Part shown: positions 1 to 53,667 of the stretch, piece by piece | Layout of the letters: each line of letters begins with the position of its first letter | Position numbering within the stretch: the stretch's first letter is position 1 | Assembly (NCBI GenBank): GCA_944323155.1 | Contig: CALURL010000013.1 | Coordinates: 1-53,667, forward strand | From: Candidatus Gastranaerophilales bacterium | GTDB lineage: Bacteria; Cyanobacteriota; Vampirovibrionia; Gastranaerophilales; Gastranaerophilaceae | DNA: 53,667 nt | Reading direction: 5' to 3' | Notes under the pieces: generated by a model | Told to the model about the DNA's origin: nothing | Databases searched by the model: none | Seen by the model: only the letters and a program-made list of their open reading frames with translations | Translations under genes and position numbers: made by a program

Positions 1-4
1 AAAA

Positions 5-76
5 AGCCGGCAATAGGAATCGAACCTACAACCTACGGTTTACAAAACCGTTGCTCTACCGTTGAGCTATGCCGGC
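5..76 (-). tRNA. tRNA-Thr (anticodon UGU)
   Basis: On the minus strand the 72 bases fold as a cloverleaf. The 7-bp acceptor stem begins GCCGGCA and closes with TGCCGGC plus discriminator T. The D-arm is AGCTCAACGGTAGAGC, the anticodon loop TTTGTAA has anticodon TGT, and the T-arm contains GGTTCGATTCC. UGU reads ACA and other Thr codons. CCA is not encoded. Confidence 0.95.
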
Positions 77-179
77 TGACTCTTTTTATTTTATTAAGAA
101 CAAATTTAAAAGTCAAGCATTTTTTTTGAATTATAATTAATTATAAAAGAGTAAAATTTTATATATGAAAGGATTTAAT

Positions 180-521
180 ATGATTAGAGCTGTTATGCCA
201 ATAATTTTGCTTATAATATCTAATGTGTTTATGACTTTTGCTTGGTATGGGCATTTAAGATTTCGTTCATCTGCTTTGTGGGCGGTTATACTCGTAAGCT
301 GGGGAATTGCTTTTTTTGAATATTGTTTTCAGGTGCCTGCTAATAGAATTGGATACGGAACTTATAATGCTGCACAGCTTAAAACTATTCAAGAAGTTAT
401 TACACTTGTTGTGTTCAGTTTCTTTTCTGTTTTTTATTTGAAAGAACAATTTAAATGGAACTATCTTGTTGGATTTGTTTTTATAATTCTTGCAGTATTT
501 TTTATCTTTAAAAAGTGGTAA
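180..521 (+). CDS. DUF486 (DMT-like) small membrane protein
   Basis: A 113-residue integral membrane protein with about four hydrophobic helices, roughly residues 3-22, 33-50, 70-90 and 94-112. The order and motifs (MIRAVMPIILL at the start, FMTFAWYGH, then YCFQVPANRIG) fit the DUF486 family of small drug/metabolite-transporter-like proteins. Its substrate is unknown. An in-frame ATG lies at 165, but AAAGGA at 168-173 is well spaced for the ATG at 180, and the family usually starts with the equivalent of MIRA, so I choose 180. The gene stands alone between tRNA-Thr and a convergent glycosyltransferase that ends five bases downstream. Confidence 0.85.
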   Translation: MIRAVMPIILLIISNVFMTFAWYGHLRFRSSALWAVILVSWGIAFFEYCFQVPANRIGYGTYNAAQLKTIQEVITLVVFSFFSVFYLKEQFKWNYLVGFVFIILAVFFIFKKW

Positions 522-526
522 TTCTA

Positions 527-1972
527 TTAAAGTTTTAATTTTAGAATATATGAACCATTGATTTCTTGTTCTTGGATTATATATTTATTAATACTCCATT
601 CTTTTAAATACTTAATATCCGGCTGCTTTGAATATACATATGGAAAATAGAACCAATAAGTGTATCCATGTGGAAGCTGGTTAAATATATTAAAATAATC
701 TTCTTTTTTAGCATTTGTTGTATTAATTTGGACATATCTTGCTGGATAAAAATTTAAATAACGGCTGTAGAATTCAAATTCGGAAGCTGAAGCTATATTA
801 TATGCTAAAATATTATTTTGTTTAAAATCGTTTTTTATTATTTCTAAAGTCGTTTTAGCGTTTTCTTGTTTATATGATGAAGTATTTAATAGAGTTTTTA
901 TATATTGGTGATTATAGCCTGAAAAATAAATAATGAATGATATGATTATTATTCCTGAATAAAATATTCTTTTTGGAGAAATTTTTTCAAGAGGAATTAA
1001 ACAAATCAGGAGAACAATCGGTATTAAATATAAGCTTGTTCTTTGCATAAGAGGATATAATTTTAATAATGACATTATAATTGCTGTTAAAATTGTGTAT
1101 GAGAAAAGATTGGAATAATTATCCCTCTTTTTTATTGCATAAATTAATCCTAATACAAATAAAATAAGTGCAAACAATAATTTGTTGTTTGGATAAAAAT
1201 AATAGTCGAAGTTTAATTTCAGAGTCTTTAACCAACTAATTGGGGTTAGTTGTAAAAATTTTTCATCCCAAAATCCCATGTCCATTTGTGAAGCATGAGT
1301 CTGTGCTGCAATATTTATATAAAAACTAGAATATACGATTATTTGGAATATAAGTACAGCTATTAGTTGATTTTTAATTTTTGACCTATATCTAAAAATT
1401 TGTATTAATAGATATGGTATAATAATAAATATTGCCGGGAAGGCTGTTAAAGGTAAAAATGCGAGAAAAATTCCAAGCAGTATACTTCTTTTTATGCTAA
1501 GCTTTTTTATTTCTATTTCAGATAGTATTAGGGTAGTTATTATTATTAATAAAGTATCTGTAGAATACTGTTTAAATTCCTGACAGTAATATATTAATTG
1601 GTAATTTATTGCAAATAGTAAATTAGCAATTAGTATAACCCATATATTAGAAATAAATCTTCTTGATAGAATATAAAAAGCTGGTATTGATAAAATTCCG
1701 GATAGTAACGGAATAAATCTTAAAGTATATTCATTTATCCCAAAAATATTTGTTATAATTTTGGTTGCTATCATAAATAGAGGCGGTGCTGCTTGAGTAT
1801 AATTTAGCGGTTTAAAATATGCAAATATATTGTTATTATCAAATATATTAAGTGCAAGTGAACATTCATCATGCCATAAAGGTCTTCCTGCAACAAAAGC
1901 TTTTATTCTAAGTGCCAACCCTGCAAAACAAATTATCCCCAGTAATATATAATAAACATACTTTTTATTCAT
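527..1972 (-). CDS. GT39/ArnT-type membrane glycosyltransferase
   Basis: A 481-residue polytopic membrane protein with about ten or more hydrophobic segments and a soluble C-terminal tail. After the first helix (about 6-24) comes a periplasmic loop with HDE (D35, E36). This acidic pair is the signature of GT-C fold enzymes such as the GT39 protein mannosyltransferases and ArnT, which take sugar from polyprenyl-phosphate carriers on the outer face of the inner membrane. The target (protein, lipid A or wall polymer) cannot be told. The start is supported by AGGGAT upstream of the ATG. It is a single gene, read toward the DUF486 gene. Confidence 0.8.
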   Translation of the reverse strand: MNKKYVYYILLGIICFAGLALRIKAFVAGRPLWHDECSLALNIFDNNNIFAYFKPLNYTQAAPPLFMIATKIITNIFGINEYTLRFIPLLSGILSIPAFYILSRRFISNIWVILIANLLFAINYQLIYYCQEFKQYSTDTLLIIITTLILSEIEIKKLSIKRSILLGIFLAFLPLTAFPAIFIIIPYLLIQIFRYRSKIKNQLIAVLIFQIIVYSSFYINIAAQTHASQMDMGFWDEKFLQLTPISWLKTLKLNFDYYFYPNNKLLFALILFVLGLIYAIKKRDNYSNLFSYTILTAIIMSLLKLYPLMQRTSLYLIPIVLLICLIPLEKISPKRIFYSGIIIISFIIYFSGYNHQYIKTLLNTSSYKQENAKTTLEIIKNDFKQNNILAYNIASASEFEFYSRYLNFYPARYVQINTTNAKKEDYFNIFNQLPHGYTYWFYFPYVYSKQPDIKYLKEWSINKYIIQEQEINGSYILKLKL

Positions 1973-2027
1973 GATTTTGAATCCCTAATCTTATTTATAA
2001 AAATAAACACCAGCTCTAGATACAGAA

Positions 2028-2041
2028 CGGGAGACGAGGCT
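2028..2041. repeat. 14-bp direct repeat of the tRNA-Gly 3' end
   Basis: CGGGAGACGAGGCT here is identical to 2214-2227, which is the 3' acceptor/T-arm part of tRNA-Gly. Both copies lie in the same orientation, 186 bases apart. Duplicated tRNA 3' ends are typical products of tyrosine-recombinase integration. No integrase is present, so this would at most be a scar. Confidence 0.5.
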
Positions 2042-2175
2042 GTCTTGACCTGCTCACGTAAACGGTGCTATGGAGTTTCTTTTCACAACTTCACTTGGCT
2101 CAAAGAAAGCGCCTTCGCCCTCTGTTCGCAGATTGTTCGAACTAAAATTAGTTCTCGCCTATGTCATCCATTAAA

Positions 2176-2209
2176 TTAAAAAGGATTGGAAAAATCCAAT
2201 CCTTTTTAA
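2176..2209. terminator. Bidirectional Rho-independent terminator
   Basis: A perfect 15-base inverted repeat (arms TTAAAAAGGATTGGA and its complement) around a four-base AAAA loop. It has T-rich flanks on both strands. It lies three bases beyond tRNA-Gly and should end its transcript. Confidence 0.8.
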
Positions 2210-2211
2210 TT

Positions 2212-2283
2212 AGCGGGAGACGAGGCTCGAACTCGCGACATCCTCCTTGGCAAGGAGGCATTCTACCACTGAATTACCCCCGC
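2212..2283 (-). tRNA. tRNA-Gly (anticodon GCC)
   Basis: A 72-base minus-strand cloverleaf. The acceptor GCGGGGG pairs with CTCCCGC (one G-U), the discriminator is T, the D-arm is ATTCAGTGGTAGAAT, and the anticodon stem-loop CTCCTTGCCAAGGAG carries GCC. The T-arm has GTTCGAGCC. CCA is not encoded. Confidence 0.95.
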
Positions 2284-2336
2284 ATTCGGTACTTTTTTAT
2301 TATTACATGAAGAATTTTTTTTTGCAAGTGCTTTTT

Positions 2337-2771
2337 TTATATTTTACGTTTTTTTATTAGTTTTGTTAATTTATTCATTATGATAATGAAGCTGTTACTG
2401 TTAGTCTTTGTACTTTTTTGCTCAGGGATAGAGCTATCTATTTTATTTGGAATACAGCAATCTATTATAAATTTCCAGTGTTTAAGGCTATCAACATGCT
2501 CGTCTATAAGTTTAGTTATTTCCTTTAGGCGGCTTGAAGTAGAAGCTTCTTTATAATGCTCACTTTGTCCATTGTGTTTAAGTTGATGTTTATATTCTGT
2601 TGATATTTTGAAAAAATCTTCATTATAACTAATATAGTGCGTCATGTTTTGGTTGCCGCAATTATATTTCAATTTCTTTATCTGAGATTTAAGTTTATAA
2701 AATTTATTATAAGATTTTGTATCTAAAAAAATTATTTTTGCGTTGGAATTTAGAGGTCGAGTTTTTAGCAT
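2337..2771 (-). CDS. Hypothetical protein coupled to dnaE
   Basis: A 144-residue, Lys-rich and mostly hydrophilic protein with no domain I recognise and no signal peptide or membrane segment. Its ATG overlaps the end of dnaE (shared ATGCTAA), the arrangement of translational coupling, so it is probably translated from the dnaE mRNA. Asn, Ser and Lys are abundant and the C-terminus is strongly basic (KLTKLIKKRKI). That could suit nucleic-acid binding, but this is speculation. It could also be a poorly conserved lineage-specific gene. Confidence 0.55.
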   Translation of the reverse strand: MLKTRPLNSNAKIIFLDTKSYNKFYKLKSQIKKLKYNCGNQNMTHYISYNEDFFKISTEYKHQLKHNGQSEHYKEASTSSRLKEITKLIDEHVDSLKHWKFIIDCCIPNKIDSSIPEQKSTKTNSNSFIIIMNKLTKLIKKRKI

Positions 2772-5700
2772 GCAATTTTGTCTTCAGCCTCTTCCTCTTT
2801 GCTATCCATTGAGCGGATACTTATATCTATACGCTCAGGAAATGCCTTGTTTAGACGATTAATTAATTCATTTGTTGTATCAACCCAGAAAAGTGATGAG
2901 GTTAAAATCTTAACTTCTTTATCAAAGTCTTGAATTTTGAAAGTAACCGGATCTGACCCCGGGTGCTGGCATAAAAGATTTTTTAAAAGAACGATTTCTT
3001 CAAACTTAAAATCATCTTTTAGGTTTATAGTTAAAATATTTGAGTTATCAACAGTTTTCACAGTATCAACAATAATTGAAGGCGGTTCATCGTCGCTGCG
3101 TCTGTTAACCCGTCCTGACACTATTATTCGCTGCTCGTTTTGCAAATAGTCTCCGTATTCTGCAATTTTATGATTGAAGGCTATTACATCAATTCTTCCT
3201 GTTAAATCTTCAACAGTTACAAATCTAATGAATTTAGTTGGATCTTTTTTTGTTGGAATCTGTCTTGTTGCAGTTACCAAGCCGCATATTGTAACTATTT
3301 TATCATTTGGAAGTTCAGGAATTTCTGTAATTTTGTGTGTCATTAAGAAAGGTAATTTGTCTCTTATTGTAGAGAGTGGGTGGCTGGTTACGTAGAAGCC
3401 AAGAAATTCTTTTTCAAAATTTTGTAATGTTCTGTCATCATATTCTTCATCGCTGCCTGAGAGTTGAAATTTTGCTTCTTCTATTGCGGATGTGTCGCCA
3501 AGCATGTCAAATAAGCTGCCTTGACCGGATTCTTTTGCTTTTGATTCTTTGGAAGCTGTTGCTGTAATATATTCAATATTGTCCATTAACTGCTTTCTGC
3601 TTTTTTCAATTGATGAGAATGCTCCTGCTTTTATCAAGCCTTCAAGAGTCTTTTTGTTTGAACATTTTGTATCAAGTCGTTTGATATAGTCATAGATTGA
3701 TTTGTAATCTCCATTCTCTTCACGTTCTTTTATAATCTCATCTATAACGCCTTCTCCAACTTGTTTTATTGAAGCTAGCCCAAAGCGAATATTTTTCCCA
3801 TCCGGCGCATATTCAAGATATGATTTGTTTATGTCCGGTGGCAAAACTTTAATTCCATATTTTAAAGCTTCTTCTATATATGCCTGAGTTTTTTCTTGGT
3901 CGCCGGCAACACTTGATAAAAGTGCAGAAAGATATTCAACAGGATAGTGGCATTTTAAGTATGCTGTCTGATATGCTACAAAGGCATAAGCCGAAGAGTG
4001 AGCACGGTTAAAGCAGTATTGTGCAAAATTCTCGATTTTTTCAAACAAATCTTCTGCATCTTCTTTTCTCATGCCATATTTTGCAGAACCCTCTACAAGT
4101 TTTCCTTTTTGGGCAGCCATAGCTTCAGGGTCTTTGTGCCCCATCATTCTTCGCACCTGGTCAGCTTGGCCAAGAGAATAATCTGCCATAACCTGAAAGA
4201 TTTGCATAATCTGTTCTTGATAAACCATTGTTCCATATGTATCTTTCAGTATCGGTTCAAGTCTCGGGTGTGCGTATGTAATAGCCTGACGTCCGTGTTT
4301 TCTTTCTACGAAATCATCAACCATGCCGGAACCTAAAGGACCTGGTCTGAAAAGTGCGACAAGAGCGCCTAAATCTTCAAAAACGTCTGGTTTTAATTTC
4401 TTTACAAGGTTTGTCATCCCCTGCGATTCAAGCTGGAAGACGCCTACTGTTTCGCCTTTTACAAGCATATCATATGTAGGTTTATCATCAAGCGGTATAT
4501 GGTTTATGTCGACATCAATGCCTTGACATTTTTTTACAAGCTTACAGGTTTTATGTATCATTGTAAGGTTACGCAATCCAAGAAAGTCCATTTTTAGAAG
4601 TTTCATTTTTTCTAGAATTTCTCTATGGTATTGCGTAATAATAATTCCGTCTTTAGAAGGCTGCACCGGCACGATTTGGTCAAGCGGTTTATAGGATATA
4701 ATTACACCTGCGGCGTGCATGCCTATTCCACATTTAACACCTTCTACGCATTTTGCTGTATCTATTGTTCGTCTAATTTCTTCATCAGTATCATAAAGGG
4801 CTTTTAATTCAGAGCCTTCAATCATTGATTTTTCAATTGTATCTTCGCATATCAAAGATGCTGTTTTATTGCTTTTAGCATATTCCATGCCAAAAACTCT
4901 TGCAACACTTTTAAATGCGTTTCTTGGAGCAAGTGTGTTGAATGTTATAATTTGACAAACCTTATCTGCACCATATTTTTCTACGACATAATCTATAACT
5001 TCGCCGCGTTTTTCAATGCAGAAGTCTGTATCAATATCAGGCATACTGAAACGTTCAGGGTTCAAAAACCTTTCAAACAACAGATGGTGGCGTATAGGGT
5101 CAAGATCTGTAATGTCAAGGGCATATGCAACTACTGAACCTGCTGCAGAGCCTCTACCCGGGCCTACCGGAATATCATGAGTTTTTGCATAATGAATAAA
5201 ATCCCAGGTTATTAGGAAGTATGCTGAAAACCCCATTTTTTCAATGATACCAAGTTCATATTGAACACGCTCTTTTAGTTCCGGTGTTATGTTGTTGTTA
5301 TATTTCCTTTTTAACCCTTCCATGACAAGTTCTTCTAGATAAGATTCATTTGTATGGTTAGGAGGAACTTTAAAATCAGGAAGCGGGGCTTCCCATTTTA
5401 TCGTAACATGGCATTTATCTGCTATATCAACTGTGTTTTTTATACATTCGTCAAATGTTTCAGAATCCATCCATTTAAAAGCATCACGGAGTTCTGAAAC
5501 TGTTTTTACATAGAATTCATTATTCGGGAAATGAAATCTGTGTTCTTCGCTTTTTAAAGACTGAGTTTGCATGCAAAGTAAAGTATCATGCCAATCCGCA
5601 TCTTCTTTTTTAAGATAATGCGAGTCATTTGTGATAATCATTTTTATATCAAGTTCTTTAGCTATTCTAATCAAGTCCGGATTTGTTCGTTTTTGATCGT

Positions 5701-6244
5701 CAAGCCCGTGGTCTTGCAGCTCGATATAATAATCATCTTTAAATAAATCTTTATATTTTTTTGCAACAGCCTTTGCACCTTCGTAATCATTTTTTAATAG
5801 ATTTTGTAAAACTTCTCCCCCTAAGCAAGCAGAGCTGCATATTAAACCTTCATGGTATTTTTCAAGCATTTCAAAGTTTATTCTCGGTTTCATATAAAAA
5901 CCTTTGCATGCCGCATCTGAGGCAAGTTTTACCAAATTCATGTAGCCTGTATTATTTTTTGCAAGCAGGATAAGGTGGTACCTTGGATTATTATTTGGAT
6001 CTCTTTCTGATATATCACCATTGTGAACGTAAAATTCGCACCCAATAATTGGTTTTATTCCGGCACTTTTGGCTTCAAGGTATAAATCCATTGCACCATA
6101 CATTACTCCGTGATCTGTTACAGCAACTGCCGGCATGTTATTCTCTTTGGCAAACTGGCATAGTGCTTTTAGTTTTATTGCTCCGTCAAGTAATGAGAAT
6201 TCACTATGTAAATGAAGTGGTACAAATTGTGTATTTTTATCCAT
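2765..6244 (-). CDS. dnaE: DNA polymerase III subunit alpha
   Basis: The replicative polymerase catalytic subunit, 1159 residues, the usual DnaE size. In order it has: an N-terminal PHP domain (LHLHSEFS, H11/H13); the pol III palm with PDIDTDF near residue 402, carrying two catalytic aspartates, and KMDFLGLRNLT, carrying the third; the fingers/thumb; a helix-hairpin-helix region; and a C-terminal OB-fold (near residues 990-1070). There is no inserted 3'-5' exonuclease, so this is DnaE and not PolC, and proofreading would come from a separate DnaQ. The gene has no Shine-Dalgarno. An extended -10 box lies six bases before ATG, so the mRNA is probably leaderless. A small gene is coupled at its 3' end. 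Confidence 0.97.
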   Translation of the reverse strand: MDKNTQFVPLHLHSEFSLLDGAIKLKALCQFAKENNMPAVAVTDHGVMYGAMDLYLEAKSAGIKPIIGCEFYVHNGDISERDPNNNPRYHLILLAKNNTGYMNLVKLASDAACKGFYMKPRINFEMLEKYHEGLICSSACLGGEVLQNLLKNDYEGAKAVAKKYKDLFKDDYYIELQDHGLDDQKRTNPDLIRIAKELDIKMIITNDSHYLKKEDADWHDTLLCMQTQSLKSEEHRFHFPNNEFYVKTVSELRDAFKWMDSETFDECIKNTVDIADKCHVTIKWEAPLPDFKVPPNHTNESYLEELVMEGLKRKYNNNITPELKERVQYELGIIEKMGFSAYFLITWDFIHYAKTHDIPVGPGRGSAAGSVVAYALDITDLDPIRHHLLFERFLNPERFSMPDIDTDFCIEKRGEVIDYVVEKYGADKVCQIITFNTLAPRNAFKSVARVFGMEYAKSNKTASLICEDTIEKSMIEGSELKALYDTDEEIRRTIDTAKCVEGVKCGIGMHAAGVIISYKPLDQIVPVQPSKDGIIITQYHREILEKMKLLKMDFLGLRNLTMIHKTCKLVKKCQGIDVDINHIPLDDKPTYDMLVKGETVGVFQLESQGMTNLVKKLKPDVFEDLGALVALFRPGPLGSGMVDDFVERKHGRQAITYAHPRLEPILKDTYGTMVYQEQIMQIFQVMADYSLGQADQVRRMMGHKDPEAMAAQKGKLVEGSAKYGMRKEDAEDLFEKIENFAQYCFNRAHSSAYAFVAYQTAYLKCHYPVEYLSALLSSVAGDQEKTQAYIEEALKYGIKVLPPDINKSYLEYAPDGKNIRFGLASIKQVGEGVIDEIIKEREENGDYKSIYDYIKRLDTKCSNKKTLEGLIKAGAFSSIEKSRKQLMDNIEYITATASKESKAKESGQGSLFDMLGDTSAIEEAKFQLSGSDEEYDDRTLQNFEKEFLGFYVTSHPLSTIRDKLPFLMTHKITEIPELPNDKIVTICGLVTATRQIPTKKDPTKFIRFVTVEDLTGRIDVIAFNHKIAEYGDYLQNEQRIIVSGRVNRRSDDEPPSIIVDTVKTVDNSNILTINLKDDFKFEEIVLLKNLLCQHPGSDPVTFKIQDFDKEVKILTSSLFWVDTTNELINRLNKAFPERIDISIRSMDSKEEEAEDKIAC

Positions 6245-6250
6245 AATTTT

Positions 6251-6259
6251 ATCGTAGCA
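6251..6259 (-). promoter_or_regulatory. Extended -10 box for leaderless dnaE
   Basis: Minus strand TGC-TACGAT, followed by AAAATT and then the dnaE ATG. The six-base gap puts the expected transcription start on or next to the A of ATG. No Shine-Dalgarno is visible. Confidence 0.55.
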
Positions 6260-6292
6260 TACTGATATGAAAAAAACTTTTATTGTTAAATT

Positions 6293-7216
6293 TTATTTAT
6301 AATTCTCAAGAGTTTTATTTATTAATTCCAGCATACGTTCTTTTATAAATTTTGGATAAAGTATTACACAAGAATTTCCATATCTCATTAATCTTCTTAA
6401 TAGAAGATCCTGGTCTTCATTTTTGTTAACAACAATAATGTCTCCGTTTGGTTCAAATTTTTCAATGCGTTCCCATTCTCGCAGTTTATAGTTTTGCGCT
6501 AGTCTATTCTTTAGTTTAAACGTTATTGTTGTAGTTGTTATTTGGTTATTGTTAGTGCTTGGAAGCTGATTAATACTTTTAATATTATCAATTGGAATTT
6601 CTACAATACGTCCTTCATTTTGAATATTAACACAGATGCATATTTTTCGTTTCTGGTATTTAAGTTCTACAGGAGAGCATATAATATGGTTAAGTTTTCC
6701 TTTTATGTCAGTGTATGTTATTTCCAGTTTGTGATTTTGCTGGCAATATTCTTCGCATTGCTTGATTTGTTCTTTAAGTTCGCTAAAATTAAAGGTATAA
6801 TCCAAATTTTGTGTTGAATTTATAGCTTTTGCTGTTGCCTGAGTTTCTTCGCTAAATCGTATTTCAAGATTTTTTATGAAGGTTTCAATATTTTTTTTGT
6901 GTTTTCCGTTTGGAAGTAATTCCAGAGCGTTTTTTATAATATTTAAACTTGTTAAATCATCTGCATTCAAATTAATTTTATATGGAGAGCTTAACAAATA
7001 ATATTTATTTTGCTTTTTCTGAACTTTAATCCCAAATATTTTAAGAGTATTAAGATATTTATTCAGGGCAACATGCGGATTTGATTTCCCTTCAGTTGTT
7101 TCGTCAGAGAATATATCAAGAACAACATTAAAATCAACAGGCCCTTGTGTTAATAATTTTAAGAATTGAAACATCTTCAAGCAGGAATCATTATATTTTG
7201 AACTCATTCTAGTCAT
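6293..7216 (-). CDS. WYL-like transcriptional regulator, second of a pair
   Basis: A 307-residue cytosolic protein. The N-terminal ~85 residues look like a winged-helix DNA-binding region. The middle (about 165-215) matches the WYL-domain layout (LEITYTD, then SPVELKYQKRKICICVNI), but the WYL tripeptide itself is not conserved. The C-terminus (about 265-305, LLRRLMRYGNSCVILYP) resembles the WCX extension found after WYL domains. WYL regulators sense nucleic acids or other ligands; PafB/PafC are the known tandem pair. The start overlaps the end of the upstream paralogue by eight bases, so the two are probably made together and may form a heterodimer. The target is unknown. Confidence 0.7.
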   Translation of the reverse strand: MTRMSSKYNDSCLKMFQFLKLLTQGPVDFNVVLDIFSDETTEGKSNPHVALNKYLNTLKIFGIKVQKKQNKYYLLSSPYKINLNADDLTSLNIIKNALELLPNGKHKKNIETFIKNLEIRFSEETQATAKAINSTQNLDYTFNFSELKEQIKQCEEYCQQNHKLEITYTDIKGKLNHIICSPVELKYQKRKICICVNIQNEGRIVEIPIDNIKSINQLPSTNNNQITTTTITFKLKNRLAQNYKLREWERIEKFEPNGDIIVVNKNEDQDLLLRRLMRYGNSCVILYPKFIKERMLELINKTLENYK

Positions 7217-8147
7217 TGAAGTACCCCGCTTTCATGCTTTCAAGATAGGTTACAAAATCTTTCTTAAAGCTTTCTGGATAAAGTATAGTACATTCAGGGC
7301 CATATTCAAGAAGTCTCTGGCGGGTTAAAAATTCATTTGAGGATGTTATTTCAATAATAATATTATCTTTATTAGTTTGAATAATTTTCTCATTTTCACG
7401 AAGTTGAACGTTTTTAGGATTTGTTGTCAAAGCATATCCTACTTTTAATTCTTTTACCAGCGGTATTGTTTTAATTTCTTTAATTTCGACTATCTCATCA
7501 ATTCTTGAAACAAGAAAGCTGCCATATTGCATGTATTCAAAGCCTGTTCCATAAAGATATAGTTTGTTATTTGAAAATTCTAATTTGTCAGATATAATTT
7601 CTATATTTTTTTTGCCGGAATTTGGTGAATTGTATTTTATTACAATTTGTTCTTTTTTGTCACAGCATTCAAGAAGTTCTTTTATTAACTTGATATTTAT
7701 GTCTTTAAACACTGAAACTTTTTTATATGCATTTATGAATTTTTCATCTTTTATATATTGTGCAATTTTTTCAATGAATTCTTCAAAAAGGATAAGTTCT
7801 TGTATAGTTATACTTTTTGAGATATTTTTATATATTTTTAAAAGACTGTTTGTCTGTTCATCTGTAATAGATAATTCAAACGGGTGTGAAATAATTGAAT
7901 ATTTAGATACCTTGTTAATACGTTCTCTTTTTACCTGACATCCAGCCATTTTTAGAGAGGTAATATATACTCTAAAGGTATCAATAGAAATTTTTTCTTG
8001 AATATAAGGGTGATTTAGAAAATATTCACAGACTTCCTCGTATGATTTTGGCGATTCCATTAGTAATGAAAAAACAATCAATGCCTTAAAGCCAGTGAAT
8101 GACATCAGGTTATAGGTTACAGTATTAGTTTTTAAAAATTCTTTCAT
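7209..8147 (-). CDS. WYL-like transcriptional regulator, first of a pair
   Basis: A 312-residue paralogue of the downstream gene with the same plan: an N-terminal winged-helix-like part, a WYL-like middle (IVIKYNSPNSGKKN, about 168-182) and a C-terminal WCX-like segment (RQRLLEYGPECTILYPESFKK). The exact WYL motif is again absent. AGAGAAG shortly before ATG is an acceptable ribosome site. The tandem overlapping layout recalls pafBC of actinobacteria, which controls the DNA-damage response, but that function is only an analogy here. The gene reads away from the neighbouring prepilin locus, with about 630 bases between. Confidence 0.7.
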   Translation of the reverse strand: MKEFLKTNTVTYNLMSFTGFKALIVFSLLMESPKSYEEVCEYFLNHPYIQEKISIDTFRVYITSLKMAGCQVKRERINKVSKYSIISHPFELSITDEQTNSLLKIYKNISKSITIQELILFEEFIEKIAQYIKDEKFINAYKKVSVFKDINIKLIKELLECCDKKEQIVIKYNSPNSGKKNIEIISDKLEFSNNKLYLYGTGFEYMQYGSFLVSRIDEIVEIKEIKTIPLVKELKVGYALTTNPKNVQLRENEKIIQTNKDNIIIEITSSNEFLTRQRLLEYGPECTILYPESFKKDFVTYLESMKAGYFND

Positions 8148-8680
8148 AAACTTCTCTTTTACTCATTTTACTATAAAAATTTTAATTATGGAAATTTTGT
8201 TACAAATCGGAGCATGCTTTTACCATAATTTTTATTTGTCAATAAAAAATTTGTCAAAAATTTACTTAATTTCATTAAATTTGCTTCATTAAGATTTTAA
8301 AACATGAATTTTTCTTTAGAGAGAGAACGGGCATGGGCAATTGTAAAAAATAATTAATTTTTTTTTGCTTGTCAAGCTTTTAACTTAGGTTTACATTAAA
8401 GAAGTCGAAAGACAAATACGTGTTTAAAAAGCTTAATTTTAGAATTACGACTATCAGACAGAAGAGAAAAGATTAAAAGATTGGACAGATAGAAAAAGAG
8501 GTGATGGCAAAAGCAGTCCGACTAAAAATTGGAAGTTTATTATTAAGTTATTACGGTGCAACTGCAAAGAAGAAGATTAGGGATATTGTTTTATTAGTAG
8601 ATGGGTTGAGGTAGATTTTTTATTAAAGAATTACGTTGGAGAATTTGGGAAAAAGATAGTTGTAACGTAATTGAAAATAT
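8148..8680. other. Gene-poor region, possible decayed gene or small RNA
   Basis: Roughly 530 bases with no long open frame on either strand. The plus strand holds only two tiny frames, 8304-8357 (17 codons) and 8504-8614 (36 codons), and neither resembles a known protein. A good intrinsic terminator for plus-strand transcription closes the region at 8681-8705, which implies that something is or was transcribed rightward. Long T/A runs near 8170-8380 would suit promoters. I see no tRNA, riboswitch or repeat that I can name. Confidence 0.4.
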
Positions 8681-8705
8681 GCTTGCGCTTGCGCAAGCTT
8701 TTTTA
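8681..8705 (+). terminator. Rho-independent terminator with no gene upstream
   Basis: GCTTGCGC-TT-GCGCAAGC followed by seven T. The eight-base arms are perfect and the T-run is on the plus strand, so it ends rightward transcription from the gene-poor region and insulates the prepilin promoter just downstream. Confidence 0.75.
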
Positions 8706-8711
8706 TTAGGC

Positions 8712-8740
8712 TTGATAAATTGTTTTCAATCTTGTATATT
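8712..8740 (+). promoter_or_regulatory. Sigma70-type promoter of prepilin 1
   Basis: TTGATA (8712-8717), a 17-base spacer and TATATT (8735-8740). The predicted start near 8747 leaves a ~29-base leader with AAGGAGG at 8758-8764. Near-consensus, so strong transcription is expected. Confidence 0.7.
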
Positions 8741-8775
8741 ATACTTGTATAGAAATAAAGGAGGTTGTTTGTTAT

Positions 8776-9584
8776 ATGGAAAACTTATTTAGAAAGTCAG
8801 TCGGGGGGGGGGCACAGGCTTAGTCTCCTTTTCCAATAGTTTTTGCGGATTTACGCTTGCAGAGGTTTTAATTACTCTTGGAGTTATAGGTGTTGTTGCT
8901 GCATTAACTCTGCCTAATTTAATAGCTAATTACAAAGAAAAAGTTTTTGTAGCGTCCGCAAAGAAATCTTATTCAGTAGTAATGAACGCAATGAATAGCT
9001 GGTTAGCTAAAAATGGCACTCCCGGTGATTTTGAATCTTTTTGGTTTTATAGTTCAGATATCAATGCATTAGCTCAAGAATTTGCCAAAGAGTTGAATAG
9101 TGTTAAAGTTTGCACTAATTCAGATGTTGAGGCTTGCGGGGGTACTTATGATGTTCGTATGCCGCGCAAGATAAATGACGGGCATGGAAACACTGATTCA
9201 GAACGTTGGATTGGTGAACCTGTTAATCGTATAGTTTTGGCTGATGGCAGTTTTTTAGTTTTGTTATCAGAAATTAAAAATGGCAGCTGTACATATCAGC
9301 AATGGGGATCAGAAAGAGATAGTAATGGTTTTTTAATACCTGATCCTTCAAGTCCAAATGGCTATAAAGGTAAGTATTATACATATCATGGGTGTGGGCG
9401 AATTGCTTATGATACTAATGGTGTTAAACAACCAAATCAAATAGGTACTGATATCTTTATTATTGGATTCACTTCTAATGCTTATAAAAATGCTGATTAT
9501 GACTTGTGGGGTAATATTAATTATGTTCTAACAAATGATAAACTTATTATGACTGAAAATTATCAAACAGGAAAATATGAATAA
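8776..9584 (+). CDS. Prepilin-like protein with G10 tract, out of frame as written
   Basis: The ATG at 8776 has AAGGAGG 11 bases upstream. As written it reads only MENLFRKSVGGGAQA and then TAG (8821-8823), because the ten-G run at 8803-8812 leaves the start in a different frame from the body. With 11 G (or 8) the gene is one 269-residue prepilin: a ~25-residue leader ending SFCG, then FTLAEVLITLGVIG, the class-III/type IV prepilin N-terminus for prepilin-peptidase cleavage between G and F. The body (readable to 9584) has several cysteines and the C-terminal DTNG-x3-PN-x2-G-x-D-x-F motif shared with the two other prepilins here. It is probably a pilus or pseudopilus subunit that switches by slipped-strand mispairing. 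A sequencing undercall is the alternative. Confidence 0.85.
8803..8812 (+). repeat. G10 homopolymer in prepilin 1 leader
   Basis: Ten consecutive G within an AT-rich gene, codons 10-13 of the leader. Runs this long slip at high rate during replication. Ten gives the OFF frame, eleven or eight ON. Confidence 0.85.
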
Positions 9585-9660
9585 CTTTATATTTAAAATT
9601 TGATTAAATTGCCTGATTATGCTATTATAACTCTATTCTATAATGTATAATCAGGTTTTT

Positions 9661-10794
9661 ATGAATAGTGAATTAGAGGTTAAGAAAGTTATAGGATTGA
9701 TGTCAGGTACTTCCTGCGACAGTATTGATGCAGGATTGTGTGAAGTGTATCCTGATTTATCTGTAAAACTTATATCAGGAATTAACTATAAGTATCCTGA
9801 GCATGTTAGGGCTAAAATTTTTCAATTATTTTCAGGAGCAGCTTCTGTTGAAGATGTTTGTCAGATGAATTTTGTTATTGGAAAATGTTTTGCTGATGCT
9901 TGTAATACTCTTATATCCGAACATGGAAAGCCTGATTTAATTGCAAGCCACGGTCAAACTATTTATCACTATCCATTTGATACAACTCTTGATGGATATT
10001 CTTTAAAAAGCACTCTTCAAATTGGCGAGCCCGCAATTATTGCGCAAGAAACCGGGTGTTTAACTATTTCAAATTTTCGTGAAGCTGATATTGCTGCAGG
10101 CGGCGAAGGCGCTCCTTTAGTGTGTTTTGCTGATGAAAAATGGTTTAAACCGTTAAAGAAAAATATTCTTATTCAAAATATCGGCGGAATTTCTAATGTC
10201 ACAGTAATTAGTCCTGAGCATGAGACTTTCGGATTCGATACAGGACTTGGAAATATTATGATTGATTATTGTATGCGTAAATTTTTTAATTCCCCATATG
10301 ATAAGGACGGTAAAATCGCTGATTCAGGAAAAGTTTCTGCAAGCTGGCTTGATTGTCTTATGCAAGATGACTACTACTTTAAAAATCCGCCTAAGTCCAC
10401 TGGCAGAGAATATTTTTCTTCTGAATATATAGAAAATGCTCTTAAATTTGGACCTAAAGACCCTAAAGATATAATTGCTACAGTAACAGCTCTTACTGCT
10501 AAATCTATAACTTCGGCTTATGAAAGATTTATTTATCCTGATATTGATGTCAAAGAAGTTGTCATAGGCGGCGGAGGGGCTTATAATCCTACACTGATGA
10601 AATATCTCCGTCATTATTTGCCAAAACATATTGATTTAAAAACTCATGAAGCTTATGGAATTTCTAATAATTTTAAAGAAGTTATGGCTTTTGCTCTTCT
10701 TGGATACTGCAATTTCTATGGAATACCTTCTAATTTGCCTTCCTGCACGGGTGCAAAAAAACGAGTAATATTAGGTAAAGTGTCTAATTGCTAA
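9661..10794 (+). CDS. anmK: Anhydro-N-acetylmuramic acid kinase
   Basis: A 377-residue cytosolic kinase of peptidoglycan recycling. It cleaves the 1,6-anhydro ring of anhydroMurNAc with ATP and gives MurNAc-6-phosphate. The first ATPase-fold motif is LMSGTSCDSIDAG. Later come ASHGQTIYHYP, QIGEPAIIA, GGEGAPLV, FDTGLGN, NPPKSTGREYF and VIGGGGAYNP, all typical of AnmK. An in-frame ATG also lies at 9643, but TATAAT-like boxes at 9639-9644 and 9646-9651 overlap it, so transcripts should start after it. Hence I choose 9661. It stands apart from any other recycling gene. Confidence 0.9.
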   Translation: MNSELEVKKVIGLMSGTSCDSIDAGLCEVYPDLSVKLISGINYKYPEHVRAKIFQLFSGAASVEDVCQMNFVIGKCFADACNTLISEHGKPDLIASHGQTIYHYPFDTTLDGYSLKSTLQIGEPAIIAQETGCLTISNFREADIAAGGEGAPLVCFADEKWFKPLKKNILIQNIGGISNVTVISPEHETFGFDTGLGNIMIDYCMRKFFNSPYDKDGKIADSGKVSASWLDCLMQDDYYFKNPPKSTGREYFSSEYIENALKFGPKDPKDIIATVTALTAKSITSAYERFIYPDIDVKEVVIGGGGAYNPTLMKYLRHYLPKHIDLKTHEAYGISNNFKEVMAFALLGYCNFYGIPSNLPSCTGAKKRVILGKVSNC

Positions 10795-10941
10795 ATTATC
10801 TTGTCAGGCTATTATAATTTTATGAATATTTGTAAAGGTTAGATATTTTGGGTAGCAAAATATATTTTTTTGAGTTATTAATATATCAACTCAATAAAAT
10901 TTTTGTTTGTTACCCCAATTGTAAATTGTAAAGGAGAAAAA

Positions 10942-11196
10942 ATGATTAAAGTTTTCAGAAATAGTATTGATTGTCTTCCAAATGCTAGAGACATAAAAAA
11001 TGTTTGGAAACATTCTAAACTGGCTGCTGCAGAATTTGAAAGAAGTTCTAATAGCGTAAGTTTGCAAGCAGCAAATAAAGGTGATGAATTTATTAAAGTT
11101 GCTTCTGCTGCAACTAATGTTGGACGTATGCCGTCTATTGAGGAAGTTGCATCTGAATGCAGAATGAGCAAAAATAGTATTTATCCATTATTCTAA
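10942..11196 (+). CDS. Small hypothetical protein, 84 residues
   Basis: ATG at 10942 with AAGGAG at 10931-10936, a strong and well-spaced ribosome site. The protein is soluble, with an Ala/Ser-rich middle and a C-terminal stretch (MPSIEEVASECRMSKNSIYPLF). The last part has a faint helix-turn-helix feel, but I do not recognise a family. It overlaps the convergent nnrD end by nine bases. A minus-strand frame over the same bases has no ribosome site, so I prefer this strand. Confidence 0.55.
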   Translation: MIKVFRNSIDCLPNARDIKNVWKHSKLAAAEFERSSNSVSLQAANKGDEFIKVASAATNVGRMPSIEEVASECRMSKNSIYPLF

Positions 11197-12009
11197 TTTT
11201 AATAATTTTATAGCATAAGGAATGTACCTGATTGTGTCGGAAGCTAAAACTCCGTATTCAGTCAGGTCATTTTTTGCCAAATCTCCCGCAAGTCCGTGTA
11301 AATATACTCCTAGACATGAGGCATTAAATATATTCATTTTTTGCGCAAGTAAACCTGATATAATCCCTGTCAATACATCGCCGCTGCCGGCTTTTGCAAG
11401 AGCACTGCTTCCTGTTGTGTTGTAATAGATTTCTCCATCAGGCGAAGTAACTATAGTTTTGTGTGATTTCAAGGCTGTTACACAATTGTATTTTATTGTA
11501 ATAGCTTTTGCAGATTTTTCAAGGTCAGATAAAATTTCTCCCAGTGTACAATTTAAAAGCCGCGAAGCTTCTTTTGGATGTGGTGTAAGAATTGTATTTT
11601 CTGGTATTTCTGTATTTGTTTTGGATAAAATGTTTAGTCCGTCGGCGTCTATTACTGTCGGAATATTTTTAGCTTTTGCGAGTGCAATTGTGTTTGTGAA
11701 TATTTTTTCAGCGTTTTCTGTCGTAGAAAGCCCGCAGCCAATGGATAAAACGGTTGAGGTATTAATTATTTCAGCAATCCTTTCGACAGGGGCAAGTACA
11801 ACTTCCGGCGCAAGACAGGACACTGCTTTTAAAACATTATCATGACTTGCTAGTTCAACATATCCTGCTCCTGTTCGCAGCGCAGAAACAGAAGATAAAT
11901 ATGCTGCTCCTGTCATATATTCAGAACCTGATACATTAAGGATTTTTCCAAACGTTCCTTTGTTGGAATTTTCTTCTCTTATTGGCAGTTTAGGAAGTTT
12001 ATAAGCCAT
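11188..12009 (-). CDS. nnrD: ADP-dependent NAD(P)H-hydrate dehydratase
   Basis: A 273-residue repair enzyme that converts S-NAD(P)HX back to NAD(P)H using ADP. It belongs to the ribokinase-like carbohydrate-kinase family. Visible motifs in order: GKILNVSGSEYMTGAA near the N-terminus, SALRTGAGYV, VIDADGLN (about 120), LTPHPKEASRLL (about 140) and ALAKAGSGDVLTGIISG (about 205-222), the nucleotide/phosphate site. It lacks the N-terminal NnrE epimerase domain that many bacteria fuse to it, so the epimerase is encoded elsewhere or absent. Its start overlaps the end of trmL by 11 bases, in one operon. Confidence 0.93.
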   Translation of the reverse strand: MAYKLPKLPIREENSNKGTFGKILNVSGSEYMTGAAYLSSVSALRTGAGYVELASHDNVLKAVSCLAPEVVLAPVERIAEIINTSTVLSIGCGLSTTENAEKIFTNTIALAKAKNIPTVIDADGLNILSKTNTEIPENTILTPHPKEASRLLNCTLGEILSDLEKSAKAITIKYNCVTALKSHKTIVTSPDGEIYYNTTGSSALAKAGSGDVLTGIISGLLAQKMNIFNASCLGVYLHGLAGDLAKNDLTEYGVLASDTIRYIPYAIKLLKLE

Positions 12010-12448
12010 TTTGTCTGATTACCTCATAAGCAACAATCGCAACTGAATTTGATAGATTTAAACTTCTTTGGCCTTCTTTCATTGGAATTGTCAATGCGTG
12101 TTCATCTTTTACGTATTTTTCCGGCAAACCTCTGGTTTCTGGCCCAAATACAATGAAATCTCCATCTTGAAATTTTATATCTGTATATTTTCTGGTTGTT
12201 TTTGTTGTCAGGTAATAAAAGTTAGCATCTTTATGTGCATTAAGCAATTCGTCCATTGTATCAATTTTATGGATATCAACACTATTCCAATAGTCTAGAC
12301 CTGCACGTTTTGTGTATTTGCTTGATAGTGAAAAACCTAGTTTGCCAACAAGATACAAAGATGCTCCTGTACAGGCGCATAATCTGGCTATATTTCCTGT
12401 ATTTTGCGGAATCTCAGGTTCATATAAAACAATATTTAATTTTGCCAT
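11999..12448 (-). CDS. trmL: tRNA (cytidine/uridine-34-2'-O)-methyltransferase
   Basis: A 149-residue SPOUT methyltransferase, about the usual TrmL length. Motifs: LYEPEIPQNTGNIARLCACTG at the start, FGPETRGLP (about 102-110) and IPMKEGQRSLNLSNSVAIVAYE (about 120-142), which form the knotted SAM site. It methylates the wobble ribose of tRNA-Leu isoacceptors using SAM. AAGGAT precedes the ATG. It lies five bases after pgsA and overlaps nnrD, an operon mixing membrane lipid, tRNA and cofactor-repair functions. Confidence 0.93.
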   Translation of the reverse strand: MAKLNIVLYEPEIPQNTGNIARLCACTGASLYLVGKLGFSLSSKYTKRAGLDYWNSVDIHKIDTMDELLNAHKDANFYYLTTKTTRKYTDIKFQDGDFIVFGPETRGLPEKYVKDEHALTIPMKEGQRSLNLSNSVAIVAYEVIRQNGL

Positions 12449-12453
12449 AAAAT

Positions 12454-13071
12454 TTAATCCTTATTGAAAAGTTTCGGGCTTTCGGCAACAACAGGGATAG
12501 CTCTTACTACACAGAATATAATTGCAGCCCAGGCAAATATCATTGTTACAACATGGAGTTCATCAACATATTTCCATAATTCCATTCCCGGAGTATTCAC
12601 GATTATAAGCAAGAAGAACGCAATAACTTTTGCAACTGCATAACTTATTCTCATAAATTTTGATGCGCAAATAAAATTTCCGATTTTGCTAGATTGCATA
12701 CTTTTAGCACCGAAAGCAGTAAAGCCTTTTGAAAGAGCAACGCTTCTAATTCCATCTGTTACAAATGCTCTGACAACACATACAAGCGGAAACAAAATAC
12801 TTATCCAACCCATAACAGCAAAAGTTATCCAGTATGTCATTTCAACAATTCTATCACCCATAATATCAAGGACAGAACCCAAATCAGAAGATTGGTTGAG
12901 TTTTCTTGCGACATATCCATCCAAACCGTCAAGTGAGAATGCGATTACTGTCAATATTAAAGCCAGCAAATATGCCCAGGTTGTTTTTTCATACAAAAGC
13001 CAAACTGCGCCAAAGGCAAAAAATACTCTGCCAATAGAGATTATATTTGCAAGGTTATTTTTAATATTCAT
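12454..13071 (-). CDS. pgsA: CDP-alcohol phosphatidyltransferase (PgsA-like)
   Basis: A 205-residue membrane enzyme with about five helices. The CDP-alcohol phosphotransferase signature D-x2-DG-x2-AR-x8-G-x3-D-x3-D is complete at about residues 48-75 (DGLDGYVARK, then DLGSVLDIMGD). Most likely it makes phosphatidylglycerol-phosphate from CDP-diacylglycerol and glycerol-3-phosphate. Phosphatidylinositol- or cardiolipin-type specificity cannot be excluded from motifs alone. AGGAGA lies eight bases before ATG. It follows the oxidoreductase gene by 24 bases and precedes trmL by five. Confidence 0.8.
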   Translation of the reverse strand: MNIKNNLANIISIGRVFFAFGAVWLLYEKTTWAYLLALILTVIAFSLDGLDGYVARKLNQSSDLGSVLDIMGDRIVEMTYWITFAVMGWISILFPLVCVVRAFVTDGIRSVALSKGFTAFGAKSMQSSKIGNFICASKFMRISYAVAKVIAFFLLIIVNTPGMELWKYVDELHVVTMIFAWAAIIFCVVRAIPVVAESPKLFNKD

Positions 13072-13095
13072 AATGTCTCCTGTGTCTGATTAATT

Positions 13096-14091
13096 TTATT
13101 TTTTAGTTCTTGATAATGCAAAATTTACTTCATCAAGTTTTTTTACTTTATCTCCGAGCATCATTTTTTCAGCTTCTTCAAGAATTTGTGTTACCATAAA
13201 TCCATTGTCGCCGTCAGAACGGGCTTTTTTGCCTGTTTCGCAGCAGCTTATAAAGTGCTGGCATTCAAGTTTAAGCGGCTCAATTTCCAGATAATCAAGT
13301 TTGATGTTTTGAGAATTATCTTTGACAAAGTTATCATAGATAACCAGTTTATTTTCAGGAACTGTATCATCAAGAATTGCAGTTGCTTTAGTCCCTCTAA
13401 CAAGCAGAGTAACGTGTTTTCTTGGTGTAATCCAGCTATCGGAAATCTGTCCGATAACACCATCTTCAAATTCAATTCCGATATGCGTAATATCCATAAT
13501 TGCATTTCGTTCAGAAGAACAGCCTACAGCAGAAATTACTCTAACCGGAGCTTTACCTGTAACATAGCTTATCATTGAAACATCATGAGGTGCCAAATCC
13601 CACATTACACTTCTGTCATTTTTAAAGAAATTAACATTAAGTCTGTCGCTTTGAGCGTAGACAATTTCTCCTAAAGCGCCTTCTTCAATAAGCATTTTTA
13701 ATCGATTTACGGCAGGATGATACAACAATAAATGTCCTACCATAAGAACAAGTCCTTTTTGGTGTGCAAGTTCTGATAAATCCCGTGCTTCTTGGGCTAC
13801 TGTAGAAATAGGTTTTTCTACATAAACATTCTTCCCTGCTTCAAGCATTGCTTTAACCATTTTGTAATGCGTATGGCTTGGAGTAACTACACAAACACCT
13901 GTAATTTCAGGATTATTTATAATATCATGAAAATCTCTTGTGACTTTTACACCAGGGTATTGTTCTGTTACACGTTTAAGATTTTCTTCATCAATGTCGC
14001 AAACAGTGTCTAGGACATTTAAGTTATAAAAGTTGCGGACAATATTTCTTCCCCATACTCCGCAACCGATTACGGCTACTTTTTGACTCAT
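13096..14091 (-). CDS. Gfo/Idh/MocA family sugar-nucleotide oxidoreductase
   Basis: A 331-residue NAD(P)-dependent oxidoreductase. The N-terminal Rossmann motif is VIGCGVWGRNIVRNF. EKPIS at about 94 gives the catalytic lysine region, and WDLAPHDVSM near 165 carries the active-site histidine. The pattern VGHLLLYHPAV is close to WlbA-type UDP-GlcNAc(A) 3-dehydrogenases, which supply 3-keto sugars for 2,3-diamino sugars of surface polysaccharide. With a family-2 glycosyltransferase just upstream, a surface-glycan role is likely. AGGGAAG precedes ATG. Confidence 0.8.
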   Translation of the reverse strand: MSQKVAVIGCGVWGRNIVRNFYNLNVLDTVCDIDEENLKRVTEQYPGVKVTRDFHDIINNPEITGVCVVTPSHTHYKMVKAMLEAGKNVYVEKPISTVAQEARDLSELAHQKGLVLMVGHLLLYHPAVNRLKMLIEEGALGEIVYAQSDRLNVNFFKNDRSVMWDLAPHDVSMISYVTGKAPVRVISAVGCSSERNAIMDITHIGIEFEDGVIGQISDSWITPRKHVTLLVRGTKATAILDDTVPENKLVIYDNFVKDNSQNIKLDYLEIEPLKLECQHFISCCETGKKARSDGDNGFMVTQILEEAEKMMLGDKVKKLDEVNFALSRTKK

Positions 14092-14180
14092 GTTTCTTCC
14101 CTAACTTTCTTAAATACGTATATTTATATAATACTTGCCAAAAATTTTTTTGCAAATTTTAAACTTTAGTTTACAAATTT

Positions 14181-15032
14181 TTATTGATTTTGTAAGGCAT
14201 TTACTCTGATATTGTTCATTGTTTCGCAGCGTTCGTAGAATAATTGCCTATCAGCTTCTGGAAAACAGGTAGCTAGCTTATCAAGAAGCGGTTTTGGAAA
14301 TTCTGACAGTCTTACCATTCTTTCAAGTATTTCGTCATTCAACGGGTACAAATTTCTATAATTTTTATAGAAAATATTTTTACTTTCTTCGTTTACTCTT
14401 TCAGGTTCTGCAAGACCTTTTTCCCCAAGTTTGTAGGTGACATAATTTCTATTAAAATAAAGTCCTTTGTATTTTTTTAGCATAATTCTGATTATTAAGT
14501 CAAAATCTGCCATTAGCTTGAATTTTTCATCAAAATAGTTTTCCTTCTCAAGCATTGATTTTTTGAAAAACATTGCCTGACGGGAGCCTGGCATGACTTG
14601 AAATGCATTATACATTGTTGGTTCAAATAGAAATACAAAGTCTTCCGGGTGTCTGCAATAAGCAGGTGCAAATGTGAAATCGCCGTTATTGTTTTCCAGT
14701 AATTCAACTATATCTGCAATTGCTGTTATGTCATGAATGAAATCATCACAACTCAAAAAGGCTATATATTTCCCTTTTGCATGCATAATTCCTTTATTAT
14801 ATGCGTTAAATTTCCCTGTATCACGTTCTGAAAAAAATTGAAGATACCCTTTATTTTTATAATCTTTAAGCATTTCAACAGTGCCATCTGTAGACATTTT
14901 ATCAATAATTAAATGCTCTACATTATGGTATGTCTGCATATCCAGAAGTGTTACCAAAAGATTAAATGCATCTGCATTACCGTTTTTTATAATGTTATCT
15001 GTTGTAGTGAGTATTGTGACAAATGGTTCCAT
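14181..15032 (-). CDS. Family 2 glycosyltransferase
   Basis: A 283-residue soluble GT-A enzyme. It begins VTILTTTDN, with an insertion relative to most GT2 proteins, then HLIIDKMSTDGT, SERDTGKFNAYNKGI and the metal-binding LSCDDF near residue 98 (DDF in place of the usual DDD/DxD). A later MADFDLIIRI replaces the common ED. This pattern is usual for WcaA/GT2 enzymes that extend surface polysaccharide from nucleotide sugars. AAGGAT precedes ATG. It lies 89 bases upstream of the sugar dehydrogenase on the same strand and may share its pathway. Confidence 0.85.
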   Translation of the reverse strand: MEPFVTILTTTDNIIKNGNADAFNLLVTLLDMQTYHNVEHLIIDKMSTDGTVEMLKDYKNKGYLQFFSERDTGKFNAYNKGIMHAKGKYIAFLSCDDFIHDITAIADIVELLENNNGDFTFAPAYCRHPEDFVFLFEPTMYNAFQVMPGSRQAMFFKKSMLEKENYFDEKFKLMADFDLIIRIMLKKYKGLYFNRNYVTYKLGEKGLAEPERVNEESKNIFYKNYRNLYPLNDEILERMVRLSEFPKPLLDKLATCFPEADRQLFYERCETMNNIRVNALQNQ

Positions 15033-15198
15033 AGTTTATATCCTTATTTTTCTATCAATATAGCATATTTTTATTATATTTACGAATTGTAACAACTTGT
15101 AAAAAATGTGTCTAAAACCCAACAAAAATTTTATTTTAGAGTAACAATGTGTACAGGTTTACTAGTGGTTATTAAGAAAGAAGTATAGGAGGATTACT

Positions 15199-15630
15199 AT
15201 GTCATCTCGTGATCTGTCTGTTAGTCCTGCTGCTGTCGGGGCTTCCTGCGCCGTTGTCGGTGCTGGATTGGGTTATTGGTCTGCGCCTGAAAAGTACAAT
15301 TTAAGGCAATTGTTGACTCAAGATCCTGATGTGTTTGAAAAAGTTATTAAAAAAACAGCTCTTGATAAGGCTAATAATATACAAAAAAATGCTTATCAAT
15401 CTATTGTAGATGCAAGAAAAACAGTTGCAGAGGCTGTTAAAAATAACAAAGGAGATGAAAAAGTTACAGAACTTCTTAAATCTGAAAATCTTAAAAATTC
15501 ATTTAAAGATTTAAGAAAGTTAATCCCTAAAGCACGTGTTCAAACGATGATAATTGGGGCTGCTGTTTTAGGTGTTCTCGGAGCTTTGGCAAGAATCGTT
15601 TTCGGAGATAATACCCCAAAAACTAAATAG
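15199..15630 (+). CDS. Hypothetical protein with two Gly/Ala-rich membrane helices
   Basis: A 143-residue protein with a glycine/alanine-rich hydrophobic segment near the N-terminus (about 11-27), a charged helical middle of about 85 residues and a second hydrophobic helix (about 117-134). The hairpin-like layout could anchor both ends in the membrane. TAGGAGG before ATG is a strong ribosome site. No family is recognised. It is monocistronic, closed by two stacked terminators. Confidence 0.65.
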   Translation: MSSRDLSVSPAAVGASCAVVGAGLGYWSAPEKYNLRQLLTQDPDVFEKVIKKTALDKANNIQKNAYQSIVDARKTVAEAVKNNKGDEKVTELLKSENLKNSFKDLRKLIPKARVQTMIIGAAVLGVLGALARIVFGDNTPKTK

Positions 15631-15660
15631 TTAGTGGACCATTTAAGTAAAATTAACCTG

Positions 15661-15690
15661 TAGCCGGCAGTAAAGTCGGCTATTTTTTTG
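15661..15690 (+). terminator. Rho-independent terminator
   Basis: TAGCCGGC/GTCGGCTA arms with one G-U pair around a short AGTAAA loop, then seven T. It ends the transcript of the 15199 gene. Confidence 0.75.
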
Positions 15691-15712
15691 AATATCTTTT
15701 AAATATATTTTG

Positions 15713-15745
15713 AAATCCCGTTTCTAGCTCAAGAAACGGGATTTT
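15713..15745. terminator. Bidirectional terminator between convergent genes
   Basis: A perfect 13-base stem (AAATCCCGTTTCT and complement) with loop AGCTCA and T-runs on both strands. It sits just past the dacB stop and serves both strands. Confidence 0.8.
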
Positions 15746-15747
15746 TA

Positions 15748-17103
15748 TCAATAGTTTGTGTAAACACTTCGTAGAATATATTCTTCAAGCTGTTTTTTAT
15801 CAGAAGGTTTTAATTTCGGATCATTAATCATAATATCAAACGCGTATGTTTTTCCGTTTCTTGAGGTTAAATAACCTGCTATTGCGCTTACATCTGAAAG
15901 TGTCCCTGTTTTGGCTCTTAAATTATCTTTAAAATATAGCATTCTATTTTCTAAAGTTCCCTCTCCTGGAGTTGGAAGCAGTGTTTTAATAATTTCAAAT
16001 TTTGGTTTTTTCGCCTGTTTAGCAAGAAATTCTGCCATGAATTCTGTTGTCATGAGGTTATTTTTTGAAACTCCGCTGCCGTCTACAATTTTTATATTTT
16101 CTAAATTTAAATTCTCTTTTTGACAATATGCTTCAAGCATTTTCAATGAATTGTTTAAAGAGCCTGTATTGTTTACGTATTTGGCTCCTGCTAATTTGAA
16201 TACTGTTTCTGCAACTAAATTGTTGCTTTCTTTTAATATCTCAATAATTGCGTATTTGATTGGATGTTTTATCTCTGCTATTAGATACACATTTGAGGCT
16301 GGAAGCTTTTTTTGAGGGAAATTTGCATAATAGTCGAATTTTTCGTTTCGAATGGTTTCTTCTAGTCTCAATATAAAGTATCTTTTAGGGTGATTTACAG
16401 GTATAGGAATAATTTCAGCTTCACTAACTGTTCCTTCTGCAGTTATAGAATCTGGTGAAATATGATTTTTACGTGATAAAGACACTGATGTTGTGTTACC
16501 TGTTGTTACTAAATTAATAAACATTGTAGGATAAAATTTTAATGTTGAAATGTTTGCCGGTGCTCCTTTTGTTGTCGGAGAAACAAGTACCCCGAGAAGA
16601 TTCCCGTCAATGTTATATGAGCTGAATTTTGGCATAAGTTTATTTAAATCATCATCCCACTGCCATCCTTCGCCCCATTCATTTGAGTCAAAAATGTAAT
16701 CGTCAATATAAATCGCTTTTGGAGATAGAATTTTTTTTGATTTTGCGGCTTTTATCAACTCTGATAAAGAACTAGATTTTAGGAAAGGATCTGCGCCAAG
16801 TTTCAAGAATAATTCATTGTTAGTATTTTTATATAGCTGCGTTTTGAATTCATAGTCAACGCCAAGCGTATCAACTGATGCTGCAAGGGTTAACAGTTTT
16901 AGTGTAGAAGCCGGCGGCATTGGCTGATTTGGATTTAGTGAAAATACTGTTTTCCCTGTATTTGCATCTTTAATACTTACTGATATCGCACTTTTGTTTA
17001 CTCCAGAATTAGAAATTACCTTATTTATTGATTCTGCATAAGCAGCAGTATTGCAAAATAGAAAAATAAATATTCCTATAAAAATACTAAGTAATTTTTT
17101 CAT
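15748..17103 (-). CDS. dacB: D-alanyl-D-alanine carboxypeptidase/endopeptidase (PBP4-type)
   Basis: A 451-residue periplasmic S13 peptidase that trims or opens peptidoglycan crosslinks. A signal peptide covers residues 1-23, with cleavage after AYA. The three penicillin-binding motifs are all visible: SxxK as S66-T-L-K69 (PASTLK), SxN as SNN near residue 293 and KTG near 397 (LRAKTGTLSDVSAIAGY). The long insert between the first two is normal for PBP4. It is the third gene of a minus-strand operon and overlaps the amidohydrolase by four bases. GAGGT lies ahead of ATG. Confidence 0.92.
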   Translation of the reverse strand: MKKLLSIFIGIFIFLFCNTAAYAESINKVISNSGVNKSAISVSIKDANTGKTVFSLNPNQPMPPASTLKLLTLAASVDTLGVDYEFKTQLYKNTNNELFLKLGADPFLKSSSLSELIKAAKSKKILSPKAIYIDDYIFDSNEWGEGWQWDDDLNKLMPKFSSYNIDGNLLGVLVSPTTKGAPANISTLKFYPTMFINLVTTGNTTSVSLSRKNHISPDSITAEGTVSEAEIIPIPVNHPKRYFILRLEETIRNEKFDYYANFPQKKLPASNVYLIAEIKHPIKYAIIEILKESNNLVAETVFKLAGAKYVNNTGSLNNSLKMLEAYCQKENLNLENIKIVDGSGVSKNNLMTTEFMAEFLAKQAKKPKFEIIKTLLPTPGEGTLENRMLYFKDNLRAKTGTLSDVSAIAGYLTSRNGKTYAFDIMINDPKLKPSDKKQLEEYILRSVYTNY

Positions 17104-17924
17104 AATATTTCTACCTCATATTTATCCCTAATATCATTAAGGACAGTACATTTATTCCTGAAATCGTACATTGTTTTCAGGTTAATTTGTGCATTCATTG
17201 CGCCCTCTTTTTGGTCTTTTATTTCTGCCAGACTTTCGCCTTTGTAATCAATAATCCTTGAATGGCCGATATTCCATTCATCTCCTTCTATGTGTCCTGA
17301 TTGAGTAAGTGCTACCATGTATGTTTGATTTTCTACAGCTCTGCATCTTGTCATACATTCCCATGGAATTGGTTTATTTAACCCCCATGCTGCGCAGTTT
17401 ATAAATAAATCAGCACCGGCTTTTCTGTATGCTCTGTATATTTCAGGAAACCTTATATCATAGCATATTGTTAAACCTGTTTTTATCCCGTCAAGATTTA
17501 CCATAACAGGATTTTTCCCTGTTGTCACAAAATTGCCTTCATCACTGCCATAGTATGAGAATAAGTGATTTTTTGAATATTTTGCAATTAAATTTCCATT
17601 CCTATCAATTACTGGACAAGTGTTTAAATAAATTTCATCATTAACTTTTTCAATAAAGCTGCCGCCAATTACAAATGAATTGTATTGCTTTGCAATTTGA
17701 GAGAGGAGATTTATTGTTTCGCTTTTATCTATTAATTCAGCACTTTCTCTAAAGTGGCGTGGTGACCACCCTACAGTCCAGACTTCAGGCAGGACAATAA
17801 TATCAACGTCTGATTTTACATCTCGTTCAATAAGTTTAACTACATTGCTGAAATTCGCTTTTTTATCCCCAATCTTCGAACACATCTGAATTGCAGATAT
17901 GTTTATTTTTTCTTTTTGTTCCAT
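17100..17924 (-). CDS. Carbon-nitrogen hydrolase (nitrilase superfamily)
   Basis: A 274-residue cytosolic amidase. The Glu-Lys-Cys triad is visible: E47 in LPEVW, K118 in KYSKNHLF and C154 in TICYDIRFPE. The motifs are closest to omega-amidase/YafV-like members, which remove side-product amides such as 2-oxoglutaramate, though substrate cannot be fixed from sequence. It overlaps the acyltransferase upstream by 22 bases and dacB downstream by four, so the three are one transcript. A link to wall metabolism is only suggested by that operon. Confidence 0.85.
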   Translation of the reverse strand: MEQKEKINISAIQMCSKIGDKKANFSNVVKLIERDVKSDVDIIVLPEVWTVGWSPRHFRESAELIDKSETINLLSQIAKQYNSFVIGGSFIEKVNDEIYLNTCPVIDRNGNLIAKYSKNHLFSYYGSDEGNFVTTGKNPVMVNLDGIKTGLTICYDIRFPEIYRAYRKAGADLFINCAAWGLNKPIPWECMTRCRAVENQTYMVALTQSGHIEGDEWNIGHSRIIDYKGESLAEIKDQKEGAMNAQINLKTMYDFRNKCTVLNDIRDKYEVEIL

Positions 17925-18586
17925 AATTTATTTTTAACCGCCTCCTCATACATTGCAGGTGCATCAGCTTCAAGCTGTTCAAGAGAAGCTTTTATTTGTT
18001 CTTTAATTTTCGCAAGTTCTTCATCAGTGGCATCTGGTTTTATGTAAATTGGTTCTGCATACGTGTTAAGTATATTACAATCTCCCAGTGGTGTTTTCAT
18101 CTTATCCCATGAAGGCAGATTTATAAATGTTCTTTGCGGAGAATACCAGTGTGCAGGAACAATTGGCGCCCCTGTCATTTGTGCTAGTTTTAAAGCTCCA
18201 TTTTTAACTTTATGTAAAGGGCCGCTAGGACCATCAACCATTATTGCTACACATTCGCCTTCTTTTAATCTTTCCATCATTTGCATTGTAGAAGCTACTG
18301 CTCCTTTTTTATTTGAAGACCCTCTAACGACTTTAAATCCCCATTTTTCTACAGCCCTTGCAATAATTTCTCCATCAATAGATGTACTGATTAGGACATT
18401 TAAGTGTGCTTTGTCTTTAATACCGTGAATTAAAAATTGGTTTGCATGCCACATTACGTATATGCAAGGTGTTATTTCTGGATTATTTACTTCTTCAATA
18501 TGCGTAAAAATTTCTTGCAGGCGTAAAATTCTGTATGCAACAGTTGATATAGCGTCAACATTTTTTGCGTTAATAAGTCTAACCAT
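17903..18586 (-). CDS. DUF374 lysophospholipid acyltransferase-like protein
   Basis: A 227-residue protein of the LPLAT/DUF374 family. It has the catalytic-type region MWHANQ near residue 46, VRGSSNKKG (about 90), MVDGPSGPLHKVKNGAL (about 116-132) and APIVPAHW. Members transfer acyl chains to a lipid or lipid A precursor at the inner membrane. With kdsB elsewhere in the window, a lipid A-related acyltransferase is plausible, but this is inference. There is no Shine-Dalgarno. An extended -10 ends six bases before the ATG, so the operon mRNA is probably leaderless. Confidence 0.85.
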   Translation of the reverse strand: MVRLINAKNVDAISTVAYRILRLQEIFTHIEEVNNPEITPCIYVMWHANQFLIHGIKDKAHLNVLISTSIDGEIIARAVEKWGFKVVRGSSNKKGAVASTMQMMERLKEGECVAIMVDGPSGPLHKVKNGALKLAQMTGAPIVPAHWYSPQRTFINLPSWDKMKTPLGDCNILNTYAEPIYIKPDATDEELAKIKEQIKASLEQLEADAPAMYEEAVKNKLWNKKKK

Positions 18587-18592
18587 GCTTAA

Positions 18593-18601
18593 ATTATATC
18601 A
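18593..18601 (-). promoter_or_regulatory. Extended -10 box, leaderless start of the DUF374-dacB operon
   Basis: Minus strand TGA-TATAAT, then TTAAGC and ATG. A perfect extended -10 with a six-base gap, and no ribosome site. Confidence 0.65.
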
Positions 18602-18703
18602 TAAAACTGTACTATTCAATAGTATTGCAAAAATTGAAAAATAAAACTTGAACTTTTTACACTTTTATACAAGCAGAAAATTCACGCTTGCCTTTTTTAT
18701 TAC

Positions 18704-18731
18704 TTGCACAAATTCTTTTTTGAGGTATGAT
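18704..18731 (+). promoter_or_regulatory. Promoter of tig
   Basis: TTGCAC (18704-18709), 16 bases, TATGAT (18726-18731). The leader of about 30 bases includes AAAAGGGA as ribosome site. Confidence 0.55.
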
Positions 18732-18769
18732 TTAAAAAGATTTACACACACAATAGAAAAGGGAAAATT

Positions 18770-20077
18770 ATGAAAGTTACATTGGAAAAAGAAAAAGAAA
18801 ATTTGGTAAAATTAGATATTACAATTCCAGCAAAAGATGCTGCTGATGCTTATAATGCCGCAGTTAAAACGATTTCTCAGTACGTTAATATTGACGGGTT
18901 CAGAAAAGGTAAAGCACCTCGTCAGGTCGTTGAAAGACATGTTGGTACTGAAAGAATTAAACAGCAAGCTATTGAACATTTGATGCCAAAAGCTATTCAG
19001 GAAGCTGTTAAAGAAAATAGCTTAGATTTAATTACTCAGCCATATATTACTTCTTACGATTTTGAAGTTGGTAAAGATTTACAAGTAGTTGCAAAAGCAG
19101 AATTAAGACCTGAAGTTACTTTAGGCGATTATAAAGGTTTGACTGTAGAAGTTGAAGATTCTCCAATTGCTGAAGATGCTCAGGAAAAATCTATTCAAAA
19201 TCTTTTAAATCAACATTCAACTTTGGAAATTGTAACCGATAGACCTACAAAAGAAACAGATACTGCTGTTATTGATTTTGAAGGTTTTGCTAATGGTGAA
19301 AAGATTAAAGGCGGAGATGCTAAAAATTATCCGCTTGATTTAGCGCATTCAAACTTTATACCGGGATTTGCAGAACAGCTTGTTGGTAAAAATCTTAATG
19401 ATGAGTTCGAAATTAAAGTTACTTTCCCTGAACAGTATCATGATGAAAAATTAAAAGGACAGCCTGCTACATTTAAAATTAAAATACATGAAATTAAGGA
19501 AAGAAAAGTTCCTGAGCTTAATGATGAATTTGCTCAAAAAGTTGGACCTTTTAAAACTTTAGATGAATTAAAAGCTGATGTTCAAAAATATCTTGACAAT
19601 CAAAGAGAAAGAACTAACAAAACTAATTCAGAAAATGCTGTTTTTGCAAAAGTTGTTGACGCTGCAAAAGTTGAGATTCCTGAATCAATGATTGAAAGAG
19701 AAGTTAACTCTTTGAAAGAAGAATATAAACAAAGATTTGCTATGCAGGGTATTAACTGGGATAATATTGTTAAGTCTCAGGGAGAAGATGAACTTTTGAA
19801 AAACTTGCATGAAGATGCTAAAGTTAGAATTAAAAATTCTCTTGTAATTGACAAAATCGCTAAGTCCGAAAATATTAAACTAGAACAAAAAGACTTGGAA
19901 GAAAAATTCTCTCAATTAGCAGCTGCATACGGTATGCAAACTAAAGATTTGATACAACAAATTGGCAGAAATCCAGAAGTTTTGGCTTCTATCTCTCAAC
20001 AGGCCATGAACGATAAGGTTAGAGATTTCTTGATGAACAACAATAAAGTAGAAATTGTTGAACCTAAGAAAAAATAG
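18770..20077 (+). CDS. tig: Trigger factor
   Basis: A 435-residue ribosome-associated chaperone and prolyl isomerase, normal length. The N-terminal domain carries the ribosome-docking motif GFRKGKAP at 43-50. The FKBP-type domain follows (about 150-245, from TDTAVIDFEGF to ATFKIKIHEIKER), then the helical arm domain to a Lys-rich end. It heads the common tig-clpP-clpX cluster. clpP has its own extra promoter in the 83-base gap. Confidence 0.97.
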   Translation: MKVTLEKEKENLVKLDITIPAKDAADAYNAAVKTISQYVNIDGFRKGKAPRQVVERHVGTERIKQQAIEHLMPKAIQEAVKENSLDLITQPYITSYDFEVGKDLQVVAKAELRPEVTLGDYKGLTVEVEDSPIAEDAQEKSIQNLLNQHSTLEIVTDRPTKETDTAVIDFEGFANGEKIKGGDAKNYPLDLAHSNFIPGFAEQLVGKNLNDEFEIKVTFPEQYHDEKLKGQPATFKIKIHEIKERKVPELNDEFAQKVGPFKTLDELKADVQKYLDNQRERTNKTNSENAVFAKVVDAAKVEIPESMIEREVNSLKEEYKQRFAMQGINWDNIVKSQGEDELLKNLHEDAKVRIKNSLVIDKIAKSENIKLEQKDLEEKFSQLAAAYGMQTKDLIQQIGRNPEVLASISQQAMNDKVRDFLMNNNKVEIVEPKKK

Positions 20078-20109
20078 TTCGGTTGATGTAGAAACAAAAC
20101 TTATATAGC

Positions 20110-20118
20110 TGATATAAT
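20110..20118 (+). promoter_or_regulatory. Extended -10 box upstream of clpP
   Basis: TGA-TATAAT in the tig-clpP gap. The predicted start near 20125 leaves a leader of about 35 bases with AAAGGA before ATG. This allows clpP-clpX expression apart from tig. No clear -35. Confidence 0.5.
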
Positions 20119-20160
20119 GTAATTATTATAATTTATGAAAATAAGAAAGGAAATAAAATC

Positions 20161-20754
20161 ATGAGTTTTGTACCTGTGGTAATTGAACAGTCCAGCAGAG
20201 GTGAACGTTCTTTTGACATTTTTTCAAGATTGTTGAGAGAAAGAATTATATTTTTAGGAACTCCTATTGATGATATGGTTGCAAATTTAGTTGTGGCTCA
20301 GTTACTTTTATTGGACAGCGAAAACCCGGAAAAAGATATTATGTTATATATTAACAGTCCCGGAGGTTCTGTTACTGCTGGTTTTGCAATCTATGATACT
20401 ATGCAGCATATAAGAGCAGATGTTTCTACTATTTGCTTAGGACAGGCTGCTTCTATGGGTGCTTTTCTTCTTTCTTCCGGTACTAAAGGTAAAAGAATGG
20501 CTTTGCCTCATTCAAGAGTGTTAATTCACCAGCCTTTAGGCGGTGCTCAAGGTCAGGCTACTGATATTGAAATTCAAGCTGCTGAAATTATCAGAATTAA
20601 AAAATCTTTAAATGAAATTTTGGCTGCTAATACAGGGCAATCTATCAAGAAAATTGAAAAAGATACTGACAGAGATTATATCATGACTCCGGCTGAAGCT
20701 TTGGAATATGGTATGATTGACAAAGTAATTTCAAGAGATGTAGTTAAAGGTTAA
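20161..20754 (+). CDS. clpP: ATP-dependent Clp protease proteolytic subunit
   Basis: A 197-residue serine protease that assembles as two heptameric rings. The triad is at the canonical places: S98 (GQAASMGA), H123 (VLIHQP) and D172 (DTDRDY). [10 protein letters not shown] near residue 65-74 gives the oxyanion strand. There is no cleavable extension beyond a short N-terminus. clpX follows directly, the partner that unfolds its substrates. Confidence 0.98.
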
Positions 20755-20770
20755 AATTAGTTTGAATTCT

Positions 20771-20795
20771 GCGGGGGAGAGCTCTCCCCTTAGCA
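20771..20795. other. GC-rich palindrome between clpP and clpX
   Basis: GGGGAGAGCTCTCCCC (20774-20789) is a perfect 16-base palindrome, extended by CTGC/GCAG pairing outside. There is no T-run, so it is not a classic terminator. It could be an RNA processing or stability hairpin in the clpP-clpX transcript, or a protein-binding site. Confidence 0.5.
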
Positions 20796-20826
20796 GCTTT
20801 AAATTTTATCAGAGAGGATAAGATAA

Positions 20827-22140
20827 ATGCCAAAGCATGACGACAGTAGATTAAAATGTTCATTTTGCGGAAAATCTCAAGATCAGGTGAAAAAACTTAT
20901 TGCCGGTCCTGAAGTTTATATTTGCGATGAATGTGTTGAGCTTTGTAATGAAATTCTTGATGAAGAATTTTTTGAAAATAAGGACAAGGATAGTAGTCAA
21001 GAAAATGATGAAAATCAAGAAAAACCTATTCCTAAACCTCATGAAATTAAAGCTTACCTTGATGAATATATTGTCGGTCAGGATGATGCTAAAAAAGTCT
21101 TATCAGTAGCTGTTTATAATCATTACAAAAGATTAAAACACAATAAGTCTGCTGATTTGAAAAATAATGTAGAAATTCAAAAATCCAATATTTTACTTGT
21201 TGGACCAACAGGTTCCGGTAAAACTTTGCTTGCGCAGACTCTTGCAAAAATGCTTGATGTTCCATTTGCTGTTGCGGATGCAACTACTTTAACTGAAGCT
21301 GGTTATGTAGGCGATGATGTTGAAAATATTCTTCTTCGTCTTTATCAGAATGCTGAATTTGATTCTGCTAAAGCTGAAAGAGGTATTATTTATATTGATG
21401 AAATTGATAAAATATCAAGAAAGTCAGAAAACACCTCAATTACAAGAGATGTTTCAGGTGAAGGTGTTCAACAGGCTCTGTTAAAATTAATTGAAGGTAC
21501 TGTTGCCCATGTTCCTCCTCAAGGCGGCAGAAAACATCCACATCAGGAGTTTATTGATATTGATACAAGTAATATTTTATTTATTGTTGGCGGTGCATTT
21601 GTTGGACTTGAAAAAATTGTCGAACGCAGAGCCGACGAAGGTACTTCTGTTGGATTTGGTGCAAAAGCGCCTATGACTCAGGCTGAAAAAGAAGCCAATG
21701 CTGTTAAAATGCTTAAAAAATTGCAGCCTGAAGATTTATTAAAATTTGGTTTAATCCCGGAATTTATTGGTCGTGTTCCAATTTATGCTGTCCTTGATCA
21801 ACTTAATGAAAAGACGTTAAAGATGATTTTGACTGAACCTAAAAATGCCGTTTTAAAACAGTATAAGTGTTTGCTGGAAATGGATGGTGTTGATTTGGAA
21901 TTTGAACCTGAGGCAGTTGACTTAATTGCTCAGGAAGCAATGAAACGTAAAACAGGGGCTAGAGCTTTGCGTTCTATTGTTGAAGAAATAATGCTGGATG
22001 TTATGTATGATGTTCCGACAAAAGGCGATATGACAAAATTTGTTGTTACGGCTGATATGGTTAAGAACAGAAATAATGCAGAATTGATCAAGCTTCCAAC
22101 AAAGCATGTTGATGACGCTAATAAAGAAATTACTGCATAG
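20827..22140 (+). CDS. clpX: Clp protease ATP-binding subunit ClpX
   Basis: A 437-residue AAA+ unfoldase. The N-terminal zinc-binding domain has C11, C14, C33 and C36. Walker A is GPTGSGKT near residue 125, Walker B is IIYIDEIDK near 190. The substrate-pore loop GYVGDD and the IGF-type ClpP-docking loop region follow, and the C-terminal D2 domain includes the sensor-2 [15 protein letters not shown] is the ribosome site. It lies 72 bases after clpP and 18 before polA. Confidence 0.98.
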
Positions 22141-22158
22141 TTAATTTAGGATATTGGT

Positions 22159-25023
22159 ATGGATAAAAAAAAGACGCTTATCTTAATAGATGGACATGCT
22201 TTAGCATTTCGTCAATATTATGCGTTAGAGCGTACTAATATGAAAACAACTTCCGGAACTCCTACATGGGCTGTTTTTGGTTTTTTTAAGGCAATATTTG
22301 ATTTGCTAAAAAACAAAGACTTACAGGCAGATGCTATTGCTGTAGCCTTTGATGTCAGTCATAAAACTTTTAGAACCGAAAAGTATGATAATTATAAGTC
22401 AAATCGTTCTGCTATGCCTGATAGTATGCGCGTGCAAATGGATTTGATTTATGAAGGTTTGAAAGCATTTAATATTCCCATTTATACTAAAGAAGGCTTT
22501 GAAGCTGACGATGTTATCGGCACTATCTCTAAAGAGGCATGTGAACTCGGGCATAAGGTTTTAATTTTAACTGGAGATCAAGACGCTTTCCAGCTTGTAG
22601 ACAAGGATGGATGTGTTAAGGTAATAATTCCTTCAAAGGGTGAGCTTGTGGAATATGATTGGGAGAAGGTTCATGAAAAGTTAGGCGTTTATCCTAATCA
22701 GGTAGTTGATTATAAAGGTTTGCGTGGTGATACATCTGATTGTATTCCTGGCGTTAAGGGGATTGGAGAAAAGACTGCTTGTAAACTTCTGGAAAGATAC
22801 GGAACTCTTGATGCATGCCTTGCTGATTGTGAAAATATTAAAGAAAAATCTGTAAGAGAAAAAATTTGTGAAGGAAAAGAGCAGGCAAAATTAAGTCAAT
22901 ATCTGGCGACAATTGTTAGAGATTTGGATATTAATTTTGATTTTGAAGGAACAAAAGTTGAGCTGCCTGATGTGACAAATGTTATTGAATATTTGAAAAA
23001 AATGCAGTTTTACGGATTTATAAAAAATATAAATAAAATTTTATACTCTTTTAATAAGACTGATGCTGCTAAAGTAGATAATTCTTTGCTTATTTCTAAT
23101 AATTCTGTTGATGGACAGTTACAGCTTGGTATTTTTTCTGAAACAATTAAGGATGAGATTAATAATTCAGATTTCGCTTTTGAAAAAAATTTAATAACTG
23201 ACTCAGCAGATTTGGAGCTTCTTGTTGAAGAGTTAGAAAAACAAACATTATTTTCTTTTAGATTATACGCTGACGTTGTTAATGCTGTGCATTCAAAAAT
23301 TATCGGTATTGCAGTTGCCTATAATAATTTAATGTATGCTGATGATAAAATTCATTTTAGAGGAGATGTTAATAAAGGAACTAAAGCATTTTATATTCCG
23401 CTTGCACACTCCTCTTTAACAAATCAGCTTAGAGTTGAGGATGTTTTATCTAAGCTGAAACCAATTTTTGAAAACATAAATATCAAAAAGGCTTCCCATA
23501 ATGTAAAACCTGAATTGAATATTTTCAAGAATTATGGAATAAGCCTGAATGGTGTAATTTTCGATGTTATGCTTGCAAGTTATGTCAAGGATCCGAATAG
23601 AAAACAAGAGTTAGAAGTTCAAGCACTGGAGCATTTAAATTATGCTATTAATTCATTTGATCCGGCCTCTGATGGGAAAAGAAAACATTTAAGTTTTTGT
23701 GATGCATTAATTGATAATGCTTTTACATTTGCTGCTGATGAAGTTTCACTTATTTTAGCTCTTACTAAATTCTGGTGTGAAAATCTTGATGAAAAAGAAT
23801 TATCTATTTTATATGATATAGAATTGCCGCTTACAAGTGTTCTTGCTGATATGGAATATACCGGCGTTTCAGTGAATAAAGATTATTTGTTAAAACTAAA
23901 ATATGCAATGGATAAAAAGCTTTCGAACCTTGAAGAAACCATTGTGAGCCTTGCTGGTGTAGAATTTAATTTGAACTCTCCCCGTCAGGTCGCTCAGGTT
24001 TTATTTGAAAAAATGGGGCTGAAAACCAAAAAGAAAAGAGGGAAGTCTGCATATTCGACAAGTGCTGCTGTTTTGGAAGAGTTGGCAGATGAGCATGAAA
24101 TTGCACGATTACTTTTGGAATACAGAAAGTTTGCTAAATTAAAATCTACATATACAGATTCATTGATTGACCTGATTGATCCGTTTGATAATAGAATTCA
24201 TACTACTTATAATCAAACAGTTACTGTTACAGGAAGATTATCTTCTTCTAATCCAAACTTGCAGAATATTCCAGTAAGAACTGATGAAGGCAATAAAATA
24301 AGAAATGCTTTTGTTTCTAAGGATAATGAAAATTATTTGTTATTGTCATCGGATTACTCTCAAATTGAATTAAGACTTCTTGCTCATATTTCACAAGATA
24401 AACATCTTTTGGAAGCATTTAATAATGGAATTGATGTTCACTCTTTAACTGCGTCTAAAGTTTTTGATGTGCCGGTTGAAGAGGTTACAAAAGATATGCG
24501 ATACAAGGCCAAAGCAGTTAATTTCGGAATAATTTACGGCCAGAGTAAATATGGATTAGCAAAGGCGCTTGGTATAACTAATGATGAAGCAAATGAGTTT
24601 ATTGAAAAATATTTTGCAACTTATCCGCGTGTGAAAGCTTATATGGAAGGTACAATATTGCAGGCTCAGCAGCAAGGTTATGTCGAAACGATTTTTGGTC
24701 GTAAAAGATATCTGGCTCAAGAGCTGGAAAGTTCTAATGCAATGATTCGGGAAGCTGCAAAACGAGCAGCAATAAATCATCCTATGCAGGGGACTGCGGC
24801 TGATTTGATGAAAATTGCCATGATTAATTTCTCAAAATTGTTGAATGAAAATAATCTGCAGTCAAAAATGATTATGCAGGTTCATGATGAACTTGTTGTT
24901 GAAGTTTATAAACCTGAGTTAGAAAGGGTAAAAGAGCTTGTTAAAGAGGCAATGGAATTAGAACAGCCATTGAGTGTTCCGTTAGTTGTTGATATTAGTA
25001 TAGGAGAATCATGGAAAGAATAA
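22159..25023 (+). CDS. polA: DNA polymerase I
   Basis: A 954-residue repair and Okazaki-fragment polymerase. The order is a 5'-3' nuclease domain (1-300: LILIDGHALAFRQYYA, GFEADDVIGT, GVKGIGEKTA), a middle exonuclease-like domain (about 330-550) and the polymerase (about 560-954: DYSQIELRLLAH, YKAKAVNFGIIYG, MIMQVHDELVVE). In the middle domain the usual first-motif acidic pair is missing (FSFRLYAD in place of FDTET-like) and the second has NVKPE in place of N-x-K-x-D, so 3'-5' proofreading is probably lost. It follows clpX by 18 bases and its end overlaps the next gene. Confidence 0.97.
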   Translation: MDKKKTLILIDGHALAFRQYYALERTNMKTTSGTPTWAVFGFFKAIFDLLKNKDLQADAIAVAFDVSHKTFRTEKYDNYKSNRSAMPDSMRVQMDLIYEGLKAFNIPIYTKEGFEADDVIGTISKEACELGHKVLILTGDQDAFQLVDKDGCVKVIIPSKGELVEYDWEKVHEKLGVYPNQVVDYKGLRGDTSDCIPGVKGIGEKTACKLLERYGTLDACLADCENIKEKSVREKICEGKEQAKLSQYLATIVRDLDINFDFEGTKVELPDVTNVIEYLKKMQFYGFIKNINKILYSFNKTDAAKVDNSLLISNNSVDGQLQLGIFSETIKDEINNSDFAFEKNLITDSADLELLVEELEKQTLFSFRLYADVVNAVHSKIIGIAVAYNNLMYADDKIHFRGDVNKGTKAFYIPLAHSSLTNQLRVEDVLSKLKPIFENINIKKASHNVKPELNIFKNYGISLNGVIFDVMLASYVKDPNRKQELEVQALEHLNYAINSFDPASDGKRKHLSFCDALIDNAFTFAADEVSLILALTKFWCENLDEKELSILYDIELPLTSVLADMEYTGVSVNKDYLLKLKYAMDKKLSNLEETIVSLAGVEFNLNSPRQVAQVLFEKMGLKTKKKRGKSAYSTSAAVLEELADEHEIARLLLEYRKFAKLKSTYTDSLIDLIDPFDNRIHTTYNQTVTVTGRLSSSNPNLQNIPVRTDEGNKIRNAFVSKDNENYLLLSSDYSQIELRLLAHISQDKHLLEAFNNGIDVHSLTASKVFDVPVEEVTKDMRYKAKAVNFGIIYGQSKYGLAKALGITNDEANEFIEKYFATYPRVKAYMEGTILQAQQQGYVETIFGRKRYLAQELESSNAMIREAAKRAAINHPMQGTAADLMKIAMINFSKLLNENNLQSKMIMQVHDELVVEVYKPELERVKELVKEAMELEQPLSVPLVVDISIGESWKE

Positions 25024-25436
25024 AAATTTTTATATTCGGTCTATTTTTATGTTTGATGCTTTCAGCTAACTCATCTTTTGCAGAAGATGGGATTAGTATG
25101 AGTACGCTGGTTACTCCGCAAAATGTCTCTTTTTCTGCTTGTACTCAAAATTTTAATATGCCTGCTGATAAGCTTTTTTATTATGCTATCGCCAGTGCTA
25201 ATGCAAATAAATTTACAATTGATGAAATTCAGTCTAAAACAGGTTATATTCTATTTACTGCTGTGAATAAACAATTTTTGGCAAGTGTTTTGAAAAAGGA
25301 TGCTACACATTCTCAACTTAAAATTACACCTACTAACGGCGTTTACTACTTTGCCCCGGGAATTGTTTTGAATTTCTTTAGGTATATTGAGGTTAACTCC
25401 TCTGTTCCTATTGCAAATATCCCTGTAAAATATTAG
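25011..25436 (+). CDS. Small exported protein of unknown function
   Basis: A 141-residue protein with a signal peptide (hydrophobic 5-20, cleavage after SFA near residue 24). The mature part has alternating hydrophobic stretches and a C-terminal segment (GIVLNFFRYIEV). No family is recognised. TAGGAGA lies inside the end of polA and the ATG overlaps the polA frame by 13 bases, so it is coupled to polA. It converges on tlyA, with a four-base overlap. Confidence 0.7.
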   Translation: MERIKIFIFGLFLCLMLSANSSFAEDGISMSTLVTPQNVSFSACTQNFNMPADKLFYYAIASANANKFTIDEIQSKTGYILFTAVNKQFLASVLKKDATHSQLKITPTNGVYYFAPGIVLNFFRYIEVNSSVPIANIPVKY

Positions 25437-26242
25437 TTTAACACTTTGAATGCTTCTTCTACAATATCTTGAATAATAAATGTCTTTTCTTCATTAGCTG
25501 CAGTTGTAAGCCACACAAGATATTCTATATTACCTGACGGGCCTTTTATTGAAGAGTAGGTTAAATCATTAATATGATAGCCTATATTTTTTGCAAAGTT
25601 TATGACATTGGTGATAACTTCTCTGTGTACTTGTTTATCTCTTACTACACCGCCTTTTTCAACCTTATCTTTACCCGCTTCAAATTGAGGTTTTATAAGG
25701 CATATCATTTCATGAAAATCAGGATTAAGTAAGCTTTTTAGGTTCTCAAGGACTTTTGTTAGAGAAATAAATGACAAATCACTAACAAGCAAGTCGGCTA
25801 AAGTGTCGTTTTCAGCATAAATATCGTCTTTAGAGCATATTTTAAGATTTGTTCTTTCAATTACTTTTACTCTTTTGTCTGAGCGAATTTTCCAATCAAG
25901 CTGCCCGTAACCAACATCTACAGCATAGACAAATTTAGCTCCATTTTGCAGCAGACAGTCTGTAAAACCGCCTGTTGATGCACCTGCATCAAAGCATATT
26001 CTATCTTTTATCGTAACAGGGAAAGTGTCAAGCGCTTTTTTTAATTTAAATCCGCCTCTTGAAACATAAGGCATTGATTTTACTTGAATATCGTATTCTT
26101 TCGCTGGATTAATTTGAAATCCTGCTTTGGTAATGTATTCATCATTAATCTTAACATGACCTGCTAGAATTGCGGCTGCAGCTTTGCTTTTTGTTTCAAA
26201 ATAGCCTAAATCTGTCAGATATTTGTCTAAGCGTTCTTTCAT
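25433..26242 (-). CDS. tlyA: TlyA-family rRNA 2'-O-methyltransferase
   Basis: A 269-residue protein with an N-terminal S4 RNA-binding domain (1-60: ERLDKYLTDLGYFETKSKA) and an FtsJ/RrmJ-like SAM methyltransferase domain. SAM site: CFDAGASTGGFTDCLLQ near 84-100. VYAVDVGYGQLDWK and VSDLSFISL follow, then LIKPQFEAGKD. Members methylate 16S/23S rRNA cytidine ribose; some are hemolysin-annotated. There is no ribosome site. A -10-like TGC-TACTCT ends six bases before ATG. Confidence 0.93.
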   Translation of the reverse strand: MKERLDKYLTDLGYFETKSKAAAAILAGHVKINDEYITKAGFQINPAKEYDIQVKSMPYVSRGGFKLKKALDTFPVTIKDRICFDAGASTGGFTDCLLQNGAKFVYAVDVGYGQLDWKIRSDKRVKVIERTNLKICSKDDIYAENDTLADLLVSDLSFISLTKVLENLKSLLNPDFHEMICLIKPQFEAGKDKVEKGGVVRDKQVHREVITNVINFAKNIGYHINDLTYSSIKGPSGNIEYLVWLTTAANEEKTFIIQDIVEEAFKVLN

Positions 26243-26248
26243 AACTTT

Positions 26249-26257
26249 AGAGTAGCA
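26249..26257 (-). promoter_or_regulatory. Weak extended -10 box before tlyA
   Basis: Minus strand TGC-TACTCT, AAAGTT, ATG. The hexamer matches the consensus at its T, A and final T only, but the spacing and TGn are the same as for dnaE. Confidence 0.4.
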
Positions 26258-26322
26258 AATAAGTCTTTTAAAATCAATTATTTCCCAGTATGGATAATAC
26301 TTATAAATTTAGTTATTTATCT

Positions 26323-27093
26323 TCAAAGTTTAAATATGCACTCTGCGTTTGAAGTTGTAACTTCTGTTACTTTATCGAGTGAAATATTTTTAAGAGCCGC
26401 TATTTCTTCAGCGACATATTTTACATAAGCCGGTTGATTTTCTGTTCCGCGGTATGGAGTTGGAGTTAGATACGGGGCGTCTGTTTCAAGAATTATGTAC
26501 TCAAGTGGAATTGCTTCAACGACTTCTTTCATTTTTTTTGCGTTTTTAAATGTTACAACACCGCCTATTCCAAGATAATAACCTGCTTTAATACATTCTT
26601 TGGCAAATTCGACGCTTCCTGAAAAACAGTGCATCACGACTTTTGAAGTTTTATTGTATTCCTGTAATATATCAAAGGTGTCTTTATGAGCTTCCCTATC
26701 ATGAATATCTATTGGAAGATTTAATTCGTTTGCAAGTTTAATTTGTCTTATGAAAATTTCTTTTTGTAAGTCATTAAAACTTTTATCCCAGTAGTAGTCC
26801 AGTCCGATTTCGCCTATTGCAACTATTTTGGAATTTTGTGCATATTTTTTTATTTTTTCAATAAGTTCATCATTCCAGCTTTTCGCCTCTGATGGGTGAA
26901 TTCCCAGCATTCCGTATACATTATCATACTTTTCAATAAGCTGCATTATTACATCGAAATCTTGGGCTGATGCACCGGGAATTATAATTTTTTCAACATT
27001 ATTATTTTTTGCATTCTCTAAAACCTGTTCCACATCAAGACTTTCAATCATATTTATGTGCGAATGCGTGTCGATTAAATAATTTTTCTTCAT
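26323..27093 (-). CDS. tatD: TatD-family metal-dependent deoxyribonuclease
   Basis: A 256-residue TIM-barrel hydrolase. It begins YLIDTHSHINM, giving the HxH metal site, then GEIGLDYYWD near 92-101, PIDIHDREAH (about 128), VMHCFSGS (about 154) and LETDAPYLTP (about 206). YcfH/TatD proteins degrade DNA from the 3' end and act in repair. No Shine-Dalgarno. A perfect extended -10 stands six bases before ATG. It is divergent from gatD across only 38 bases. Confidence 0.92.
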   Translation of the reverse strand: MKKNYLIDTHSHINMIESLDVEQVLENAKNNNVEKIIIPGASAQDFDVIMQLIEKYDNVYGMLGIHPSEAKSWNDELIEKIKKYAQNSKIVAIGEIGLDYYWDKSFNDLQKEIFIRQIKLANELNLPIDIHDREAHKDTFDILQEYNKTSKVVMHCFSGSVEFAKECIKAGYYLGIGGVVTFKNAKKMKEVVEAIPLEYIILETDAPYLTPTPYRGTENQPAYVKYVAEEIAALKNISLDKVTEVTTSNAECIFKL

Positions 27094-27099
27094 AAAACA

Positions 27100-27108
27100 A
27101 TTATATCA
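27100..27108 (-). promoter_or_regulatory. Extended -10 box for leaderless tatD
   Basis: Minus strand TGA-TATAAT, TGTTTT, ATG of tatD. It lies within the 38-base gap shared with gatD. Confidence 0.7.
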
Positions 27109-27116
27109 CAGTTTTA

Positions 27117-27125
27117 TGGTATAAT
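27117..27125 (+). promoter_or_regulatory. Extended -10 box for leaderless gatD
   Basis: TGG-TATAAT, TTCATT, GTG of gatD. The two face-to-face -10 hexamers of tatD and gatD are 14 bases apart, so the promoters overlap and should compete for polymerase. Confidence 0.7.
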
Positions 27126-27131
27126 TTCATT

Positions 27132-27866
27132 GTGGAAGAGAAAGATTTAAAAATTTCAATAGCTCACTTGTATCCAAAACTTTTAAATTTATACGGGGAT
27201 ATGGGAAATATCATTGCTTTGACCAAGCGCTGCGAGTGGCGCGGGATTACTGTTGAATATGATGAAATTAATATTGGTGACGATATAAAAGATCATGATT
27301 TTTATTTTATAGGAGGCGGGCAGGACAAGCAGCAGGAAGATGTTGCTATTGAACTTTATTCGCACAAGGATTTTTTGACATCGCAGAGAGACGATGGCGC
27401 TGTGTTTCTCGGAATTTGCGGCGGATATCAGCTTTTTGGACATTACTATCAGCCGTTTGATAAGGATAAACTTTTAGGTATAAGTCTTTTAGATGCTTAT
27501 ACTGTTGCAGGGAAAAAAAGATTTATTGGGAATGTTACTGTTGATATTGATTTTTTGAACCCTAATACTCTTGTAGGTTTTGAAAATCACAGCGGATTAA
27601 CTTATTTACAAGGCGATACAAGACCTTTAGGAAGTGTTGCTATTGGAAACGGTAACAATGGTGAAGATAAAACCGAAGGTGCAAGATTTAAAAATGTATT
27701 CGGAACTTACTTACACGGGTCTTTGTTACCTAAAAATCCACATTTCGCGGATTACTTGATTGAGCTTGCTCTTGAGAAAAGATACGGTGATAAGTTTAAA
27801 TTATCTCCATTAAATGATGATTTAGAGTTAATGACGCACAACTCGTTAGTTGGGAAAAAATATTGA
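27132..27866 (+). CDS. gatD: Lipid II isoglutaminyl synthase, glutamine amidotransferase subunit
   Basis: A 244-residue class I glutamine amidotransferase of the CobB/CobQ-like type that, with MurT, amidates glutamate in the lipid II stem peptide. Motifs: HLYPKLLNLYGDMGNI at the start, FIGGGQDKQQ (about 59-68), the nucleophile C96 in GICGGYQLFG and the late GTYLHGSLLPKNPHFAD histidine. murT is usually adjacent, but no murT is in this window. The start is GTG at 27132; no ATG or ribosome site is present and an extended -10 ends six bases earlier. Confidence 0.88.
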   Translation: MEEKDLKISIAHLYPKLLNLYGDMGNIIALTKRCEWRGITVEYDEINIGDDIKDHDFYFIGGGQDKQQEDVAIELYSHKDFLTSQRDDGAVFLGICGGYQLFGHYYQPFDKDKLLGISLLDAYTVAGKKRFIGNVTVDIDFLNPNTLVGFENHSGLTYLQGDTRPLGSVAIGNGNNGEDKTEGARFKNVFGTYLHGSLLPKNPHFADYLIELALEKRYGDKFKLSPLNDDLELMTHNSLVGKKY

Positions 27867-28291
27867 TGAATAAATTGATTAAGTTGTATGAAAAATGGTG
27901 TACTATTCCGGATAAAATAAGATTTTTGCTGGTTGGCGGTTATAATGCGGCGTTTTCTTATATAATTTTTGCAATTGCAGTGCATTTTATAGGTCATCAA
28001 TATTATCAAATTTGTGTTGCATTGCAATGGATTATATCGTCTGTGTTTTCATTTACTACGCAAAAATTATTTGTATTTTGTACAAAAGGAAACTGGTTAA
28101 AAGAATATATCAAATGCTGTACAACATGGGTTATAAGTTATTGCTGTAATGCCTTAATACTTGAAGTAATTGTTAGATATATTACGAAAAATGTGTACAT
28201 AGGGCAGTTCGTTTCTATATTATTTGCCTCAGTTGTAACTTATATATTGTTTAAATATTTCGCATTTAGGCATAGAACGGTTCAAGACTAA
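27866..28291 (+). CDS. GtrA family membrane protein
   Basis: A 141-residue protein with four membrane helices (about 21-38, 48-66, 86-104, 112-130). FLLVGGYNAAFSY and FVFCTKGN-x-n-EYIKCCTTW fit the GtrA family, whose members flip or move polyprenyl-linked sugars across the inner membrane. The ATG overlaps the gatD stop (TGATG), so the two are coupled. This pairs a peptidoglycan amidation gene with a sugar-lipid translocase. Confidence 0.85.
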   Translation: MNKLIKLYEKWCTIPDKIRFLLVGGYNAAFSYIIFAIAVHFIGHQYYQICVALQWIISSVFSFTTQKLFVFCTKGNWLKEYIKCCTTWVISYCCNALILEVIVRYITKNVYIGQFVSILFASVVTYILFKYFAFRHRTVQD

Positions 28292-28318
28292 AAAAGGCGG
28301 TTTAGATACCGCCTTTTA
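28291..28318. terminator. Bidirectional terminator
   Basis: AAAAAGGCGGT-TTAGAT-ACCGCCTTTT. It separates the convergent gtrA-like gene and proS and serves both strands. Confidence 0.8.
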
Positions 28319-28319
28319 A

Positions 28320-30056
28320 TTATTTAATATTTGCTACAGCTTCTATAATATGTTTAACAGCATCTTGCGGTGTAACTTTTTCTATTTCGCCCGTTTCGCG
28401 TATTTTGTATTCCACAAAGCCTTCGTTAACTGTTTTACCGGCAGTTATTCTATATGGGAAGCCAATTAAATCAGCATCTTTAAATTTTACACCGGCGCGT
28501 TCATCTCTATCGTCAAGAACAACTTCTACGCCTGCTTTAAGTAATTCGTCATACATTTTTGTTGCAATCTGCATTTGAAGTTCATCTTTAATATTAACCG
28601 GAACAATTACAACGTGGTATGGCGCAATTGATAAAGGCCATTTAATTCCGTGTTCGTCATGGTGAGCTTCTACAGCGGCTGCAGCAGTTCTAGAAATCCC
28701 GATACCGTAACAGCCCATAATATATGGGTGAGTTTTTCCATTTTCATCAAGATAAACAGCGTTCATCGGTTTAGAATATTTTGTCCCGAGCTTGAAGATA
28801 TTTCCGACTTCTATTCCTTTTGTTACAAATAAAGGTTTTCCGCACTGAGGGCAGAAGTCTCCGCGTTCTACAAGACGAATATCTGCAAAATGTTCTATAT
28901 GAGGAATATCTTTACCTAAATTTGCACCAACTAAGTGTTTGTCTGTTTCATTAATTCCTACAACAAAGTTTTTCATTTCTTTTACAGTTTCATCGGCAAT
29001 GATTGTAATATCTTCCATTCCTTTAGGGCCGATGAATCCCGGTTCAGCGTTAAATCCTTTTTCAGCCATAAGTTCTGCTATTTCTGCAGAGGAAGCAATT
29101 CTTATATCATTTCCGCCAGCTGCATTCATTAATTTGGTTTCTTCAACGGCTCTATCTGCTCGAATTAATGCTATTACAGGCTTTTTGTCCACAATGTATA
29201 CAAGTGATTTTAAAATCAATGTTGATGGAATATTTAAGAATTCGCTTAATTCTTCAATGGAATGGGTTTTAGGAGTGTCAACAATTTTTGTTTCTGCAAA
29301 ATATGCCTTTCCGTCAACAACAGCTTCAGGAAGATTTGAGACTGCATGGTTTGAATTTGCGGAGTAATCGCAATTATTACAATAGAAAACATCGTTTTCA
29401 CCAGCATCAGTGTCTGTGATTACCATAAATTCGTGAGAAACACTGCCGCCTATCGCGCCTGAATCTGATTGAACCATTTTGGTATCAAGCCCGCAGCGAT
29501 CAAAAATTCGTTTGTAAGCCTCTGCCATATTTTGATATTCTTTATCAAGACCTTCTTCTGAGGTGTCAAAACTGTATGCGTCTTTCATTATGAATTCTCT
29601 GCCTCTTAAAAGTCCGTATCTTGGTCTTACTTCATCTCTGAATTTTGACTGAATTTGATAAAGATTAACAGGCATTTGTTTATATGATTTGATAACATCT
29701 CTTGCAATTGAAGTAATAACTTCTTCATGAGTTGGCCCTAAACACATTTCGCGGTCGTGGCGGTCACGAAGACGCATTAGCTCTTTGCCGTAAACTTCCC
29801 AGCGTCCGGATTCTTCCCAGAGTTCTTTCGGCTGCACAAATGGCATTAGAAGTTCTTGAGCACCGGCTTTATCCATTTCTTCTCTTACGATTTTTTCTAC
29901 TTTTTTCAAAACTCTCCACATCAAAGGCATATAATTATATACGCCTGATGTAAGTTTTCTTATATAACCTGCTCTTGCAAGCATTTTATGAGAGACTACT
30001 TCCGCATCAGATGGAAATTCTCTCAAAGTTTGTACAAACATTTTTGACATTTTCAT
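28320..30056 (-). CDS. proS: Prolyl-tRNA synthetase
   Basis: A 578-residue class II synthetase of the bacterial type. Order: the N-terminal catalytic motif 1/2 region (MLARAGYIRKLTSGVYNYMPL, then GPTHEEVI and RFRDEVRPRYGLLRGREF), the editing (INS) domain about 230-390 and motif 3 (GCYGIGISRT, about 445). The C-terminal anticodon-binding domain ends near residue 570. The insertion editing domain clears Ala-tRNA-Pro. AGAGGA precedes ATG. Confidence 0.97.
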   Translation of the reverse strand: MKMSKMFVQTLREFPSDAEVVSHKMLARAGYIRKLTSGVYNYMPLMWRVLKKVEKIVREEMDKAGAQELLMPFVQPKELWEESGRWEVYGKELMRLRDRHDREMCLGPTHEEVITSIARDVIKSYKQMPVNLYQIQSKFRDEVRPRYGLLRGREFIMKDAYSFDTSEEGLDKEYQNMAEAYKRIFDRCGLDTKMVQSDSGAIGGSVSHEFMVITDTDAGENDVFYCNNCDYSANSNHAVSNLPEAVVDGKAYFAETKIVDTPKTHSIEELSEFLNIPSTLILKSLVYIVDKKPVIALIRADRAVEETKLMNAAGGNDIRIASSAEIAELMAEKGFNAEPGFIGPKGMEDITIIADETVKEMKNFVVGINETDKHLVGANLGKDIPHIEHFADIRLVERGDFCPQCGKPLFVTKGIEVGNIFKLGTKYSKPMNAVYLDENGKTHPYIMGCYGIGISRTAAAAVEAHHDEHGIKWPLSIAPYHVVIVPVNIKDELQMQIATKMYDELLKAGVEVVLDDRDERAGVKFKDADLIGFPYRITAGKTVNEGFVEYKIRETGEIEKVTPQDAVKHIIEAVANIK

Positions 30057-30110
30057 GGTAATAAATCCTCTCTAAGGTAAATCTTATGCACTTATTCTAC
30101 CATAAAAATA

Positions 30111-31037
30111 TTATGCAAGAAATTTATCAAGTTCTTTTTTTACGAGTTTAGGGCTTGCAGAGAGAGTTGAATTGTATTTCAGTGCATTATTCATATTTTT
30201 AACAAACTCTTCGCGGTTGTTTGATAGTTTGTAAATTTGTGCCTGTATATAGTACAAATCTCCATTTGCTCCGCAGTTGTTTAAAGCTTTATCAATAATG
30301 ACATTTGCGTCTTCAAATAAGCCTTCTTTCGCAAGAATTTTGGCATAAATTTCATATGCGCTGAGGTCTTTCGGGTTTAATTCAATAGTTTTTTCGAGTT
30401 TTTCAACGGCAGAGCGCAGGTCTCCTTTTTCATAGTCAATTGAGGCAAGATTAAAGTATGCCCAGCTATAATCCGGTGACAATTCAAGAACCTTATTAAA
30501 TTCTTTTTCAGCAGAGTTTGTATCCCCCTGCTCTTTGTAAATATTTCCCAAATAAAAGTGTGCGTAAATATCTTCATCATTTATGCTTATTGTACGTTGG
30601 AAATAGTATTTTGCACCGTCAAGTTTGCCTTCCTTAAAGTAGCATAAACCTATGCTGAAATAAGAATTTGAATCATTATTATCCTGTGCAAGAACATTTT
30701 CAAAGCAGTCAATTGCTTTTTCGTATTCTTTTTTATCAATGTAAACCAGCCCTAAATTGTAGTGAGCATCAACTTCTTCTGGTGAATATTCTATTGCTTT
30801 TAGATAAGCATTTTCGGCTTTGTCAAGATCTTTTAATTTTTCGTACACAATGCCTAAATTGTAATAAATTCCGCTGTCTTCAGGGAAGATTTTTGAAAGA
30901 TATGTAAAATGAGAAAGTGCTTCTTTTGCAAAACCGCCGTCAAGTAACAATACTCCAAGCTGACGCCGTGCCTGAAAATTCGATTTGTCTTCCCGTAAAA
31001 TTGCCTGTAATTCTTCAATTTTGTCAATATCTGCCAT
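30111..31037 (-). CDS. Tetratricopeptide-repeat protein
   Basis: A 308-residue soluble protein made of about eight 34-residue TPR units (clear examples near residues 36-69, 70-103, 104-137, 138-171, 172-205 and 206-239), each with the W/Y-G-Y-F/A-P pattern (e.g. GIYYNLGIVYEKLKDLDKAE). It has no signal peptide, so it likely acts as a cytosolic scaffold. Partners are unknown. There is no ribosome site. The extended -10 TGG-TAATAT ends six bases before ATG. Confidence 0.85.
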   Translation of the reverse strand: MADIDKIEELQAILREDKSNFQARRQLGVLLLDGGFAKEALSHFTYLSKIFPEDSGIYYNLGIVYEKLKDLDKAENAYLKAIEYSPEEVDAHYNLGLVYIDKKEYEKAIDCFENVLAQDNNDSNSYFSIGLCYFKEGKLDGAKYYFQRTISINDEDIYAHFYLGNIYKEQGDTNSAEKEFNKVLELSPDYSWAYFNLASIDYEKGDLRSAVEKLEKTIELNPKDLSAYEIYAKILAKEGLFEDANVIIDKALNNCGANGDLYYIQAQIYKLSNNREEFVKNMNNALKYNSTLSASPKLVKKELDKFLA

Positions 31038-31043
31038 ATTTGA

Positions 31044-31052
31044 ATATTACCA
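31044..31052 (-). promoter_or_regulatory. Extended -10 box before TPR gene
   Basis: Minus strand TGG-TAATAT, TCAAAT, ATG. Same six-base geometry as the other leaderless genes. Confidence 0.55.
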
Positions 31053-31161
31053 ATTTTCTTTGAATATATCAACTTTTTTACAATCTGGCTAATTTTTTTT
31101 ATTACTATTGCAATTTTTAATATTAACAGATAGAATATAATAATAAAAAAGGAGAGCTTAT

Positions 31162-31851
31162 ATGAAATTAAAAATTTTTTCTATAATTTTGTCGCTTTTA
31201 ATATTTGCGCAGACTGCTGTGTTTGCAGCGCCTTTTAATGCTAAAGCAAAAACTAAAAGAATTCCTGCCGGCACTCAGTTTTCTATTCAGCTTATGACTC
31301 CGCTTTCTACAACCGGCGGCTATGATGGCAAGGAATTTACTGGGATTTTGTTAACAGACCAGACTGCTGATTCGGATGTAATTTTACCTATGGGCTCTCT
31401 TGTGAGAGGTACTGTATCAAGGGTTGTTCCTGCAAGAAGATTATCTAAAGGTGCAATTTTGTATCTTGATTTTGACCATGTTGTTGCTCCAAATGGAAGA
31501 CAATTACCTTTGTCTATGTCAGTTGTCGGCAGATCTGATTTAACTTATGATGGCGGTATTACTACAACACGCGGTTATACTGATGCTATGAAGCAAAGCT
31601 GGCAGACTACAAAGAAAATTACTAAAACTGCAACGGATTGGGGAAATGACACTTTTGAAGATCCTGCAGGCGGATATTTTAGAATTATAACATTGCCTTT
31701 ATCTGCTTTAGGCGGGGCAATTGGCGGCGGCGGATATTATATTTATGCTCTTGCTGCTAATGCAATCAAAAAAGGTAAAGATGTTATGGTGCCTAACGGT
31801 GAGGTTTTAAATGTAATTTTAACCCAGCCGGTTGATGTGCCTGTAATATAA
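31162..31851 (+). CDS. Exported protein with glycine-rich hydrophobic segment
   Basis: A 229-residue protein with a signal peptide (hydrophobic 5-20, cleavage after VFA at about 21-22). The mature part begins IPAGTQFSIQLMTPLSTT and includes ILPMGSLVRGTVSRV. These read like VirB10/TrbI-type beta-barrel segments that tolerate or coat the outer membrane, but the match is only suggestive. A glycine-rich hydrophobic stretch lies near residues 178-195. GGAGAG precedes ATG. It is monocistronic with a good terminator. Confidence 0.65.
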   Translation: MKLKIFSIILSLLIFAQTAVFAAPFNAKAKTKRIPAGTQFSIQLMTPLSTTGGYDGKEFTGILLTDQTADSDVILPMGSLVRGTVSRVVPARRLSKGAILYLDFDHVVAPNGRQLPLSMSVVGRSDLTYDGGITTTRGYTDAMKQSWQTTKKITKTATDWGNDTFEDPAGGYFRIITLPLSALGGAIGGGGYYIYALAANAIKKGKDVMVPNGEVLNVILTQPVDVPVI

Positions 31852-31889
31852 AAAGTTTTACATTTTTACATAATAAAAGCAAAAAATAT

Positions 31890-31913
31890 GGTGCCATCAC
31901 TGGCACCTTTTTA
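31890..31913 (+). terminator. Rho-independent terminator
   Basis: GGTGCCA-TCAC-TGGCACC followed by five T. It ends the 31162 gene ahead of the convergent prepilin 2. Confidence 0.8.
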
Positions 31914-31940
31914 TTATGTAAATTTTTTATTTTATAGTTT

Positions 31941-32749
31941 TTAATCCTCAAATTTATCGTCTAAGCTATAGTTTTCATAATTTAATTTGCCTGTTCGCAT
32001 TGTATCAAATAAATTTGCGTAATATGTCTTTTGCTCTAAAGCGGCCGGTTTAACTTCTATGCTAAAATTATCATAGCCAAATTGGTTTTTACCTTTGGGA
32101 CCGTCAGTGTCAATAAAGATATCTGCACATACATAAGATACCCTATCCTCCATTTCCCATCCGCCTTTGCCATCTGATATCCAGTTGCCATCGGCATCTG
32201 TTTTGTGTTCTAAATATTCCCATTTGCAGTCACTGCCTGAACCACGTTGATCACTAACAATTCTGATTATTGTTCCATCGGGTAATATGGCGCGTTCACC
32301 GTCCATTGTCCCTGCTGCAATACCGCCCTTGCCATCATTTTTTTTATTTTTATATTTTATTCTATATTTTCCGCCACAGCCGTTTGTATTGTAAGCACAT
32401 CTTTCAACAATATTTAGCTGAGCGAATATTTTGTCAGCAACTTCTGCCTCTGTATTTGAGTTGAACATCTCTGCGTAGTTTGAATATCCTTCATCTGCCA
32501 TTACTTTATTTATTGCATTTGCAAGTGTAGAATATGCTTTCTTTAACCTTACTACCGCAACCATTTCTTGATATTTTGCAACTAAATTAGGAAGAGTTAA
32601 TGCTGCAACGGCTCCAATAATCCCCAAAGTTATTAAAACTTCTGCTAAAGTAAATCCTGAACGATTCTTTATTTGTTTAAAGGTCTGAAAATGCCCTAAT
32701 ATAGACCTTTCGGGGGGGGGGCAATCAGCGCTGATTTACTATTATTCAT
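31941..32749 (-). CDS. Prepilin-like protein with C10 tract, out of frame as written
   Basis: ATG at 32749 with AAGGAGG and a near-consensus promoter upstream. As written, the ten-C coding run (plus-strand G 32712-32721) makes it read MNNSKSALIAPPPKGLY and stop. Eleven C (or eight) gives a 269-residue prepilin: a ~32-residue leader ending NRSG, then FTLAEVLITLGIIG, the prepilin-peptidase site. The body has a GGCGG-like Cys pair region (NGCGGKYRIK), a C-terminal DTDG-x3-KN-x2-G-x-D-x-F motif and lies in the reading frame down to 31941. The run codes for Pro here but Gly in the other two, so selection acts on the DNA run. Probable phase-variable pilin. Confidence 0.85.
32712..32721 (-). repeat. 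C10 homopolymer (coding strand) in prepilin 2 leader
   Basis: Ten G on the plus strand are ten C in the gene. Same length as in prepilins 1 and 3, and again one short of the ON frame. Confidence 0.85.
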
Positions 32750-32769
32750 ACTTTTACCTCCTTTTTTTA

Positions 32770-32798
32770 ATTATGAATCATGTACTTAATTTTGTCAA
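32770..32798 (-). promoter_or_regulatory. Promoter of prepilin 2
   Basis: Minus strand TTGACA (32793-32798), 17 bases, CATAAT (32770-32775). A perfect -35 and a five-of-six -10, followed by a short leader with AAGGAGG. Confidence 0.75.
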
Positions 32799-32803
32799 GA
32801 GCA

Positions 32804-34591
32804 TTATTTATTTTGTCCGACTTGATTTCGTCCGTTATTTTTTGCATTATAAAGGCGTTTGTCTGCCGTTTCTATTATGCTTGGTGCATCTTCTCCGTCA
32901 AACGGGAATGTCGCAACTCCTAAGCTTATTGTTACATTGCTTTCTTTTCCGTTTGATAGTTTAAACGAATGTTCTGCTACACGCTTACAAATTTTTTCTG
33001 CTGTAGAATAAGCCTCATCTTTATCTGTGTTTGGAAGAATGATACTCATTTCCTCTCCACCGTAGCGGCAAACTATATCAGTTGCACGGACATTTTTTTT
33101 CAAAGTAAAGGCAACCTGTCTTAAAACTGCATCTCCTGACTGGTGGCCGAAAGTGTCGTTAAAGCGTTTGAAAAAGTCTATATCAATAATTATTAACGAA
33201 AAATTATTATTGTAACGTTTTGACTGTTCAACCTGCATGCGCATTTGTTCTTGAAAATATCTGTGATTATAAAGTTCTGTCAAGCCGTCTGTTGTGGCGA
33301 GTTTGTATTGCGCTTCAAAATCTCGTGATTTTATTAAATATTTGACTATGAATGCTACTGTGAAGGCTAAAATTGAGAATATCAACGGGTAAATAACTTC
33401 AAGCCATAAATCTCCAAAACGCATTGCATAATATGATATTAATAAATACATAAAGTAAGATGATAGAGAAACAAGTGAGGCTGCAAATGCTGAACTCAAG
33501 CCCATAACTGAAAATGCAATTATACTTGCTAAAACTAAACTTGCTATAATTGTAAAACTTTTATCTGCTTTTCTTATGAAATTGTTGTCAATAATATTGT
33601 TTACGTAAGTTGCCTGAACTTCTACTCCCGGGTAAACTTTGCCTGTTGGAACGGTTTTTATATCGAATAGACTTGAGGCTGTTGTGCCAAAATAAATAAT
33701 TTTATCCTTAAAATTGTAATTAAGCGCATTTTTTTCACCATTTAGTGCCCTAATCAATTGGTACATCGGAATATATGTATAAGTCCCTGCAGGCCCATAC
33801 CAGTTAAGAATTGCACTTCCATCTTTATCCAGAAATATCTCTCTGTTACCTGCGTGCAGGATTGAATTATTCGTAATTGATAAGCCTTTAATATCCTGTT
33901 TTTCTGTGTCAGATAAGTATTTCAATCCTACTTTAAGCGCAAGCTGGGGATAGAATTTCCCTTTATATTTTACAACAACGGGCATTTTTCTTAAAACTCC
34001 ATCATCAGAGCGGGAAACATTAATAATTCCTATATTCTCGCTGTTTTCCAAAATGCCATCAAGTATTGTTCTGCAATTTGTAAATGCCAGAGTTGAAAAA
34101 TCAATTTTTGAATTATTTTTTACATCAATTGTCAATTTTTCAGGAAGCTGCGGAGGAATTCTTAATTCTTCCGGCTGGTTATCAAAATTCATTGATGTAA
34201 ATACATTATTATATTTTTTGAATGAGTTTATCAGTGACAAATCTGCGTTATTGTCGCTTTTCATTGATTTAACAAACATTAAATCAAACGCTATAATATT
34301 TGGATTTTGTAATTCAAGATAATCAATTAATTTTGCGTAAATATCCCTTGGTAAAGGCCATTCTCCATAGTGATCCAGAATATATTCATAGCTTGCATCA
34401 TCTATTGCAATTATAACTATATCCTCATTATGCTTCTTTACACCCTCGTTAATCATTATGCTCTGGCGTAAATCAAATGTTCTGTTTTCGACAACATTTA
34501 TAAAATTATTAAGGTTTGCATTTTTCAAGATTAAAAACGCAAATATAGCAAAAATTATTAAACCCAGCGTGTATGAAATTTTTTTGAACAT
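32804..34591 (-). CDS. CHASE2-GGDEF diguanylate cyclase
   Basis: A 595-residue membrane sensor. One helix (about 9-24), a large periplasmic CHASE2 domain (about 30-330, with VIIAIDDASYEYI and GEWPLPRDIYAKLI), then three helices (about 345-415) and a C-terminal GGDEF domain (about 435-590). The signature is GGEEM at about 518-522: the second residue E is accepted, but the final F is M. The RxxD product-inhibition site is intact five residues upstream (RATD). It probably makes cyclic di-GMP. It lies beside prepilin genes, whose pili are commonly under c-di-GMP control. GGGAGG precedes ATG. Confidence 0.88.
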   Translation of the reverse strand: MFKKISYTLGLIIFAIFAFLILKNANLNNFINVVENRTFDLRQSIMINEGVKKHNEDIVIIAIDDASYEYILDHYGEWPLPRDIYAKLIDYLELQNPNIIAFDLMFVKSMKSDNNADLSLINSFKKYNNVFTSMNFDNQPEELRIPPQLPEKLTIDVKNNSKIDFSTLAFTNCRTILDGILENSENIGIINVSRSDDGVLRKMPVVVKYKGKFYPQLALKVGLKYLSDTEKQDIKGLSITNNSILHAGNREIFLDKDGSAILNWYGPAGTYTYIPMYQLIRALNGEKNALNYNFKDKIIYFGTTASSLFDIKTVPTGKVYPGVEVQATYVNNIIDNNFIRKADKSFTIIASLVLASIIAFSVMGLSSAFAASLVSLSSYFMYLLISYYAMRFGDLWLEVIYPLIFSILAFTVAFIVKYLIKSRDFEAQYKLATTDGLTELYNHRYFQEQMRMQVEQSKRYNNNFSLIIIDIDFFKRFNDTFGHQSGDAVLRQVAFTLKKNVRATDIVCRYGGEEMSIILPNTDKDEAYSTAEKICKRVAEHSFKLSNGKESNVTISLGVATFPFDGEDAPSIIETADKRLYNAKNNGRNQVGQNK

Positions 34592-35026
34592 ATCCCTCCC
34601 GACTTTTTTTCGGAAATTTATTCTATTTTATTATTTCAGTATAATGTAATGAAGCAGATTTGGCAATAATATTGCGTAAGATAAATTGTTTCTCTAGAAT
34701 ATCATTATTTAATTTTAAAATTTGTGTAGAATAAGTTAATTCATCAGGGTTTTGTAAATATCTCAATAAACATTGTTCGTGTAAATTCATTAATAAAATA
34801 CCTATAACAATCTGCCAACCGTTTGCGTATTTATATTTTGCCAAAATTTACTGAAAATAACATCAACCTTTTAAATGAACGTGTTCCATAATAAACTACT
34901 ACGAGTATACGATTTAATAAATTTTTAAAAACTCTTGCACTTTTTTATTTCTGATGTAATATATTATTAGTCGAAATTATTAGAGAAAATCAAGTTTGGA
35001 ATCTTGAGCAAGGAAAGAGGTTTAAA
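34592..35026. other. Intergenic region upstream of rpmE
   Basis: About 435 AT-rich bases. No supported gene is visible: a 73-codon frame on the minus strand has only a TTG start and no ribosome site. The right end holds the rpmE promoter. I see no ribosomal-protein leader motif or other RNA structure. Confidence 0.5.
34935..34962 (+). promoter_or_regulatory. Promoter of rpmE
   Basis: TTGCAC (34935-34940), 16 bases, TAATAT (34957-34962). The start near 34969 gives a leader of about 58 bases, ending with AAAGAGG ahead of ATG. Confidence 0.5.
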
Positions 35027-35227
35027 ATGAAACAAGGAATTCACCCTGATTATAAGAAAACAGTTATCAAATGTGTATGTGGTAACGAAATCGAAACAGG
35101 TTCTGTAGTTGATAATATTACGGTTGAAATTTGTAATAAATGCCACCCGTTCTATACAGGTCAACAAAAAATTCTTGACTCTGAAGGTAGAGTTGAAAGA
35201 TTTAACAAACGTTACGGAAACAAGTAG
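35027..35227 (+). CDS. rpmE: 50S ribosomal protein L31
   Basis: A 66-residue zinc-binding form of L31, with C16, C18, C36 and C39 for the metal. It sits at the subunit interface near the central protuberance. It begins MKQGIHPDY, as is usual, and ends RFNKRYGNK. The zinc form implies a possible zinc-free paralogue elsewhere. Single gene with its own promoter and terminator. Confidence 0.97.
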
Positions 35228-35246
35228 TTTCGTTTTTAATTGTATA

Positions 35247-35280
35247 AAAACATCTCTGTCTATGATAGAGATGTTTTTTT
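35247..35280 (+). terminator. Rho-independent terminator of rpmE
   Basis: AAAACATCTCT-GTCTATGAT-AGAGATGTTTT followed by a run of T. Perfect arms. Confidence 0.8.
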
Positions 35281-35290
35281 ATGCTAAATC

Positions 35291-35319
35291 TTGAAAATAA
35301 CAATAAAATTTGTTATAAT
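35291..35319 (+). promoter_or_regulatory. Promoter of prepilin 3
   Basis: TTGAAA (35291-35296), 17 bases, TATAAT (35314-35319) with TG just upstream. Near-perfect. AAGGAG lies ahead of ATG 35354. Confidence 0.75.
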
Positions 35320-35353
35320 TTATATGTTAATAATTTTAAGGAGATTTAATGTT

Positions 35354-36144
35354 ATGAAAAGATTATTTAAGAAGCTTATCGGGGGGGGGGCAAACGTCGC
35401 GTAGAGTTCGTTTTCTCCTTTTATAGATGTGCTTTTACCCTTGCGGAAGTTTTGGTTACTTTAGGAATTATCGGAATTGTCGCAGCTTTGACTTTGCCTA
35501 GTTTGATTACAGATTATAAAGATAAAGTTTTTGCTGCAAGAGCTAAAAAAACTTATTCTCTGATTGCTCAGGCTATTGCCAAGTATCAGGCTGATGAAGG
35601 TACTGTTGGTGATATTACTGGATTATTTGATACCTCTAAAACTTCCGAAGAAGTTTTACTAAATTTCTCAAAGTATTTTCAGGTCACAGATATATGTTTA
35701 GATTATTCTTGTCCTAAATATTTATATGATATTGCTTATGATTCAATAAAATATGATGTAAACAATGAAGCAGTTCTTGGGGAATCGTCCCCTCCAATAA
35801 TGATTTTAAAAGACGGTACACTTATATGGATTAAGCAATATGCTTCCTGTAAACACGAAACATCAGGCGTTCGTTATAATCCAGATGGCACAACAGTTGT
35901 AGATGACGATGGAAAACCGATTATTTTTACATTTAAGCATGAATACTGTGCAGAAGTGGCTTTTGATACAAATGGGTCTGCCGGACCAAATGTTTTTGGA
36001 GCCGATGCTTTTGGATTACACATATTAGAAAATGGCAGTTTTACGACAAATACAGCAAGCGGACATAAGAGTCTGCAAAGTATTTTGCAGGGCGGTGATC
36101 CTATATATAAAATTTATCATAAAGGGGAAAAATTCGAAGGGTAA
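35354..36144 (+). CDS. Prepilin-like protein with G10 tract, out of frame as written
   Basis: ATG at 35354 follows AAGGAGA. With the ten G at 35381-35390 the frame reads MKRLFKKLIGGGANVA and stops at TAG 35402-35404. Eleven or eight G gives a 263-residue prepilin: a ~27-residue leader rich in Lys/Arg, then FTLAEVLVTLGIIG after RCA, the prepilin-peptidase site. The body has a cysteine group (CLDYSC) and the C-terminal DTNG-x3-PN-x2-G-x-D-x-F motif. The first residues (MKRLFKKLI) parallel those of prepilin 1 (MENLFRKSV). Same OFF length as the other two. Either phase variation or a consistent undercall. Confidence 0.85.
35381..35390 (+). repeat. G10 homopolymer in prepilin 3 leader
   Basis: Ten consecutive G (codons 10-13 of the leader). 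Identical length and placement as in prepilin 1. Confidence 0.85.
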
Positions 36145-36201
36145 GACATATTTGAATTAACCTAGATCCGCAAAAACAATGTTAAAATATATCTAATTGA
36201 T

Positions 36202-37284
36202 TCAGAACAAATTTTGCTGTTCAGTGATTTTTATATTTTTATAACCTAAATGTCTATATGTCGCGGGCGAAACTTTTCTTCCCCGCGGCGTTCTCTGCAA
36301 TAAACCGGCCTGCAGTAAAAACGGTTCACAAACATCTTCTATTGTTCTGACGTCTTCTCCTATTGCCGCTGCTATTGTTTCTATCCCAACAGGGCCGCCG
36401 TCGTATTTTTCGATAATTAATTTTAATAAGTTCCGGTCTGTATTATCAAGTCCGAAGTTATCAATCTTTAGTATATCCAAAGATTTGTTTGCGATATCTT
36501 CCGTAATTTTTCCGTCATGTTTTACAAGCGCATAGTCAGAAACCCTTTTGACAAGTCTGTTTGCAATACGTGGAGTTCCGCGTGAACGTTTGGCTATTGC
36601 ATGTGCACCTTCTTCTGTTATTTCTATGTTTAGAATTCCTGCGGTGCGGGTGATTACCTGTGCTAGTTCATCTTCTGTATAGAATTCCAGCCGGTGAATT
36701 ATCCCAAATCTATCGCGCAGAGGACCTGAAAGTTCTCCGGCTTTTGTTGTCGCTCCTATTAAAGTGAATTTTGGCAAAGGTACACGTAATGTTTTTACAG
36801 TCTGGCTTTTTCCTGTTGTCATATCAAGGAAAAAGTCTTCCATTGCAGGATATAATATTTCTTCCGCAACTTTATTAAGCCTGTGGATTTCATCAATAAA
36901 CAGTATTTCGCCGCCTTTTAAGGACATTAAAATTCCAATAATGTCACGGGGACGTTCCAAAGCAGGGGCTGAAGTTATTTTTATATCAACTCCCATTTGT
37001 TCTGCAATTACACCTGCAAGTGTTGTTTTTCCAAGTCCAGGAGGGCCGTAAAAAAGCAGGTGATCAAGCGGCAGCTCTCTTTTTTGGGCTGCTGCTATGG
37101 AAATCTTTAGGGTTTCTTTGAGTGCAGACTGGCCAATGTATGTATCAAAAGATTTTGGACGTATGCAGTTTTCAAAATTTTTGTCATTTTCAAGGCACTC
37201 GCATTTTACAACAGAATGTTTTTTGCCTTCTGCAATTGTCTCTTTGGGTTTTAAAAAGTCATTATCGTCTGCAATTATACTCAT
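36202..37284 (-). CDS. ruvB: Holliday junction ATP-dependent DNA helicase RuvB
   Basis: A 360-residue AAA+ motor that drives branch migration with RuvA. Walker A is GPPGLGKTT near residue 79-87, Walker B is ILFIDEIHR near 130. Sensor/arginine-finger region GPLRDRFG and the C-terminal winged helix (about 290-350: [26 protein letters not shown]) are clear. A ~35-residue N-terminal extension (with CECLEND) precedes the usual start near [16 protein letters not shown] lies before ATG. No ruvA is adjacent. Confidence 0.97.
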
Positions 37285-37352
37285 TGTTTTTCCTCTTTTT
37301 TCATGATATCATAAATTTAAACTTAAGGGTAATTTGTTAAGAAGGAGAACTT

Positions 37353-38522
37353 ATGAAAGTATCAGAACGTTTAGAAAAAATTCCACCGTATTTATTTGCG
37401 GAAATTGACAGAAAAATTGACGAAGCAAAAGCTAAAGGCATTGATATTATAAGTCTTGGAATTGGCGACCCTGACAAACCGACTTTACAGCCGGTTGTTG
37501 ATGAAATGCATAAGGCTATTGATAATCCCAAAAATCATGATTATCCTCCATATAATGGTACTGCTGAGTTTAGAAAAGCTGCTTCTGATTGGATGAAAAA
37601 ACGTTTTGGTGTTGATGTTGATCCTGATAAGGAAGTTCTTGCAAATATAGGTTCAAAAGAAGCTATCGCTCATGTATTTTTCGCTTTTGTTGATAAAGGT
37701 GATTATACATTAGTTCCGGATCCAGGGTATCCTGTTTATAAGAATGCTACTATATTTGCAGGCGGTACTCCTTATGCTATGCCTTTGTTGGAAGAAAACA
37801 GCTATTTGCCTGATTTTGATAAAATTCCTGAAGATATTGCTAAAAAATCAAAAATCATGTTTTTGAATTACCCGAACAACCCGACAGGCGCTGTTGCTGA
37901 TTTAGATTTCTTTAAAAAGGCAGTTGATTTCTGTAAAAAATACGATATTTTATTGTGCCATGACATGGCTTATTGCGAAATGACATATGATGGTTATGTT
38001 GCTCCCTCTATTCTTCAAGTTGAAGGGGCAAAAGATATTGCAATTGAATTTTATTCTCATTCAAAATCTTATAACATGACAGGATGGAGAGTTGGTTTTG
38101 TTGCAGGTAATGCTGATGCAATAAAAGCTCTCGGTACTATTAAGAATAATATTGACAGCGGTACTTTTAAAGCAATTCAACAGGCTGCTGTTGCGGCATT
38201 TAATATTGATAAAAAATATATTGATGAATTGAATAATATGTATCAACAAAGACGTGATGCAATGGAAGAAGGTTTAAAAGAACTTGGCTGGGATTTAAAA
38301 CCTTCTAAAGCTACTTTCTATTTGTGGCTGCCTGTGCCAAAAGGCATGACATCAGAAGAGTTTGTTACATTAATGCTTGAAAAAGCCCACCTTGTTGTTC
38401 CGCCAGGAAACGGCTATGGAAGATATGGCGAAGGATACTTTAGAATCGCTTTGACCAAGGATGTTCAAACTATTAAAGAGTGCATTAGAAGAATGAAGGA
38501 AGCTGGTATTCGTTATAACTGA
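37353..38522 (+). CDS. dapL: LL-diaminopimelate aminotransferase
   Basis: A 389-residue PLP enzyme of the fold-type I class that makes LL-diaminopimelate from tetrahydrodipicolinate and glutamate in one step, for lysine and peptidoglycan. The PLP lysine is K238 in SHSKSYNMTGWR. SLGIGDPDKPT (about 34), YPPYNGTAEFRKA, VPDPGYPVY and FLNYPNNPTGA are typical. This variant of the lysine pathway is known from plants, cyanobacteria and Chlamydia, which fits the cyanobacterial affinity. AAGGAGA precedes ATG. Confidence 0.93.
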   Translation: MKVSERLEKIPPYLFAEIDRKIDEAKAKGIDIISLGIGDPDKPTLQPVVDEMHKAIDNPKNHDYPPYNGTAEFRKAASDWMKKRFGVDVDPDKEVLANIGSKEAIAHVFFAFVDKGDYTLVPDPGYPVYKNATIFAGGTPYAMPLLEENSYLPDFDKIPEDIAKKSKIMFLNYPNNPTGAVADLDFFKKAVDFCKKYDILLCHDMAYCEMTYDGYVAPSILQVEGAKDIAIEFYSHSKSYNMTGWRVGFVAGNADAIKALGTIKNNIDSGTFKAIQQAAVAAFNIDKKYIDELNNMYQQRRDAMEEGLKELGWDLKPSKATFYLWLPVPKGMTSEEFVTLMLEKAHLVVPPGNGYGRYGEGYFRIALTKDVQTIKECIRRMKEAGIRYN

Positions 38523-38552
38523 TAATTCCACCTTTTGGTGTATGTAAATTTC

Positions 38553-38581
38553 TTGTTATAACCTGTCTGCTGTGATATAAT
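38553..38581 (+). promoter_or_regulatory. Promoter for leaderless zinc-ribbon/STAND gene
   Basis: TTGTTA (38553-38558), 17 bases, TGA-TATAAT (hexamer 38576-38581). TCAGGT then separates it from ATG 38588, six bases. The mRNA should start at the ATG. Confidence 0.7.
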
Positions 38582-38587
38582 TCAGGT

Positions 38588-41500
38588 ATGGAATGTCCAA
38601 AATGCGGTTTAGAAATTGATGATAAGGCATTAGTGTGTCCGAATTGTAAAAAGGTGCTTAAATTAGTCTGCCCTATTTGCAAAACGGTTAACACTACTAA
38701 TGTCTGCAAAAAATGCGGTTATGTAATTATTACAAAATGCCACAAATGCGGCAAGGTAAATCAGACCGCTGCCAAAAAGTGCAAAAAATGCGGCTTTGAT
38801 ACAGAAAAAAGTGTTATTCTGAATGAAGCTAATACTGATGAATTTGTCCTTATGACAATTGATTTCCCAAATATGGATCAAATGAAGTCACTTCTTGGCT
38901 CTGCAAAACTTTATAATAAGTTTAAAATTAATTTGGATAAAATTATTCTTGATTATACGAAATCTGTTGGTTTGCGCAGGCAAATTGTTAATAGTACTTA
39001 TTTAATCAGGTGCGATAAGGATTATACTTTTAAGGTTTCCTCTGAAACTGCTATTAAGACGGCTGTTGAACTTTTAAATCGTATTACTGCAATGAATTGC
39101 AAGCTTACAAAGAAGAAAAATGCTACTATTCGTACAAATATTTTTCTTTTAAAACGTTCAATTTCTGATGCTCCTTATGATTACCAGTCTGGTATGAATA
39201 TAAGTTTGATAAATCAGTATGCAAAGAATAAAGATGAGAAAATTTTAAATACATTCCAAATTCTGACTGACCAAGCAGTCTGCGATGTCTTAGAAGCTGA
39301 TTATAGGGTTACACCGCTTAATTCGGTTGTGGTTAATGATGAAATGGTTATGTTTTATGAAGTTGACGTAAAAGATCTTGTTAAAGTCGAATATCCTGAG
39401 GAAGAAGAAAGCGAAGAAATAAAAATACCTAATTTTGTTCAAAATATGCTTGTGGAACAAGATAAGCTTGATGGTATTGCACTTAATAAACTTGATGCTC
39501 AAGAGGATCCTGATGCAATTTACGATATAGAAACTATTAATTTTGCGGAAGTTAATTGTGACTTTGTAAGGTGTGAGAATATTGATGTTTTTTCTGTCGT
39601 TGCAAATAAATTAAAAACTACTCCTAAAGGTATTATTGCAATCAAGACGGAAGATCTTTATAAGCCTTATTCGCTAAAATTGTTGAATATGATTGAAGGT
39701 TTAAATATTTATAGCAATATAATTACTTTAACCTGTTACGATGAAATGAAATATTCTCCATATTCATTCTTTAGAGATTTAGTGTCTGCTATTTTTGAAT
39801 ATACAGTTTCACAAAAATTATTTTCAAATAATGATTTTTCGATGTTTAAAAATGTCGATCCTGACGGCATGGTTAAGGATTTGATAACCCTGCATTCAAG
39901 AGATGTTGATAATGCGGAAGATACAAGATATGTTTATTTTGATATCTTTTTAACGCTTTTGCAGGCTATTCCAAATACTCTTATATTCATAGAAAATTTT
40001 GAAAAAATTGATTCCAGCTCTTATGATGTTCTAAAATATCTTTTTGAAGCTTTTGATCAACTTGAGATAAGTTATCTAATTTCTTATGAAAAAGGTTTCT
40101 CATTGCATAAAGATGCTCACTTCTTATTAACCAGAGAAAATTATACAGAAGTTACTCTCAAACCTACGCCTTTTGAAAAAATGATTGAGGAAAATAAATA
40201 TTATTATAGAAATATTCTTGATAATTTTTATTTTCAGCGTATTGCAAAATATTCTTGTGGAAGCATTTTATTTATTGATATTGCAATTCAGTATTTAATA
40301 GAATCAGAAATATTTGTTGCCAAAGACGATTGTATTGAGATGATTAACCCAAAAACTATTATCATCCCGTCAACTCTGGAACGCCTGATGAAACGTCGTT
40401 TAAATCTTTTGAAAGATGATCCTGAAGCTCTGAAATTTTTAACATCAGTTGTTCTGCTTGGTACAAGAATTGATGTCGCAACTATTGAAAGTTTAGGTTT
40501 TGAAAATGTTACTGAAATAATTGATAAACTTACTCAAATGGGTTATGTTTATTTTTATAATAACTGCATGTATTTCCCTAATTATAATCTTTTAAGAGCG
40601 TGTATATTAGAGGTAATTGCTCCTGTCACATTAAGGGATCTGGCTAATGAATTATTTGTGAAAGTCTTTAATTATAATATGCCTAGCCCTGTTAAGGCAT
40701 ATTTATATGACCTTCTTGGCGATACTGAATATGAACGTGCAGAGTGGGAAAGTCTTGCACAGGTAAATTTATCGCTTGGTGATTTTAGCGCTTATCTGAA
40801 TTGTACCCAGAAAATTCTTGAGCTTTTGGATAAGAATGCTGACCCAAATTCTCAGAACGCTATTGAAGAATATAAACTGCAATTATATGAAAATATTTCT
40901 AATAATCTGTATGATTATGTTCCGGATAAGACTTCTGATATCGCTGAAATAACTTTGAAAAATCTTGAAAAAGCAAAAGATGCTGAAAAAACAATAAAGC
41001 TTTGTAACAAGATGATTCAAGGCAATTTGATTACCGGAAATTATACGCATGCATTAGAGCTTACTCATAAAGTGCTTTCTCTTCTTCCGCCATCATCACT
41101 AAGCCCTGACGCTCCTAATTATAATAGTTATTTCTTCTTGATGTCGTTAGTGCATATTCAAATTCTATTTAATATTGGCGCTTTGAATGACTGTATGGAA
41201 GTTGGATTTAAGGTTTTAAATGTTGTATCTGAAAATAGTATTGCAAAACTTAAACCGGAATATATTTCAGAAGAAGAATTCAGGCTTCTTCTAGTTGATG
41301 CAATTGGTTATGTCGCTCTTGCTAATGTTCTTATGTTAGCAGGAAATGTTCAGGACTTTTTAAGAATTGTAAGGGAAGATTTCAAAGATGTTCCTAAATC
41401 TTATGATATATTTATTGCACTTCAAGATATGATACATGGCTATGCACCAAGTGTGCAGGTTCAGGAAATTGCCCCAAATGATAAATTCACAGGTGTTATT

Positions 41501-42073
41501 ATTCATTTGATGAATGCATTTTTAGACTTTAATGGCGATTATATTAGGTTTGCTGAAGAAATTTACAAGGCTAAAATTCTTGCGAAAGTTAATGCTTTGC
41601 ATCAGCTGGAATTGTTCGCTGATTTATTTATTGGTGTGGCTTATATGAACATTGCTTCTTACCAAAAAGCAGATTATATTATTTATAAAATCATAAAAAC
41701 AACTAATAATAATGGAATGACTACTTTGCTATATGTGGCCTGGTATATGATGAGTGAGTTAAAACTTAAGCTGCACAAATATGAGACTGCTTATGGTATT
41801 GTAAACAATTCTTTAATCCAGTTGGAAAAAAGTAATTTGACAACAGAATACTTGTTAATGCTCTTTAAATATAATATGTTTAAAGTGCTTATGTATCAAA
41901 AACAATTTGATAAAGCAGAAATTTGTATCGAACAGGCAAAATATCTTGCAGCAAAATATAGTATTAATTTCATGTTTGATACAAATCCTGATAGTTATCT
42001 TCCTTTAGAAGAAGATAATATTGATAATAATGATGATAATAGTGATATGGCAACAATAGACGATCTTGGCTAA
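38588..42073 (+). CDS. Zinc-ribbon, cyclase-like, STAND-like ATPase and TPR-type protein
   Basis: A 1161-residue protein. Three zinc ribbons open it: C3/C6/C17/C20, C28/C31/C40/C43 and C51/C54/C65/C68. Residues about 84-280 resemble a degenerate class III nucleotide cyclase domain (VLMTIDFPNM, a ~190-residue span), which lacks obvious metal-binding aspartates. Residues about 340-600 match the layout of a STAND/AAA ATPase, but the P-loop is not seen (KTEDLYKPYS sits where GxxGxGKS is expected), while LIFIENFEKID looks like a Walker B relic. The remaining ~550 residues are helical repeats, TPR-like. Cyclase-AAA-TPR fusions usually act as regulators. This one may be a scaffold that has lost catalysis. 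glgA follows after 15 bases, so a role in glycogen control is a hypothesis. Confidence 0.7.
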   Translation: MECPKCGLEIDDKALVCPNCKKVLKLVCPICKTVNTTNVCKKCGYVIITKCHKCGKVNQTAAKKCKKCGFDTEKSVILNEANTDEFVLMTIDFPNMDQMKSLLGSAKLYNKFKINLDKIILDYTKSVGLRRQIVNSTYLIRCDKDYTFKVSSETAIKTAVELLNRITAMNCKLTKKKNATIRTNIFLLKRSISDAPYDYQSGMNISLINQYAKNKDEKILNTFQILTDQAVCDVLEADYRVTPLNSVVVNDEMVMFYEVDVKDLVKVEYPEEEESEEIKIPNFVQNMLVEQDKLDGIALNKLDAQEDPDAIYDIETINFAEVNCDFVRCENIDVFSVVANKLKTTPKGIIAIKTEDLYKPYSLKLLNMIEGLNIYSNIITLTCYDEMKYSPYSFFRDLVSAIFEYTVSQKLFSNNDFSMFKNVDPDGMVKDLITLHSRDVDNAEDTRYVYFDIFLTLLQAIPNTLIFIENFEKIDSSSYDVLKYLFEAFDQLEISYLISYEKGFSLHKDAHFLLTRENYTEVTLKPTPFEKMIEENKYYYRNILDNFYFQRIAKYSCGSILFIDIAIQYLIESEIFVAKDDCIEMINPKTIIIPSTLERLMKRRLNLLKDDPEALKFLTSVVLLGTRIDVATIESLGFENVTEIIDKLTQMGYVYFYNNCMYFPNYNLLRACILEVIAPVTLRDLANELFVKVFNYNMPSPVKAYLYDLLGDTEYERAEWESLAQVNLSLGDFSAYLNCTQKILELLDKNADPNSQNAIEEYKLQLYENISNNLYDYVPDKTSDIAEITLKNLEKAKDAEKTIKLCNKMIQGNLITGNYTHALELTHKVLSLLPPSSLSPDAPNYNSYFFLMSLVHIQILFNIGALNDCMEVGFKVLNVVSENSIAKLKPEYISEEEFRLLLVDAIGYVALANVLMLAGNVQDFLRIVREDFKDVPKSYDIFIALQDMIHGYAPSVQVQEIAPNDKFTGVIIHLMNAFLDFNGDYIRFAEEIYKAKILAKVNALHQLELFADLFIGVAYMNIASYQKADYIIYKIIKTTNNNGMTTLLYVAWYMMSELKLKLHKYETAYGIVNNSLIQLEKSNLTTEYLLMLFKYNMFKVLMYQKQFDKAEICIEQAKYLAAKYSINFMFDTNPDSYLPLEEDNIDNNDDNSDMATIDDLG

Positions 42074-42088
42074 AGAAAGAGAGGGATT

Positions 42089-43534
42089 ATGAAAGTATTA
42101 TTTGCAGCTGCTGAAGTGGCACCATTTTCTAAAGCAGGAGGATTAGCAGATGTTGTTGGAAGTTTGCCAAAATATATTGAAAAAGATGCTGAAATAGCAA
42201 TATTCACTCCATTGCATGGCTTAATTGATGTTGATAAATATGACATAAAAGAGTTAGAAAATTCTGAATTGTGGTTGACCTTTGGTAATCAGGGGCATAA
42301 ATTCCGGCTTTTTATGTGTAAGCTGCCGGGAACTAATATTAATGTGTTTTTTGTTCATAATGATTGGTATTTTACTTGCTTTAAAGAAGTTTATCCAAAA
42401 TGGCTTGATCCTAGATATGAACATGAGAGATATATTGCTTTTTCTTTAGCAACTTTAGAATATGCAAAACTTTTAAATTTTCGTGCAGATGTTATTCATG
42501 CAAATGACTGGCATACTGCAATGATTCCTGTTTATTTAAAAAGCAATTACAGATATGATAATTTTTGGAAAAATACCAAAACAGTTTTTGAAATTCATAA
42601 TCTAGCTTATCAAGGTGTTTGGTTTGAAGATGTTTTGGATTTTGCAAATATGCGCAAAGATATTGTTTATAATGAATGGGGAGTAGAACATTACGGCAAA
42701 GTAAACTGGATGAAAGGCGCGATTAATTATTCTGAAAAAGTTGTTGCAGTATCTCCGACTTACGCACGTGAAATTCTTACAGGTGAATACGGTGAGGGTA
42801 TGGATTATACCCTGAGAATGAACCAGGGAAAACTTGTTGGAATTCTAAACGGCATAGATTACGATGTTTTTAACCCAAAAACTGATAAGTCTATTGTTAA
42901 AAGATATGATGTGAAATCTTTAAATCATAAAGAAGCTAATAAAAAGAAAGTGTGTGAAGAATTTGGCTTAAAATATAATGCAAATAGACCTTTGTTTGTA
43001 ATGGTCTCCCGTCTTGTAGAGCAAAAAGGGCTAGATTTAATAAGAGAGGCTGAAAACGAACTTAAAGGATTAGAGGCTGACTTTGTATTTTTAGGCAGCG
43101 GTAATAAGGATTACGAAAATCTTCTAATATGGCTATCTAATAATAGTTCAAATATAAGGGCATATATTGGTTATAGGGGAGATTTGGCAAATCAAATTTA
43201 TGCCGGAAGTGATTTTTATTTAATGCCTTCACGCTTTGAACCGTGCGGATTAAGCCAGTTAATTGCTATGAGATACGGCTCATTACCGGTAGTAAGGGCT
43301 ACCGGCGGTTTGGAAGATACTGTAACTGGTTTTCCAATGCAGGACTCTACAGGATTTAAATTCTGGGGATACGACGGCTGGAGCATGATGCAGGCAATAT
43401 ATTGTGCTTTAGGTGTTTATCACGATAAGTATACATTTAATGCAATGAGAAATACTGCTATGCAGGCTGATTTTTCTTGGGCTAAAAGTTCAGTACAGTA
43501 TTTGAATATGTATAAGGAACTTGCTTCAAACTAA
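42089..43534 (+). CDS. glgA: Glycogen synthase (ADP-glucose type)
   Basis: A 481-residue GT5 enzyme. The ADP-glucose binding loop K15-A-G-G-L is in PFSKAGGLADVVGSLP. HANDWHTAMIPVYLK near residue 140-155, EIHNLAYQGVW, and the C-terminal SRFEPCGLSQLIAMRYG with TGGLEDTV are standard. The length matches bacterial GlgA. It makes alpha-1,4-glucan from ADP-glucose. It lies 15 bases after the zinc-ribbon gene, with AGAGAGGG as ribosome site, so both share one message. No glgB/C are in the window. Confidence 0.96.
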   Translation: MKVLFAAAEVAPFSKAGGLADVVGSLPKYIEKDAEIAIFTPLHGLIDVDKYDIKELENSELWLTFGNQGHKFRLFMCKLPGTNINVFFVHNDWYFTCFKEVYPKWLDPRYEHERYIAFSLATLEYAKLLNFRADVIHANDWHTAMIPVYLKSNYRYDNFWKNTKTVFEIHNLAYQGVWFEDVLDFANMRKDIVYNEWGVEHYGKVNWMKGAINYSEKVVAVSPTYAREILTGEYGEGMDYTLRMNQGKLVGILNGIDYDVFNPKTDKSIVKRYDVKSLNHKEANKKKVCEEFGLKYNANRPLFVMVSRLVEQKGLDLIREAENELKGLEADFVFLGSGNKDYENLLIWLSNNSSNIRAYIGYRGDLANQIYAGSDFYLMPSRFEPCGLSQLIAMRYGSLPVVRATGGLEDTVTGFPMQDSTGFKFWGYDGWSMMQAIYCALGVYHDKYTFNAMRNTAMQADFSWAKSSVQYLNMYKELASN

Positions 43535-43590
43535 TGAAAAATACATCAAATGTTTGAGATGTTTTTGTTGTCATGAATTTAATATTGCTG

Positions 43591-43596
43591 CATAAT
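43591..43596 (+). promoter_or_regulatory. -10 box for leaderless EamA transporter
   Basis: CATAAT, ACTGTC, ATG 43603. Six-base gap, no ribosome site. The in-frame ATG at 43573 lies upstream of this box. Confidence 0.5.
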
Positions 43597-43602
43597 ACTG
43601 TC

Positions 43603-44523
43603 ATGAAAAATAGTATTATCAGTAATGATTATTTGAAACTTCACATTTCAGTCCTTCTTGCAGGATTTACAGGCGTTTTTGGTAAACTTATAACTCTTAA
43701 TGAAGGACTTTTGGTATGGTATAGATTATTTTTTTCTTTTTTGATGTTCTATGTAATATTATTTTTTGCAAGAAAACTCCCAAAAGAAAACATTTCAGAT
43801 ATTTTAAAAATGGTAGCAATTGGAATGCTCTTGGGGCTGCATTTTTTACTATTTTATGCAAGTATAAAGTATGCAAATGTTTCTGTCGGCGTGGTATGTT
43901 ACTCATTGGAAGGCTTTTTTACAGCAGTGTTTAATCCGCTGTTTAATAGAAAAATTTTCTCGTTGAAAGAAATCAGCTACAGTTTAATTGCTGTTTTAGG
44001 AATTAGTTTGATATTTCATGTTGATACACACTATCGTGTTGGAATTATTTTTGGAATATTATCAGCTGCATTATTTTCCATATTCACTATTTGTAACAAA
44101 AAATTGGAAAACGGGGAATTTTCTAAAAATTTAATCAGTGCTAAGAGTATGTTATTTTATGAACTATTTGGCGGAACAATTTTTATGTCGCTAGTTTTGC
44201 CTTTTTATTTGAAATTTAATTCGTTAAAATTCATGTGGCCTGTATATTCAGATTTGGCATATTTATTAGTACTTGCTTTTTTCTGTACAATAGGGTTATA
44301 TATTCTACACATTCAGGCCTTAAAGTCACTTTCAGCTTTTACTGTTAGTTTGACTGGTAATTTGGAGCCTGTTTATGGAATTTTGCTTGCAATATTATTC
44401 TTAGGTGAAGCAAAAGAGTTGAGCGCAGTATTCTATATTGGAATGTTCTTAATTCTTTTGTCAGTATTTTTGCAAAGTATTTCGTCAATAAGAGAACGGA
44501 AAAAAGTTACAGTAGATATTTAA
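43603..44523 (+). CDS. EamA/DMT-family transporter
   Basis: A 306-residue membrane protein with ten predicted helices in two repeated EamA halves (about 15-135 and 145-290). Motifs such as LLAGFTGVFGKL in helix 1 and LEPVYGILLAILFLGE in the last half are typical of the drug/metabolite transporter superfamily. The substrate cannot be deduced. I start at 43603 because the -10 box falls just before it. An alternative start 30 bases earlier adds MNLILLHNTV. Confidence 0.85.
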   Translation: MKNSIISNDYLKLHISVLLAGFTGVFGKLITLNEGLLVWYRLFFSFLMFYVILFFARKLPKENISDILKMVAIGMLLGLHFLLFYASIKYANVSVGVVCYSLEGFFTAVFNPLFNRKIFSLKEISYSLIAVLGISLIFHVDTHYRVGIIFGILSAALFSIFTICNKKLENGEFSKNLISAKSMLFYELFGGTIFMSLVLPFYLKFNSLKFMWPVYSDLAYLLVLAFFCTIGLYILHIQALKSLSAFTVSLTGNLEPVYGILLAILFLGEAKELSAVFYIGMFLILLSVFLQSISSIRERKKVTVDI

Positions 44524-45218
44524 TTAATAACATATGAACTTGTTTTTTCAAAGATATTCCTGTCGATTTCGTCAAAGTTTTTTATAATTTGCGTTACTGC
44601 AGGAATATTTTTGTATAAATCCACACTTTCCATAGATGCTATTGCAATAATTTTGCCAATCTCTGCAGATTTTGCAGCTTCTATGCCAGAAATAGCATCT
44701 TCTACTACTATGCAGTCTTTTGGGGATAGATGTAATTTTTGTGCAGCAATTTGATAAATATCAGGTGCTGGTTTCCCAGGGATAGTTCCATCAGAATATA
44801 CAATTTTTTCTATATCAAACCATTTTGATAAATTAAACTCTTCAATATAAAAATCCACATTATCTTTTTCTGACATCGTAGCTATAGTCATTGGAATATT
44901 ATTGTTTTTTAGAAAGTTTAGAAAGTCAATTGCTCCTGGTGCTAGTTTTGTATTTTCATAATCTTTTCTGCACATTTCACGGTAAACTTCTTCTTTTTCT
45001 TTTGCAAGTTTTTCTACTAATTCCGGTTCTGGTTTGCGACCGATTGCATAGGCTATAATATCTTCATTTGTCCGTCCAAACATGTATTGTCTCATTTCTT
45101 CATCAGAAAATGGAGTTCCTCTAAGTCTTTTTGAATATTCTCTCCAGGCCTCTAGGTGTTTTTCTGAATCGAAAAATAATGTCCCGTTAAAATCAAATAT
45201 TATGCCTTTATATTTCAT
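44520..45218 (-). CDS. HAD-family phosphatase, beta-phosphoglucomutase-like
   Basis: A 232-residue HAD hydrolase. Motif I is IFDFNGTLF (D9 nucleophile; the usual second Asp is Asn, as DxN, which is tolerated in some members), motif II is TIATMSEKDN, motif III includes PGKPAPDIYQIAA and motif IV VVEDAISGIEAAKSA. A cap domain lies at about 18-85. This arrangement fits beta-phosphoglucomutase or small sugar-phosphate phosphatases. The DFN variation leaves the acid/base role uncertain. AAAGGT precedes ATG. Confidence 0.85.
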   Translation of the reverse strand: MKYKGIIFDFNGTLFFDSEKHLEAWREYSKRLRGTPFSDEEMRQYMFGRTNEDIIAYAIGRKPEPELVEKLAKEKEEVYREMCRKDYENTKLAPGAIDFLNFLKNNNIPMTIATMSEKDNVDFYIEEFNLSKWFDIEKIVYSDGTIPGKPAPDIYQIAAQKLHLSPKDCIVVEDAISGIEAAKSAEIGKIIAIASMESVDLYKNIPAVTQIIKNFDEIDRNIFEKTSSYVIN

Positions 45219-45240
45219 CTCTTTTACCTTTCAAAATTGG

Positions 45241-45873
45241 CTATTGAAGGAGTTGTTCCATTATTTTGTTGTAATAGCCAAGATATAATTTCGCGTTTTT
45301 TTCATTCTTAAGTTTTTTATATACATAAGCCAGATTATAGTGAAAATCCGGTTCTGTATTTTTTAATTCAATCGCTGAAAGAAAAGCATTTTTAGCTTTT
45401 CTAAGTTCTCCTATTTTAATATATGCACATCCCAGGTTGTAATATCCATAAGGGAAATTAGGATTAATATTTAATAATTTTTTATATTGAACAATTGCTA
45501 AGTGGGGTTTATCTTCTGCAAGATAAGCATTTCCAAGATTGTAATAGGATTTATAATATGTTTCATCACAAAGTATTGCTTTTTGATACATAAAAATAGC
45601 TTCATTATTTTTGCCCTGGTCTTGTAGTATATTTCCTAGAAGAACCCAATTCTGTGCGCTTCTTTCTTCTTCTGGAATACTAAGCAATAAATCAAAAGAA
45701 TTTTTTATGTTGTTTTCTGCGTAATAGATAGTTGCTTGTTTGCTTATTGTTTCAAATTCTTTTGAAATTTTTGGCGGTTCTTTCTGCTTTTTTTTGAACG
45801 GTAATTCAGCAGCCTGTGAACTTGTGTTGTACTGTAATAATAAAGCAATTACTAAGATTAATATCCTTTTCAT
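45241..45873 (-). CDS. Exported TPR protein
   Basis: A 210-residue protein with a signal peptide (hydrophobic 4-14, cleavage near AQAAE at about 21-22) and about four TPR units (residues ~74-107, 108-141, 142-175, 176-207; e.g. YYNLGNAYLAEDKPHLAIVQY). It is probably periplasmic and protein-binding. No ribosome site. TATAAT ends seven bases before ATG, close to the leaderless layout. It ends 22 bases upstream of the HAD gene on the same strand, so the two may share a message. Confidence 0.8.
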   Translation of the reverse strand: MKRILILVIALLLQYNTSSQAAELPFKKKQKEPPKISKEFETISKQATIYYAENNIKNSFDLLLSIPEEERSAQNWVLLGNILQDQGKNNEAIFMYQKAILCDETYYKSYYNLGNAYLAEDKPHLAIVQYKKLLNINPNFPYGYYNLGCAYIKIGELRKAKNAFLSAIELKNTEPDFHYNLAYVYKKLKNEKNAKLYLGYYNKIMEQLLQ

Positions 45874-45880
45874 ATTAAAT

Positions 45881-45886
45881 ATTATA
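45881..45886 (-). promoter_or_regulatory. -10 box before exported TPR gene
   Basis: Minus strand TATAAT, ATTTAAT, ATG. Seven-base gap instead of six. No ribosome site. Confidence 0.5.
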
Positions 45887-45970
45887 GAATAAATATATTT
45901 TTTTACCAGAAATATTTGACTTTATTTTTACACATTGCATAATGTTGGTGATGTCTCTTTTACTGATTTG

Positions 45971-46008
45971 GCACCTGCACTTTTGACTCCTTTGTGCAGG
46001 TGCTCTTT
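45971..46008 (+). terminator. Long hairpin, possible terminator, downstream of recR
   Basis: A perfect ten-base stem GCACCTGCAC/GTGCAGGTGC around a 13-base loop. The T-rich side (TCTTTTT) is on the plus strand, though the flanking genes are both on the minus strand. On the recR strand it has no U-run. It may be an RNA stability structure or end an unseen antisense transcript. Confidence 0.5.
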
Positions 46009-46022
46009 TTGGCTTGATTTTA

Positions 46023-46619
46023 TTAAATTTCCCGTCTGCCTTCAATAGCTTTGGCAATTGTAATTTCGTCGGCGTATTCAAGGTCTGAACCTACAGGAAG
46101 CCCGAAGGCTATACGGGAAATTTTTATCCCGAATGGTTTTATTAGTTTACTTAAATAAAGACTTGTTGCTTCTCCTTCTACAGAAGGACTTAGGGCAAGG
46201 ATAACCTCTTTTACTTCTTCTGAAGTAAGGCGGTTTAAGAGTTCTTTTATTCTGATATCATCAGCTCCTATACCGTCCATTGGAGAGATTAACCCTTGCA
46301 ATACATGATAAAGCCCTTTGTATTCATTCGTTTTTTCAATAGCAATCAGGTCTTTAGTTTCTGCTACAACGCAAATTACGCTTCTATCGCGCTTTGTGGA
46401 TTGGCAGATTTCGCAAGGACTTGTTGATGATAAGTTAAAACAAATTTCACAGGTATGTGTATTTTGTTTTGCCTCAATAAGCGCATTTGCAAATTTTTGC
46501 ACTTCAGACATTGGCATTCTTAAAAGATAAAATGCCATTCTTTGAGCGGATTTCGGCCCTACTGATGGGAATTTCTGAAAATGTTCTATTAGTGTTGCTA
46601 TTGATTTTGGATAAATCAT
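46023..46619 (-). CDS. recR: Recombination protein RecR
   Basis: A 198-residue protein of the RecFOR pathway that loads RecA at gaps. It has an HhH motif (FQKFPSVGPKSAQRMAFYLL, 14-33), a C4 zinc finger (CEICFNLSSTSPCEICQ, about 56-73) and a Toprim domain (VICVVAETKDLIAIE near 80, LALSPSVEGEATSLYLSK near 140). The ATG overlaps the ybaB stop, the usual pairing. Normal length. Confidence 0.97.
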   Translation of the reverse strand: MIYPKSIATLIEHFQKFPSVGPKSAQRMAFYLLRMPMSEVQKFANALIEAKQNTHTCEICFNLSSTSPCEICQSTKRDRSVICVVAETKDLIAIEKTNEYKGLYHVLQGLISPMDGIGADDIRIKELLNRLTSEEVKEVILALSPSVEGEATSLYLSKLIKPFGIKISRIAFGLPVGSDLEYADEITIAKAIEGRREI

Positions 46620-46954
46620 TATAAGTTTAATCCTGGAATATTAATTCCGCCTGTTGCTTCTTTCATTTTCTTTTCCATTTCTGCAGAAGCTTTGTCACTA
46701 GCCTGGAATATTGCTGTAGAAATAATATCTTCGAGCATTTCAACTGTTTCTTCATCAACTGCTGATGGATTTTCCGGATTAATAGCCTGAGCTGTTAGTT
46801 TAATTGATTTAAATTTTCCTTGTCCGTCGCAAGTAACTTTTACGGCTCCGCCAGCAGATTCTCCTACGATTTCTGTATTTGCAAGCTCTTGTTGTGCATC
46901 TTTAAGCTTTTTTTGTATGTTCTGAGCTTGTTTCATCATTTGCATAATATTCAT
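46619..46954 (-). CDS. YbaB/EbfC nucleoid-associated protein
   Basis: A 111-residue DNA-binding protein of the YbaB family. It begins MNIMQMMKQAQNIQKKLKDAQ with a long helix. VGESAGGAVKVTCDGQGKFKSIKL is the usual core, and the end is MEKKMKEATGGINIPGL. It dimerises and coats DNA. AAGGAGG is seven bases before ATG. It precedes recR with a one-base overlap, a very common operon. Confidence 0.95.
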   Translation of the reverse strand: MNIMQMMKQAQNIQKKLKDAQQELANTEIVGESAGGAVKVTCDGQGKFKSIKLTAQAINPENPSAVDEETVEMLEDIISTAIFQASDKASAEMEKKMKEATGGINIPGLNL

Positions 46955-47005
46955 TTCTTAATATCCTCCTTGGTCTGAAATATAGATTTTTCCCTTAATT
47001 TATTA

Positions 47006-47011
47006 TACAAT
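47006..47011 (+). promoter_or_regulatory. -10 box for leaderless metalloprotease
   Basis: TACAAT, AAAAAT, ATG 47018. Six-base gap and no ribosome site. Confidence 0.5.
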
Positions 47012-47017
47012 AAAAAT

Positions 47018-47794
47018 ATGAAAAAGCACACTTATGTTTCTGAATCTTTAAAAAACGGCAGACTCATGCGCTGGACATTTATGCCTTTAAAGGTTTATAT
47101 TGCGCCTATGAAATTTTATTCTAAACAAGGGCAGGATTACAAATATAAACATATGGTTATGCGTGCGCTTGATGCATGGCAAACTGCTACTAAAGGCAGA
47201 GTTTCTTTTAAAATTGTTGATACTTTGCTTGAATCGAACGTGAATGTCGATTGGAAAAGGGTTGAGAGAAAAGCTTTAGGACATTGTTATTTTTCATTTG
47301 ACGGTGCAAACAGGCTTTATGGGGCTGAGGTTGCTATTGGACTTACTGAAGGTATTGTCCATGCTGATTATATGGACGAAAGTGAGGTTTACCATACAAT
47401 TTTGCATGAAATAGGGCATGCAATCGGTTTAGGTCACAGCCCTTACAAAACAGATATTATGTATACGCCGCACCAAAAAGGAATCAATAATATATCTGCA
47501 GGTGATGTTTTAACAGTAAACTGGCTTTATTCATTGCCGCAGGGAGCTACTGTATCAGAAATCGCTTCAAAGTATGGTGTTGGAGGAAGTGATATTGATG
47601 AGATTATTGCAAAATACATTGATAAGAAAACTCCGAGTGAATTTGAAAAGGTTAAACAAAATATACAAACTCCAAAGCGTGATTTGCTTGAAGAATCAGA
47701 AGCTATTGCAAATTTAAGAAAATACCACCTTGCTTTACAAAATGTTCAAATACCATCTGATGTAAAAGATTTCTTCAAGAAACCAAAACAATAA
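47018..47794 (+). CDS. Matrixin-like zinc metalloprotease
   Basis: A 258-residue protein with the metzincin zinc motif H130-E-x2-H-x5-H140 (HEIGHAIGLGHS) and the downstream Met-turn (M148, DIMYTPHQ). This matches peptidase M10/matrixin catalytic domains. The upstream ~120 residues follow the matrixin layout (MVMRALDAWQTAT, then GHCYF...). There is no signal peptide or prodomain, so the enzyme may be cytosolic or leave by a non-Sec path. The C-terminal ~80 residues (from about 175) look like a small helical repeat or LysM-like tail and are of unknown use. No ribosome site; leaderless geometry. Confidence 0.8.
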   Translation: MKKHTYVSESLKNGRLMRWTFMPLKVYIAPMKFYSKQGQDYKYKHMVMRALDAWQTATKGRVSFKIVDTLLESNVNVDWKRVERKALGHCYFSFDGANRLYGAEVAIGLTEGIVHADYMDESEVYHTILHEIGHAIGLGHSPYKTDIMYTPHQKGINNISAGDVLTVNWLYSLPQGATVSEIASKYGVGGSDIDEIIAKYIDKKTPSEFEKVKQNIQTPKRDLLEESEAIANLRKYHLALQNVQIPSDVKDFFKKPKQ

Positions 47795-48529
47795 TTATTT
47801 TATTAAGTAATCAATTCTGAAATCTTTTAATAACTTATTAAAGAAATCTTTATTTTTAAGAATATTTTCTTTTGTCAAAATCATGGTGAAGCCTTCTAAA
47901 AATTTATGTTCTTCACGATTAAATTTCCCTTTTCTTATTGCTTGAATGTAATCGGCTAATATTTGATTCCCTTTTTTTAGAAATGCTTCTTCATCTATGG
48001 ATTTATCGACAAGCAGTCTTTTTGCCTTTTCCGAAAAATATTCAAGCTTTTCTGGAGAATTATCTATGACTTTGCCTTGAAGGTGTGAAGTCAGTTCCTT
48101 AAGATTATCTATTGCCGGTTCAAATTTCATCTTAGAATGAAAATAAATAGCTTTGCTCAGGCTGCTGAGTTTAATAAGCGGATAATTGTTTTCTAAAAGC
48201 TCCATTATGCTGCATAAGTGCATAATAGTTCCATAACCTTTTTTATAATTTATTTCTTCCAGAGTTTTCATATCGCTGTTATAAATTTGCTGTATAGCTT
48301 TGTAGTAATGTAATTCATTTTCTGCCAGTGGATTGTTTTTGTTATCGTAAATTTTTACTGTTTCTCGAAAATTGTCAAGAAAATTCCCCTCTGATTTCAC
48401 AAAGCAGTCATTGCTATACCTATCTTTGCATACGAAATCTTCAAAAACAAATCTTTTGTTTTCGTCGTCCTTTGTTCTTTTGAATTTTAGCTGCCCAAAG
48501 CTTATTTCTGAAAAATTTTTTATCTGCAT
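47795..48529 (-). CDS. GNAT-like acetyltransferase domain protein (tentative)
   Basis: A 244-residue cytosolic protein. Residues about 95-145 (KKGYGTIMHLCSIMEL, then LIKLSSLSKAIYFHSKMKF) follow the GNAT motif-A to motif-B pattern, the acetyl-CoA loop plus the 'A-x-x-F-Y-x-K-x-G-F' tail. The N-terminal ~80 residues (NFSEISFGQLKFKR...) and C-terminal helices are not recognised. So it may acetylate an unknown amine. The evidence is thin. It runs convergent to the protease gene with no gap. Confidence 0.5.
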   Translation of the reverse strand: MQIKNFSEISFGQLKFKRTKDDENKRFVFEDFVCKDRYSNDCFVKSEGNFLDNFRETVKIYDNKNNPLAENELHYYKAIQQIYNSDMKTLEEINYKKGYGTIMHLCSIMELLENNYPLIKLSSLSKAIYFHSKMKFEPAIDNLKELTSHLQGKVIDNSPEKLEYFSEKAKRLLVDKSIDEEAFLKKGNQILADYIQAIRKGKFNREEHKFLEGFTMILTKENILKNKDFFNKLLKDFRIDYLIK

Positions 48530-48631
48530 GGTATTCTATGTAAAAACCGTAAATGTAAAAAATTGCCATATTTTATTTTTAGAGTATAATACTTGTGTAT
48601 TAAATAAATATTTTTATAGGGATATAATATT

Positions 48632-49495
48632 ATGACAGTTCAAGATTGGTTTGAAAAACGTAAAGAAGCTCAAATTAAAAGACGAGAATTAGAAGCCAGA
48701 GCAGAAGTTGAAAAAAATCCTGATTTGTGGACAAAATGTGTTCACTGCGACGCTCAGCTTTTGAAAAAAGATTTACAAGATAATGACATGGTTTGTCCGG
48801 TCTGCAATTATCATTTCAGAATAAATGCAAAAACAAGAATTGCACAATTGTTTGATGAGGGCTCTTTTGAAGAATTATTTAAAGAGGTTTTGCCGACAGA
48901 TCCTCTGGAATTTGTTGATACCGAAAGTTACAAAGACAGGCTTGCAAGAGCTCATGAAAAGACTGGTCTAGATGAAGCTGTAATTACGGGTATTGCGACT
49001 ATTGAAGGACATAAGGTCGCAACTGCCGTTATGGATTTTGATTTTATGGGCGGGTCTATGGGAAGCGTTGTCGGTGAAAAAGTTACAAGAATTGTTGAAA
49101 AAGCTATTGAATTAAGATTGCCGGTTCTTGTTGTTACTTCATCAGGCGGTGCAAGAATGCAGGAAAGCGCTTTAAGTCTAATGCAGATGGCAAAAACTTC
49201 CTGTGCGGTTTCACGTCTTGATGATGAAGGGCTTTTATATATAAATCTTTTAACAGAACCTACATTTGGCGGTGTTACTGCAAGCTTCGGAATGCTCGGT
49301 GATATTATCATTGCAGAACAAGGTGCCAGAATTGGTTTTGCTGGACGCAGAGTTATTGAACAAACTATAAGACAAAAACTTCCGTCTGATTTCCAAACAG
49401 CAGAATATCTGTTGAAATACGGTCAGGTTGATATTGTTTCTCCACGTAAAAAGCTGAGGGGAACTCTGGCAAAAATTTTGGAAATGCACAGTTAG
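48632..49495 (+). CDS. accD: Acetyl-CoA carboxylase carboxyltransferase subunit beta
   Basis: A 287-residue subunit that transfers carboxyl from carboxybiotin to acetyl-CoA, with AccA, at the entry to fatty acid synthesis. The N-terminal zinc ribbon has CVHC (about 36-39) and CPVC (about 56-59). The crotonase-like core includes GGSMGSVVGEK (near 130), VTSSGGARMQES (near 168) and EPTFGGVTASF. AGGGAT is the ribosome site. It is the first gene of accD-accA-prmA-small-kdsB. Confidence 0.97.
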   Translation: MTVQDWFEKRKEAQIKRRELEARAEVEKNPDLWTKCVHCDAQLLKKDLQDNDMVCPVCNYHFRINAKTRIAQLFDEGSFEELFKEVLPTDPLEFVDTESYKDRLARAHEKTGLDEAVITGIATIEGHKVATAVMDFDFMGGSMGSVVGEKVTRIVEKAIELRLPVLVVTSSGGARMQESALSLMQMAKTSCAVSRLDDEGLLYINLLTEPTFGGVTASFGMLGDIIIAEQGARIGFAGRRVIEQTIRQKLPSDFQTAEYLLKYGQVDIVSPRKKLRGTLAKILEMHS

Positions 49496-49525
49496 TTATG
49501 AATTTTAATATGAGGTATAATATTA

Positions 49526-50479
49526 ATGACAGCAGTTTTGGATTTTGAAAAACCAATTGTGGAAATTCAAGAAAAAATTGAAGAATTAAAGAAAATAAGT
49601 TTGGAGTCAGGCATGGATTTGAGCAAAGAAATTGACACTTTTGAACAGCAAGCTGAAGATTATCGTAAAGAATTGTACGCGAATCTTAAGCCTTCACAAA
49701 AGCTGCAGATTGCAAGACATCCTGAAAGACCTAACTTTTTGGATTATGTAAACCATATTTGTGAAGATTTTGTGGAACTTCACGGCGATAGAGAAGGTAT
49801 GGATGACAGAGCTATAATCGGCGGACTTGCTAAAATTAACGGTAAACCTGTTATGATTATAGGTACAATGAAGGGTAAGTCTACTAAAGAAAATCTTGAG
49901 TATAATTTTGGAATGCCTCAGCCTCAAGGTTATAGAAAAGCTTTAAGATTGTTTAAACATGCTGATAAATTTAATATTCCTGTTGTAACTCTAATTGATA
50001 CACCGGGGGCATATCCTGGAATTAGTGCAGAAGAAACAAATCAGGGCGGCGCTATTGCTGTTAACCTTCGTGATATGGCAAAATTAAAAGTCCCTGTAAT
50101 TGCCATTATTACCGGAGAGGGCTGTTCCGGCGGTGCTTTAGGACTTGCTGTAGCAAATAAAGTATTTTTACTTGAACATGCTTACTACACCGTAATTTCA
50201 CCGGAAGGCTGTGCTTCTATTCTTTGGCGTGATGCAACAAAAGCTTCTGAAGCTGCTGATGCTTTAAAAATTACGGCTAAGGATTTGTTGAAATTTGATA
50301 TTATTGATGGCGAAATTAAAGAACCTGTTGGCGGTGCTCATACTGATTATGATACTATTTCTGCTAACATGAAAAAAACTATTCTTGACAGCCTTGAAGA
50401 ACTTTCTAAAATGTCCAAAGATGATTTGAAGAAACAGCGTTATGAAAAGTTCAGAAAAATGGGTGCTTTTTTGGAGTAA
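49526..50479 (+). CDS. accA: Acetyl-CoA carboxylase carboxyltransferase subunit alpha
   Basis: A 317-residue partner of AccD. The N-terminal helices (about 5-60) lead into the core with RPNFLDYVNHICEDFVELHGDR (about 70), GMPQPQGYRKALRL (about 130), TLIDTPGAYPGISAEE (about 155-170) and ITGEGCSGGALGLAV (about 190). GAGGT lies before ATG. It lies 30 bases after accD, and prmA starts seven bases beyond. accD and accA being adjacent but separate, not fused, is the bacterial type. Confidence 0.97.
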   Translation: MTAVLDFEKPIVEIQEKIEELKKISLESGMDLSKEIDTFEQQAEDYRKELYANLKPSQKLQIARHPERPNFLDYVNHICEDFVELHGDREGMDDRAIIGGLAKINGKPVMIIGTMKGKSTKENLEYNFGMPQPQGYRKALRLFKHADKFNIPVVTLIDTPGAYPGISAEETNQGGAIAVNLRDMAKLKVPVIAIITGEGCSGGALGLAVANKVFLLEHAYYTVISPEGCASILWRDATKASEAADALKITAKDLLKFDIIDGEIKEPVGGAHTDYDTISANMKKTILDSLEELSKMSKDDLKKQRYEKFRKMGAFLE

Positions 50480-50485
50480 TCATTT

Positions 50486-51385
50486 ATGTCTGATTATTTT
50501 GAATTGCAAATAAAAATTAACCCTGAAATTTCTGAAATAGTTTCAGAGATGTTTTTTGAAAATTTTGACTGTGAAGGTATTGTTCTTGCAGAAGAAGCGT
50601 ACAAAGATTTGGAAATGATTTCTACTACTGAAGGAACTTTAAAAGTATTTTTACGAACTTTAGATAGTAACATTGATTCTAAAATTTCACAACTTCGTTC
50701 ATTGCTTTGCTCTCGTGGCCTGACTAATGAAGAATTAGGCAGCTGGGATTTTACTGTTATTGAAAAAGAAAATGAAGACTGGTCAAAAAAGTGGAAAGAA
50801 AAGTGGGATGTAACCCATGTATCCAGTCGAATTACGGTAGTTCCAGACTGGATTGACTATACTCCTGCTAGTGCTGATGAAGTTATTATAAAGCTTGAAC
50901 CTGGCTGTGCATTTGGAACAGGTACTCACCAGACAACACAGTTATGCATGAAGGCTATTGAAAAATATATGCCTCATAATGCAAAAGTTGCTGATATCGG
51001 TATGGGGTCAGGAATTCTGGCAATTTGTGCTAAAAAATTCGGAGCTTCATATGTTTATGGTTGTGACAACGATGAAACAGTAATAGATGTAGCTAGAGAA
51101 AATGCATTAAAGAACAATGTAGATTGTGTTTTTGAATTAAATACCGCAGATAAAATTAATGAAAAATTCGATTTTGTGCTTGCAAATATTCTTCATAATG
51201 TATTGGCTGAAATTATGGGCGATTTGAAAAATATTATGAAGGAAGGCGCAATTTTAATTCTGTCTGGTATTCTTGATGAAAAAAAATCAGTCGTACTTGA
51301 GGCAATAAAGAAACACAATCTGGAACTTATTGAAGAAGCTCATCAGGATCAGTGGGTCGCGTTTATTGTAAGTAAGGAGGCTTAA
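50486..51385 (+). CDS. prmA: Ribosomal protein L11 methyltransferase
   Basis: A 299-residue methyltransferase that trimethylates L11. The N-terminal substrate-recognition part (1-60) precedes a linker and the SAM domain, with CAFGTGTHQTT near 150 and VADIGMGSGILAICAKK near 170. ANILHNVL is the later motif near 233. It lies seven bases after accA and ends one base into the next ATG. GGAG is the ribosome site. Confidence 0.92.
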   Translation: MSDYFELQIKINPEISEIVSEMFFENFDCEGIVLAEEAYKDLEMISTTEGTLKVFLRTLDSNIDSKISQLRSLLCSRGLTNEELGSWDFTVIEKENEDWSKKWKEKWDVTHVSSRITVVPDWIDYTPASADEVIIKLEPGCAFGTGTHQTTQLCMKAIEKYMPHNAKVADIGMGSGILAICAKKFGASYVYGCDNDETVIDVARENALKNNVDCVFELNTADKINEKFDFVLANILHNVLAEIMGDLKNIMKEGAILILSGILDEKKSVVLEAIKKHNLELIEEAHQDQWVAFIVSKEA

Positions 51386-51588
51386 TGGCAGTCGTATATT
51401 CAGGGAAATTTTTAACTTGGCGAGGATACTTATTTATTTGTTTCCATTTTATAGTGTTAACTGCTTTTCAAGACTTTTTTTCTCAATTTGCAATTTTACG
51501 TTCTGAATATTTTTGGATTTCTTATGTTTGCTTTTGGTTTTTAGTAGCTGGGATTTATGATAAATGTAAAGGAAAGAAAAATGAATAA
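51385..51588 (+). CDS. Small membrane protein of unknown function
   Basis: A 67-residue protein with two hydrophobic helices (about 13-29 and 43-57) and a charged tail (DKCKGKKNE). AAGGAGG precedes ATG and the ATG overlaps the prmA stop by one base. The gene ends just inside kdsB. It is translated with its neighbours, but its role is unknown. Confidence 0.6.
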   Translation: MAVVYSGKFLTWRGYLFICFHFIVLTAFQDFFSQFAILRSEYFWISYVCFWFLVAGIYDKCKGKKNE

Positions 51589-52330
51589 TAAAACAGCAAT
51601 AATTATACCGGCCCGTTATGGCTCTTCAAGACTAGAGGGCAAGCCGTTAATAGTAGTTGGTGGAAAACCTATTATTCAGTGGGTTTATGAAAAAGCTCAA
51701 GCAGCAAAACTCGCGGATATGATTATTGTAGCTACAGACGATGAACGTATTTTTAATGCGGTTAAAGCATTTGGCGGAAATGTAGAAATGACTTCAGTTA
51801 ATCACAAGTGCGGCTCAGACAGAATTAAAGAAGTTGTAATGCGTCATCCTGAAATTGCTTATATTGTAAATTTACAAGGTGATGAACCTTTAATTAAACC
51901 AGAAAGCATTGATGAAGTTATTAAAAATGTAAAAGATGATGAAAATGCAGATATTTCTACTCTGATACGCATAATTGATGATAAAAAAGAAGTTGATAAT
52001 CCTAATCTTGTCAAATGTGTAATTGATAATTTCGGTTATGCTATGTATTTTTCACGCTCAAAAATTCCATTTGAACGTAATGAGAATAAGTCAGATTTTT
52101 ACGGACATCTTGGTATTTATGGTTACAAACGTGCAGCTCTTATAAAAATGACAGAACTTCCGCAGTCATCTTATGAATTGTCAGAAAGTCTTGAACAACT
52201 TCGAGCATTGCAAAATGGCATGAAAATAAAGACTTCCGTAGTTGATTTTAAACCTGTTGGAATTGATACAAAAGAAGATTTAAAACAATTTGAGTCAATA
52301 GTTGCAAACAACAATCTAAGCTTTAAATAG
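51581..52330 (+). CDS. kdsB: 3-deoxy-manno-octulosonate cytidylyltransferase
   Basis: A 249-residue nucleotidyltransferase that makes CMP-Kdo from Kdo and CTP, needed for lipopolysaccharide. The N-terminal IIPARYGSSRLEGKPL (about 6-21) is the CTP loop. VATDDERI, SGTDR-type CGSDRIKEV (about 84) and VNLQGDEPLIKP (about 98-109) follow, and the end carries GIDTKEDL. The start 51581 has AAAGGA; an in-frame ATG 24 bases earlier lies within the previous gene. Its presence argues for a diderm envelope with Kdo. Confidence 0.95.
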   Translation: MNNKTAIIIPARYGSSRLEGKPLIVVGGKPIIQWVYEKAQAAKLADMIIVATDDERIFNAVKAFGGNVEMTSVNHKCGSDRIKEVVMRHPEIAYIVNLQGDEPLIKPESIDEVIKNVKDDENADISTLIRIIDDKKEVDNPNLVKCVIDNFGYAMYFSRSKIPFERNENKSDFYGHLGIYGYKRAALIKMTELPQSSYELSESLEQLRALQNGMKIKTSVVDFKPVGIDTKEDLKQFESIVANNNLSFK

Positions 52331-52537
52331 TGTGCTTGGATTGATATTAAAGAGTTTTGCAATTTTTAACATCATATTAAGACTAATTCTTTCTTTTTTA
52401 TTCTCAACTCTACTAATAAATTCTCTTGAACAATTTAGCTTTTCAGCTAATGCTTCTTGAGACAGCTTTTCTTTAGTACGAAGTTTTTTAATATTGTCAG
52501 ATATGATATTGTGATAAGTTAATTCATATTTTTCCAT
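52316..52537 (-). CDS. XRE-family helix-turn-helix regulator
   Basis: A 73-residue single-domain DNA-binding protein. Residues about 12-68 form the Cro/C1-type HTH (IKKLRTKEKLSQEALAEKLN, then SREFISRVENKKERIS). It has no effector domain. It overlaps the end of convergent kdsB by 15 bases. No ribosome site; -10-like TTTAAT stands six bases before ATG. It could control itself or the adjacent regulator, but no operator is evident. Confidence 0.85.
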   Translation of the reverse strand: MEKYELTYHNIISDNIKKLRTKEKLSQEALAEKLNCSREFISRVENKKERISLNMMLKIAKLFNINPSTLFKA

Positions 52538-52543
52538 ATCAAT

Positions 52544-52549
52544 ATTAAA
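52544..52549 (-). promoter_or_regulatory. -10 box for leaderless XRE gene
   Basis: Minus strand TTTAAT, ATTGAT, ATG. Five of six match TATAAT. Six-base gap, no ribosome site. Confidence 0.45.
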
Positions 52550-52751
52550 TAAAGTTATTATGATTTATTCTATGAAGTTTTTCATCACACATATGTCTAT
52601 TTTATAGATTACCTATAACTTTAGTATGGAAAACTAATACAAAAATAGAATATTTTGAAAAAAGTACTTGCAATTTTTGTAAACTTAAATTAATATATTA
52701 TTACAATTATTCAAAAAAATTTAAAAAAATAAATATTTTTTAATATTTAGA

Positions 52752-52757
52752 TATAAT
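52752..52757 (+). promoter_or_regulatory. -10 box upstream of the RpaB-like regulator
   Basis: A perfect TATAAT 44 bases before ATG, with AAAGGA ahead of the start. No clear -35, so activation or an alternative sigma factor is possible. Confidence 0.4.
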
Positions 52758-52795
52758 GTTAAAGTGTTAGATTATTTATAACAAAGGAAAAGACT

Positions 52796-53545
52796 ATGAC
52801 TGAAAATGCAGAAATGCCTAATGAAACAGAAGATCGTCAAAGAATCCTTTTGGCGGACGATGAAGCAAGTATTAGACGAATTCTAGAAACTCGTTTAAAA
52901 ATGGCTGGTTATGACGTTTATACTGCTCAAGACGGAGAAGAAGCAATAAACGCATTCAATAAGTATAATCCTGATTTGGTAGTCTTAGATGTAATGATGC
53001 CAAAGGTTGATGGTTATGGTGTTACAAGAGAAATAAGAAGAACATCTGATGTTCCTATAATAATATTAACTGCTCTAGGTGATGTTTCCGAAAGAATTAC
53101 CGGACTAGAATTAGGAGCAGATGATTATGTAATAAAACCATTTAGCCCAAAAGAATTGGAAGCCAGAGTAAAAGCAGTTTTGAGAAGGACAAATAATCGT
53201 GAAACCGCAGCTCCAACAGGCAAAGTCGCAAAGAATGTAATTACAACTGGTAATATCAAAATAGATACAGCAAGACGTCAAGTCTTTAGAAAAAATGAAA
53301 GAATTCGTTTAACAGGAATGGAATTTAGTTTATTAGAATTGTTAGTTAATAATTCTGGTCAAGCTTTTTCAAGAAATGAAATTTTGCAGCATGTTTGGGC
53401 ATATCCGCCAGATCATAGAATTGATACCCGTGTAGTTGATGTTCATATTTCAAGGTTACGTTCAAAATTGGAAACAGATCCGACTAATCCGGAATTGATT
53501 CTAACAGCGCGCGGAATCGGTTATATGTTTCAGAGAATTAGTTAG
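52796..53545 (+). CDS. OmpR-family response regulator, RpaB/Ycf27-like
   Basis: A 249-residue regulator. The receiver domain (about 16-130) has the acidic pocket D21/D22 and phospho-acceptor D65 (VVLDVMMPK), with the Lys in YVIKPFSP. The winged-helix DNA-binding domain (about 150-247) contains RLTGMEFSLLELL and RVVDVHISRLRSKLE. The sequence DDEASIRRILETRLKMAGYDV and LTALGDV-x-ERITGLELGADDYV are very close to cyanobacterial RpaB, known for redox/light stress control. Here, in a probably non-photosynthetic relative, the stimulus differs. No kinase is adjacent. Confidence 0.9.
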   Translation: MTENAEMPNETEDRQRILLADDEASIRRILETRLKMAGYDVYTAQDGEEAINAFNKYNPDLVVLDVMMPKVDGYGVTREIRRTSDVPIIILTALGDVSERITGLELGADDYVIKPFSPKELEARVKAVLRRTNNRETAAPTGKVAKNVITTGNIKIDTARRQVFRKNERIRLTGMEFSLLELLVNNSGQAFSRNEILQHVWAYPPDHRIDTRVVDVHISRLRSKLETDPTNPELILTARGIGYMFQRIS

Positions 53546-53568
53546 AAATTATTCTTTTATATAAAATA

Positions 53569-53600
53569 AAAAATTCCGTTTTATAAGCGGAATTTTTTTT
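53569..53600 (+). terminator. Rho-independent terminator
   Basis: AAATTCCG/CGGAATTT arms with a nine-base loop, followed by a long T-run. It ends the RpaB-like gene. Confidence 0.75.
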
Positions 53601-53610
53601 ATAAAAGCTC

Positions 53611-53638
53611 TTGATTTCAATAATGTTTATGATAATAT
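53611..53638 (+). promoter_or_regulatory. Outgoing promoter at the window end
   Basis: TTGATT (53611-53616), 16 bases, TGA-TAATAT (hexamer 53633-53638). The start near 53645 lies just before ATG 53647 or 53652. The gene runs off the window after at most seven codons and cannot be identified. Confidence 0.5.
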
Positions 53639-53667
53639 AAAATAGAATGATATGGCGTCTGTCTTCA

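Follow-up and report, generated by a model that had tools for sequence, protein, structure and literature searches.

The prepilin 2 gene of Candidatus Gastranaerophilales, studied here in a window of 53,667 nucleotides (the whole stretch of DNA that was analyzed), is very probably one of about 76 type IV prepilin genes of this genome that are phase-variable by a poly-G or poly-C run, most of them OFF and a single base away from ON. This reading is built on the observed anatomy of the genes, their reading frames, the distribution of run lengths, length changes between copies, conservation in four genomes and purifying selection on the mature parts; from these we infer slippage as the process, expression of a gene whenever it is in frame, and a benefit of the variation. 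Each gene has its own Shine-Dalgarno sequence and ATG, and its cleaved leader is lengthened at the N terminus by a short stretch that contains a pure G or C run; in the proposed switch the length of this run sets the frame. At 10 bases translation would soon stop and the pilin would not be made (OFF), while the gain of one base (11) or the loss of two (8) would connect the start with the prepilin (ON). The run length would change through slipped-strand mispairing during replication, and independent switching of each gene would lead a cell to express a small, shifting subset of its pilins. As prepilin peptidase would remove the leader, it should be immaterial whether the run is read as Gly or Pro.

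The plus strand of the window carries three G10 runs, at 8803-8812, 32712-32721 and 35381-35390. Prepilin 2 is encoded on the minus strand, where the run at 32712-32721 is read as C10 and gives Pro; the runs of prepilins 1 and 3, both on the plus strand, are read as Gly. The sequence-only reading had given this account of the three loci, and its start codon, Shine-Dalgarno sequence and distance from ATG to run were also right (27, 28 and 27 nt from the A of the ATG to the run in prepilins 1, 2 and 3). In coding order prepilin 2 has a GGAGG Shine-Dalgarno sequence (32757-32761), the ATG (32749-32747) with the first nine codons of the leader extension, MNNSKSALI plus a G (32722-32749), the C10 run, and the remainder of the leader, ERSILGHFQTFKQIKNRSG, without an in-frame ATG, GTG or TTG (32655-32711). 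The arrangement ATG...GCGCTGATTG-C10-GAAAGG reads as ...IAPPP, and the leader as a whole is MNNSKSALIAPPPE. The mature protein (31941-32654, minus strand; FTLAEVLITLG..., 237 aa) is intact, matches N_methyl (PF07963), and has the cleavage and methylation motif G/A-F-T-L-x-E and the hydrophobic N-terminal helix of type IV prepilins. Its predicted structure consists of a long N-terminal helix and a beta-rich head (pLDDT 88.8), and a PDB fold search with the mature protein gave no significant match for the head domain. Only two matches to prepilin 2 were found in named genomes, both distant (32-34%) and both in Candidatus Gastranaerophilales MAGs. Prepilins 1 and 3 have their start and the leader extension that precedes the run at 8776-8802 and 35354-35380, and their mature parts at 8850-9584 and 35434-36144. 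A gene for a CHASE2-GGDEF protein (32804-34591, minus strand) precedes prepilin 2 on its strand at a distance of 54 bp, and the two may form one transcript. Elsewhere in the window an ORF of 1161 aa without a Pfam match (E 1e-10) adjoins a starch-synthase-like gene (38588-42073, plus strand).

Runs of this kind are far in excess of chance. Under a first-order Markov model of the window 0.013 G/C runs of at least 9 bases are expected in the window and three were observed; for the 1.79 Mb genome the figures are 0.3-0.4 expected and about 90 observed. All ninety runs were taken with their flanks for the census, which placed 76 of them in prepilin leaders, 24-30 nt after the start codon, 66 coded as Gly (G) and 10 as Pro (C). 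The three loci of the window, which had been treated as the whole set, are thus real and a mere sample. Read on the G strand, the fetched regions contained 33 runs of 5, none of 6-8, one of 9, 73 of 10, 11 of 11 and two of 12, and two C runs of 6-7. The run codons are pure GGG or CCC in a genome that uses GGG for 10% of its glycines and CCC for 3% of its prolines. The remaining 14 runs lie outside prepilin leaders, among them runs in glycosyltransferases of families 2 and 8 and in one capsule-synthesis gene. Glycosyltransferases are typical phase-variable genes. Non-prepilin runs noted individually (L022, L025, L050, L078:4087-4914, L059, L014 and L058) are mostly also of length 10, with glycosyltransferase, capsule-synthesis, Mur-ligase-like, nucleotidyltransferase and radical-SAM genes as hosts.

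At length 10 the frame is broken in prepilins 1, 2 and 3, and the product of prepilin 2 would terminate as MNNSKSALIAPPPKGLY*. In each of the three only 8 or 11 bases connect the ATG with FTLAEVLITLG, and none of them has an in-frame ATG, GTG or TTG between run and cleavage site. The earlier claim that tract length and position are kept stands (all three are 10 bases long and begin at 27-28 nt); that this length breaks every one of the frames had been overlooked, as had the origin of the C form in an antiparallel gene and the family of about 76. About 71 of the 73 readable genes of this genome come into frame at a length of 2 mod 3 (11), as do 25/27, 9/9 and 26/28 genes of two congeners (G001, G002) and a member of another genus (G008), G- and C-coded genes alike; length 10 is therefore an OFF length. 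An in-frame start with a Shine-Dalgarno sequence downstream of the run is absent in 68 of 74 genes of this genome. About 80% of the prepilin-leader runs have exactly 10 bases, and some 9-10 genes (about 12-14%) are ON. When this genome and its relatives are taken together, 16 of 137 copies are ON against the one third expected under neutral drift (p 4.6e-9, for copies that are related and not independent). In L023 the start is at -29, the in-frame length is 11 and the gene is OFF. The sister prepilins L036 and L077 (FTLSEVIIVM) both have G10; L036 has two bases fewer before the run and is ON at 10, and L077 is OFF.

The leaders of orthologues, which the sequence-only reading had proposed to align, behave as it foresaw. 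In both congeners and in the second genus the run lies 24-30 nt after the ATG with an in-frame length of 11 and a commonest length of 10, in G-coded and C-coded leaders, and its position persists while the flanks drift. Kin of the prepilin 2 leader were found in G008 (MNTQEAFRIAPPPEK, two copies, C10 and C11) and in G001 (MIRGRAWRIAPPPE, C10). The opposite pattern, of Gly or Pro residues kept by mixed codons with no pure homopolymer, was not seen in those genomes. Broken runs of the GGGGHGGGG type are rare (0-7 per genome), and the three broken runs examined in leaders (two GGGGHGGGG, one GGGGGGTGG) stand in frames without a usable start; they look like decayed copies rather than kept Gly or Pro residues. 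Among close copies, taken as pairs that share at least 46 of 50 flank bases, run lengths are unequal in 2/4 pairs in this genome, 8/9 in G001, 2/4 in G002 and 2/17 in G008, the lengths being 12/10 and 11/10 here, 9/10/11/12 in G001 and C10/C11 in G008; these are comparisons of paralogs from one and the same genome. Runs are present in more distant genomes as well, where the common lengths are different (11, 12, 13), as are the in-frame lengths. In G001 (L081-L106) and G008 (L152) a sigma-70-like promoter (TTGTAA...TATACT/TATAAT) and a second ATG are present between run and cleavage site, which may allow some of the pilins of these genomes to be produced independently of the run.

Slippage at the RNA level and assembly error are the main rivals to a phase-variable switch. 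The run lengths are tighter, with about 80% at exactly 10, than free drift might give, which counts against our preferred reading although the peak in Campylobacter is similar, and the OFF state of about 85% of copies could alternatively mean that RNA-level slippage is needed to read the gene. The run would then be fixed at 10 and the frame restored by transcriptional slippage or -1 frameshifting, with low and constant expression from all copies, as the sharp peak at 10 beside an in-frame length of 11 in four genomes and the intact, selected mature genes behind an OFF frame would suggest. We regard this as unlikely, because lengths of 9, 11 and 12 occur among near-identical copies, because C and G runs would both need to slip the same way, and because the non-prepilin runs of the genome are also mostly of length 10. 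Furthermore, the common length is one above the in-frame length in G011 and G015 (13), and G012 (11) and G005 (mixed 9-12) show the same in their few readable copies; a shift of opposite sign would be required there. If instead the true lengths were 11 (ON) and short-read assembly had shortened them to 10, the OFF state would be an artefact. The assembly is metagenome-like, with 34 contigs, and those of the relatives G005 and G018 break near runs; but other loci of this very assembly were called at 11 and 12, the mode recurs in three further genomes, and still others have 11, 12 or 13, which makes such an artefact very improbable. Under the phase-variation reading the genes show what is known of contingency loci: a run far beyond chance in coding sequence, a length that shifts the frame ahead of an intact downstream gene, and lengths that vary between close copies. 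That the runs arose or are kept for switching, as had been suggested, is strongly indicated by frame, length and copy variation, and switching itself is what we infer from them.

The C-coded genes have in common that they run antiparallel to their G-coded neighbours. The G run thereby remains on the chromosome strand used by the runs around it, and a gene of opposite direction reads it as C. In adjacent prepilin pairs of this genome, G001 and G008 (n=95) the G runs are on the same strand in 93 cases and the genes in 74, and every C-coded gene with a G-coded neighbour on its contig conforms (17/17, p 7.6e-6). The shared strand extends across distances of tens to hundreds of kilobases. A G008 contig of some 1 Mb has at least 15 runs on the plus strand and then five on the minus strand, with a single switch. 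Comparable non-prepilin runs follow the same polarity in 9 of 11 cases. On the G strand, the flanks of C-coded runs match the G-coded flanks of their own species, and not those of the other species, in 7 of 10 cases here and in the one case of G001 (L033, p about 1e-5; L098, p about 6e-5); those of prepilin 2 itself give no significant match (p 0.10). GC skew over 92 kb of contig C1 and 37 kb of C8 was weak and gene-driven, with no clean replichores, and dnaA (C6:52476) lies inside a contig of one polarity and marks no polarity switch. A universal rule of one strand for G runs is not supported in G011 and G012. In these genomes (G011 L193-L212, G012 L173-L192) two leader families of opposite polarity occur per contig, both Gly-coded, as in G011 C9 with family I on the minus and family II on the plus strand. 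The strand-locked polarity is likely caused by the direction of replication. We tentatively consider it possible, though on balance doubtful, that run and short flanks together form a DNA module locked to one strand, that G runs are made, kept or copied by a process specific to one replication strand, on a single chromosome strand only and whatever the direction of the gene, and that Gly or Pro coding is a by-product. Such a module would explain the own-species flanks that C-coded runs have on the G strand, and also the polarity that most of the unrelated glycosyltransferase genes share.

These flank matches, together with the shuffling of leaders and mature domains, would also be expected if the runs were a recombination signal like the guanine quartet of gonococcal pilE, starting gene conversion between pilins with the frame effect secondary. 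We hold this to be about as improbable as an assembly artefact, since a Shine-Dalgarno sequence and start in every gene leave no place for a silent store with a single expression site, a single G10 run is not a quartet motif, the uniform in-frame length of 11 would be left unexplained, and the flanks of prepilin 2 fall short of significance. Membership of a pilE/pilS system with its guanine quartet was rejected for the same presence of a Shine-Dalgarno sequence and ATG in each copy and of a single G10 or C10 run.

When 63 mature domains were placed in a maximum-likelihood tree, the seven long C-coded genes required seven changes, of which well-supported branches force at least six, and the nearest paralog of prepilin 2 (L062, 59% identical) is G-coded. 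This scatter means that the residue is exchanged freely and that leader type and mature domain are inherited separately, as the sequence-only reading had anticipated in taking the DNA run, and not the residue, as the conserved feature; it suggests, from the tree, that mature domains may have been exchanged between loci. A single lineage of C-coded genes is rejected for the mature domains by the seven changes for seven genes; the C-coded leaders themselves may be one family. Although GGGG or PPP appears in nearly all run-bearing leaders when in frame, the idea of a Gly- or Pro-rich leader motif kept for secretion has a negligible chance of being right, given the at least six replacements of one residue by the other, the pure GGG or CCC codons, the short leaders of run-less prepilins without such a motif, and a common length at which the motif is not joined to the pilin; we have therefore rejected a protein-motif reading of the run. 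The mature genes are under purifying selection, with dN/dS of about 0.2 between prepilin paralogs and 0.15 between prepilin 2 and its nearest paralog, where dS is near saturation. Early stops are present in about 6 of 75 mature genes, 3/10 C-coded against 3/65 G-coded (p 0.03; loci L048, L056:4330, L075 and L011, L073, L074).

In Campylobacter poly-G/C runs of this length drive phase variation, with a length peak of 53% at 9 and 5% poly-C on coding strands (PMC6321876). Its contingency loci share with the genes described here runs of about 9-10 G/C within ORFs, a sharp length peak, an AT-rich genome, frame-set ON and OFF states and glycosyltransferases among the targets (PMC6321876, PMC8355987); they comprise 18-39 mixed genes, whereas here about 76 belong to one prepilin family, with 13% poly-C and the G run on one chromosome strand. 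The opa genes of Neisseria gonorrhoeae are likewise scattered surface-protein paralogs in which a leader-coding repeat switches each frame independently (PMC3745409), but with CTCTT pentamers in about 11 genes in place of G/C runs in about 76 prepilins mostly OFF by one base. The prepilins are paralogous surface genes each with its own start and leader repeat, and would work like Opa without being homologous to it. Neisseria pilE/pilS also yields type IV pilin diversity, and copy exchange is suggested here by the mismatch between leader type and mature tree; in that system a single expressed gene receives sequence by conversion from silent copies beside a guanine quartet (PMC3547852), and here each copy has its own start and run. 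Compared with type IV prepilins at large (PF07963/TIGR02532), the cleavage and methylation motif and the long N-terminal helix are shared, the run-bearing N-terminal extension is added, and no solved structure matches the head domain significantly. A search of the open literature found no paper joining Gastranaerophilales with phase variation and nothing relevant on Gastranaerophilales pilins.

Prepilin 2 belongs to a large new case of a known type of switch, to which a strand rule is added. With about 76 pilins in 1.8 Mb of genome, in a gut cyanobacterial lineage, this would be one of the largest single-family phase-variation repertoires known to us, and it suggests a route to surface change against host or phage with most pilins silent. 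For annotation it is a warning, as most such genes would be called truncated or started too late. Through the strand rule the effect of replication direction on G-run stability can be tested in a natural setting, in that paralogs carry the same switch as G or C according to strand.

Seven prepilins without runs were examined and all have short ordinary leaders; the run-bearing extension is therefore an added module. Long in-frame inserts of dispersed repeats are found in the prepilin leaders of L171, L172, L075, L010, L142 and L146 (ATHVD..., CHSELVSES..., IASSQAPRNDG...), which gives the cleaved leader the look of a site that tolerates insertion. A repeat longer than 100 bp is present in about 25 copies in G018 (L121-L140), with an internal G11-14 run of variable length (CTTGCTACGACTTAGTATTC-Gn-CAAGTTAAATGTACAACAGGAG); many of the copies are at contig ends.

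Follow-up and report, generated by a model that had tools for sequence, protein, structure and literature searches.

A zinc-ribbon protein with lost cyclase and ATPase motifs beside glgA in Gastranaerophilales: a candidate adaptor of a tail-less Zorya-like motor

The locus and the architecture of its product

We consider two adjacent genes in a stretch of 53,667 nucleotides of DNA from a Candidatus Gastranaerophilales bacterium (the window), whose features are collected in Table 1. The 1161-residue reading frame and the glycogen synthase gene glgA, which starts 15 nt after the stop of the first gene, lie just as they were originally predicted, and from this spacing the two would share a common transcript. 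We refer to the giant protein and its relatives as family A, which is best explained as a cytosolic protein of the Gastranaerophilales. The last base of a promoter-like site lies 6 nt ahead of the family-A ATG, and because the site stops this short of the start codon the mRNA is probably leaderless. The promoter scan as a whole is at chance level (35 observed, 32.5 expected). A TATAAT at -13 to -11 is found at 32 of 53 distinct family-A starts versus 28 of 743 other ORFs.

Table 1. Features of the family-A gene and glgA, in window coordinates
Feature	Residues	Coordinates	Strand	Basis
Promoter-like site, TTGTTA, 17 nt, TG-x-TATAAT		38553..38581	+	sequence scan
Family-A giant protein gene, ATG start		38588..42073	+	ORF, 1161 aa
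Three C4 zinc ribbons	1-72	38588..38803	+	Pfam DZR, Zn_ribbon_3
Pseudo class III cyclase domain	84-272	38837..39403	+	predicted-structure matches
Pseudo STAND ATPase domain and following helical arm	318-720	39539..40747	+	predicted-structure matches
Former P-loop, TEDLYKPYS	354-362	39647..39673	+	alignment with P-loop paralogues
Walker-B-like segment, FIENFEKID	467-475	39986..40012	+	alignment
Putative helical TPR-like C-terminal part	721-1120	40748..41947	+	weak TPR_2
glgA, ADP-glucose-type glycogen synthase, 481 aa		42089..43534	+	TIGR02095 6e-149, above cut-off

The three zinc ribbons that had been read from the sequence are clearly present. Six CxxC pairs (at residues 3, 17, 28, 40, 51 and 65) make up three C4 ribbons in the window protein, Pfam gives DZR at 3.5e-9 and Zn_ribbon_3 at 3.9e-7, and all 12 ribbon cysteines are kept in 74 of the 74 aligned family-A proteins. 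(L045, where the contig ends after the gene, and the truncated L070 are left out of the protein alignment or the link counts; L002, L003 and L032 fall outside family A.) For the window protein, Pfam and NCBIfam return the zinc ribbons and marginal rows, with no cyclase or ATPase domain by Pfam, and a PDB search (phmmer and profile) returns ribbon and marginal TPR matches alone.

The predicted structure of residues 70-300 (pLDDT 83.4) has the class III cyclase fold, in agreement with the cyclase-like span proposed earlier. Foldseek finds class III cyclases with a best E of 1.3e-7; there are 132 matches at E <= 0.001, and 50 of the 50 listed are cyclases. The VIA Z is 17.1 to CyaB (170 residues aligned at an rmsd of 2.8) and 16.2 to CyaC. 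The positions of the two metal-binding aspartates and the transition-state arginine of the class III motifs are placed using the alignment and the hairpin of the predicted model. Of the 74 family-A proteins, 44 have D and 20 have E at residue 92, a metal-Asp position. The hairpin of the window protein reads N135-S136; across the family, D occurs at 135 in 26/74 and at 136 in 3/74. The arginine position (208/209) reads I-N in the window protein, and R is found at 209 in 3/74. Neither the second metal Asp nor the transition-state Arg is conserved among the 74 proteins, and in this family A is unlike CyaB and CyaC, whose fold it shares over residues ~75-265 (VIA Z 16-17).

The span that had been called STAND-like lives up to this name in the predicted structure of the window protein, where residues 290-760 (pLDDT 89.6) form a STAND-type NTPase fold with a helical arm. 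The matches are to MalT (Foldseek E of 1.9e-7), the STAND protein 6mfv and Apaf-1, at VIA Z 16-17.6, and Avs structures also occur among them. Family A resembles these TPR-bearing STAND ATPases in fold (residues 331-760) and probably in a helical C-terminal part, but it differs from them in having no Walker A and a Walker-B-like segment that reads E-N in most members. As the original prediction had it, no P-loop is visible: a motif search of the window protein finds no Walker A, and GxxxxGK[ST] stands at the P-loop position in 21 of 21 proteins of a paralogous family (family B) versus 0 of 74 in family A. The family-A protein L014 does contain GELKIGKS, but away from this position, and the outgroup protein L030 has a fossil GETNTGKL at the former P-loop. 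At the same place family A has a new conserved motif, Y-x-P-Y-S (Y358 in 61, P360 in 64 and Y361 in 58 of the 74). In the Walker-B-like segment E469 is kept in 68/74, and residue 470 is N in 55/74 and D in 18/74. The long TPR-like tail of the early reading finds weak support in the window protein (TPR_2 E of 0.06) and better support in the relative L114 (4.5e-6).

Family B is like family A in its zinc ribbons, STAND domain and TPR, with an ATPase part that can be aligned; it is unlike family A in that the P-loop is retained and that several members have no cyclase-like part, while some carry one too. The window genome has such a paralogue (L085, on contig C14), with its P-loop kept. This pair of paralogues with and without a P-loop, together with the fossil intermediate, offers material for studying how a STAND ATPase and cyclase can turn into a scaffold.

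The catalytic motifs of the two domains seem lost, as had been suggested, but to call the domains "decayed" is misleading. The median dN/dS of family A among close pairs is 0.009-0.033 across five segments (6-13 of the 15 pairs being usable per segment, with dS near saturation). The dead domains are under strong purifying selection, and because dN/dS is this low family A is not in decay; values of ~0.01-0.03 rule out decaying domains. That the gene is a decaying relic, for which the loss of the catalytic motifs would speak, has next to no chance of being right when the long frames kept open in almost every relative, the low dN/dS and the new motif at the old P-loop are set against it. Dead folds under constraint do fit the suggestion that the architecture was reused as a scaffold.

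Linkage to glgA

Whether the link to glgA is conserved had also been asked, and it holds for a part of the family. The glgA gene lies directly 3' of the family-A gene in 19 of 29 whole-genome loci. It follows in 51 of 52 loci of a second set (the exception is a contig end), which was selected for resemblance to the window protein, is biased to near relatives and shares genomes with the first. In 63 of 64 loci the glgA start lies within 50 nt of the family-A stop, and in 43 the two overlap by 1 or 4 nt. Even in G013 and G017, which carry a distinct GlgA lineage, glgA overlaps the family-A gene. However, in 10 of the 29 loci glgA is away from the family-A gene (L030 and L031, the two deepest, are among them), and glgA is present in genomes without family A (e.g., G004, G018, G020, G023, G027 and G033). 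The link is real and tight, but derived and clade-restricted.

These arrangements bear on whether family A serves above all to regulate or scaffold glycogen synthase, for example by binding and tuning GlgA, its link to the motor described below being no more than shared ancestry. The frequent adjacency in both (overlapping) sets, the short distances and the overlap that persists with a distinct GlgA would all be expected of such a protein. The loci without adjacency, the deepest ones among them, the genomes with glgA alone and a GlgA divergence that is uncoupled from that of family A would not be, and we regard this account as unlikely. Family A as a partner of glgA alone is rejected on the same adjacency gaps, independent glgA genes and uncorrelated divergence. 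A role in sensing or organising glycogen metabolism, as first suggested, is possible but not the best-supported one; family A is more generally partnered with a ZorA/ZorB-like pair (ZorAB).

A ZorA/ZorB-like motor pair

This link is invisible in the window because the motor pair of the window genome sits on another contig (C26). In 11 of the 29 loci (families f1, f4 and f5) the pair lies divergent beside the family-A gene. The two genes are ZorA/ZorB homologues of the MotA/MotB type, matching the PADLOC models at E of 3e-50 to 9e-56 for ZorB and 1e-20 to 5e-31 for ZorA; they are distant from known ZorA/ZorB, since the scores fall under the NCBIfam cut-offs. They are like the Zorya pair in profiles, membrane core, OmpA-like domain and the invariant aspartate in the ZorB membrane helix (17/17), which we take to be that of the ion path. 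They are unlike it in a ZorA of ~300 aa (293-309 aa, n=23, versus 383-729 positions in the NCBIfam models), with the long cytoplasmic C-terminal tail absent from all 23. The C-terminus of ZorA carries D/N-x-x-D-[DENK]-L-F, exactly at the end in 16 of 23; 3 others end in a close variant, and in 4 the motif lies 4-6 residues inside. In a 244-genome sample of the phylum, thin in other classes, no tail-less ZorA is found outside the order, and 91 of the 91 matching genomes belong to the window's family.

Among 59 relatives, ZorA is present in 29 of the 29 family-A genomes. Over 286 genomes (family A scored positive at E <= 1e-150, a threshold set at a gap in the distribution), both are present in 193, family A alone in 7, ZorA alone in 2 and neither in 84. 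These final counts follow the reassignment to family A, without ribbons, of G010, whose sequence has neither P-loop nor ribbons, and of G165, for which a match within a frame of 1050 codons is the sole basis. Assembly gaps could explain the seven family-A genomes without ZorA and without a good ZorB, and also G095, where ZorAB stands without a family-A gene. The ZorA of G210 is a distinct one (E 5.9e-23). Family B is present also in genomes without ZorAB. The co-occurrence is largely clade-wise, with 3 changes per trait on the rpoB tree, and it is not significant on that tree because the supported independent pairs are too few (2, both concordant).

The divergence of family A correlates with that of ZorA at r of 0.93-0.94, and the partial correlation is 0.86-0.88 given RpoB and 0.77 given paralogue B. 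For GlgA the partial value is -0.02 to -0.10. Since the unlinked paralogue B correlates with family A too (0.61 given RpoB), shared species history accounts for part of the signal. This rules out RpoB as a sufficient control, and we therefore count no more than the amount by which A-ZorA exceeds A-B. ZorA divergence tracks family A far better than GlgA divergence does.

Zorya motors are known phage-defence machines, and one may ask whether ZorAB together with family A makes up a Zorya variant against phages that has gone unrecognised, with family A as a sensor or an effector adaptor. The matches to ZorA and ZorB models from defence libraries would agree with this, as would the Avs structures among the structural neighbours, STAND proteins being common in defence. 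The pair, however, is near-universal and single-copy within its clade, whereas defence genes are patchy. The neighbours tested are mostly housekeeping genes; 10 selected ones give no match to ZorC, ZorD or ZorE models, and no defence genes save weak PADLOC candidates (PDC-M43B and PDC-S12, in two genes) and a marginal E1-E2 row. The tail that this ZorA lacks is reported in PMC11890865 to be important for defence. We strongly doubt a defence role.

A proposed role for family A

The reading that we prefer, with a probability of about one half, is that family A is a pseudo-enzyme put to new use as the adaptor of an ion motor of the Zorya-like, tail-less kind, and that in one clade it is coupled to glgA. 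In favour of this stand the constraint on the dead folds, the preserved vicinity of the motor genes, the nearly complete co-occurrence and the divergence that is correlated with that of ZorA. A protein sharing its architecture with the P-loop-bearing zinc-ribbon/STAND/TPR paralogue would have lost ATP and nucleotide catalysis while its folds were retained under selection. It would act jointly with the ion-driven membrane motor and its tail-less ZorA. Placed beneath the motor, it would probably dock onto the D-x-x-D-[DE]-L-F peptide that is conserved at the C-terminus of ZorA, and it may relay the state of the motor or envelope signals to the cytosol, substituting for the tail. In the window's clade glycogen synthesis may be one output, or may be made in proportion; this least certain step is suggested because family A is so tightly coupled to glgA there.

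More tentatively, and with more doubt than belief, the non-photosynthetic cyanobacteria of the gut might possess a three-component envelope machine. Its motor would stand on peptidoglycan, five ZorA peptides would dock family A, the tail would be replaced in trans, and ion-motive force or the state of the wall would be passed to metabolism, with the co-translated glycogen synthase as output. A widespread lineage that has a tail-less Zorya-like motor and, wherever that occurs, a companion pseudo-enzyme would show how such motors can be reused and how a signal can pass without the tail, and it would give a testable tie of an ion motor to glycogen synthesis in abundant, mostly uncultured gut bacteria. 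In the open-licence PMC literature we find no work linking Melainabacteria with Zorya, no pairing of Gastranaerophilales or Vampirovibrio with Zorya among the matches listed, and nothing on the family-A system under double zinc ribbon, cyclase and TPR or under pseudoenzyme and STAND.

Alternatively, the dead STAND and cyclase domains could bind a ligand (a nucleotide, a maltooligosaccharide or a second messenger), so that family A is a stand-alone cytosolic sensor akin to MalT or BcsE. MalT is among the best structural neighbours, and BcsE sets a precedent in which a dead NTPase with a dead cyclase-type module senses c-di-GMP in the synthesis of a polysaccharide (PMC7439463). The P-loop and the cyclase catalytic sites are unconserved in family A, though, and the co-occurrence with ZorAB would be left unexplained; we hold such a sensor to be quite improbable. 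For the preferred adaptor role, BcsE of cellulose secretion is a parallel in concept, in that a dead RecA-like NTPase joined to a dead cyclase-type domain serves as an adaptor in a glucan pathway (PMC7439463). It is unlike family A in domains and in partners.

Folds and lost catalytic residues

We begin with the giant protein encoded in the window, whose family (family A) joins three zinc ribbons to cyclase-like and STAND-like spans. The window is the whole of contig C13, from a genome of 1.79 Mb, and holds the open reading frame, the three C4 ribbons and glgA 15 nt downstream just as originally predicted, with ruvB and an LL-diaminopimelate aminotransferase gene upstream. All 12 ribbon cysteines are kept in 74 of 74 aligned family members.

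Sequence libraries match only the zinc ribbons of the window protein and recognise neither its cyclase nor its ATPase domain. Confident AlphaFold models, built from 46 close relatives, cover residues 70-300 and 290-760. The former (mean pLDDT 83.4) has a class III cyclase topology; cyclases make up 50 of the 50 Foldseek matches listed (best E 1.3e-7), and VIA gives Z scores of 17.1 against CyaB and 16.2 against cyanobacterial CyaC. For residues 290-760 (pLDDT 89.6), the Foldseek matches include MalT, at E 1.9e-7, and 6mfv, a STAND protein with TPR, at E 9.2e-7, and VIA gives 17.6 (6mfv), 16.7 (MalT) and 16.1 (Apaf-1). The predicted structures and their comparison support both folds proposed for the protein.

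The prediction that the P-loop is missing and catalytic residues are lost is borne out: the cyclase metal and arginine positions are not conserved in the 74 aligned proteins, and GK[ST] is absent from all 74 at the position of the P-loop in family B. This paralogue group, spread across the order with one copy in the window's genome, has the same ribbons and matches to AAA_16 and TPR. It carries GxxxxGK[ST] in 21 of 21 proteins of a first set; in a second (n=23) GK is kept in all except one truncated protein, with Ser/Thr replaced by Asn or Asp in six (G011, G025, G029, G030, G031, G035). The outgroup family-A protein (L030) has GETNTGKL at the old P-loop, which reads as a P-loop fossil, and most of family A now has Y-x-P-Y-[ST] there (Y358 in 61, P360 in 64 and Y361 in 58 of 74).

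While one could regard such domains as rotting, and they were originally called decayed, this is ruled out by the new motif and by purifying selection: median dN/dS is 0.009 for the ribbons, 0.031 for the cyclase-like part, 0.014 for the pseudo-STAND part and 0.033 and 0.025 for the remainder, values that are rough because dS is high, yet far under 1. Judging from the sequences, the dead domains are repurposed.

Features in the window and elsewhere in its genome
Feature	Location	Strand	Remarks
Family-A gene	38588-42073	+	ORF, 1161 aa
Promoter-like region	38553-38587		extended -10 element, placed for transcription start at the family-A ATG
CHASE2 plus GGDEF protein	32804-34591	-	possible diguanylate cyclase; same genome as the dead cyclase domain
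Family-B paralogue	L085:3019-6045, contig C14		P-loop present, no cyclase-like part
Tail-less ZorA and ZorB genes	L125:6609-8230, contig C26		

Link to glgA and promoter

Among 29 whole-genome loci (L001, L004-L031), glgA lies directly 3' of family A in 19 and not in 10; in a second set, which overlaps the first in genomes, it does so in 51 of 52, the remaining locus stopping at a contig end. Where its start codon can be placed (64 loci), 63 starts are within 50 nt of the family-A stop, and in 43 loci start and stop share 1 or 4 nt. On the family-A tree, however, the link is a derived state that was lost or gained several times. The linked group holds two lineages on the GlgA tree, and 26 of the 29 genomes searched for glgA have it, whether or not family A is there. 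The predicted adjacency is thus kept in one clade and is not the family's defining trait.

TATAAT at -13 to -11 precedes 32 of 53 distinct family-A starts; among 743 other ORFs it precedes 28, one of which is itself a family-A gene whose ATG lies earlier. From this enrichment and the placement of the -10 element, the gene seems to have its own promoter, probably a leaderless one. Leaderless-type promoters may occur more widely: TATAAT before first ATGs peaks at -12 in these genomes, with 19 at exactly -12 among the 743 ORFs.

The motor pair ZorA/ZorB

Upstream of and divergent from family A, 11 of the 29 loci (L016-L021, L025, L028-L031), including two further families of the order, have a pair of genes whose products are about 300 and 233 aa long; in L017/L120 another ORF intervenes. 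In the pairs tested, PADLOC identifies ZorA (E 1e-20 to 5e-31) and ZorB (E 3e-50 to 9e-56), the ion-driven motor pair of Zorya-like type; NCBIfam agrees, with scores below its cut-offs. ZorB keeps its membrane-helix Asp and OmpA motifs in 17 of 17. At 293-309 aa (n=23), ZorA is without the long tail to which PMC11890865 assigns an important part in the function of Zorya. Conservation is strong at the ZorA C-terminus: 16 of 23 proteins finish on D/N-x-x-D-[DENK]-L-F and 3 on a close variant of it, and in 4 the motif stands 4-6 residues short of the end.

The two partners also occur together. In 59 relatives, ZorA is found in 30. Full-length family A is present in 29 of these; the other is G010, which has ZorAB together with a family-A protein (L137, contig C1) that has neither zinc ribbons nor P-loop. 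Across 286 genomes of the order, 191 carry both, 7 have family A alone, 4 have ZorA alone and 84 have neither (193, 7, 2 and 84 when G010 and G165 are counted as family A). ZorB gives no match in 6 of the 7 family-A-only genomes and weak matches only in the other (G245); G095 has the motor pair without family A. Three changes suffice for each trait on the rpoB tree, where both of the 2 supported independent pairs are in agreement, a number too small to test. G210, without family A, has a different ZorA/ZorB pair (L211, L233; contig C10), with a gene of family B about 8 kb away.

Family-A distances in 22 genomes correlate with those of ZorA (r = 0.93; 0.88 given RpoB), ZorB (0.80; 0.71) and GlgA (0.39; -0.02). 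With paralogue B as the control for shared history (20 genomes), A-ZorA is 0.86 given RpoB and 0.77 given B, A-GlgA is -0.08 and -0.10, and A-B and ZorA-B are 0.61 and 0.60 given RpoB. Shared history accounts for part of the A-ZorA correlation, not all.

The most economical reading is that family A is an adaptor working for an ion motor that has no tail. With its TPR-type helical build and its dead sensor and switch domains, such a protein would make a natural platform for docking, and the conserved end of ZorA could be its peptide ligand. BcsE of cellulose secretion, whose dead NTPase and cyclase-type domains serve as adaptors according to PMC7439463, provides a precedent. In the window's clade, the glgA coupling may tie glycogen synthase to the motor/adaptor complex, or merely to its dose. 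The original observation stands, and its interpretation in part: the link to glycogen synthase is real in one clade, while the motor was unforeseen. Family A emerges as a conserved pseudo-enzyme whose apparent partner, unexpectedly, is a motor. In 11 of 28 loci examined in relatives, ZorB has beside it a gene from a single cluster, of which both members tested are DUF711.
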